NCBI GenBank assembly: GCA_007692665.1
Contig: REBP01000127.1
Coordinates: 1 to 36,343 of the forward strand
Reading direction: 5' to 3'
From: Gemmatimonadales bacterium
Lineage (GTDB): Bacteria > Gemmatimonadota > Gemmatimonadetes > Longimicrobiales > Gaopeijiaceae
Length of the DNA stretch: 36,343 bases
Part shown: positions 1 to 36,343 of the stretch, one piece after another
How positions within the stretch are numbered: the stretch's first letter is position 1
Layout: every line of letters starts with the position of its first letter
Position numbers and translations under genes: made by a program
Notes under the pieces: model-generated
What the model was told of the DNA's origin: nothing
What the model saw: only the letters and a program-made list of their open reading frames with translations
Database searches by the model: none

Positions 1-1420
1 TCGGATCCTGAACTGATGTCCAGTCCAGCTGCCCGTTGTGGGACACCTTCGAGATTACCCATCGGAACTTCCCCGAAGTTTCGCGAGGGATGTCGTCAAC
101 CATTTCGAACCGGATGGTGATGCCCGGACCCACCCGCTCCACGAGTCCAATCCGGAGAGACTCGAGGTCTTCGTCGGAAAAGCTGCTGGAGGCGACCAGG
201 CGAACCAGGATCAGGTCCTGTCGTTCCTGGATCACCTGCGACTTCTCGAGGGTGGAAAAGGGCTTGAATGGATGCGTGAGTGAAGAGGGCGAAATCATCC
301 GACCGCTCGGGGTGACGATGAGGTCCTCGGCCTTGGTCGCCACGTCGGCGATGCGGCGCGAGGTTCGCCCGCACGCGCAAGGCTCAAGCAGAATCCTGGA
401 GACATCGGACGTCCGATACCGGATCATGGGCATGGCCCGATTATGCAGGCTCGTGCCGACCAGGTACCCCCATTCGCCGTCGGGAACCGGATCTCCCGAG
501 GCGTCGACAACCTCCACGTATCCGTAATCCTCCGCAATGTGCTTCCCGGCATGTTGCTCGCACTCGATCCCGAAGATCGCTCGCTCCGCATGCCCATAGA
601 AGTCGTGGATCGAACACCTGAACCGGTCCTCGATGAGGGCCTTCTGAATCGGGTGCAGTGTCTCGGAGGAGGTGAACACCGATTCCATCTCGAGCGTCTC
701 GTTTCTCCGGGCAAGGTGCTGGGCCAGAATGAAAAGAGTGGAAGGGTATCCCTCGAGAAACGTGAGTCCGGAGCGTCGGATGTAGTCGACATAGGATACG
801 AGGAACCGTTCCTCGAGGTGGAATGTCGAGAACCAGACCTGGCGCTGCACGCGGTTCCTCCGCCAGAACGGGGGGGCCTGCTGGGCCATGGGCACCACCA
901 CTCGTCCCAGGAACATGCCGATCCAGGCCTGGCCGGGTCGTCCACCCCACGCCTTCTGCTGCAGGTCCACGGCGTTTGTGGCGATGCACGTCCCGCGGTC
1001 ATACCAGAGCCCGAGGGGCGAACCGGTCGTGCCGCTCGTGTGACCATGAACCCACCCCAGCGCAGGCCTCGTCCGGGTGAGCAGCCGTGCACCCTCGGTC
1101 CGAACCGTTTCCTTTTCGAGGAGGGGAAGCGCGGTCAGGTCCGAGACCTGACGAATATCCGATGGCTTGATCCCGAGATCATCGAAGAGCTCCCTGTAGT
1201 AGGGGCTCCGCTGGCCCGCGACGGACACGATCTCGCGAAGGCGAGCATCCTGGTGAGCCCTCATTCGCTCGCGCGGCCAGCGCTCCTGTGCACGGATGCG
1301 CACGAGCTCACGGGCGACCGCACTGCCGTAGCGATGCGCGCCAATCAAGAGTCCATAGGCGTTCAGGCCCAGTTCCTGAAGCCAGATGGGACTCTTCTGG
1401 TAAACGCGTTCTATCGAAAT
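1..1420 (-). CDS. CapK / phenylacetate-CoA ligase-like adenylate-forming enzyme (3' end cut by window)
   Basis: About 473 codons are open on the minus strand with no stop before the window edge, so the C terminus is missing. The protein has the AMP-binding motif HTSGTTGSPLGLWYD and downstream blocks typical of the CapK/PaaK branch of adenylate-forming enzymes (SSETLHPIQK, FYGHAERAIFG, MIRYRTSD). Members found in polysaccharide clusters are presumed to activate an acyl or aryl acid for transfer; the substrate here is unknown. The N terminus SIERVYQKSPIWLQ matches the usual family start, but no ATG, GTG or TTG precedes it: an in-frame TGA lies at 1435-1433. I placed the start at an ATT (1420) with GGAG six bases upstream. 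TTG 1348 or ATG 1264 would remove conserved N-terminal sequence. It is the last visible gene of the minus-strand block, after a glycosyltransferase. Family call is firm; start and substrate are not. Confidence 0.85.
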   Translation of the reverse strand, partial: MSIERVYQKSPIWLQELGLNAYGLLIGAHRYGSAVARELVRIRAQERWPRERMRAHQDARLREIVSVAGQRSPYYRELFDDLGIKPSDIRQVSDLTALPLLEKETVRTEGARLLTRTRPALGWVHGHTSGTTGSPLGLWYDRGTCIATNAVDLQQKAWGGRPGQAWIGMFLGRVVVPMAQQAPPFWRRNRVQRQVWFSTFHLEERFLVSYVDYIRRSGLTFLEGYPSTLFILAQHLARRNETLEMESVFTSSETLHPIQKALIEDRFRCSIHDFYGHAERAIFGIECEQHAGKHIAEDYGYVEVVDASGDPVPDGEWGYLVGTSLHNRAMPMIRYRTSDVSRILLEPCACGRTSRRIADVATKAEDLIVTPSGRMISPSSLTHPFKPFSTLEKSQVIQERQDLILVRLVASSSFSDEDLESLRIGLVERVGPGITIRFEMVDDIPRETSGKFRWVISKVSHNGQLDWTSVQDP

Positions 1421-1498
1421 GGGAATCTCCGTTCAGGGCCATGTTCGAATCAGCATAACCCCGGGGGGTGACAACCTCAGGAATCAGTGCCGAACCGC

Positions 1499-2290
1499 CT
1501 AGTCCCCGCGCTTCCGTTGGAGGGGAGCCAAGCCAACCGTGGGAGGCCAGTCCTTGTATCGTCCCGCAAGCATCTTGAGCCGCACTGCCACGACCTCCCG
1601 GGCCATTCTCGGTGAGTCGCGCAGAACGCTGATCCGGGATCCATCCACATGGGCCCAGTTCACCGGGATCTCGTCGATCCGGAAGCCCGCGCGTTGAGCG
1701 AGAAGCATCGCTTCCACGTCGAACCCGAAGCCGTCCACGGTGATGGCCTCGAAGAGCGGGTGGGCCACTTCGGCGCGGAAGGCCTTGAACCCGCACTGGG
1801 TATCGCGGATGTTGCGAACGCCCAGTATCGACACCATGAGGTGAAAGGCTCGCCCAACCAGGCGCCGCCGCAGATTTGTTTCCACGTGCGTGTCCGAGCC
1901 CGCGAGGGCGCGGGACCCGATGGCGATATCGGCGCCGTCGTCCAGCGCCCTGCTCAGGCGGTGAATCTCCTCGATCGGCGTGGCACCGTCGGCGTCCGTG
2001 AAGAGGATGCGTTGCCCCTGCGCCCCGAGAATTCCCTGACGCACCGCAGCCCCTTTCCCGCAGTTGCTCGGAAGGGAGTCCAGCTTTAGGGCCGGCCAGC
2101 TCCGGGCCAGTTCCGTCACGAGGCGTGGGGTCCCATCCACCGACCCGTCGTCCGCCACGATCACCTCGACGGTCCAGGGTACCGTTTCGAAGAAGCTCCG
2201 GATCTCCTCCAGATATCGAGGAAGACGGTCTTCTTCGTTGAAGGCCGGAATGACCACGGACCAGTCGAAAGTGCGCTCAGTGGGCTTCAT
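1499..2290 (-). CDS. Family 2 glycosyltransferase, dolichyl/polyprenyl-phosphate sugar synthase-like
   Basis: A 263-residue GT-A enzyme. The N-terminal strand VVIPAFNEE (about residues 12-20), VADDGS (45-50) and FTDADG (97-102) form the nucleotide-sugar and metal-binding core of family GT2. The segment GSRALAGS, the block around DTQCGFKAF, and the later VDGFGFDVEAMLLAQRAG resemble the Alg5/DPM1 type, which moves glucose or mannose onto a polyprenyl phosphate. No membrane helices are evident, so it should be cytoplasmic or peripheral. ATG at 2290 is chosen; a TTG two codons upstream is possible. It sits 30 bases after the deacetylase gene and before the CapK-like gene. A likely job is making lipid-linked sugar donors for the nearby GT-C enzyme, which uses such donors in its family; this link is inferred. 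Confidence 0.9.
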   Translation of the reverse strand: MKPTERTFDWSVVIPAFNEEDRLPRYLEEIRSFFETVPWTVEVIVADDGSVDGTPRLVTELARSWPALKLDSLPSNCGKGAAVRQGILGAQGQRILFTDADGATPIEEIHRLSRALDDGADIAIGSRALAGSDTHVETNLRRRLVGRAFHLMVSILGVRNIRDTQCGFKAFRAEVAHPLFEAITVDGFGFDVEAMLLAQRAGFRIDEIPVNWAHVDGSRISVLRDSPRMAREVVAVRLKMLAGRYKDWPPTVGLAPLQRKRGD

Positions 2291-2320
2291 TGTCAAACCC
2301 CGCCGCTCTTGGGACAGACC

Positions 2321-3223
2321 TCATTCACCATACCTCATGCCGCTTAGGGAATTCCAGATACGCTCTCCTGCCATGCGCTCGATTCTCCGCTTCCACCTCC
2401 AGGACCAGCCCTGGAGGCCAACCCGGAACGGGGACTCCAGAAACTGGGCGGGGCTCGGGCCTCCATCCCCCCTGACCTCGATTCGGCAGATGCGATCCAC
2501 GGGAAGTTCCGGAGTCAGGTAGCAGGGGGCGGAGTTGAAGACCTGCACGAAACCGAGCTCCCGGGCGGTGACCAGGGTTTCCTCGTCGAATCGCCCACCG
2601 GGAAGCGCGAGCATGGGGACCGCTCCTGCACTGATCGTGCGGAGTTCGGCGATTGACCGTGAAAGGTCAGCCCGGGCCACCTCCCGCGGAACCCGCGTCA
2701 TGAGCGGATGCTCGTGCGAGTGCGAACCCACCCGCATTCCTGCCTCCAGCATGACTTCCACGTCGTCCCGGCTGACCCAGCCCTCCGCATCCAGAAATCC
2801 CGTCACGACAAAGTAGGCAGCCTGCATCCCCATGGTGCGAAGGGGGGGAACACTGAGCTCGGAGTGATAGGACGGAGTCTCGGCGTCGAAGGTGATGAGA
2901 GCGACGCGGCTGCTGTCCGAGCACCATTCGTCGATGGCCCGTGCAAGAGTGGCCTCCCCGGGGTCTGCAAGCTGGGGATCCACCACGTTCACCCCTGCCT
3001 CATGAAGTTCCTCCAGGTGCCGCACGAAATCCGAGTGTCGGATGTCGAACCTGCGGCCGGGTGCCGAGTCGGGCACGACCGCGTGGTACATGAAGGCGCC
3101 GACGCGGCAGTCCGGGGCCGCGTTCTGCCGCCACTCGACGGCCAGCGAAACCGACGCCACGAGAACAGCGAGCCCGACCAGTGCGAGGAGCACGCCGAAT
3201 ACCGGCTTCCATGCGTTTCTCAC
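2321..3223 (-). CDS. NodB-type polysaccharide deacetylase, membrane-anchored, altered motif 1
   Basis: A 300-residue protein with one N-terminal membrane segment (about residues 9-29) and then a carbohydrate esterase 4 (NodB) domain. GAFMYHAV (42-49), AYFVVTGFLDAEGWVS and GSHSHEHP (167-173) match the family; HSHEH is the metal-binding motif 2. Motif 1 reads TFDAE (111-115) instead of TFDD, so the usual second aspartate is alanine followed by glutamate, and motif 3 is LPGG without the usual arginine. It could be a TFDxE variant as in some exosortase-associated deacetylases, or have lost activity. The GTG start at 3223 overlaps the stop of the preceding gene by four bases (GTGA), implying translational coupling. 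The upstream open extension is antisense shadow and was rejected. Predicted to act on the periplasmic face, removing acetyl groups from the polymer. Confidence 0.85.
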   Translation of the reverse strand: MRNAWKPVFGVLLALVGLAVLVASVSLAVEWRQNAAPDCRVGAFMYHAVVPDSAPGRRFDIRHSDFVRHLEELHEAGVNVVDPQLADPGEATLARAIDEWCSDSSRVALITFDAETPSYHSELSVPPLRTMGMQAAYFVVTGFLDAEGWVSRDDVEVMLEAGMRVGSHSHEHPLMTRVPREVARADLSRSIAELRTISAGAVPMLALPGGRFDEETLVTARELGFVQVFNSAPCYLTPELPVDRICRIEVRGDGGPSPAQFLESPFRVGLQGWSWRWKRRIERMAGERIWNSLSGMRYGE

Positions 3224-4662
3224 TGGACGAGGTCGCCACAACGATAGAGGATCACTTCGTACATTCGGAAATCGAACCGTCGGCCCTGGAAGTTCCGGGC
3301 TTCCGCGCATTCCCGTGACAGCCACCGACGGCCCTCGTCCCCAAGGTCCCCGATGATCCCGTGCCGGCGTCGGGATGCAATGGCCCAGAAAGGCTCTCCA
3401 CCCTCCAGTGTCTCCTGGAGGTAGTCGGGATCGGGATGAAACTCCCGGGCCCGGAGCTCCGGGGCGTAGTAACGCTGCACGACGACCGGCCATGCGAGCA
3501 CAAGGTCGTTCGGGCCCCGCGCCCGGATCTCCTCGAAGGCGGGTCGATAGTCAAAACGGGTACCATGGAGAATCTGGGATGCGGTTCCCGGGGCCATTCC
3601 GGCAAGGAGTACGATGGCGATAGCGCCCACCGTTGCGACCCGTGATGCACCCGGAAGGTCATCGGCGACTCGTGCGACTCCGACTCCGATCGACACGAAG
3701 AGAAGCGGGAGCATGGCGGTTGCATAATAGGAATAGACGTCGGTGACCATGGCGGCAAGGAAGAGGATCCCCAGGGTCCCGGCAGTTCCGCCCAGAACCA
3801 GGAGGGCCCAGAGCAGGTCGGTCCGGAGTCGCGCGCTCCTGAGCAGCCAGAGCGCGGACACGACCCCGGCCACGAGGATCATCGGAGTAACCCATTCCAC
3901 GATGGCAGGCAGGAGACGGACGACAGCCGTCCAGCCCCTCCCATCAAAGTTTCGCACCGCAGTCTCCCGGCCGACGGCCCTGAGAATGGCCAGAGCCACC
4001 AGCAGGAAGGCGGCGAACGGAACGGCGATTCTCGTGATCAGGGGGACGGTGGCCACCCCTTCCAGCCGTTTCCATGTCCACGCTCCCAGGACCGCCAGCA
4101 CCGCCCCTCCGAAGGCGGGAAACACGAAGGTCGGATGCGTGGAAGCCCCGACGACCAGGAGAACGAGTGCAGCCAGGTGCCACCGTCGATCCGAACCGCT
4201 CTCGGCAGCCCGGAGGAAGCAGTAGAAGAAGCCGAGGGCGAGGAGGTAGACCAGCGAGTAGTAGCGCGCGGTGGACGAGACGTAGATGTGCCAGGGAGCG
4301 GCAGCCACGACGAGCCCGGCGACGACTCCGGCAAGGGGTCCTGCGAGGCGCTGCGCAACGTACCAGGTAAGGAACACGCCACCCAGACCGAACACGAGGG
4401 GGAGAACCCTGAGTCCGAGTTCGGTGTGGGGCACCACGAAAAGGAGCACGTGCTGCAAGAGGTAATAGACCGGCCGGGCATCGATACCCGGTTCGAGCGT
4501 CGTCGCGAAAAGGTCCAGCGACTCGTGGAGCGTGTAGAGTTCGTCCTGGTCGAACGCATGCGTCAGGACCCCGGGCAACCTGAGGGCAAGCGCCAGCCCG
4601 ACGAGACCTGCGGGAACCCCCCAACCTCTCGCTGAAGGTCCCTGGCTGTGAGCCGGTCTCAC
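3220..4662 (-). CDS. GT-C family membrane glycosyltransferase (PMT/ArnT-like)
   Basis: A 480-residue, strongly hydrophobic protein with roughly ten predicted membrane segments. The first extracytoplasmic loop contains FDQDELYTL, where an acidic pair is expected in the GT39/GT-C superfamily, followed by DARPVYYLLQH. Enzymes of this fold transfer sugars from polyprenyl-phosphate donors on the periplasmic face. The C-terminal soluble part (about residue 375 on) contains DYRPAFEEIRARGPNDLVLAW, a region often seen in bacterial members of unknown acceptor. The GTG start at 4662 overlaps the O-antigen ligase-like stop (GTGA), and its own stop overlaps the deacetylase start, so three genes are translationally chained. 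Donor and acceptor cannot be read from sequence. The neighbouring GT2 gene could supply its lipid-linked donor. Confidence 0.85.
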   Translation of the reverse strand: MRPAHSQGPSARGWGVPAGLVGLALALRLPGVLTHAFDQDELYTLHESLDLFATTLEPGIDARPVYYLLQHVLLFVVPHTELGLRVLPLVFGLGGVFLTWYVAQRLAGPLAGVVAGLVVAAAPWHIYVSSTARYYSLVYLLALGFFYCFLRAAESGSDRRWHLAALVLLVVGASTHPTFVFPAFGGAVLAVLGAWTWKRLEGVATVPLITRIAVPFAAFLLVALAILRAVGRETAVRNFDGRGWTAVVRLLPAIVEWVTPMILVAGVVSALWLLRSARLRTDLLWALLVLGGTAGTLGILFLAAMVTDVYSYYATAMLPLLFVSIGVGVARVADDLPGASRVATVGAIAIVLLAGMAPGTASQILHGTRFDYRPAFEEIRARGPNDLVLAWPVVVQRYYAPELRAREFHPDPDYLQETLEGGEPFWAIASRRRHGIIGDLGDEGRRWLSRECAEARNFQGRRFDFRMYEVILYRCGDLVQ

Positions 4663-6047
4663 CGACGGACCGAGGCCGCCACGTAGTGCGGTAGGGCCGC
4701 CTGTCGTGGCGGCAGTGGCGGCGACGCAGACGCAGCGTGGTAGGCGGCAGCCCCGGACCTGCGGGCAGCCCGGTGCTCCGCATCCAGACGCATCAGCGCT
4801 ACACCCACCGCCAGCGGGGCCCAGACCATGGCCCAGTAGGCGTTCGACAGGAAGGAGCCCGCCGCGGCGATGCCGATGAGGCTGGTCAGGAGGCTGCTTG
4901 CCATCAGCGACGTCTCACGGTCCGTGCGCCATCGACTGCGGCGCTTGGAGATCCCCCAGAGCCCCCATCCCACGTGGCCGAAGAGGCCGATGAAGGCGAG
5001 GAACCCGGGGATCCCCAGCTCGGCACCCACCTGTACCCACATGGAATGGGCGGCGGAGTACTTCGTGCCGATGCCCCTGCGAATCCGCTCCTGGATCACT
5101 TCGCTCGCGCCGTCCGCCACGGGGAAGTTGTAGAGTCCCACGCCGGTGACCGGGTTCGCGAACATGAATCCCATGCCCCGCTTCCAGATTTCCACGCGTC
5201 CGCCCGGGCCGTCGTCCGTCCCGTACCCGTCGTCGAATTCCGCGATGGATTCCATGCGCTCCCAGTACGCGGCGTCGGCAGTAAAGGCCAGCCCGATGCA
5301 GAAGACGCCCACGACGAGGATCTTGGTGGCGATCCGGATCCCCCGAAAGAAAAGGAGCATGAAGATCAGCACCGCTGCGAGCCCCAGGAACCCCCCCCGG
5401 GACTGGGTTGCCACGATGGCACCCAGTGCGGCGAAGGCGGAGAACCCCGCCAGGAGCTTCCCCGACAGCTTCTTCGAGGACACGGCAAAGAACACGAGGA
5501 TCGGAAGCGCCGACACCAGGTACATGGCGGAGTCGTTGGGATCGTACCCGCCCGCACCGAACCCGCGAATCGGCACCCTGCCCTGGACCGGGCCCGCGAA
5601 CGCGAAGACTGCACCACCTACCGCCGAGACAAGGAGGAGGCGGCGGATGTCCACAAGGTGCCGCGCCGACGCCACGACCAGCAGGAAGACCACGATCGTG
5701 ATCCCGAAGGACCCGACCACGCCCCGGGCCGCCAGGCCGGTCCAAAGGGCGAAGGGCGCACCCACCCCCGCCCAGAACAGCGTGAATACCGCCAGCTTCA
5801 CACCGAGCGGCAGGGGCCTCCCCAACCTTCCCAGGGGGTCGCTCCGAAAGAGCCAGACCGCGACACCTGCGAGAACGAGCAGCATTCCCGGTCGGAGGGC
5901 ACTCAGCCCCGGCACGAACACGTGCACGCGAGCCTGCGCCACCAGCAGAAGCCCACCCGCGATCATCAGGAGCAGGTCCCACCTTGGGGGCGCCGCAGAC
6001 GCGGAGCCGGATGGTGGAGCGTAGGGCGCGGTCGGAGCTGGGTGCAT
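4659..6047 (-). CDS. O-antigen ligase / polymerase-like membrane protein (Wzy_C family)
   Basis: A 462-residue polytopic protein with about ten to twelve membrane segments. The N-terminal tail is Pro/Ala/Ser-rich. The diagnostic part is the large periplasmic loop around residues 265-345, containing GRVEIWKRGMGFMFANPVTGVGLYNFP and later AAHSMWVQVGAELGIPGFLAF, the Wzy_C pattern with the arginine and histidine expected of O-antigen ligases and bacterial polymerases. TQSRGGFLGL (about 215-224) is another typical block. It either joins or polymerises lipid-linked repeat units on the periplasmic side. Start ATG at 6047; the upstream 113-base gap carries a sigma-54-like site and an inverted repeat. 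Ligase and polymerase cannot be told apart by sequence; polymerase is more likely beside Wzc- and Wza-like genes. Confidence 0.88.
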   Translation of the reverse strand: MHPAPTAPYAPPSGSASAAPPRWDLLLMIAGGLLLVAQARVHVFVPGLSALRPGMLLVLAGVAVWLFRSDPLGRLGRPLPLGVKLAVFTLFWAGVGAPFALWTGLAARGVVGSFGITIVVFLLVVASARHLVDIRRLLLVSAVGGAVFAFAGPVQGRVPIRGFGAGGYDPNDSAMYLVSALPILVFFAVSSKKLSGKLLAGFSAFAALGAIVATQSRGGFLGLAAVLIFMLLFFRGIRIATKILVVGVFCIGLAFTADAAYWERMESIAEFDDGYGTDDGPGGRVEIWKRGMGFMFANPVTGVGLYNFPVADGASEVIQERIRRGIGTKYSAAHSMWVQVGAELGIPGFLAFIGLFGHVGWGLWGISKRRSRWRTDRETSLMASSLLTSLIGIAAAGSFLSNAYWAMVWAPLAVGVALMRLDAEHRAARRSGAAAYHAASASPPLPPRQAALPHYVAASVRR

Positions 6048-6097
6048 GGGGGAGGTGGGGGTCAGTGAGGGTCGAACGCCGGAGATTCGGCTATGGT

Positions 6098-6113
6098 AGC
6101 CAGAACCATGCCA
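6098..6113 (-). promoter_or_regulatory. Candidate sigma-54 (-24/-12) promoter before the O-antigen ligase-like gene
   Basis: The minus strand reads TGGCATGGTTCTGGCT. Against consensus TGGCAYR-N4-TTGCW it differs only at one -12 base, with the essential GG and GC at the right spacing. The expected start site is near 6087, about 40 bases before the ATG at 6047. Confidence 0.5.
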
Positions 6114-6121
6114 AGGGCTGC

Positions 6122-6153
6122 CCGGTGGGATCTGCGCCCGTCAGGGCCACCGG
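6122..6153. repeat. Perfect 7-bp inverted repeat upstream of the sigma-54-like site
   Basis: CCGGTGG at 6122-6128 and CCACCGG at 6147-6153 are perfect complements separated by 18 bases, between the phosphatase stop and the -24 box. With no T-run it is a poor intrinsic terminator; a protein-binding site or attenuator is possible. Confidence 0.35.
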
Positions 6154-6160
6154 AGCGGGG

Positions 6161-6775
6161 TCATTGCGACCCTTGCCCCGCCAGCACCCGGTGCAGCTCT
6201 GCCACAGCCCGGTCGATTCGCTCGTACACCTCGGCGAAGCGCGCGGTGCCCGTCCCGTAGGGATCGGGAATGTCGCGCAGGGGGATCGGGCCGGGGTCCA
6301 CGTCTCCCAGGTGAACCACCCGCCGGCACCCGTGCTTCGTCCGAAGCTCCCTGACCTGCTCCGTGGTCATGGCGACCACCAGGTCGTGTTCCCCGAGCAT
6401 GAGGGGGGTGATCACCCTCGACCGGTGGTCGGTCATGTCGAGTCCCCGGCTCTTCGACACCTCCTGTGCGTTTTCCGGCGACGGCCGCCCCGGAAGGATG
6501 AATCCCGCCGAGGTCACGCGGGATCCGGGGGCCAGGCCCAGCGCGCGCAGCCGGTATTCCGCGTAGGGGCTCCGGCAGATGTTGCCGAGGCAGATGAAGA
6601 GGACGCTCCCCGCCGGCGGGACCTCCCGCAGCGTCTCGAGGGCGCGGCGGCGGCGGCGCGGGTGGAGCACCTGCTCGACGCGGTGCATCCCCGCCCTGAT
6701 GCCGCGTCGGAGGGGTCGCGTGATCGTGGCGACGCCCTCGATCAGGGCGTGCCGCTCGGGTTCTGCGTTGCTCAT
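6161..6775 (-). CDS. Low-molecular-weight protein-tyrosine phosphatase (Wzb-like)
   Basis: A 204-residue protein. The catalytic P-loop CLGNICRS is at residues 62-69 (nucleophile Cys62, Arg68), and the general-acid loop IPDPYG has Asp171. The fold is complete, but a basic stretch of about 55 residues with PRRRRR precedes it, an extension not usual in Wzb or Ptp. Family members remove phosphate from the tyrosine tail of BY-kinases and so cycle polymer export. The matching kinase is encoded on the other strand at 11785-14217. The ATG at 6775 overlaps the stop of the preceding BNR-like gene (ATGA). The long frame continuing upstream of it is antisense shadow. High confidence in family; the partner is inferred from context. 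Confidence 0.92.
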   Translation of the reverse strand: MSNAEPERHALIEGVATITRPLRRGIRAGMHRVEQVLHPRRRRRALETLREVPPAGSVLFICLGNICRSPYAEYRLRALGLAPGSRVTSAGFILPGRPSPENAQEVSKSRGLDMTDHRSRVITPLMLGEHDLVVAMTTEQVRELRTKHGCRRVVHLGDVDPGPIPLRDIPDPYGTGTARFAEVYERIDRAVAELHRVLAGQGSQ

Positions 6776-8013
6776 TCCGGTTGCCAGTTGATGCTGTAGC
6801 GATAGGTGACGAATCCGTCCACCGTGGCGAAGAGGGTCACGAAAAGATAGGGGACCGACCCATCGCTCGAGGGGAGCTGCGCCCGTGCGCGCTGGAGCCA
6901 GGGGCCGTCGTCCTCCCGCTCGGCGTCCCAGGTGTCGAGCAGGCGCCACTCCGTTCCGGTGCGCGAGATCCACACCTCGGTGGTGGGCTCCGGGTTCTCC
7001 GCAAGCGCATACACGCTGAGAGGCTCGTGGGTCGTGCTCACTGCAGCCGTGCCATCCGCGAGGATGGTCGCATGATACGAGGGTTTCCCGATCTCCTGGC
7101 GGTGGGAGAGCGTCTGCGTGACCCTGTCGTACCGCATGATGGCGGAGGCGAAGTAGTCGTTGTCCGTTCCCCAGACGATGGCATCGGGAAGGAAGATCGG
7201 GGTGACGGACCGCCAGTCCTGCGATCCCCCGCCGAGGGCCTCGACCCCCCCGCACTCCGGGTCGAGTCGGAAGAGCCAGGACTCCTCGTCGTGGTCTCCG
7301 GTGGACACCAGGACCTGGTCCTCCACCGGGTCGTAGGACAAGCCGTGGATGTGGAAGACCTGCCCCATGTCGAAGGTATGGCAGAGTTCCCACTCCGTTC
7401 CGTCGCGGGTGCCCCGGAAGATCCTGATCGCGTGAGGCCGTGGGTCGCTCCGGTAGTCCCCGTAGAAGACCCGGTCCCGGGCATCCGCGGTCACGCCGTG
7501 TTCGAAGGGTGCGTAGAAGTCGTCCGCCGGTCGCGCCAGCGCCTCGAAGGTCCAGCCCCCGTCTTCGGAACGGTAGATCCGGTCGTAGAACATGAGGATC
7601 GTCCCGCTCGCCAGCACGACGACATCGCCGGGCCCCCGGACCTGGCGAATCCTCCGCGCGAGGGGGTGGCGCGCCACCGCGTTCTTCAGGTTGTCCGTGA
7701 AGGTGGGCTCCCACTTGGGAATCGCCCCCCTGCGCTCGAAGGTCTCGCCCATGTCCTCGCTGACGTAGAGGAAGTGGTCCTCCACGGCGTAGATCCGGCC
7801 GTCGCGAATGCGCCGTACCGAGAGCCGGTCGATCTGCCGGTCCCGGCGGGCACTGAAGACCCCGGCTTCTGCGACCTCCACGTCGACGACCCGGGCGACC
7901 CGGTCATGCCCACCCGGGACCCACCAGAAGGGGACCACCAGCACGGCGAGAAGGAGGAGCATGATGCCGGCCAGGATGAGGCCCGCGGTCTGGGGGTACC
8001 GCCCTCTGCGCAA
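6772..8013 (-). CDS. Membrane-anchored BNR/sialidase-fold beta-propeller protein
   Basis: About 413 residues from the chosen TTG. A basic start is followed by one membrane helix (about residues 10-29, LILAGIMLLLLAVLVVPFWW), then a soluble beta-propeller-like domain. BNR/Asp-box repeats are visible as YVSEDMGETFERRG and YRSEDGGWTFEA, plus a degenerate IWGTD-type strand. The family includes sialidases and non-enzymatic propellers; I see no complete sialidase active site, so activity is open. TTG 8013 was chosen because GGAG lies five bases upstream and it leaves room for the divergent glycosyltransferase promoter. GTG 8109 and ATG 8142 are alternatives, but the latter overlaps the divergent gene. 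It heads the minus-strand block and probably acts on the periplasmic face, perhaps binding or trimming the polymer. Confidence 0.75.
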   Translation of the reverse strand: MRRGRYPQTAGLILAGIMLLLLAVLVVPFWWVPGGHDRVARVVDVEVAEAGVFSARRDRQIDRLSVRRIRDGRIYAVEDHFLYVSEDMGETFERRGAIPKWEPTFTDNLKNAVARHPLARRIRQVRGPGDVVVLASGTILMFYDRIYRSEDGGWTFEALARPADDFYAPFEHGVTADARDRVFYGDYRSDPRPHAIRIFRGTRDGTEWELCHTFDMGQVFHIHGLSYDPVEDQVLVSTGDHDEESWLFRLDPECGGVEALGGGSQDWRSVTPIFLPDAIVWGTDNDYFASAIMRYDRVTQTLSHRQEIGKPSYHATILADGTAAVSTTHEPLSVYALAENPEPTTEVWISRTGTEWRLLDTWDAEREDDGPWLQRARAQLPSSDGSVPYLFVTLFATVDGFVTYRYSINWQPE

Positions 8014-8064
8014 GAAAACTCCGGGGGTCTGGGGGGGGGCCGCTTCGGTGATCGGCCCCGTGAC

Positions 8065-8080
8065 TGGCCCGATCGAAGCC
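8065..8080 (+). promoter_or_regulatory. Weak sigma-54-like site before the divergent GT4 gene
   Basis: TGGCCCGATCGAAGCC keeps GG and GC at -24/-12 spacing but loses the TT of the -12 box. It lies about 48 bases before GTG 8128. Weaker than the other sites. Confidence 0.25.
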
Positions 8081-8127
8081 CGGATTGTAGTCTTCGCTTC
8101 TCCAGTCACACAACCCACGGGGTGCGC

Positions 8128-9249
8128 GTGAAGGTACTTCATGTCATGGCCCCGTCCCCCATGGGCGGAGCAGAGCAGGTCGTTCTCGACCTCACGCGGG
8201 CGCAGGCGGCGGCGGGGGCGGAGGTGCACCTGGTCGCGATCCTGGGCGAGGGAGAGGAGGACCACGCGTTCCTCGCCGGCGTCGGCCCCGGGGTGGGGGT
8301 GCACCCCGTCCACGTGCCGCACCGCGCCTACCTGGCGGAGCGCCGCGCCATCCGCGAGCGGATCCGGGCGCTCGGGGCGTCGGTGGTCCACACCCACGGC
8401 TACCGGGCCGACGTCCTGGGCGGCAGCGCGGCCCGGTCCGAGGGGGTGCCCCTCGTCGGCACGGTCCACGGCTTCACCGGCGGCGACGCCCGGAACCGGT
8501 TCTACGAGTGGCTCCAGCGCCGCGCCTACCGGAAGTTCGACCGGGTCGTGGCAGTCTCCGAGGTCCTTGCGTCGGAGCTGGGCGCGGGCGCCCTGGACCG
8601 GTCCCGCATCGTCACCATCGGGAACGCCCGGAGCCGCCCCGCCGACCTGGCCGACCCCGCGGCTGCGCGCCACACGCTCGGCGCTCCGGCCGATGCCTTC
8701 CACGTCGGGTGGATCGGGCGCATGAGCCACGAGAAGGCGCCGGACCTGATGCTCGAGGCCCTCCGCATCCTCTCCGAAGGCGGGCGCGTCCCCACGCTCC
8801 ACGCCACGATGATCGGCGACGGTCGCGAACGGGCGGCGCTCCAGGCCCGGACCGGCGAACTCGGCCTCGGCGACCGGATCCGCTGGCCCGGCGGCATTGC
8901 GGGGGCTGCCTCCCTCCTCCGGGGCTTCGACGTGGTGGCCATGAGCTCCCGCACCGAGGGGACCCCCATCGTGGCCCTCGAGGCCATGATCACCGGGGTT
9001 CCCCTGGTCGCCACCCGGGTCGGCGGAATTCCCGCCCTGGCCGGAGAGGAGGCCGCCCTCCTGGTGCCGCCGGAGGATCCCGAGGCGCTCGCCGCGGCCA
9101 TCGAGTCGGTGCACGCGGGTCCCGCTGCCGCCGGGGAGCGCGCCGACCTCGCGCGACGCCGCATGGACGAGATCGCCGCCCCGGCGCGCTGGGCCGAGCA
9201 GTACCTTGACCTTTACCGCGGCATCCCCGGACTCGAAGGAGGAGGCTGA
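8128..9249 (+). CDS. GT4 glycosyltransferase
   Basis: A 373-residue GT-B enzyme. The N-terminal domain opens with KVLHVMAPSPMGGAEQVVLDL, where the GGAE turn is typical of GT4, and has VVHTHGYRADVLG at about residues 90-102. The C-terminal nucleotide-binding domain starts at HVGWIGRMSHEKAPDLMLEAL and contains the EX7E motif SSRTEGTPIVALEAM (about 272-286). It should transfer a sugar from an NDP-sugar to a growing lipid-linked glycan in the cytoplasm. GTG 8128 is used; GTG 8122, two codons earlier, is equally possible. The ribosome-binding site is weak. It is the first gene of the plus-strand block, divergent from the BNR-like gene; the lipoprotein gene follows after three bases. Sugar specificity is unknown. 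Confidence 0.9.
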   Translation: MKVLHVMAPSPMGGAEQVVLDLTRAQAAAGAEVHLVAILGEGEEDHAFLAGVGPGVGVHPVHVPHRAYLAERRAIRERIRALGASVVHTHGYRADVLGGSAARSEGVPLVGTVHGFTGGDARNRFYEWLQRRAYRKFDRVVAVSEVLASELGAGALDRSRIVTIGNARSRPADLADPAAARHTLGAPADAFHVGWIGRMSHEKAPDLMLEALRILSEGGRVPTLHATMIGDGRERAALQARTGELGLGDRIRWPGGIAGAASLLRGFDVVAMSSRTEGTPIVALEAMITGVPLVATRVGGIPALAGEEAALLVPPEDPEALAAAIESVHAGPAAAGERADLARRRMDEIAAPARWAEQYLDLYRGIPGLEGGG

Positions 9250-9252
9250 CCC

Positions 9253-10284
9253 ATGATCCCGGTTCCCACGTTCCTTCGGACCCTGACGTCCGGTCTCGTG
9301 CTGGCGTGCGCCCTCGCCGCGTGCTCCGAGGCCGGATCCATGACCCTGGACACCCCCGACCCGCCGGGCCCCGAACTCCCCCCGGACCCGCCCCGGGACT
9401 CCACGGAAATCTGCGGAATCGCCGCGTCCTTTCCCGGCGACCAGGGGATCGCGGCCCACCCCTCCGTCCTCTTCCACGAGGACTTCGAGCACGGCTCCAT
9501 GGGACGGCTCGCCGAGCGGTTCTCCTCGATCCGGAACCCCGGGCGGCTGGACTTCGTGGACAGTGTGTCGGCGGAGAGCTCCGGCGAACGCGCCCTCCGC
9601 ATGACGGCCGTCGGAGGCGCGGGCACCGGCGCCCACCTCTTCCGATCGTTCGACGGCGGCCACAACCTGCTTCACCTGCGCTACTACATCAGGTACGACA
9701 CGAGCCACGTGTACCATCACACCGGGGGGACGCTGGGAGGCTACAACCCGCCCACCCCGTGGCCCCAGGGCGGCGCCGGCAGTCGGCCAGGCGGTGCGGA
9801 CAAGATCTCCATCCGGTTCGAGCCCATGTCCCGGGGCAGGGGCCTGGACTTCTACACCTACTGGATGGAGATGCGCGGGAACCCCGGGGACTCGAGCTTC
9901 TGGGGGAACACCTTCCTCGGGGGCGCGCGCCCGCCCGTGCCGCACCGGGAGTGGGTCGCCGTGGAGTTCATGGTGCGCCTGAACGACCCTGCCGACGCCA
10001 CGAACGGGGAACTCGCGCTCTGGCTCGACGGCGAGCCGGTCCTGCACCTGCGTCCCGGGGACCCCCGGGGCAGGTGGGTCTGGGACACCTTCCATCCGGA
10101 TCCGCAGGGGGAGCCGTTTCCCGGGTTCCAGTGGAGGAATGCCGACAACCTCGGCCTCAACTGGCTCTGGTTCTCCCACTATGTCACGGGTCAGCCCGAG
10201 GGCGAGGTGAGCGAGGTCTGGTGGGACGACATCGTGCTGGCCACGGAGTACATCGGGCCCATCGGCGGGAGCCCCTGCCCCTGA
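9253..10284 (+). CDS. Lipoprotein, possible polysaccharide-lyase / concanavalin-like domain
   Basis: A 343-residue protein with a lipobox: the signal peptide ends LAAC with Cys24, so a lipid anchor is expected. A Pro/Asp-rich linker follows (about residues 34-48), then a soluble domain. Strand-rich blocks such as HLRYYIRYDTSHVYHHTGG, KISIRFEPMS, EWVAVEFMVRLNDP, GELALWLDGEPVLH and VWWDDIVLATEYIG resemble the beta-jelly-roll of polysaccharide lyases and concanavalin-like binding proteins. I cannot name a lyase family or active site, so binding without cleavage is possible. An excellent ribosome-binding site (GGAGGAGG) lies just before ATG 9253, inside the end of the preceding gene. Probably periplasmic or outer-membrane, trimming or binding the polymer made by this locus. 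Confidence 0.8.
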   Translation: MIPVPTFLRTLTSGLVLACALAACSEAGSMTLDTPDPPGPELPPDPPRDSTEICGIAASFPGDQGIAAHPSVLFHEDFEHGSMGRLAERFSSIRNPGRLDFVDSVSAESSGERALRMTAVGGAGTGAHLFRSFDGGHNLLHLRYYIRYDTSHVYHHTGGTLGGYNPPTPWPQGGAGSRPGGADKISIRFEPMSRGRGLDFYTYWMEMRGNPGDSSFWGNTFLGGARPPVPHREWVAVEFMVRLNDPADATNGELALWLDGEPVLHLRPGDPRGRWVWDTFHPDPQGEPFPGFQWRNADNLGLNWLWFSHYVTGQPEGEVSEVWWDDIVLATEYIGPIGGSPCP

Positions 10285-10295
10285 CGCCCGCCAGG

Positions 10296-10311
10296 TGGCC
10301 CTGAACTTGCT
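10296..10311 (+). promoter_or_regulatory. Candidate sigma-54 promoter before the flippase-like gene
   Basis: TGGCCCTGAACTTGCT has a complete -12 box (TTGCT) and TGGC at -24, with two mismatches to TGGCACR-N4-TTGCW. It sits in the 73-base gap after the lipoprotein gene. The start site would be near 10322, 36 bases before ATG 10358. Confidence 0.55.
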
Positions 10312-10357
10312 CGGGAAGGCCCCGCGACGCATGGCCGCTTGACCCTCGGGAGTCCGG

Positions 10358-11422
10358 ATGACAGCAACAGGAAGCGAAAAGCGAAACGACAGGAAGGGAC
10401 TGTGGCTCGGGGTCCGCATCGCGGTTGCGGCGGCTCTCCTGGGGGGGATGGTGTGGGCCGCGGACTTCTCGAGGGCCACCATCGTCCTCGACGGGGCCAC
10501 CCTCCTGGGGGTCCTCGTGGCCTGCGTCCTCCTCGTCATCACGCTGCACCTGAGCGCCATCCGGTGGCACGTGGTGCTGGGAAGCGCCGAGCCCGGGGTC
10601 ATGGCCCTCTCCAGGCTCTACTTCATCGGGTGGTTCTTCAGCCAGTTCCTTCCGTCGTCGGTGGGGGGAGATGCCGCGCGGCTCATCGGGCTCCGCCAGT
10701 CCGGCACGACGCTGGGCCGGGCGGGGTCGAGCATCGTGCTGGAACGCCTGCTGGGGCTTGCCGCCCTGGTCGTGTTCCTCGGGGCCGGCGTCGTGGTGTT
10801 TCCCGGGCTGGCGCGCCTCACCGCCGAGGGTTCGTCGCTGGGCCTTCCGACCTCGTGGCTCGTGGCGGGGGCCGGCGTGGGGGCCCTCGGGACGCTGGTC
10901 GGATCCGTCCTGCTGGTGCGGAACGAGCGGTTCCGGAGCCTCATGCGGAACACCTTCTCGCTCTGGCAGAGCTTCCTGGGCTCGCGGGAGCGGGTCGTCT
11001 CGGCGGTCATCCTCTCCTTCCTGGTGCAGGCGGGCTACATACTGGTGTGGGTGGCCATCGCTCTCGGCCTCCGGCTGGATGTTCCCCTGGCGGTCCATCT
11101 CTTCTTCGTGCCGGCGGTGAGCCTCGCCGCGCTCCTCCCCGTCACCGTCTCGGGGCTCGGGGTGCGCGAGGGATTCACCGTCCTCATCCTGGCGCCCTTC
11201 GGGGTGGCCGTCGCCGATGCAGTGGCCTACGGGCTGATCTTCTATGGCTGCAGCGTCCTCGTGGGCGGAATCGGCGGGCTCGTCTTCCTCCGGTCGGGGC
11301 TCGACGTCCGGGAGCTGACGGAGGCCGCCGAGGGGGCCGCACCGGCCGGGGCGGCCCGGAGCCCGGAGAGCGACCCGGGGGAGGCGAAATCCGGTGGCCG
11401 GGCCAGGGCCGGGGTTCGCTGA
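10358..11422 (+). CDS. Flippase-like integral membrane protein (LPG synthase TM / UPF0104 type)
   Basis: A 354-residue protein with about eight membrane segments. Family blocks include WFFSQFLPSSVGGDAARL (residues about 88-105), SSIVLERLLGL and LLPVTVSGLGVREG, the conserved core of the lysylphosphatidylglycerol synthase membrane domain family (also called UPF0104 or YbhN-like). Stand-alone members are common in glycan loci and are suspected to flip or handle lipid-linked intermediates, but this is not proven. The C-terminal 35 residues are low-complexity Ala/Glu/Gly. ATG 10358 is preceded by a strong sigma-54 match at 10296-10311, so the gene probably has its own promoter although it lies only 73 bases after the lipoprotein gene. 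No Wzx-type flippase was seen in the window, so this protein or the ABC exporter may fill that role. Confidence 0.85.
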   Translation: MTATGSEKRNDRKGLWLGVRIAVAAALLGGMVWAADFSRATIVLDGATLLGVLVACVLLVITLHLSAIRWHVVLGSAEPGVMALSRLYFIGWFFSQFLPSSVGGDAARLIGLRQSGTTLGRAGSSIVLERLLGLAALVVFLGAGVVVFPGLARLTAEGSSLGLPTSWLVAGAGVGALGTLVGSVLLVRNERFRSLMRNTFSLWQSFLGSRERVVSAVILSFLVQAGYILVWVAIALGLRLDVPLAVHLFFVPAVSLAALLPVTVSGLGVREGFTVLILAPFGVAVADAVAYGLIFYGCSVLVGGIGGLVFLRSGLDVRELTEAAEGAAPAGAARSPESDPGEAKSGGRARAGVR

Positions 11423-11784
11423 GCCCGGGCGCCCGGGGGGGCTGAGGCACCGACGCATTGCGCGGCAGTTCGTGACATCTGACGGACCTGCGGCAGGGTG
11501 CGGGAGGGGATGCGATTCGCTCCCCCGTGCGAGGAGGGGAACCCCGGACCGGCGCGGGTCGAACCCGAAGGGGGGGCGAGGTGTACAGACCGCTTGGCCC
11601 CGGAAGGATCGACTTTCCGGCCCCCGTTCCGGCTCCCTTGCTGCCCCGACCGCGGCACTGGACTTGCTGTACAGGGTGCTGCAAACGGAGATTCCCGGAC
11701 GCGGCGACGCACGCCGCCGCCGGGCACACAACGACGGATTTTCTTTCGTGATCTGGTTCTTTCGCCCTGTTCAAGGCTTCCTTC
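11423..11784. other. Intergenic region upstream of the Wzc-like gene
   Basis: This is the only gap over 300 bases in the window. I see no convincing gene here. It holds two TGTACAG copies (11582-11588 and 11668-11674), an inverted repeat CCGGAA/TTCCGG (11600-11605 and 11615-11620, 9-base loop), and the sigma-54-like site at 11653-11668. The last 60 bases are relatively A/T-rich before the ATG. The inverted repeat lies about 60-80 bases before the predicted start site, where sigma-54 activators often bind. Confidence 0.5.
11653..11668 (+). promoter_or_regulatory. Candidate sigma-54 promoter before the wzc-like operon
   Basis: CGGCACTGGACTTGCT carries GGCAC at -24 and a full TTGCT at -12 with correct spacing; mismatches are the first base and the purine after GGCAC. 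The start site would be near 11679, giving a leader of about 105 bases. It shares CTGRACTTGCT with the site at 10296-10311. Confidence 0.55.
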
Positions 11785-14217
11785 ATGTCTGATCGCTCGC
11801 TCCCCTCGGGGGACCCCAACGGCTCGCAGCGGGACCTGCCGGCAGAGTATTACCCGGCCCCCGCCCCTGCCCCGGCTCCCGCAGGATGGGGAGGGGACGA
11901 GGAGGAGCAGGGCCTGGACTGGCGTCGCTACGTCGCCGCCATCGTCCGGAACAAGTGGCTCGTGCTGGCCGGACTCGTGGTGGGCCTGGGCGCAGGCTTC
12001 CTGGTCCGCCAGGTGACCAGCCCCGTCTACAGCGTATCCTCCACGGTCCTGCTCGAGTCCACCGACCGCGGGACCGCCGGCGACGCGGCTCCCATCCGTC
12101 CGAGCCAGCTCCTGACGAACACGGGGTGGATGGACCTCCTCCGCTCCTACATCGTGCTCGACCCGGTCGTCGACAACCTGCGGCTGTACGTCACCCCCGC
12201 AGACCCCGCGCACGCCCCTCTCTTCGAGGACTTCTCGGTGGGGAACGAGGTGTTCTCGGCCAGCTACGAGATCGGCCGCGACGCTTCCGGCGGTGACCTG
12301 CTTCTCTTCGATTCGGACGGCAACGTTCTCGAGCGCGCCGCGCCGGGCCAGCCCATCGGCGCCGAACGGGGCATCGAGTGGACCCCCCCTGCCGGCGCCA
12401 TCGAGGCGGGCCAGCGCATCGCCTTCCGGGTGACCCGCCCCCGCGAAGTGGCGCGAGGCCTTCTGGCAGACCTGGACGTTCGGATCCAGGGCACGTTCAT
12501 GACGGTGGGGATGTCCGGAACCGATCCGGTTCGCACCACGCGCGTCCTGAACGGCATCCTGGACCGGTTCGCCATCGTGGCGGAGGACCTGAAGCGCGCC
12601 AAGTTCGAGGAACTGCAGGCCATTCTCGAGGAACAGCTGGACTATGCCGCCCAGAACCTCCAGCAGGCCGAGTACGCCCTCGAGGGGTTCAAGGTTCGAA
12701 CCATCAGCCTCCCCTCGGAGCAGGGAATGCCGGTCGCAGGGGGCACCCAGCAGACCACCAACCCCGTGTTCCAGAACTTCTTCAACCTGAGGGTGGAGCA
12801 GGACGAGGCGCGCCGGGACCAGAGCGCGCTGAACCGCGCCATGGCGCGGTCGCAGCAGGAGGGGCGCCTGGCCACCGAGGCCCTGGAGGTGATCCCGAGT
12901 GTCAGGGAGTCCACGGACCTCGTGAGGGCGCTGTCGCTGGCGAGCGAGAAGCGGGCCGAAGTCCGCGCCCTGTCCCTCCGGTACCACGAGGACTGGCCCG
13001 AGGTGCAGGCCCTCCGCCGGGACATCGTCGAGCTCGAGCAGCAGACGATCCCCGCGCTCGTGGGGACGCTCCAGAGCGAGATGCAGGCGCGCGAGTCCGA
13101 GATCGAGCGGTTCGTGGGTCGGGCCTCCTCCGAACTCCAGCAGATTCCCCCCCGCGTCGTCGAGGAGGCCCGCCTCACGCGTGAGTACCAGAGCGCGGAG
13201 AACCTCTTCCGTGACCTCCAGGGTCGTTTCGAGAACGCGAGGCTCGGTGCCGTGAGCACGGTGCCCGACGTCCGCATCCTCGTCCGTGCACAGGTCCCCG
13301 AGTTCCCCAGCTCGGATCCGCGGAACCAGTTCGGGCTCATGGCGATTCTCGCCGGGCTCGCCCTCGGACTCGTCGGAGCGATCGTCCGTGACCGGATGGA
13401 CCCGGTGCTGCGCCGCCCCGACCAGGTGAGTGGCGACCTGGGTCTCCCCATCCTCGCGACGATCCCCCACGTCCGCAGCCGGAACGGCAGGCTCCGTCCC
13501 GAGGACCACGAGCAGGTCGTCGAAGCCTTCCGGAGTCTCCGCCTCGCCCTCGCCTACGGGCGACGCGGTGCGGGACCCCTTGTCCTGACGATCTCGAGCC
13601 CGGGTGTGGGCGACGGCAAGTCCTTCACGACCAGCAACCTGGCCCTGGCCTGCGCCGAGCTGGGACATCGCACGCTGGTCATCGACGGTGACGTCCGGCG
13701 GGGCACGCTGCATACGCTCTTCAACCTGTCGCGCCGGCCCGGGCTCACCGACTTCCTCGCCGGCGAAGCCGAGCTCGAGGCGGTGGTCCAGTCCACGGAA
13801 CACGACACCATGTGGGTGATCCCGAGCGGATCCCGGCTCCGGGACGGCCCGGAGCTCCTGGGTACCGACAGGATGATCGAGCTGCTCGACGACGTGCGCG
13901 GTCGCTTCGACGTGATCCTCATCGACAGCCCGCCCCTGGGCGCCGCCGTGGATCCGTACCTGCTGGGTACGCTGTCGGGCTCCATCATGCTGGTCTTCCG
14001 AAACGGGACCACCAACCAGGACGTGGCCGTGTCCCGCATCGAGGAACTCAAGCGTCTGCCGGTCCAGATCGTCGGAGCGGTGCTGAACGACGTGCCCGCC
14101 GGCTCGGCAGCCTACAAGTCCTACGCCTACCTTCCCGGGTACGGTGTCGCCGACGAGGAGCCGGAGACGCGCGAGGCCCCCGAGGGCCGGCGCCTGGTTG
14201 CGAGGGCGGAAGCATGA
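11785..14217 (+). CDS. Wzc-like polysaccharide co-polymerase with BY-kinase domain
   Basis: An 810-residue protein joining a Wzz-type chain-length domain to a bacterial tyrosine-kinase domain. A Pro/Ala-rich start is followed by TM1 (about residues 57-75), a long periplasmic part with coiled-coil content, TM2 (about 512-532), and the cytoplasmic ATPase. Walker A is SPGVGDGKS (near 606-613), Walker A' is LVIDGDVRRG (near 632), Walker B is VILIDSPP (near 711). The C-terminal tail has four tyrosines (SAAYKSYAYLPGYG), fewer than the cluster in E. coli Wzc. It should control polymer length and export with the Wza-like protein encoded next (ATGA overlap). Phosphorylation would be reversed by the phosphatase at 6161-6775. 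The start ATG has only AAGG as ribosome site. A sigma-54 match lies at 11653-11668. Confidence 0.92.
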   Translation: MSDRSLPSGDPNGSQRDLPAEYYPAPAPAPAPAGWGGDEEEQGLDWRRYVAAIVRNKWLVLAGLVVGLGAGFLVRQVTSPVYSVSSTVLLESTDRGTAGDAAPIRPSQLLTNTGWMDLLRSYIVLDPVVDNLRLYVTPADPAHAPLFEDFSVGNEVFSASYEIGRDASGGDLLLFDSDGNVLERAAPGQPIGAERGIEWTPPAGAIEAGQRIAFRVTRPREVARGLLADLDVRIQGTFMTVGMSGTDPVRTTRVLNGILDRFAIVAEDLKRAKFEELQAILEEQLDYAAQNLQQAEYALEGFKVRTISLPSEQGMPVAGGTQQTTNPVFQNFFNLRVEQDEARRDQSALNRAMARSQQEGRLATEALEVIPSVRESTDLVRALSLASEKRAEVRALSLRYHEDWPEVQALRRDIVELEQQTIPALVGTLQSEMQARESEIERFVGRASSELQQIPPRVVEEARLTREYQSAENLFRDLQGRFENARLGAVSTVPDVRILVRAQVPEFPSSDPRNQFGLMAILAGLALGLVGAIVRDRMDPVLRRPDQVSGDLGLPILATIPHVRSRNGRLRPEDHEQVVEAFRSLRLALAYGRRGAGPLVLTISSPGVGDGKSFTTSNLALACAELGHRTLVIDGDVRRGTLHTLFNLSRRPGLTDFLAGEAELEAVVQSTEHDTMWVIPSGSRLRDGPELLGTDRMIELLDDVRGRFDVILIDSPPLGAAVDPYLLGTLSGSIMLVFRNGTTNQDVAVSRIEELKRLPVQIVGAVLNDVPAGSAAYKSYAYLPGYGVADEEPETREAPEGRRLVARAEA

Positions 14218-15053
14218 GGCTCCGGCGGCAGTCGGCCGGCAGGGCCGCAACGCTGGCTACCTTCATGGCCATCCTCCTGGTGGGTTTCGCCCTTCCCCCC
14301 GAGGCCCAGGCCCAGACCCGCACCCAGGCGCAGACGCCGACGGAGTGGGACGCAGCCCGCGAGGAAATGAGCCGGGCGGAACTCGAGGCCCTCCTGGCGA
14401 GGCTCGAGACCGAGGCCCAGTCCACCGCCTACAGCCAGCGCCTCCGGGAGCAGGCCAGCCGGAGTGCAGACCTGGTTCGCGCCCGGCTGACCGACGGGGA
14501 CTTCCAGGTCGGCGACCGCATCGTCCTCATGGTGCAGCAGCAGCCGGAAATCTCCGACACGCTCACCGTGCGGGCGGGGCGCGTCGTCTCGATCCCCGTG
14601 GTCGGAGATCTCTCGCTGGCCGGCGTTCTCCGGGCGGAGCTGAACGACTACATGCAGCAGCACGTGTCCCGGTACGTCCGTGATCCCGTGGTTCGCACCG
14701 AGACCCTCATCCGGGTCCTGGTGCAGGGTGCCGTGGGGAGGCCCGGGTTCTACCTGGTTCCCGCGGACCGCCTCATGACCGATGTGCTGACGATCGCGGG
14801 CGGGCCGGGAGGAAACGCCGACCTGTCCGACGTACGGGTCGAACGGGGCGATCAACGGATATGGGAAGGGGAGGCCCTCCGGACAGCCATCATCCAGGGG
14901 CGCACCCTTGACCACCTGAACATCCAGGCAGGGGACCGGATCTTCGTGCCCACGTCCATCGAACGATCCACGTGGGAGATCGTCCGGAACGTGACCGGGG
15001 TGGTGGGCACACTGGCGACCCTGACCTATGCGCTCACACGCATCTTCAACTGA
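14214..15053 (+). CDS. Polysaccharide export protein with Poly_export and SLBB domains (Wza-like)
   Basis: A 279-residue secreted protein. A signal peptide (about residues 1-34, ending EAQAQ) has no lipobox cysteine, unlike lipoprotein Wza. A charged helical segment (about 45-85) precedes the export domain, starting FQVGDRIVLMVQQQPEISDTL and VVSIPVVGDLSLAGV. An SLBB segment begins near VLVQGAVGRPGFYLVPADRLMTDVLTIAGG. The last 20 residues form a hydrophobic helix (VVGTLATLTYALTRIF) that could insert in the outer membrane as Wza's C-terminal helix does. It would form or gate the outer-membrane exit channel. ATG 14214 overlaps the Wzc-like stop (ATGA); the ABC exporter gene begins three bases after its stop, so these three genes are one unit. 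The overlap-defined start gives a clean signal peptide. Confidence 0.9.
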   Translation: MRLRRQSAGRAATLATFMAILLVGFALPPEAQAQTRTQAQTPTEWDAAREEMSRAELEALLARLETEAQSTAYSQRLREQASRSADLVRARLTDGDFQVGDRIVLMVQQQPEISDTLTVRAGRVVSIPVVGDLSLAGVLRAELNDYMQQHVSRYVRDPVVRTETLIRVLVQGAVGRPGFYLVPADRLMTDVLTIAGGPGGNADLSDVRVERGDQRIWEGEALRTAIIQGRTLDHLNIQAGDRIFVPTSIERSTWEIVRNVTGVVGTLATLTYALTRIFN

Positions 15054-15056
15054 TTC

Positions 15057-16823
15057 ATGGCCCTCTTCAACATCCAGACCGGCAGTTTCTTTCGGCACTT
15101 CATGAAGGCCTACCCGGGACGCAGCGTCCTCATGGTGGTCCTGCTCGCCTCGGCGGGCATCGTGGAAGGTGTCGGTGTGGTGACGATGCTCCCCCTCCTG
15201 GAGCTCGTGACCGGCGACCCCGGAGGGGCGGAATCGGGGATCACGGCGGCGATCACGCGTGCCCTTGCCCTGGTGGGACTCACGCCGACCCTCGGCGTCC
15301 TCCTCGGGATGATCGTCCTGGCCATGTCCGGGAAGGCGCTCTTCCTCTGGCTCGCCATGCGGCAGGTGGGCTTCACCGTGGCCCAGGTCACCACCGACCT
15401 CCGCATGAGCCTGCTCCGGGCGCTCCTGAATGCGCGCTGGAGCTACTACGCGTCCCAGTCCACGGGCCGGTTCGCGAACGCCATCAGCAGCGAGGCGCAC
15501 CGCGCCGCCGCCGCCTACCGCGAGGGCTGCGTGCTGGTGGCGGGGATCCTCCAGGTCCTCGCCTACCTGACCATCGCCTTCCTGATTTCCTGGCAGATGG
15601 CCGTGGCGGCCATTCTCTTCGGCGCCGCCTTCCTCTTCCTGCTCCGGGGATTCGTGCGGATCTCGCGGGAGGCGGGAGCGGAACAGACGGAGCTCATGCG
15701 GTCCCTGATCACGCGGCTCACCGATGCGCTGCGCGGGATCAAGCCCATCCGGGCCATGGGCCGCGAGAACCACCTGCAGCCCCTTCTCGAGCAGGAGACG
15801 GAGGGCCTGAACCAGGCGCTCCGGCGCCAGGTCGGCGCCGCCGAGACGCTCCGGCTCTTCCAGGAGCCCATGGTCGCCCTGATCCTGGGGCTCGGGCTCT
15901 TCATCGCCCTGGGCGTGGGTGAGCAGCCCTTCGCGTCGGTCATGATCATGGCCTTCGTCTTCTACCGCCTGATGAGCCACAGCAACACGCTCCAGACCCG
16001 CTACCAGACGCTGGCCCTCGGAGAGAGTGCGTTCTGGTCGCTGATGGAACAGGTCGAGCGCGCCGAAAGCCAGGCCGAGAACTCGACGGGGACCCGGAAG
16101 CCGACCGTGCTCCGCGACGGCGTACGGCTCACCGATGTCCACTTCGCCTACGACGAGACCCCGGTTCTCTCCGGGGTGACGCTCGACATTCCCGCCGGGT
16201 CGTTCGTCGCGCTCTACGGACCGTCCGGGGCCGGAAAGACGACGATCGCCGACCTCGTCATCGGTCTCCACACGCCGAATTCCGGACGCGTCGAGGTCGA
16301 CGGGGTGGACCTGATGGACTTCGACCTGGTGGCCTGGCGCCGCGGCATCGGCTACGTCCCCCAGGAACTCTTCCTCTTCCACGACACGATCTTCCGGAAC
16401 GTGAACCTGGGCGACCCCTCGCTCACCCGCGAGGACGTCGAGGCGGCGCTGAGGGCAGCCGATGCGTGGGACTTCGTCAGCAGTCGCCCGGAAGGGCTGG
16501 ACCACGTCATCGGCGAAGCCGGCTCCATGCTCTCCGGAGGCCAGCGCCAGCGCATCTCCATCGCGCGTGCCCTGGTCCACCGCCCGCACCTGATGATCCT
16601 GGACGAGGCCACCGCATCGCTGGACCCCGAGACCGAAGCCGGGATCCTCGACACGCTTCAGCGACTCAGCCGGCAGGTCACGATCCTCGCCATCTCGCAT
16701 CAGCCGGCGCTCCGCGATGCCGCCGACATGGTGTATTACCTGGAGCAGGGCGCCGTGGCCGAGACCCGGGGCGTCGCCTCCGACTCCCCGGCCCACCGGG
16801 GCGAAGAGGTGGTCTCGATCTGA
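15057..16823 (+). CDS. ABC transporter, fused permease-ATPase (MsbA-type exporter)
   Basis: A 588-residue half-transporter. Six membrane helices occupy about residues 20-310. The ATPase domain has GPSGAGKTT (Walker A, about 389-397), the Q-loop in GYVPQELFLF, the signature LSGGQRQR (about 491-498), LMILDEA (Walker B, about 511-517) and a switch histidine in ISHQP. Such homodimeric exporters flip lipid-linked saccharides or export lipids and peptides. Its position three bases after the Wza-like gene argues for moving a glycolipid intermediate of this pathway. No ribosome site is obvious at ATG 15057, so translation is probably coupled to the preceding gene. It ends the plus-strand block, converging on a glycosyltransferase gene 13 bases away. 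Confidence 0.92.
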   Translation: MALFNIQTGSFFRHFMKAYPGRSVLMVVLLASAGIVEGVGVVTMLPLLELVTGDPGGAESGITAAITRALALVGLTPTLGVLLGMIVLAMSGKALFLWLAMRQVGFTVAQVTTDLRMSLLRALLNARWSYYASQSTGRFANAISSEAHRAAAAYREGCVLVAGILQVLAYLTIAFLISWQMAVAAILFGAAFLFLLRGFVRISREAGAEQTELMRSLITRLTDALRGIKPIRAMGRENHLQPLLEQETEGLNQALRRQVGAAETLRLFQEPMVALILGLGLFIALGVGEQPFASVMIMAFVFYRLMSHSNTLQTRYQTLALGESAFWSLMEQVERAESQAENSTGTRKPTVLRDGVRLTDVHFAYDETPVLSGVTLDIPAGSFVALYGPSGAGKTTIADLVIGLHTPNSGRVEVDGVDLMDFDLVAWRRGIGYVPQELFLFHDTIFRNVNLGDPSLTREDVEAALRAADAWDFVSSRPEGLDHVIGEAGSMLSGGQRQRISIARALVHRPHLMILDEATASLDPETEAGILDTLQRLSRQVTILAISHQPALRDAADMVYYLEQGAVAETRGVASDSPAHRGEEVVSI

Positions 16824-16836
16824 GACCGGACCCTCG

Positions 16837-18279
16837 TCAGGGCATTTCCTCCAGGCGCTGGTGCAGCAGGTCCGCCTGCACGCTCCGCCGGAAGAGCCCC
16901 CGGGGGTCGTTGACCGCCCGGCTGCGTCCGGAACGCCATGCGTCCAGCGCGCCCTCGAGCACCTGGTCTACGGCGCCCTCGTCGTCCACCGGACAGACGG
17001 GATTGTCCAGGCGGGCCGCCGCGTCCGCCATGGCGCCGTCGCGGTTGCCGATGAGGAGGAGATGTCCCCGCATCGTCGCATAGTCGAAGAACTTCATCGG
17101 GATGCAGAGGGGATGGAGGCAGTCGAAGGCGACGAGGACCGAGGCCCGGGCCTGGATCGACAGGGCCGCCTCCCGCGAGACCCTGGGCAGGAGTTCCGTG
17201 TACCCCTCCAGGCCGAAGGCGCCGGCGAGTTCCAGCAGCGAGACGCCGCCGAACTCCTCGCCGGTCCCCACGAACTGGACGCGGCAGGCATCGGGGGAGA
17301 GCCCGTGTCGCCGGACCAGCGCACCGGCGCCCCGGAGGAAGGCACGCACATCCATGAACGGATGGAGCCATCCCGCGAAAACCATGCGAAAGACCTCCGG
17401 GTCGGGGACCCCGGGAGCCTCGTCACCATCGTAGCCGTTCCGGATGACCCACTGGGCCGGCCGCCGACCCCGTCCCATCTCGGCGGCCACGGCGACCCGG
17501 TGGCGATCGGTGTTGTGGATGAGGACGTCCGCGCCGGCGATCATCCGCTCCTCCTGTCGGCGGCCCAGGGCGCGCGTCACTGCAGGCAGGATCCCGGCGA
17601 ACCTCCCGAGCCCCAGGACCCACGGGTCCCGCAGGTCTGCGAGCAGGGGGGGCGCGCCGGCGCCCCGGGAGAGCCGGAGACCGGCCATCTGCGTGCCGTG
17701 AGGGGGCGACGAAACGACGATCGCGCGGTAGTCTCGTCGGGCCATGAGCCCCTCGCCGAGCCGGGCGGCCTCCTCGACCCAGGCCCGGATCTCGAGGGCC
17801 TCTGCGCACGCCTCGATCTCGCGCATGATTCGGGAGTGCAGCGGGGGCCGGTGGCCGGGATGCCAGACCGAGACGGATGCGGGATCGACCGCTCGCGCGG
17901 TGGCCTGCGCCGCCTCCCCGTCCGCCTTCGCATCCCCCGCTCCCTTCGCATCCCCCGCCGCCCCCGCATCCCCCGGCCCCGGGCGCGCGTGCCCGGTGGC
18001 GCCGCGAATCCGGCGGGGAAGCCCCTCCAGGGAGCGGAGCCCGGCGCCCACCCTCGACGCGCCGGGCACCGGGAAGACCTGGAGCGGCCCTCCGGCCGGG
18101 GTGCGGGGGTCCGCATCCGGGGGTGGACCGCCGGTGGGGGCGCAGATCACGTCGAATTCCCACCCCTTTCGACCCAGGAGCTCCACGAGCCCGCTCCACC
18201 GAAACCCTCCCGTGGCGCCGTCCTCGCCGAAGTGGTAGGACACGAGCAGGATGCGGCGGCTCCCGGAGGCGGGGCTCAC
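16837..18279 (-). CDS. Glycosyltransferase, GT4-like, with an internal hexapeptide repeat
   Basis: A 480-residue protein. It opens RRILLVSYHFGEDGATGGFRW, a Rossmann start typical of GT-B enzymes. The C-terminal half has FAGWLHPFMDVRAFL, VQFVGTGEEFGG, YTELLPRVSREAALSIQARASVL and IPMKFFDYATMRGHLLLIG, which resembles the donor site of GT4-type enzymes although the EX7E motif is not intact. An Ala/Gly/Asp/Lys-rich insert (about residues 99-125) is encoded by three 18-bp tandem units and was probably a later expansion. The GTG start at 18279 overlaps the preceding gene's stop (GTGA). It is the last gene of block C and ends tail to tail with the ABC exporter gene. Sugar unknown. Confidence 0.82.
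   Translation of the reverse strand: MSPASGSRRILLVSYHFGEDGATGGFRWSGLVELLGRKGWEFDVICAPTGGPPPDADPRTPAGGPLQVFPVPGASRVGAGLRSLEGLPRRIRGATGHARPGPGDAGAAGDAKGAGDAKADGEAAQATARAVDPASVSVWHPGHRPPLHSRIMREIEACAEALEIRAWVEEAARLGEGLMARRDYRAIVVSSPPHGTQMAGLRLSRGAGAPPLLADLRDPWVLGLGRFAGILPAVTRALGRRQEERMIAGADVLIHNTDRHRVAVAAEMGRGRRPAQWVIRNGYDGDEAPGVPDPEVFRMVFAGWLHPFMDVRAFLRGAGALVRRHGLSPDACRVQFVGTGEEFGGVSLLELAGAFGLEGYTELLPRVSREAALSIQARASVLVAFDCLHPLCIPMKFFDYATMRGHLLLIGNRDGAMADAAARLDNPVCPVDDEGAVDQVLEGALDAWRSGRSRAVNDPRGLFRRSVQADLLHQRLEEMP
17926..17979. repeat. Three 18-bp tandem units inside a glycosyltransferase gene
   Basis: Units begin at 17926, 17944 and 17962; the first two differ at their last positions only and the third is more diverged. 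On the minus strand the units encode GAGDAK-like hexapeptides. Because the unit is a multiple of three, copy changes alter length without breaking the frame. Confidence 0.8.
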
Positions 18280-19490
18280 GATCCGGCCGCCTTCCGGTAG
18301 ACGTCCAGGATCTCCCCGATCATCCGGTCGTAGCCGAAGACCTCCTCCGCCAGCCTCCGACCGGCCGCCCCCATCCCGTCGGCAAGCTCCGCATCCTCGA
18401 GCAGGCGGTCCAGCCCCCTGGCCATGGCGGCGTCATCGCCCGGGGGCACCACGACGCCCGTCACCCCGTCCTGGACGTACTGAGGCGGTCCGCCGGAGTC
18501 CGTGCAGAGAACGGGGCGCCCCGACGACATGGCCTCGACCAGGACGTTCCCCGACGCCTCCACGACGGACGCCAGCACGAAGACGTCGCAGGCCGCGAAG
18601 TACCGGGGGATCTCGGCCCGCGTCACCTGCCCCCGGAACTGGACCCGGTCCGAGACGCCGAGCTCCCGGGCCAGGGTCTCGAGTGCCGCCTTCTCGGGGC
18701 CGGTTCCACAGATCACCAGGGTGGCCTCCGCCCCGCTCTCCAGTCGCGCCAGCGCGCGCACGACGGTGTCCACGCCCTTGCGCCGGATGAGGGCCGCCAC
18801 CACCAGGATCATGGGGCCCTCGATCCCCAGGGACGTCCTGAGGGCCCGGCGGTCGGGGGCAACGGCGAAGGTCTCGAGGTCCACCCCTTTCCGGACCGTG
18901 AACGCGCGCTCCGGGTCGGCCCCGGCCTCGAGCCCCTTGTCGCGCATGAACTCCGACACGTAGGTCGTGCAGTCGGCGGCCCGGATCAGCGCCCCCAGCG
19001 ACGCGCGGTAGAAGGCTTCGCGCTGGAGCCCGTAGGCGGCGCTCTCCTCGACCAGCAGGTCCATCCCCCGAAAGCTCGCCACCAGGGGCCTGCCGGTGGC
19101 GTGACTCGCGAGCATCCCGCCGAATCCCAGGAAGGGCCCGAAGTGGCTCTGGACGAGTTCGATGCCGTGCTCCCGGATCCGCTGGACCATGACCGCCTCG
19201 TACCGCGCCCGGTGGATCGCTTCCAGGGGGTGGCGGAGGCAGGCCCCCGGGATGCGCGAACGTTGCCCGGCGACCAGGGAAGCGGCGCGGCGCCGCTGGT
19301 CCCAGATGCGGGCGCGGGGCACGCCCAGGAGCCTCACGCCCTTCACGGTCTCGTCCTGCTCCAGCGGGGGAACCAGCACGAAGGGCTCGATCCCGGCCTC
19401 GGACAGTGCGAGGATCTCCTCGTCGATGAAGCTGAGACCCGTGAGCGTGTCGGCTCGCACGCGGGGGGGCGCCAGGATCAGGATGCGCAT
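18276..19490 (-). CDS. GT4 glycosyltransferase
   Basis: A 404-residue GT-B enzyme. The N-terminal domain has ELVQSHFGPFLGFGGMLAS and VASFRGMDLLVEES, close to the pattern of colanic-acid/WcaL-like transferases (HxHF...FRG.D). The C-terminal domain has ILVVAALIRRKGVDTVVRAL, VICGTGPEKAALETLA, VQFRGQVTRAEIPRYFAACDVF and the EX7E motif SVVEASGNVLVEAMSSG. It would add a sugar to the lipid-linked glycan in the cytoplasm. ATG 19490 lies seven bases after the VanZ-like stop, and its stop overlaps the next glycosyltransferase start, so the genes are co-transcribed. Assignment to GT4 is firm; substrate is not. Confidence 0.92.
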   Translation of the reverse strand: MRILILAPPRVRADTLTGLSFIDEEILALSEAGIEPFVLVPPLEQDETVKGVRLLGVPRARIWDQRRRAASLVAGQRSRIPGACLRHPLEAIHRARYEAVMVQRIREHGIELVQSHFGPFLGFGGMLASHATGRPLVASFRGMDLLVEESAAYGLQREAFYRASLGALIRAADCTTYVSEFMRDKGLEAGADPERAFTVRKGVDLETFAVAPDRRALRTSLGIEGPMILVVAALIRRKGVDTVVRALARLESGAEATLVICGTGPEKAALETLARELGVSDRVQFRGQVTRAEIPRYFAACDVFVLASVVEASGNVLVEAMSSGRPVLCTDSGGPPQYVQDGVTGVVVPPGDDAAMARGLDRLLEDAELADGMGAAGRRLAEEVFGYDRMIGEILDVYRKAAGS

Positions 19491-19497
19491 GGGGGTT

Positions 19498-20949
19498 TCA
19501 GCGCCGGGGATCGGGATCGGGACCGGGATCGGGACCGGGGGAGACGGGGGCCGGCACGAAAGCTACAAGACCGGACCGGCCCCACCACCCCAGCAGGACT
19601 CCCGCAAGGAGGGCGAGCCCCTGGCCCACCGGAAGGATCGCCGCCGATCCCAGGAGCCAGGGTGCCGAGCCTCCCACCACGACCAGTCCCAGCCCGGCCA
19701 GCCCGGCGGCCCTCCGGGAACGGGCGACGAGCCCCGGCACGAATCCGAGTCCGAGGAGCCACCCCCACGCGATCGCGCTCCGAAGCCAGGGCGGAAAACG
19801 CGTGGGGTAGAGGAGGAGGGTCCACCCCTGGCCCAGGGTCGGTCGGAGCCCGCAGCGCTCGGCTTCCACCCCGTCCCTCCCCTCGGCCCCCCGTGCCAGG
19901 CGCAGGCACGCGCTCCCGTCGCCCGGGCCGTCGGTTCCCTCCGTGCTCAGCCAGAAGGACAGTTCCCCGGGGTCCCCGGTCTCCATCCCCCCGAACGCTC
20001 CCCGGATTCTCGTGTCCGGCCGGTCCAGGCGGAGGGTGGTTGCCAGGTACGGGAGGCGGAGCACGGCGTCCTCCCCCGCGACGCCGAGGACGATGACCTC
20101 GCGCTGGGCCCCCGTGAAGACGCTGAAGAGGGGCGCGGTCCTGGCCGGCGGCGGACCCGTCTCGAACGCCACGACGACCCGGGACCCGCCGAAGATGCGG
20201 TCCACGAGGGCCACCGGATCCGGGTGACGCCCGGTCTCCAGGCGTTCCCGGCTGCCCCCGGCCGCCCCCCCGGAGAGCCAGACCTCGTGTACGGTGCCCG
20301 TGTACCGCTCGTACTGGGCGAGGTCGGCCTGGATCTGGACGAACTGGGGCGGGGGAGGGGGCGCCAGCCGAAAGGCCAGCGCGGTCCCGGCGAGGACGGT
20401 GGCGGAGAGTCCCCACCACCCGAGGGCCTGCACGACGCCCCGGGGCGAGGGGCCGGCGGCCGTGCCGGCACGCCCCCTGGCGCCCCTCACGAACGACCCC
20501 ACCAGCACGATTCCCAGCGCCGCCCCGGCGGCGTTGGCGACGAAGTCCGCCAGCAGCGAGTTCCGCCCGGCGATGAAGATCTGCGCCAGTTCGACCCCCG
20601 CCGTGAGGGCCACCGCCGGGAGCCAGGCCCGCAGAAACCGCCGCGTGGCTGTTGGGTGGGCCGGGTCGCCTTCCGCGGCCCGCGCCCCGGACCCGGACCC
20701 GGACCCGGTTCCCAGCCCCATCCCCACCACCATCCCCGCCCCGATGCCGAGGGGGACGAAGAGGATCACGTTCCGGATCAGGTTGGCGGTGCCGAAGGAC
20801 CCGCACAGGATGCAGAAGCTCCACGAGAGGGTCCGCGCCCCCGGGTGCGGGGTCAGGGTCAGCACGAGGATCACCATGGCCGAAAGGCCCACGATCCACC
20901 ACCCGACCCCGGTCCAGAGTCGCCGCCCCCTCAGTCCCGCCCGGTTCAG
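19498..20949 (-). CDS. VanZ-like membrane protein with a large extracytoplasmic insert
   Basis: The VanZ core is clear: FCILCGSFGTANLIRNVILFVPLG, and after it AGVELAQIFIAGRNSLLADFVANAAGAALG, the family pattern of Glu-Gln followed by R.s..D..aN..G. After a further helix, about 190 residues rich in beta-strand patterns (FVQIQADLAQYER to TLGQGWTLLLYP) form what looks like a lectin/LamG-like domain, then three to four C-terminal helices. VanZ proteins are common in exopolysaccharide loci; their function there is unknown. An ordinary GTG at 20892 would remove most of the first helix. A CTG at 20949 overlaps the FemAB stop (CTGA), is in frame, and gives a basic start (MNRAGLRGRRLW) plus a full helix, so I prefer it (483 residues). 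GSGSGS and GPDPGPDP stretches come from hexanucleotide repeats. Confidence 0.8.
   Translation of the reverse strand: MNRAGLRGRRLWTGVGWWIVGLSAMVILVLTLTPHPGARTLSWSFCILCGSFGTANLIRNVILFVPLGIGAGMVVGMGLGTGSGSGSGARAAEGDPAHPTATRRFLRAWLPAVALTAGVELAQIFIAGRNSLLADFVANAAGAALGIVLVGSFVRGARGRAGTAAGPSPRGVVQALGWWGLSATVLAGTALAFRLAPPPPPQFVQIQADLAQYERYTGTVHEVWLSGGAAGGSRERLETGRHPDPVALVDRIFGGSRVVVAFETGPPPARTAPLFSVFTGAQREVIVLGVAGEDAVLRLPYLATTLRLDRPDTRIRGAFGGMETGDPGELSFWLSTEGTDGPGDGSACLRLARGAEGRDGVEAERCGLRPTLGQGWTLLLYPTRFPPWLRSAIAWGWLLGLGFVPGLVARSRRAAGLAGLGLVVVGGSAPWLLGSAAILPVGQGLALLAGVLLGWWGRSGLVAFVPAPVSPGPDPGPDPDPRR
19507..19536. repeat. Hexanucleotide repeat at the 3' end of the VanZ-like gene
   Basis: Five units of GGGATC or GGGACC encode the GPDPGPDPDP tail of the VanZ-like protein on the minus strand. 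It ends seven bases from the stop. Confidence 0.8.
20689..20706. repeat. Hexanucleotide repeat in the VanZ-like gene
   Basis: Three GGACCC units encode GSGSGS on the minus strand, in the loop between the first two VanZ helical segments. Confidence 0.7.
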
Positions 20950-22007
20950 GGGATCCGCCGTGCCAGCCAGGGTCCGATGACCCGTGTTGCGCCCACCGGC
21001 AGCCGCGACCAGACCCGGATCGCCAGCGCGTAGCGGCCCTCGTCAGGGTTCGGGGTCGCCGCCCGTTCACCGCCCGGGGCGACCTGGATCCACGGAAGGG
21101 GATGGTCCTCGCCGCCCCACTGGGACTTGAAGCGGTGCGTCCCCCCGCCCGGCGTGCAGCGCCCGAAGTTGAACACCTTGAGCCCTTCCTGGATGGCCCG
21201 CTCCATCAGGCTCCAGTAGAGGAGCATGTTCGGAGCCTCCCGGCTGAAGGCCCGGAGCGAGGAGGCCCAGGTGAGCTCGAACTCGTCCCGGAACCGGAAC
21301 CCGCACCCGCCCGCCACCGGCGTGTCTCCCGAGTAGACCACGGCGAACCAGACCGTGTCGCCGAAGACCTCGGCGAGGCGGTGGAAGAGCGACCGGGGGA
21401 GCACCGGCGTGCCCAGGTCGCGCATGTGCGTGGAGAAGACCTCGTAGAAGGCGTCCACCTGGTCGTGCCCGAAGCGGGTCTCCATGCCGGCCTTCATGGG
21501 GCGCCTGACCTGGCTCCGCACCTTGGCCTTCAGCCCGTCCTTCCAGAGGACCTCCGGGTCGTCCGGAAGGTCCAGCAGCACCGTCACCTTGCGCGCGTTC
21601 ACGGGATGCGGCTGTTCGATCTCCTCCCGCATCCGGAGTTCCAGGAGGTCCACCCCGAGCTCTCCCGCCAGCGCCGCCGCCGCGTCCACCAGCCGGCGGC
21701 ATCCCTCCGCCCCGCCAATGGGCCCGCCGTAGTTCAGGAAGGGCATGGAAACGAGGTAGTTTCCGAAGAGCCGGCTCCTGACGTGGACCAGGGGCAGCCC
21801 GGCCTCGAGAACCCCGTCGGGACGCCGGGCGCAGAGGGTCATGAACCCATGACCGAACTCCGCCTCCATGATGCGCTGCCACCCGTCGAGGTGGCAGAAC
21901 GTGGCCTCCGGGCTGCGCTCCACGAGCTCCGACCAGTCCGGGGGGAGTGCATCCACCCGCATCACCTCCAGCATTTCCTGCGCCTTCGTGCCGTCGCCTG
22001 CCTCCAC
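20946..22007 (-). CDS. FemAB-family acyltransferase of the XrtA/PEP-CTERM-associated type
   Basis: About 353 residues with a GNAT-like double fold. PEATFCHLDGWQRIMEAEFGH near the N terminus and FNFGRCTPGGGTHRFKSQWG near the C terminus match, from memory, the FemAB proteins that accompany exosortase A (XrtA/PEP-CTERM) exopolysaccharide loci (TIGR03019). FemAB enzymes add amino acids to peptidoglycan from aminoacyl-tRNA; the acceptor in exosortase loci is not established. No membrane helix is visible, so cytoplasmic. Start is uncertain: GTG 22007 has AGGAGG four bases upstream and is used; TTG 22031 and ATG 21974 or 21962 are alternatives, the last matching the usual family start. First gene of block C; its stop overlaps the VanZ-like gene. 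No exosortase gene is in the window. Confidence 0.87.
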   Translation of the reverse strand: MEAGDGTKAQEMLEVMRVDALPPDWSELVERSPEATFCHLDGWQRIMEAEFGHGFMTLCARRPDGVLEAGLPLVHVRSRLFGNYLVSMPFLNYGGPIGGAEGCRRLVDAAAALAGELGVDLLELRMREEIEQPHPVNARKVTVLLDLPDDPEVLWKDGLKAKVRSQVRRPMKAGMETRFGHDQVDAFYEVFSTHMRDLGTPVLPRSLFHRLAEVFGDTVWFAVVYSGDTPVAGGCGFRFRDEFELTWASSLRAFSREAPNMLLYWSLMERAIQEGLKVFNFGRCTPGGGTHRFKSQWGGEDHPLPWIQVAPGGERAATPNPDEGRYALAIRVWSRLPVGATRVIGPWLARRIP

Positions 22008-22071
22008 CCTGCCTCCTGACGTCGATGCCAATGATGCCTTACGTTACGGGCAGTCTGCCCCATGCAGCGCG

Positions 22072-22128
22072 CCCCGGGCAACTCCCCGGGCAACTCCCCG
22101 GGCAACTCCCCGTGCACTCCCCGGGCAG
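22072..22128. repeat. 12-bp tandem repeat in the divergent FemAB / M16 promoter region
   Basis: Three exact copies of CCCCGGGCAACT (from 22072, 22084 and 22096) are followed by two degenerate copies. Each contains the palindrome CCCGGG. It lies between the two divergent start codons, so copy number would change promoter spacing. Confidence 0.8.
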
Positions 22129-22200
22129 CCGGACCTGCCGCATGGCGCCCGTGCCCCGTCAATCTACCACGCATCCCCCCCGACCCGCCGGAGTCCACCC

Positions 22201-25122
22201 ATGACCCCTCTTCACGTCACCCGCCAGGGGAGAGCCGCTGCCATGGCGGCGCGCGTACTCCTCCTCCTGCTGGTTCCCGCTTTCGCCCTGCTGGGCGGGA
22301 CGGCCGTGGATGCCCGGGCACAGGTGCAAGAGCTGGACCCGAACGCGCCCCTCCCCATCGATCCCCGCGTCCGGGTCGGCACGCTGGACAACGGCCTGAC
22401 CTACTATGTCCGGGCGAATGACCGCCCCGAGAACCGGGCGGAACTGCGCCTCGTGGTCAACGCCGGCTCGGTGCTCGAGGAGGAGAACGAGCGCGGGATC
22501 GCCCACTTCGTGGAGCACCTGGCCTTCCGGGGCACGGAAAACTTCGAGCGGCAGGCGCTGGTCCAGTACCTGGAATCCATCGGGATGCGCTTCGGCCCCG
22601 ACCTGAACGCCTACACCAGCTTCGACGAGACCGTCTACATCCTCACGGTCCCCACCGAAGACGACGAGATCGTCACCACCGCCTTCCGCATCCTCGAGGA
22701 CTGGGCCGGCGCCATCACCTTCGATCCCGAGGAGGTGGACCGGGAGCGGGGCGTGGTCATCGAGGAGTGGCGCGGCCGGCGCGGGGCCCAGGCCCGCATC
22801 ATCGACCAGCACTTCCCCGTCATGCTCCGGGACTCCCGCTACGCGGAGCGTCTCCCCATCGGCACCCTCGAGGTCCTCCAGTCGGCCACCGCCGACGACC
22901 TGGTCGGCTTCTACCGCCGCTGGTACCGCCCCGACCTCATGGCGATCGTGGCCGTGGGCGATTTCGACGCCGACCAGGTGGAGGCGCTGATCCGGGAACG
23001 GTTCTCGGGCCTCTCCATGCCCGCGGATGCGCCCGAGCGTCCGGGCCACCCGGTGCCCACCCATCCCGAGACGCTCTTCAGCGTGGTCACCGACCCGGAA
23101 CTCACGGTCTCCCAGGTCGAGGTGCTGCACAAGCAGGAGGGCCACCTCGACGCGACCCTCATCGGCTACCGGGAACGCCTCGCCGAGCGCCTCTACAACG
23201 CCATGCTCAACGACCGGCTGCAGGAGATCACGCAGAAGCCCGACGCTCCCTTCCTGAACGCCATTTCCAGCCGGGGCACCCTCGTTCGCGGCACCCGCCA
23301 GTACCAGCTGGGGGCCATCGTGGTCGAGGGCGGGATCGAACGCGGCCTCGAGGCGCTCCTGGCCGAATCCGAGCGGGTGAGCCTGCACGGCTTCGCCCCC
23401 TCCGAACTCGAGCGGGCCCGCCTGAACCTGCTGCGGGGGCTCGAGCGCGCGTACGACGAGCGGGAGCGAACGAACTCCGGTGCGTTCGTGAACGCCTACG
23501 TGTCGCATTTCCTGTCGGGGAGTCCCATCCCCGGCATCGAGCTGGAGCTGGAGCTCGCCCGTGCCCTTCTCCCCACCATCCAGGTGGAGGATGTGAACAC
23601 GCTGGCCCGTGAATGGATCACCGAGGCGGACCGGGTGGTCCTGGTGAGCGCTCCCGACGCGGAAGGGGTCGCGGCGCCCGAACCGGCCCAGCTGCGCCAG
23701 GTGCTGGCGTCGGTGCAGGCCCTCGAGCTGGAGCCCTACGAGGACAGCGTCACCGACGCGCCCCTGGTGGCCCTGGTCCCCGAACCCGCCGACATCGTCG
23801 AGCGGACGCACCACGCCGACGTCGACCTTCACGACTGGACCCTCTCCAACGGCGTGCGGGTGCTCCTCAAGGTCACGGACTTCCGCGACGACGAGATCCT
23901 GCTGCGCGGATTCGCACCGGGCGGCACGTCCCTCGCTTCGGATGCGGACCATCCGTCGGCGTCGTTCGCGTCGGACGTCGTGCAGGTGAGCGGCCTCGGG
24001 AGCTTCAGTCGCCCCGACCTGCAGCGCGTGCTGGCGGGGAAGGCCGCCAGCGTGGGCGTCGGCCTGGGCGAGCGCTCCCAGCGGGTGCAGGGAACCGCCT
24101 CCCCGCGGGACCTGGAGACGCTCTTCGAGCTCACCTGGCTGCACTTCACGGAGCCGCGCTTCGACCCCGAGCCGGTGGAGGCCCTCCTGGGCCAGCTGCG
24201 CGCGGTGCTCGCCAACCGGAGCGCCGACCCCGGCGCCCACTTCTCCGACACCCTGCAGGTGGCGCTGAGCCAGGGGCACCCCCGGGCCCGGCCCCTCTCG
24301 CTGGACCTGCTCTCCGAGATCGACCCGGAGGCGGCCTTCGAGTTCTACCGCGAGCGCTTCTCCCATGCCGACGACTTCACCTTCGTGCTGGTGGGGAACC
24401 TGGACCTGGACGAGGTCGAACCCCTGGTCCGACGCTACCTGGGCGGGCTCCCGACCCGGGGCGACGCCGCCGAACCCCGCGACACCGGGGTCCGCCCGCC
24501 GGAGGGCGTGGTGGAGAAGACCGTCCGCCGCGGCATCGAGCCCCGGAGCCAGACGGCCATCATCTTCCACGGGGACTGGGACTACGGCCGGCAGGCGAAC
24601 TACGGGCTGAACGCCCTCGCCGAGGTCCTCCGCCTCCGGCTCCGGGAGGTCCTCCGCGAGGACCTGGGCGGCACCTACGGCGTCCAGGTCGGGCAGAGCA
24701 CGACGAACGAGCCCCACGAGCGATACACCCTCCAGGTCTCCTTCGGCACGGACCCGGAACGCCTGGAGGAACTGGTCCAGGCCGTCTTCGCCGAGTTGCG
24801 GAAGGTGCGGGATGAGGGACCCACCGCCGACGAGCTGTCCCGCGTCCGCGAGATCCAGCGCAGGGACCGCGAAACGAGCCTCCGCCAGAACGCCTGGTGG
24901 GCCGGCCAGATCACGGGCTACGCCGAGCAGGGGCTCGACTTCGCCGACATCCTGACCTTCGAGACGCTCATCGATGCGCTGGACGGAGCCCAGATCCAGG
25001 CCGCGGCAGCCCGGGCCTTCTCGGAGGACCGGTTCGTGCGGGTCTCCCTGGTGCCCCAGGAGGCGGCCCCCGAGGCGGCCCCGGAGCCAGCCCCGGCGCC
25101 GGCTCGGCAGGACCGGGAGTAG
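22201..25122 (+). CDS. M16 family zinc metallopeptidase, two-domain (pitrilysin-like)
   Basis: A 973-residue secreted protein. The signal peptide runs to about residue 40 (cleavage near DARAQ). The zinc motif is the inverted HXXEH, HFVEH at residues 102-106, with further conserved glutamates in EEVDRERGVVIEEWR about 75 residues on. A second M16 domain (about 535-950) lacks HXXEH, as is normal for the partner half; GGTYGVQVGQSTTNEPHERYTLQVSFG is a typical C-domain block. It should degrade peptides in the periplasm or at the outer membrane. ATG 22201 has GGAG seven bases upstream; the longer frame upstream is shadow. The last 20 residues are Ala/Pro/Glu-rich. It is divergent from the FemAB gene and converges on the lytic transglycosylase gene. 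Confidence 0.95.
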   Translation: MTPLHVTRQGRAAAMAARVLLLLLVPAFALLGGTAVDARAQVQELDPNAPLPIDPRVRVGTLDNGLTYYVRANDRPENRAELRLVVNAGSVLEEENERGIAHFVEHLAFRGTENFERQALVQYLESIGMRFGPDLNAYTSFDETVYILTVPTEDDEIVTTAFRILEDWAGAITFDPEEVDRERGVVIEEWRGRRGAQARIIDQHFPVMLRDSRYAERLPIGTLEVLQSATADDLVGFYRRWYRPDLMAIVAVGDFDADQVEALIRERFSGLSMPADAPERPGHPVPTHPETLFSVVTDPELTVSQVEVLHKQEGHLDATLIGYRERLAERLYNAMLNDRLQEITQKPDAPFLNAISSRGTLVRGTRQYQLGAIVVEGGIERGLEALLAESERVSLHGFAPSELERARLNLLRGLERAYDERERTNSGAFVNAYVSHFLSGSPIPGIELELELARALLPTIQVEDVNTLAREWITEADRVVLVSAPDAEGVAAPEPAQLRQVLASVQALELEPYEDSVTDAPLVALVPEPADIVERTHHADVDLHDWTLSNGVRVLLKVTDFRDDEILLRGFAPGGTSLASDADHPSASFASDVVQVSGLGSFSRPDLQRVLAGKAASVGVGLGERSQRVQGTASPRDLETLFELTWLHFTEPRFDPEPVEALLGQLRAVLANRSADPGAHFSDTLQVALSQGHPRARPLSLDLLSEIDPEAAFEFYRERFSHADDFTFVLVGNLDLDEVEPLVRRYLGGLPTRGDAAEPRDTGVRPPEGVVEKTVRRGIEPRSQTAIIFHGDWDYGRQANYGLNALAEVLRLRLREVLREDLGGTYGVQVGQSTTNEPHERYTLQVSFGTDPERLEELVQAVFAELRKVRDEGPTADELSRVREIQRRDRETSLRQNAWWAGQITGYAEQGLDFADILTFETLIDALDGAQIQAAAARAFSEDRFVRVSLVPQEAAPEAAPEPAPAPARQDRE

Positions 25123-25124
25123 AG

Positions 25125-25148
25125 GCGGGCGGCCAGGGGTCGGCCCGC
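25125..25148. terminator. GC-rich hairpin between convergent genes
   Basis: GCGGGC (25125-25130) can pair with GCCCGC (25143-25148) across a 12-base loop, between the M16 stop and the transglycosylase stop. No T-run follows in either direction, so termination here is uncertain. Confidence 0.3.
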
Positions 25149-25156
25149 GGCCGGGC

Positions 25157-26647
25157 TCACCTCACCGAGGTGGACTGGATGTTCTGGAGCATGATTTCGC
25201 GGAGGCCCTCGTTCACCAGGGCCTGGACCCGGGGGTCGGCGCGGTACTCCGCGAGGATCTCGGCGCGGCGGCCCGTGAAGAGCTCGCCCATGGTGTAGGA
25301 GAGGACGGTGGCCATGACGGCGCCCTCCTCGCTCCGGGTGGCAAGGAAGCGCTGGCGGTAGCCCTCGAGGATCTGCCGGAAGGCGGGCTGGTGCCAGTTC
25401 TCCGGCGGGGCGTCGAGCAGCATGAAGTCCCGGAGCACGATCGAGTAGTCCGGGTTCGGGGCGCGGCGCCAGAAGGCGACATCCCGGCCCAGGTCGTCGA
25501 TGTGCATGGGGAGGTACAGCGTGGCCCCGGGCGGCACCTGGCGCACGAGCGCCGGGTTGTAGCGCTGCACCTCGTCGCGGCTCAGACCGCTCCGGCGCAT
25601 GACTTCCTCGATGGGCACCGAGCGCGTCGTGCGCATGGCGTGGATCCGGTCCTGCCGCATGCCGTCACGGATGCGGGCCACCTGGGCCTCGTTCCCGAAC
25701 ACCATCTCGGCGTAGAGGAAGGAGCGGGGGCCGTAGCTCAGGTAGACGTCGCGGAACCGCGGCGAGGGCAGCCCCCGGAGGTCCACGGCGAGCTGGGCCC
25801 CGAGGAAGTACTGCTCCCGGATGTTCTCGCCGCCCAGGCGGGCCCCGTTGATCACCGTCCGTCCCACGTTCGTCCCCCCGGCGTGGTGCTCCGAGAGCGC
25901 CGGGATGTAGCTCCCGTACTTGGTGGCCAGGATGCGGAGGTAGGCGGCGCAGTAGGCGGCCTGGGTCGTCTGGTTGTGCCCCTCGATCTCGTGGGGGGCG
26001 AGGCGCTTCATGTAGTTCCAGTTGCTCTCGAGCCACTGGCAGAACCCCATGGCCCGCGCCTCCGATCGAACCGTGGGATTCCACCCCGACTCGATCATGG
26101 CCTGGGCGAGCCCGATCTCGGCAGGAACCCCGAAGCGCTCGTAGATCAGCCCCCATTCGGCCAGGAAGCTCCCGTACCGGCGGGCATTGGGCTGCACGAA
26201 GGTACCCCGGGTGGCGTTGTGCACCACCGGCCCCCCCGTCGCCTGCTCCAGGATGCCGGCGACCTGGTCGCGACGCGGGGAGATCGCGGATTCAAGGGGC
26301 CGCCCGGCCAGCGAGGTCCGGAGCGCAGGCTCTTCCCACCGGGCCTCGCGACCCCAGTCGCCCCGGGTCGGGAAGGCGGCCAGCAGGCGGCCGTCGGAAG
26401 CGCTCCCGAAGGCCACCCAGCCGTCGGGGACCGCGAACACGTGCTCCCAGAAGGTGTGCCCCGGCCGGAAGCGCGCCATCACCGCCCGGTCTTCCTCGTA
26501 CTGCACCCGGGCCACGTCGATGGCCTGTGCCTCGAGGCTCGCCGGTGAGGCGCCCAGGGCCGGGAGGAGAAGGATCGCGGCGGCGGCAGCCGCGAGGCCG
26601 GCCGCGCGCGTGGCGGCGCGAGTGGGAGGAGTCGACGGGGTTCGCAT
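25157..26647 (-). CDS. Lytic transglycosylase (SLT/lysozyme-like) with a LysM-like segment
   Basis: A 496-residue exported protein. The signal peptide covers about residues 1-42 (ending SLEAQA). The SLT domain starts near residue 165: YERFGVPAEIGLAQAMIESGWNP holds the catalytic Glu186, followed by SEARAMGFCQWLESNWNYM, equivalent to the S..GA.G..Q of the family, and by AAYCAAYLRILATKYGSYIPAL and HHAGGTNV. After about residue 340 a segment with VPIEEVMRRSGLSRDEVQRYNP and PPGATLYLP resembles a LysM peptidoglycan-binding motif. It would cleave peptidoglycan glycan strands to 1,6-anhydro products in the periplasm. ATG 26647 is used; longer upstream frame is shadow. A sigma-54 match and a TATGAT box lie about 150 bases upstream. 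The C-terminal 100 residues are unassigned. Confidence 0.85.
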   Translation of the reverse strand: MRTPSTPPTRAATRAAGLAAAAAAILLLPALGASPASLEAQAIDVARVQYEEDRAVMARFRPGHTFWEHVFAVPDGWVAFGSASDGRLLAAFPTRGDWGREARWEEPALRTSLAGRPLESAISPRRDQVAGILEQATGGPVVHNATRGTFVQPNARRYGSFLAEWGLIYERFGVPAEIGLAQAMIESGWNPTVRSEARAMGFCQWLESNWNYMKRLAPHEIEGHNQTTQAAYCAAYLRILATKYGSYIPALSEHHAGGTNVGRTVINGARLGGENIREQYFLGAQLAVDLRGLPSPRFRDVYLSYGPRSFLYAEMVFGNEAQVARIRDGMRQDRIHAMRTTRSVPIEEVMRRSGLSRDEVQRYNPALVRQVPPGATLYLPMHIDDLGRDVAFWRRAPNPDYSIVLRDFMLLDAPPENWHQPAFRQILEGYRQRFLATRSEEGAVMATVLSYTMGELFTGRRAEILAEYRADPRVQALVNEGLREIMLQNIQSTSVR

Positions 26648-26794
26648 GGCGGTGGACTCGGGGCGCGGGGGACGGAACTGGCGGTGCCGGCCTGGGGACC
26701 GGGTACAGCGGGCCGCGCCACATCCGGAATGCACCGGTGTTCTCCGGCAGGTGTGCTCCGGATGGCCCGACCCTCGATCGCAGGAATTGCCCTC

Positions 26795-26800
26795 ATCATA
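26795..26800 (-). promoter_or_regulatory. Possible -10 box before the lytic transglycosylase gene
   Basis: The minus strand reads TATGAT, a fair sigma-70-type -10, but no clear -35 is found 16-18 bases upstream. It lies just downstream of a sigma-54-like site. Confidence 0.3.
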
Positions 26801-26801
26801 C

Positions 26802-26817
26802 AGCACGGCGCATGCCA
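26802..26817 (-). promoter_or_regulatory. Candidate sigma-54 promoter before the lytic transglycosylase gene
   Basis: The minus strand reads TGGCATGCGCCGTGCT, differing from TGGCAYR-N4-TTGCW only at the first base of the -12 box. The start site would be near 26791, leaving a leader of about 145 bases to ATG 26647. Confidence 0.45.
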
Positions 26818-26874
26818 CCGCGAGGGGTCCTGAACCCCCGCCCCTCCGGGACCCGGGCGGCCGGGAGTCTCGCG

Positions 26875-27804
26875 CTACCGCCGTCCTTCCAGTGTACGGA
26901 AAAGCCTCGAATCCGTTCCCATGAGGAGCGTCGACGAGCCGTCCACGACATGGCTCGCGGCCTCCAGGGACCGCACGAACTCGTAGAACGACGGGTCCTG
27001 GCGGTGGGCCTGCGAATACAGCGCCGTGGCCTCCGCGTCGGCGGCGCCCCGGATCCGCTCCGCCTCGGCGAAGGCCTCGGACCGGATGCGCGACAGCTCC
27101 CGCTCCCGCATCCCCCGGATCCGCGCCTGCTCGCCGGCGCCCATGGACCGGAACTCCTCGGCGGCCCGGTACCGCTCCGAGATCATGCGGTCGAAGACAT
27201 CCTGCTGCACCTCCTCCACGTAGTCGGTGCGCTTGAAGCGGAAGTCCAGCAGCTCGATCCCCAGCTCCGGGAGGAGGCGGGCGTTGGCCCGCTGCGTGAT
27301 CTCGGCGGCGATCCGGGCGCGCCCCACCTGGATGGAGTCGAAGATCGCCTCCTCCACCTCGAGGTCGATGGCGATCTCGCCCGGGGGCCGGTTCGTGCTC
27401 CGCACGTTCTCGATGAGGTCGTGGCGGCTCACGGCGTTCCGGATCTCGCCGTCCATGATGTCGTCGATGCGGGTCTGGGCCATGCGCTCGTCCCGCACCC
27501 GCTGGTAGAAGAGGAGGGGATCGGCGATCCGCCAGCGTCCGAACCCGTCCACCAGGAGGAACCGCTTGTCGCGGGTGGCGATGCGGGTGGGCTCGCCGTC
27601 CCACTCCAGGTAGCGGCGCTCGAGGCGGTGCACCCGCTGGATGAAGGGCTTCTTCCAGTGCAGGCCGGCCTCGGTCCGGGCATCGCCCACCGGGCGTCCG
27701 AACTCGGTGACGATGACCTGGTCCCACTCGCTCACCGTGTAGGTGGAAAGGGAAAAGAGCACGAGTCCGGCCACGAGGGCCCCGAGCAGCAGGATCGACT
27801 TCAC
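26875..27804 (-). CDS. hflC: HflC, SPFH-domain protease modulator
   Basis: A 309-residue protein with one N-terminal membrane segment (about residues 3-20) and an SPFH/band-7 domain: VSEWDQVIVTEFGRPVGDARTEAGLHWKKPF is the typical HflC opening, followed by EWDGEPTRIATRDKRFLLVDGFGRWRI. The C-terminal half is a charged helical region (RMISERYRAAEEFRSMGAGEQARIRG) that assembles the HflKC cage. HflC pairs with HflK around the FtsH protease in the inner membrane and limits its access to substrates. The GTG start at 27804 overlaps the hflK stop (GTGA). No ftsH gene is in the window. A GC-rich stretch after the stop can fold but has no T-run. Confidence 0.93.
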   Translation of the reverse strand: MKSILLLGALVAGLVLFSLSTYTVSEWDQVIVTEFGRPVGDARTEAGLHWKKPFIQRVHRLERRYLEWDGEPTRIATRDKRFLLVDGFGRWRIADPLLFYQRVRDERMAQTRIDDIMDGEIRNAVSRHDLIENVRSTNRPPGEIAIDLEVEEAIFDSIQVGRARIAAEITQRANARLLPELGIELLDFRFKRTDYVEEVQQDVFDRMISERYRAAEEFRSMGAGEQARIRGMRERELSRIRSEAFAEAERIRGAADAEATALYSQAHRQDPSFYEFVRSLEAASHVVDGSSTLLMGTDSRLFRTLEGRR

Positions 27805-28859
27805 TGGTCACCTCCGCCGCGGCGGGCAGGCGTGGACGAGGGCTCGGTGCCGGGCACCGGCACCGGGACCGGGAAGGCGCCACCGGCCCCGACGACCCCG
27901 TTGGCTCCGTTCTGGAAGAGGGGCATGATCCCCCGCATCTCCGGATCCACGAAGATCTTCCCCTTCACCTGGCCCAGCACCGTCTCCTGGGCCTCGAGCA
28001 TGAGCCGGGTCCGCGTCACGTCCGGGGCCCGGCGGTACTCCACGTAGAGGGCGTTGAACCGGTCCACCTCGCCCCCGGCGCGGTTCACCCGGTCCAGCGC
28101 GTAGCCCTCGGCCCGGAGCAGCGCCTCCAGCGCCTCGCCCTCGGCGCGGGGGACGTCGCGGTTGTACTCGGCCCAGGCCTCGTTGATCATGCGCTCCCGC
28201 TGCTGCTGCGCCCCGTTCACCGAGTCCCACGAGGGCCGCACCGGAGCCGGAGGCGTTGCATCCTGCATGATCACCTGCACGACGCGGATCCCCATGGCGT
28301 ACTGGTCCACGAGCAGGTTCAGCTCCTGGAGCGCCCGGTCCTCGATCTCCTGGCGCCCCACGGTCAGCACCTCGGTGACCGTGCGGTCTCCCACCGTCTG
28401 CCTCATGACGGACTCGGCCAGGGCCCGGAGAGTCTGCGCCGGGTTCCGGACCTCGAACAGGAAGAGCTTCGGGTCCACCACGCGGTACTGGACCACCCAT
28501 TCGGCATGCACCACGTTCAGGTCGCCGGTGAGCATGAGGGCCTCGGCGGGAACCGTCCGGTAGCGGGCCCCGTCGGAGGCACCCCGCCCGTCCAGCGTGC
28601 GGAAGCCGAACTCCTCCTTGAGCTGCCGCTGGATCGGCACCCGGTGGAGCCGGTCGGCCACGGGCACCTTGAGGTGAAGCCCCGGGTCCACCTGGCGCAC
28701 CACCTTCCCGAAGCGGGTGATGACCCCGACCTCCTCGGCCTCCACCTGGAAGATGCTCCCGGTGACGACCACGAGACCCACCACCGCGAGGCCGATGGCA
28801 GGCAGAAACCTGCGAAGGGCGCCGAGCAGCTTCTTCTCGTCGATGCTGATCTGCTTCAT
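27801..28859 (-). CDS. hflK: HflK, SPFH-domain protease modulator
   Basis: A 352-residue protein. Membrane helix about residues 18-37, then the band-7 domain from VEAEEVGVITRFGKVVRQVDPGLHLKVP, where the PGLH turn is characteristic. DLNVVHAEWVVQYRVVDPKLFLFEVRNP and RALAESVMRQTVGDRTVTEVLT match HflK. The usual long Gly-rich N terminus of proteobacterial HflK is absent; instead the C terminus is Pro/Gly-rich. ATG 28859 is chosen with GGAG ten bases upstream; ATG 28868 is also in frame but too close to that site. It is co-transcribed with hflC. An intrinsic terminator-like hairpin lies about 30 bases upstream, so its promoter must lie in or before that hairpin or transcription must read through. 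Confidence 0.93.
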   Translation of the reverse strand: MKQISIDEKKLLGALRRFLPAIGLAVVGLVVVTGSIFQVEAEEVGVITRFGKVVRQVDPGLHLKVPVADRLHRVPIQRQLKEEFGFRTLDGRGASDGARYRTVPAEALMLTGDLNVVHAEWVVQYRVVDPKLFLFEVRNPAQTLRALAESVMRQTVGDRTVTEVLTVGRQEIEDRALQELNLLVDQYAMGIRVVQVIMQDATPPAPVRPSWDSVNGAQQQRERMINEAWAEYNRDVPRAEGEALEALLRAEGYALDRVNRAGGEVDRFNALYVEYRRAPDVTRTRLMLEAQETVLGQVKGKIFVDPEMRGIMPLFQNGANGVVGAGGAFPVPVPVPGTEPSSTPARRGGGDQ

Positions 28860-28874
28860 GTGATCCATTCTCCG

Positions 28875-28926
28875 GAGGAAAACCACGAAAAGGGTGGAGC
28901 AGCCGGCGTTCGGCCACTCCACCCTT
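28875..28926 (-). terminator. Intrinsic terminator after the S9 peptidase gene
   Basis: On the minus strand a 10-bp stem (AAGGGTGGAG with CTCCACCCTT; 28917-28926 and 28890-28899) encloses an inner GCCG/CGGC pairing and is followed by TTTTCGTGGTTTT. It begins 28 bases after the S9 stop and ends just before the hflK ribosome site. Confidence 0.7.
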
Positions 28927-28953
28927 CCAGTACGACGGGGAAGGCGGTCGTCT

Positions 28954-30057
28954 TCAGTTCACGACGGCCCCCTGTCCGTCGAGGTAGGGGCGCAGGTTCC
29001 ACTCCAGGAACGTCCACACCCGGTTCCAGGAGTCGCGCTGCTCGGGGCTGTCGTCGCGGGTGAGCGTCTCCATGTCCACCAGCCGCGAGAAGGAGTGCCC
29101 GCCCCGGGGGTCCTCGTAGATCTTCGTCTCGGCCAGGTGGGGCTTCTTGATCTGGAGCGCGTGCACCAGCATCTCCGCCTCCTCGAAGTTCACGTCGGCG
29201 TCGTTCGTGGCCAGGTGCACCAGCACCGGGACCTCGATGTGATCCACCTGGTAGACCGGCGACCGCTCCACGTACAGCTCCCGCCGCTCGAAGGGGAGCC
29301 CGCGGATCCGCTCCTGCGTCGAGAAGTGGTGCTGGTAGTTCGGTCCCTTGAAGGAGAGCCGGAAGATCAGGTTCGACACCGGCACGATCCCCACCACCGC
29401 CCGGAACGGATGCGGGGGGCGGGCCGCCGCCAGCAGCGAGATGTAGCCCCCGTGGCTCCACCCCATCATGGCCACCCGGTCGGGATCCACGTGCGGGAGG
29501 TTCTCCACCATCCAGTCGTAGGCGGTGGCGGAGTCGTCGACCTCGTAGCCGCCGTAGTCGATGGCGTCGTGGTGCGCCTGCCCGTACCCGGTGCTCCCCC
29601 GGTACTCGGGCGCGATGACCACGTACCCGCGCTCCACCGCCTCCTGCACGAAGGGCCAGTAGTTGGGCGTCCAGTTGCCGTGCACCCCGCCGTGCACCCA
29701 GATCAGCGCCGCGTGGCCGTGCTCCCCCCGCTTCTCGGTGGGCTGGAAGAGGTACGCCGGAATGTCCATGTCGCCCACGCTGCTCCGGTACGTGATCTTC
29801 CGGTAGTCCATGACCCCTGCGGTCACCGCGGCGTAGATCGAGTCGGTGACGGCCTTCTGCTCGATGTCGCGCTCGAAGTTCCGCCCCAGCGAGTGGTCGG
29901 CAGGGTCGTTGCTCACGTACAGGGCGCGGGCCCGGTCCATGTCCACCTCGGCCTGGGCGCGCTGGGCATGGGCCTCGCCGGAGTCAAGCCCCAGCACCGG
30001 CGCGAGGACGAGCGCGGTGGAGGCGAGCAGGAGGGCGGTGCGGAAAGGCGTTTTCAT
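28954..30057 (-). CDS. Secreted alpha/beta-hydrolase peptidase (prolyl oligopeptidase, S9-like)
   Basis: A 367-residue protein with a signal peptide (about residues 1-31, ending EAHAQ) and an alpha/beta-hydrolase catalytic domain but no N-terminal beta-propeller, so it is a short form of the S9 group. The oxyanion region is WVHGGVHGNW (120-129), the nucleophile elbow is GWSHGG with Ser201, the acid is Asp286 or Asp288 (ATNDADVNF), and the histidine is His321 (GGHSFSR). It likely cleaves small peptides or esters in the periplasm. ATG 30057 has GGAG eight bases upstream. It is divergent from the gene at 30241. A strong hairpin with a T-rich tail follows its stop, so it is probably transcribed alone. 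Peptidase versus esterase cannot be settled by sequence. Confidence 0.87.
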   Translation of the reverse strand: MKTPFRTALLLASTALVLAPVLGLDSGEAHAQRAQAEVDMDRARALYVSNDPADHSLGRNFERDIEQKAVTDSIYAAVTAGVMDYRKITYRSSVGDMDIPAYLFQPTEKRGEHGHAALIWVHGGVHGNWTPNYWPFVQEAVERGYVVIAPEYRGSTGYGQAHHDAIDYGGYEVDDSATAYDWMVENLPHVDPDRVAMMGWSHGGYISLLAAARPPHPFRAVVGIVPVSNLIFRLSFKGPNYQHHFSTQERIRGLPFERRELYVERSPVYQVDHIEVPVLVHLATNDADVNFEEAEMLVHALQIKKPHLAETKIYEDPRGGHSFSRLVDMETLTRDDSPEQRDSWNRVWTFLEWNLRPYLDGQGAVVN

Positions 30058-30240
30058 GGGCGTGTCTCCGGTTCTTTCAGCGTCGGTGCACCGTGCAGGC
30101 TGCCCGGAACGGGGGGCTCGGGGGTGCGACCGCGGGGGATGGCTGGAGGTGAAGGGAGGGCAATGTGGGGTCTGCGGGCGGGGGGCGCCAGCCGGGGCCG
30201 GGTGTGGGGATGCGGGGGCCCGGACCCGGCGAGGGGCACG

Positions 30241-32157
30241 GTGGGTAGTACCGGGTCCCACCTGCATGCTCGCCTCCCCGAGGGCCTCGCCGTGATCTCC
30301 GTCCTGCTTCTTGCCACGACCCTTGCCGTCCCGGTACACGCGGGTCCCGCCGTTCCGGCCTCGGCTCCCGCCGTTCGGGCCCCGGTCACGGTGGCGACTT
30401 CGGCCGCGCTTCCCCAGGCGGCCGACTCCTCGCGCACCCTCCGCGACGCCCGCCGGGCCCAGGAGGACTTCGAGCGCTTCCGCGAGACGCGGATCCCCGC
30501 CCAGGTGCAGCGTCCCGACGAGCGAGGCCAGGGCGGCCGCTGCGACGAGCCCATGGGCCGGCTCTGCCTGAGCTACGGCGTCGACGGGGCGCCGCCGTCT
30601 CCCATCGGCGCGACGCCGAGGCCGATCCAGGACGCGCGCCGCGAACTGCTGGACAAGCTGGCCGAGGCCGGTGCGGCGCTCCCCGGCGACGACTGGATCG
30701 TCGGACAGCGCGTCCGCTACCTCGTCGAGGCCGGCGACCTGCTCGGCGCCGGCGCCGTGGCCGAGTCCTGTGCCGGCACGCCCTGGTGGTGCAGCGCCCT
30801 CGACGGCCTCGTCTACCACGAGGACGACCGGTGGATCGAAGCCGGCGAGGCCTTCCTCGACGCGCTGGAAGCCATGCCCGACCGCGAGCGGGAGCGGTGG
30901 CAGGGTGAGTCGTACCTCCTCGAGCGGGACGGTCGCCGCTTCCTGGACGTGTCGGACCGGGGGGAGCGGGACCGCCGCCGCGCCCTCCTCTGGCGCCTGG
31001 CCGACCCCCTCTACATCATTCCCGGCAACGACCGCTGGACCGCGCACATGGCGCGCCTCACCCAGGTGCGGACCATGGAGGACGCCTGGAACCCCTTCGG
31101 CCTCGCGTGGGACATCGACCTGGAGGAGGTCACCCTCCGGTACGGGTGGGCGCTGGGATGGGAGCGGGTGCGGGGGCAGCAGAGCTTCCAGCGGCTGACG
31201 CAGAACGCCATGGTGGCCCGCCTCGACCCCGATCGCCGCCGCTACCTGCCCACGGGCCCCGAACTGCTGGAGTTCCCGGCCACCGAGGACGACGCGCTCC
31301 GGGTCATCGACGGGCGCCGCGAGCCCTCCGGGTATTCCCCGACCTATGCGCCGGTGGTGGACAACCTGAGTTCCCAGACCGCCCGCTTCCGCCGGGGTTC
31401 GGACATGCTGGTGGTCCACGCCTTCGCCCGGGTCGGCATGCCCGGCGCGACGATGGCGTCCGCATCCCCCTCCGATGCCGTCGACAACGCGAACGGCGAC
31501 CTCCCCCGTGACCTGGCCACGGCCCTCTTCCTCCTCCCCGTGGAGGGGCCGATCATCGAGGACGGCCCGCAGCCGGCGCGCCAGGGGAACGAGCTCGAGG
31601 GGGTCTGGACCGTCGAGGTGCCGAACGACACCGACCGGATCCTGAGCATGGAGGGGTACTCGCGTCTCGAGCGCCGCGCCTGGCGCACCCGGCGGGGGCT
31701 GGAGCGGCTCCCGGACCCGGCGGGATCGGTGGCGGTTTCGGACCCGATCTTCCTGGATGCGGCGTCGCTGGACCTGCCGGAGACGCTGGACGCCGCCCTC
31801 GCCGACGTGCTTCCCACCGTGCGCTTCGAGGCGGGCCGTCTCGTGCGAATCGGATGGGAGGTCTACGGCATTCCGGAGGGGAGTTCGGCGGCCGTGGCGC
31901 TGGGGATCGAGCGGGCGGAGCAGAGCCTGGCCCGGCGCATCGGCGAGTTCTTCCGCGTGCTGGAGCCGCCGCAGCCGGTGACGATCCGGTGGGACGACGC
32001 CCCGCCCGAGAGCCCCGGCGTGGTCTTCCGGGCCGTGGACCTTCAGCTGCCCGCGCTGGACGCCGGGCGCTACGACCTCTTCCTGGAGATCCGGGTGGAC
32101 GACGCCGAGCCCGCCGTGACCCGGCGGCGCTTCGTCATCGAGGAGTCCGGGCGCTGA
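30241..32157 (+). CDS. Secreted protein of unknown function, possibly GWxTD-related
   Basis: I do not recognise this 638-residue protein firmly. From GTG 30241 it has a signal peptide (about residues 14-34, LAVISVLLLATTLAVPVHAG), then a helical repeat-like part in which CAGTPWWCSALDGLVYHEDDRWIEAGEAFLDAL looks like a TPR-type unit with paired cysteines. Around residues 245-305, LLWRLADPLYIIPGNDRWTAHMARL and RYGWALGWERV recall GWxTD-type proteins of Gemmatimonadota and Acidobacteria; that is memory-based and weak. The C terminus is strand-rich (RYDLFLEIRVDDAEPAVTRR), like a small beta-sandwich. The start was chosen for its signal peptide and a GAGGGG upstream; the long frame further upstream is antisense to the S9 gene. 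Its stop overlaps the next gene's CTG. Confidence 0.7.
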   Translation: MGSTGSHLHARLPEGLAVISVLLLATTLAVPVHAGPAVPASAPAVRAPVTVATSAALPQAADSSRTLRDARRAQEDFERFRETRIPAQVQRPDERGQGGRCDEPMGRLCLSYGVDGAPPSPIGATPRPIQDARRELLDKLAEAGAALPGDDWIVGQRVRYLVEAGDLLGAGAVAESCAGTPWWCSALDGLVYHEDDRWIEAGEAFLDALEAMPDRERERWQGESYLLERDGRRFLDVSDRGERDRRRALLWRLADPLYIIPGNDRWTAHMARLTQVRTMEDAWNPFGLAWDIDLEEVTLRYGWALGWERVRGQQSFQRLTQNAMVARLDPDRRRYLPTGPELLEFPATEDDALRVIDGRREPSGYSPTYAPVVDNLSSQTARFRRGSDMLVVHAFARVGMPGATMASASPSDAVDNANGDLPRDLATALFLLPVEGPIIEDGPQPARQGNELEGVWTVEVPNDTDRILSMEGYSRLERRAWRTRRGLERLPDPAGSVAVSDPIFLDAASLDLPETLDAALADVLPTVRFEAGRLVRIGWEVYGIPEGSSAAVALGIERAEQSLARRIGEFFRVLEPPQPVTIRWDDAPPESPGVVFRAVDLQLPALDAGRYDLFLEIRVDDAEPAVTRRRFVIEESGR

Positions 32158-33173
32158 CCTGGCGCAGGGCCGGCTTCACGGTGGCCTGTGCCGCCGCCTT
32201 CTCCACCCCGCTTGCCGCCCCCGCGGCGGGCCAGGCCGCGCTCGCCCCGGTGGAGAGGGCGGAGGCGGCGGAAGAGGCAGGGGAGGCGGACGATCGGCGC
32301 CATCCGGGGGAGCGGCTCCCGGACCTCGCCCCCGGCGCGTCCCGCTGGTTTCCGGATACGCGGCTCTTCCGAAGCCCCCGGGCTGCTCCCCTCGAGCCGG
32401 GACTCAGGGGATCCGCGCTCTCGACGGACCTCTTCCGGGGCGATGCTCCGCCCGGAGAACGGCCTCCGCCCCCGGTTTCCGGCCTCCGACCCGGGGGCAC
32501 GGACTTCCAGGGCGTGGTCTCGCTGGGAGATTCCTACGCGGTGCGACGCTTCGGCAACGGGAGGGGCGGGGCACAGGTGGGGGTGCTGGTCGGCGTCACG
32601 GCCAGGTTCCGACTGGCCACCTCCGCCAACGAATACGTGGCGTCGGACTGGATCGTCGGCCTCCCGGTGGAGTTCGCCCGGGGACCGGTGGCGGGGCGGG
32701 CCGTGCTCTTCCACCGGAGCGCGCACCTCGGTGACGAGATCATGGAGCAGGCCGGCGTGCGCCGCGTCGGGTTCGGCCACGAGGGCGTGACGCTCCTCGT
32801 TGGGAATGCCGGGCGTGGGCCCCTCAGGGCCTACGCGGGTGGCACGCGGCTCCTTCGTTCCGAGACCTCGGGGACGCTGGAGGACCTCGGGCGGGCATGG
32901 GACGACGCGTGGGAACTCCAGGGGGGACTCGAGTTCGCCCGTGGCGTTCCGGACCAGGGGAGCCGGCTGGCCGGCTTCTGGGCCCTCGATGTCCAGACGG
33001 CGGAGAGAACCGACTGGCAGCCCCAGTGGGCGGCGGTGGCCGGCGTGGCCTTCCGGGCCCGGCAGCGCTCCGGCCAGGTGGCCCTGCGACTCCTCCACGG
33101 GCCGTCCATGCACGGCGAGTTCTTCCTCACCCCCGAGACCGCCTGGGGCATCGAGCTGAGCCTCGGGCGCTGA
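32154..33173 (+). CDS. DUF1207-type protein, predicted outer-membrane beta-barrel
   Basis: A 339-residue protein if it starts at CTG 32154. That codon overlaps the preceding stop as CTGA, has GAGGAG eight bases upstream, and gives a signal peptide with a twin-arginine-like basic start (MTWRRAGFTVACAAAFSTPLA). GTG 32181 is the only nearby standard start and would cut the basic region. The body matches DUF1207 from memory: WFPDTRLFRSPRAAPLEPG, ISL-type strand GDSYAVRRFGNGRGGAQVGV, ASDWIVGLPVEFARG, and especially FHRSAHLGDEIM (family H.SSHLGDE), then RAYAGGTRLL. Alternating strands and short turns suggest an outer-membrane barrel. Function unknown. Co-transcribed with the gene before it. Confidence 0.75.
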   Translation: MTWRRAGFTVACAAAFSTPLAAPAAGQAALAPVERAEAAEEAGEADDRRHPGERLPDLAPGASRWFPDTRLFRSPRAAPLEPGLRGSALSTDLFRGDAPPGERPPPPVSGLRPGGTDFQGVVSLGDSYAVRRFGNGRGGAQVGVLVGVTARFRLATSANEYVASDWIVGLPVEFARGPVAGRAVLFHRSAHLGDEIMEQAGVRRVGFGHEGVTLLVGNAGRGPLRAYAGGTRLLRSETSGTLEDLGRAWDDAWELQGGLEFARGVPDQGSRLAGFWALDVQTAERTDWQPQWAAVAGVAFRARQRSGQVALRLLHGPSMHGEFFLTPETAWGIELSLGR

Positions 33174-33204
33174 CTGGCCCGGGGACTGACCCCAGGACCG
33201 CCCG

Positions 33205-33493
33205 GTGGATCGACTCTTCCTGGACGCCAACATCCTCTTTGCCGCTTCCTGGCGCGCGGATGCCGGCGTCGCCGTCCTCTGGTCCATCGAGAACGCCATG
33301 CTGTTCGCCTCTCCCTACGTCATCGCTTCCCGACAAGGACTGGCCGGTGCTCGCCGGGGCTTTCGCCGCCGAAGCCACGCACCTGATCACGGGTGATCTC
33401 AGGCATTTCGTGCGCTACTTCGGCAGGCAGATCCAGGGCATCCTCGTACTCGCCCCGGCCGATTACATCCTCGCCTCACGTCGCACTTCCTGA
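33205..33493 (+). pseudogene. Decayed PIN-domain gene (VapC-like)
   Basis: Two pieces of one PIN-domain protein lie in different frames. The first, from GTG 33205, reads MDRLFLDANILFAAS and includes the first metal-binding aspartate (LDAN). Near 33325 the homology shifts frame and continues as LPDKDWPVLAGAFAAEATHL then ITGDLRHFVRYFG and GILVLAPADYI, the C-terminal half with its TGD motif, ending at TGA 33493. About half of the middle of a normal 130-140 residue domain is missing at the junction. A deletion plus frame change is the simplest reading. No antitoxin gene is adjacent. PIN ribonucleases need all acidic residues, so the product should be inactive. Confidence 0.7.
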
Positions 33494-33524
33494 CGCCAGG
33501 CCCGCCCCGGCATCTGACCCGGAA

Positions 33525-34922
33525 TCAGAAGAGGGTGGGGTCGATCTCTCCACCACCGCTGCCGCTGGTATCGCTCCCGCCACCGGTTCCCCGGCGCTGG
33601 GCCGGGCGCGGCGGCGGCCGCGAGGGGGGCTCGGACGACGTGGTGGGCCGGGTCGCCGGGGTCGAAGGCGCTGCCCGGGGCGCCGGCGAGGCCGCCGGCC
33701 GAGGTGCGCTCTGCGGCTGGGCGCTTCCGCGCGAAGCGGCCGGCCGTGCCTGCGTCGATCCGGAGCTGCCGGCGGGACGGTACCCCTCGGAGGTCATGGT
33801 TCCACGCTGCCGCGGCTGCACCGCGGACGGGTCGACCACGATGTAGCGCGGCCCCGTGTACCAGCCGTAGGGCCGGTAGCCGTACCCCAGGGGAGCGTAC
33901 CCGTAGCCATACCCGAAACCGCCGTAGCGGAAGGAGAGCCACGAGTCGAAGGAGCTGCAGCGTCCGAGCCATCCGGTGCAGTAGAAGCTGCTGTAGCCGG
34001 GCCGCCGGGTGCGGGCATCGTACCGGTCGTCGTACCGGGGACCCTGGGCCCGCGCCATGGCCACGGCGTCAACGCTGCCGTCGACTCCCACCTGGAACCG
34101 GTCGGGCCAGGTCATGGCGATCATCATGTCGAGGACCTCGGGCGCCACGCCCTGGTTCCGGTACTCCCGGAGGGCGCGGGCGTCGAGGTCGAAGCCCTGC
34201 CCCATTTCGGCGACAAGTGCCGCGGTGACGGCGGGGCCGGCGACGTCGGAGGCCTCCACGAGCGCCCCTGCCGTCATGGCGCGCGCCGCGGAACGCCGCG
34301 CCGTCTCGATGGCGAGACCGCGATCCGTGGCGGGTTCCGCCCGCTCGTGCCGCGCCAGCGTGGCGCGGGAGGCGGTCTGGAACCGCCGGACCGACAGGAA
34401 GGGCTCGTCGCCCTCTCCCGCCGAGATCGCCTGGATCTCGATCCACTCGAAGCCGTCGCTCCCCATGGCGAAGACGCCCCGGGTGGTGCGCCGCGCGTCG
34501 AGACCGCAGTCGAGATCGGAGAGCACGAAGAGGCGGCGCCCATCGTCCGCGAACCGGGCCTGCCGGGTGCCTTCGCATCCCCCTTCCGAAGCATCCTGCC
34601 TGGAGCCGTCACCGGCCAGGAACTCCGTTCCCATGGACTCGCCGTCCACGAGGGTTTCCACCTGGACCCCGTCGCGATCGGGGGTGATGCAGACCAGGAG
34701 TTCGGAGCCCTCGGTGGCAAGTTCGTCGGTGGGTTCCCAGCAGCCGTGCCAGGGGAGCCACCGGAGATCCTCGCTGGCCTGGGCCTGCGGGGTGGCATCG
34801 GCCTGGGCCTGGGCCGGGGCAGGCACCATGAAGGCGCCCATCGCGAGGAGGAGGGCCGGGAGCAGGAAAAGCCTCCCCGTCACCGGTCGCGGCGCACTGG
34901 AATCGTGGGTCGGGTTGCTCAT
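33525..34922 (-). CDS. Secreted protein of unknown function, Tyr/Gly-rich with Pro/Ala/Ser tail
   Basis: A 465-residue protein, not assigned to a named family. A signal peptide ends near residue 40 (PAPAQAQA). Residues about 50-165 form a small domain with four cysteines (HGCWEP, LLVCITPD, GGCEG, LDCGLD), suggesting disulfides in an oxidising compartment. A helical middle (about 185-275) contains FDLDARALREYRNQGVAPEVLDMMIAMTWPDRF. It is followed by a Tyr/Gly-rich stretch (FRYGGFGYGYGYAPLGYGYR, then PYGWYTGPRYIVVDP) and about 90 residues rich in Pro, Ala, Ser and Arg. Such low-complexity ends suggest surface attachment or self-association; that is inference. ATG 34922 is 15 bases after the barrel gene's stop with GAGGA upstream, so the two are co-transcribed. 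Confidence 0.75.
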   Translation of the reverse strand: MSNPTHDSSAPRPVTGRLFLLPALLLAMGAFMVPAPAQAQADATPQAQASEDLRWLPWHGCWEPTDELATEGSELLVCITPDRDGVQVETLVDGESMGTEFLAGDGSRQDASEGGCEGTRQARFADDGRRLFVLSDLDCGLDARRTTRGVFAMGSDGFEWIEIQAISAGEGDEPFLSVRRFQTASRATLARHERAEPATDRGLAIETARRSAARAMTAGALVEASDVAGPAVTAALVAEMGQGFDLDARALREYRNQGVAPEVLDMMIAMTWPDRFQVGVDGSVDAVAMARAQGPRYDDRYDARTRRPGYSSFYCTGWLGRCSSFDSWLSFRYGGFGYGYGYAPLGYGYRPYGWYTGPRYIVVDPSAVQPRQRGTMTSEGYRPAGSSGSTQARPAASRGSAQPQSAPRPAASPAPRAAPSTPATRPTTSSEPPSRPPPRPAQRRGTGGGSDTSGSGGGEIDPTLF

Positions 34923-34937
34923 GTCATGTTCCTCGGG

Positions 34938-35807
34938 TCAGAACCGGACCGAGAGCCCCGCCGTGAGGCGGAGTCCGGACAGGTCCAGGGTCGGGTCGCT
35001 GAAGCGAAAATCCCCGCCAAGTTCACTCTCCGACCACTGGTAGCGGGCTTCCAGGGTCAGGGCCAGGTTCCTACGAAGGGAGACGTCGGCGCCTCCGGAT
35101 GCGTACAGGAGGCCGGCGCCACCGCTGCCGGTCAGGTCGTCGTACTGGATGAAGTCGCCCTCGGCCGTGGTAAAGGCGAAGTCGCCCCACTGCCGGACAT
35201 CATAACCACTGTACCCCGCGCCTGCTCCCACGAAGGGGGCGACCCGTGCCGGGACCCAGGCCAGCGAGGAGATCTGCTCCCCGCGGGGGAGCACGTAGCC
35301 ACGGAGTCCGATCTGCGCGGCGGGGCCGGAGCGGATGCGGGTGGACTGGAAGATGGGCGTGCCGTCCACTTCCTCGAAGATGCGGGACTCGTGGTCCACG
35401 GCCACCGAACCTCCGTCGAAGGCGATGGTGAGGTCCAGTCGCGGGTCGAGGGCCACGGCGAGTTCGGCTCCGAGCTGCAGGCTGCGGAAGTCGGAGCGGT
35501 CGGTGGTGAAGTTCTCCGTCGTCACGTCGAAGAACGTGCCCGGAGCGTCGTTCGCCCGGAAGCTGAAGAGCCCGCTCCGCACCGTGAAGGTGTAGCGCGG
35601 CTGCCGGAAGAGGAAATCCGGGTTGGAGGCGGATGCGGACGCATCCGGTGTGAACCCGGCAGTGGCGGGCTGCCCGAGAGACTGTGCCGGCGCATGCGAC
35701 TGCTGCTGCGCATGCGACTGCTCCTGGGCTTCCACCGACGGGGGCGGAAGCATCAGCATCAGGGCCGCACCCGCGGCGGCGCCGGCGGCAAGGAATCTGG
35801 GAGACAT
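34938..35807 (-). CDS. Outer-membrane beta-barrel protein
   Basis: A 289-residue protein with a signal peptide (about residues 1-25, PPSVEAQ) followed by a Gln/His/Ala/Ser-rich linker (about 26-55). The rest shows alternating amphipathic strands with aromatic ends: FTVRSGLFSFRAND, LQLGAELAVALDPRLDLTIAF, PAAQIGLRGYVLPRG, VAPFVGAGAGYSGYDV, LLYASGGADVSLRRNLALTLEARYQW, and a C-terminal LRLTAGLSVRF ending in Phe, the usual signal for barrel assembly by BamA. It resembles OmpA/OmpW-type eight-stranded barrels; transport or binding role unknown. ATG 35807 is preceded by GAGG and was chosen because longer frames run across the divergent promoter into the decarboxylase gene on the other strand. It heads a two-gene unit. 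Confidence 0.82.
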   Translation of the reverse strand: MSPRFLAAGAAAGAALMLMLPPPSVEAQEQSHAQQQSHAPAQSLGQPATAGFTPDASASASNPDFLFRQPRYTFTVRSGLFSFRANDAPGTFFDVTTENFTTDRSDFRSLQLGAELAVALDPRLDLTIAFDGGSVAVDHESRIFEEVDGTPIFQSTRIRSGPAAQIGLRGYVLPRGEQISSLAWVPARVAPFVGAGAGYSGYDVRQWGDFAFTTAEGDFIQYDDLTGSGGAGLLYASGGADVSLRRNLALTLEARYQWSESELGGDFRFSDPTLDLSGLRLTAGLSVRF

Positions 35808-35876
35808 GGGGACCTCATGGAACGGGTGTGTGGGGAGACTCCGGATCGGGTTGTTCCGCCCCCACGAAAACACCCC

Positions 35877-35890
35877 TACCATGGTATAGT
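35877..35890 (+). promoter_or_regulatory. Extended -10 promoter with an overlapping palindrome before the decarboxylase gene
   Basis: TGGTATAGT (35882-35890) is a good extended -10 and no -35 is evident. It overlaps the palindrome TACCATGGTA (35877-35886), which could be an operator. Predicted start near 35897, 46 bases before ATG 35943. Confidence 0.4.
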
Positions 35891-35942
35891 ACGTAGATCC
35901 GATACGACAGGTTCCGATGAGCCCCCCGGAAACGAAGACCCC

Positions 35943-36343
35943 ATGCCCCAGTCGCCCGAGCATCCGTCCGCCGCCCCGCCCCGCGACACCTCCCGCGATG
36001 CCATGCGGGCCTGGTTCCTGGGCCCCCGGGCCGAGAACGCCGAGCTCCTCGAGCGGCTCCTCACCGAGGCGCTCCGGGACCACGTCTTCTGGCGCCGGAA
36101 CTACCACCCGGAGGACGGCCTCACGATCCGGGAAATGGACAAGCGCCGCGAGGGCTACGACGAGGCCGTGGCCACGCTGACCCAGGAGCTCATGGGGCTG
36201 CTGGCCGAGCTCAAGCAGGGTGTCCCCTTCTTCTCGGGGCGCTACAAGGGGCACATGATCTTCGAGCAGACCATCGCCTCGCAGGTGGGCTACTTCGCGG
36301 CCATGCTCTACAACCCGAACAACGTGGCCATCGAGGCCTCGCC
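35943..36343 (+). CDS. PLP-dependent decarboxylase (group II), N-terminal part
   Basis: The first 133 residues of a gene running off the window. After a Pro/Ser-rich start come MRAWFLGPRAENAELLERLL, FWRRNYHPEDGLTIREMDKR and FFSGRYKGHMIFEQTIAS, then QVGYFAAMLYNPNNVAIEAS. The last block matches group II PLP decarboxylases (glutamate, tyrosine and diaminobutyrate types), in which it forms part of the substrate-side and dimer region. The lysine that binds PLP would lie beyond the window. Substrate cannot be assigned. ATG 35943 has GAAG five bases upstream; ATG at codon 21 is a less likely alternative. An extended -10 element lies about 55 bases upstream. Confidence 0.85.
   Translation, partial: MPQSPEHPSAAPPRDTSRDAMRAWFLGPRAENAELLERLLTEALRDHVFWRRNYHPEDGLTIREMDKRREGYDEAVATLTQELMGLLAELKQGVPFFSGRYKGHMIFEQTIASQVGYFAAMLYNPNNVAIEAS

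Follow-up and report, generated by a model that had tools for sequence, protein, structure and literature searches.

Envelope polysaccharides are already known to come under sigma-54 control (PMC3162934, PMC9850573). In the PrsK/PrsR PEP-CTERM cis-regulatory pair, an NtrC-family activator is associated with an upstream activator motif and a sigma-54 motif, both located in a long intergenic gap at exopolysaccharide genes, and among PEP-CTERM species this pair of motifs is confined to Proteobacteria (Haft et al. 2006, PMC1569441). The arrangement analysed here, in a stretch of 36,343 nucleotides (the window) from a Gemmatimonadales bacterium, is alike in these respects, but its target is the wzc export genes, its activator falls below the PrsR cut-off, its palindrome is TGTTGC-N6-GCAACA, PrsK over cut-off is missing, and exosortase is missing in most genomes. 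The RpoN-dependent PEP-CTERM gene pepA of Aquincola also has a -24/-12 promoter in a polysaccharide/floc context; unlike the present one, it has been mapped by experiment, and its host is a proteobacterium that has PrsK-PrsR (PMC9850573). More generally, Francke et al. (2011, PMC3162934) tie sigma-54 activators and promoters to polysaccharide and envelope genes across phyla, and the portion of this general survey considered here does not describe an activator-palindrome-wzc divergon. Two-component activators of the NtrC type share with the present system the order REC-AAA+(GAFTGA)-Fis HTH and a palindromic site that precedes the -24 box by roughly 100 nt, although the activator of the window organism, L016, reaches no NCBIfam equivalog cut-off.

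The original prediction placed the locus under PrsR-type activators of PEP-CTERM/exosortase loci, citing a FemAB protein of that type. This FemAB-family XrtA/PEP-CTERM-associated protein is indeed encoded in the window (20946–22007, minus strand; TIGR03019 308.9 bits against a cut-off of 260.35), and an XrtA-type deacetylase (TIGR03006) lies behind another -24/-12 site of the same genome. Control by PrsK/PrsR is nevertheless very improbable. Exosortase (PF09721) has no match in the organism's own genome, which is 95% complete, and exceeds its cut-off in 7 of 59 genomes; PrsK (TIGR02916) is over cut-off in none of the 59, and none of the organism's own activators reaches the PrsR (TIGR02915) cut-off, the best scoring 395 against 502.6. 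With the exosortase, PrsK and PrsR profile searches all below cut-off or without a match, membership in a PrsR/exosortase system was rejected. The palindrome of the linked activator also lacks the TTTACA core of the proteobacterial motif (PMC1569441). The likeness to PrsR control is one of logic, not of membership.

The export operon and the element upstream of wzc

Gene calls were made by a simple codon-usage method. Downstream of the gap at 11423–11784, three genes follow one another on the plus strand: a Wzc-like chain-length determinant/tyrosine autokinase (BY-kinase; 11785–14217; TIGR01007 127.4 bits, cut-off 108.05, with Wzz, GNVR and AAA_31 matches), a Wza-like polysaccharide export protein (Poly_export and SLBB; 14265–15053, with a possible start as early as 13812; PF02563 and PF10531 over cut-off, TIGR03027 weak) and an exporter-type ABC transporter with membrane and ATPase domains (15057–16823; PF00664, PF00005). 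Upstream of this gap, on the same strand, lie a GT4 glycosyltransferase (6781–9249; PF13692, PF13439), a polysaccharide-lyase-14-like protein (9253–10284; PF21294 below cut-off) and a flippase-like membrane protein (LPG_synthase_TM; 10358–11422; PF03706 123 bits, TIGR00374 over cut-off). The N-terminal ~450 amino acids of the GT4 glycosyltransferase match no known family.

Two 16-mers in this region had been put forward as sigma-54 promoters, and their place, strand and sequence features were all confirmed. Site 1 (10296–10311, plus strand) reads TGGCCCTGAACTTGCT and lies in the 73-nt gap 10285–10357, whereas site 2 (11653–11668, plus strand) reads CGGCACTGGACTTGCT and lies in the 362-nt gap preceding wzc; both are thus intergenic and on the coding strand. 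Each has the GG-N10-GC spacing, a TTGCT -12 box and a -24 box that differs from TGGCAC at one position. CTGRACTTGCT is common to both, and 13 of the 16 bases are the same, spacer bases included. The sequence YGGCMCTGRACTTGCT occurs in the 4.23-Mb assembly at these two sites only. The predicted +1 lies near 11679 for site 2 and near 10322 for site 1, the latter 36 nt before the flippase-like gene.

Site 2 is conserved upstream of wzc. The nearest relative found, a Gemmatimonadetes genome bin (L143, SKKH01000214.1; Wzc identity 62%), carries CGGCACTGGACTTGCA 110 nt before the ATG, with 15 of 16 bases as in site 2, in a gap that has otherwise diverged and is poorly alignable. A scan of named genomes added only this wzc locus, and the assignment of the relatives to Gemmatimonadota rests on it. 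Each of 18 further orthologues (38–47% identity), from relatives within the same taxonomic order, has a similar site 43–151 nt before the start; in a few loci (L038–L041) the site was assigned by eye and differs from the top-ranked match of the strict pattern. A -24/-12 site is thus present in 20/20 wzc upstream regions with GG and GC invariant throughout, and the mismatches summed over these loci are 16, as against 59.5 in shuffled sequence (shuffle minimum 48). The -24 box favours CGG over TGG in 17 of the 20, unlike the usual TGGCAC consensus. Judged by this footprint, site 2 is a real -24/-12 element, retained across an order of relatives.

The activator, its palindrome and their separation from wzc

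The machinery for reading such an element appears to be encoded in the genome. A search for rpoN, which the original prediction had called for, gave one gene (PF04552 213 bits), and rpoN is found in 58 of the 59 genomes searched. Strong matches to PF00158 mark 16 activators in the organism, and a GAFTGA-type loop is present in nearly every one of them. Among the orthologue loci whose upstream side is readable, 15 of 17 have a divergent NtrC-family sigma-54 activator gene within about 2 kb of wzc. All of these linked activators find their best match among the 16 in L016 (53–63% identity; next best about 35–45%), and the recognition helix AGVDRTTLYRLM is near-identical between them and L016, where readable. 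Many of the activator-wzc gaps contain the palindrome TGTTGC-N6-GCAACA, usually 80–180 nt upstream of the -24 box. Its summed mismatches are 35 compared with 80.6 in shuffles (minimum 73), and spacers of 5, 7 or 8 in place of 6 give no signal in the relatives' gaps. Bacterial enhancers are usually laid out in this way. The ancestral arrangement in the order, as reconstructed from these loci, is a divergon in which the palindrome for the activator and the -24/-12 element lie between the activator gene and wzc.

The earlier proposal of sigma-54 control for the export operon at site 2 is supported by the footprint, by the activator gene next to wzc in relatives, by the palindrome in their gaps and by the enrichment across the genome (below). 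Together these elements appear to make up a Gemmatimonadota regulatory module that is of a known type but has so far gone undescribed; no description of it was found in the literature searched, which included few subscription papers, so that this absence is weak evidence. It is likely that an order-wide Gemmatimonadota sigma-54 export module exists, in which a REC-AAA+-Fis activator, TGTTGC-N6-GCAACA, the -24/-12 element and wzc form a divergon distinct from PrsKR and split in the window lineage.

In the window organism the elements are parted. The one clear activator orthologue, L016, is located at C145:85127–86632, on another contig than wzc; it encodes a response regulator-AAA+-Fis HTH protein, and a histidine kinase gene lies just downstream. 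A copy of the palindrome with one mismatch is present about 150 nt before L016 (C145:86776–86793), one of only four such in the genome. Between this palindrome and the start of L016, the ~13-nt unit TGATTGTCTCCCG also occurs at least three times in head-to-tail succession (C145:86700–86780, L136). Within 450 nt of the window's wzc, TGTTGC-N6-GCAACA is absent, the best candidate in the 362-nt gap having 5/12 mismatches, and the relatives' palindrome is likewise absent at site 1. From these positions we infer that the ancestral divergon was split in the window lineage, the palindrome having been kept beside L016 and the promoter with wzc. An alternative reading of the palindrome beside L016 is autoregulation of L016.

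The separation also allows for site 2 being real while L016, once the genes had parted, was replaced there by one of the other activators in the genome that binds a different site. The absence of the palindrome near wzc is in keeping with such a takeover, as is its persistence beside L016; the relative L037, in which activator and wzc are also unlinked, has no palindrome either, and that of L143 is poor (3 mismatches). However, the recognition helix of L016 is nearly unchanged, and weak or distant sites can suffice for activators. The scan at wzc covered the L016-type palindrome alone, in a genome with 15 further activators. We give this takeover somewhat less than an even chance. Under either activator we regard it as very likely that the wzc-wza-ABC export operon has its sigma-54 core promoter at site 2, that the ancestral activator divergon is split here as its parts are now placed, and that site 1 is probably a second promoter.

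The mechanism would then be as follows. RNA polymerase carrying sigma-54 (RpoN) would read site 2 as the core promoter of wzc-wza-ABC, and, like other sigma-54 promoters, site 2 would stay closed until an ATP-hydrolysing NtrC-family activator remodelled it. L016, or another of the 16 activators, may switch on polysaccharide export upon stimulation of its kinase. What began as a guess about two sites has become a testable circuit with a named promoter, an activator orthologue and a candidate binding site. The split arrangement further poses the question of how a sigma-54 promoter functions once parted from its ancestral activator site and, if true, makes the window lineage a natural case of promoter-enhancer separation.

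Matches across the genome and the standing of site 1

The pattern YGGYMY-N4-YTTGCW, which was composed with the orthologue sites already in view, has 23 matches genome-wide; 15 of these are noncoding and no more than 300 nt from the start of a gene on their own strand. As a control, the same two words were placed at 30 wrong spacings; the resulting densities, taken from a 1.17-Mb sample biased to contigs with matches and scaled to the whole genome, were set against the genome-wide observed counts and predict 7.1 matches, 1.6 of them in promoter position. The promoter-position excess is 15 versus 1.6 (Poisson p about 1e-10, or 1e-8 without the two window sites), and a looser pattern gives 17 observed versus 2.2 expected. 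A random 254-kb subsample taken alone shows no excess and is too small to decide. Raw totals also show no excess over a reversed pattern (23 versus 62) or a column-shuffled one, for which 29 matches are predicted; the spacing control was preferred because both of these alter word composition. The excess over wrong spacings implies that roughly 10% of the promoter-position matches are false positives.

These counts bear on site 1. Its pattern, strand and position, taken with the genome-wide statistics, leave the proposed sigma-54 promoter plausible, but conservation adds no support: flippase relatives at 29–43% identity (G042, G046) have no equivalent site upstream. Since the gap is only 73 nt long and lies between same-strand genes, site 1 might be a chance match, with read-through from the preceding genes at 6781–10284 accounting for transcription of the flippase-like gene. 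We think this unlikely, given that about 90% of the promoter-position matches exceed chance, that 13 of the 16 bases, spacer bases included, are held in common with site 2, and that the relatives compared are just 29–43% identical and of no demonstrated common neighbourhood. By the genome-wide false-positive rate, which gives it a chance of about 90% of being real, site 1 is probably a second sigma-54 promoter, serving the flippase-like gene.

The idea of an RpoN regulon in a little-described lineage is supported. Literature searches gave almost no description of such control here, and sigma-54 control of polysaccharide export, mainly known from Proteobacteria, would thereby be extended to it. 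Of the other sites in the genome, one is followed by a second locus for polysaccharide export; also found 3' of such sites are two family-2 glycosyltransferase (GT2) genes, genes for an XrtA-type deacetylase and a GGDEF protein, and others. At the second export locus, of the order wza-wzc-capD, the -24/-12-like site CGGTCTGCATCTTGCA lies 5' of an export gene (C24:25668–25683; L137 10669, minus strand). The site at C243:4839–4854 (L138) precedes the XrtA-type polysaccharide deacetylase (TIGR03006 over cut-off), with a polyketide-synthase-like gene nearby downstream, in this genome without an exosortase match. Within coding sequence, an identical CGGTCCCGAACTTGCT occurs on two contigs, at C35:5816 and C119:2725 (L084, L088), and these copies probably reflect chance plus gene duplication.
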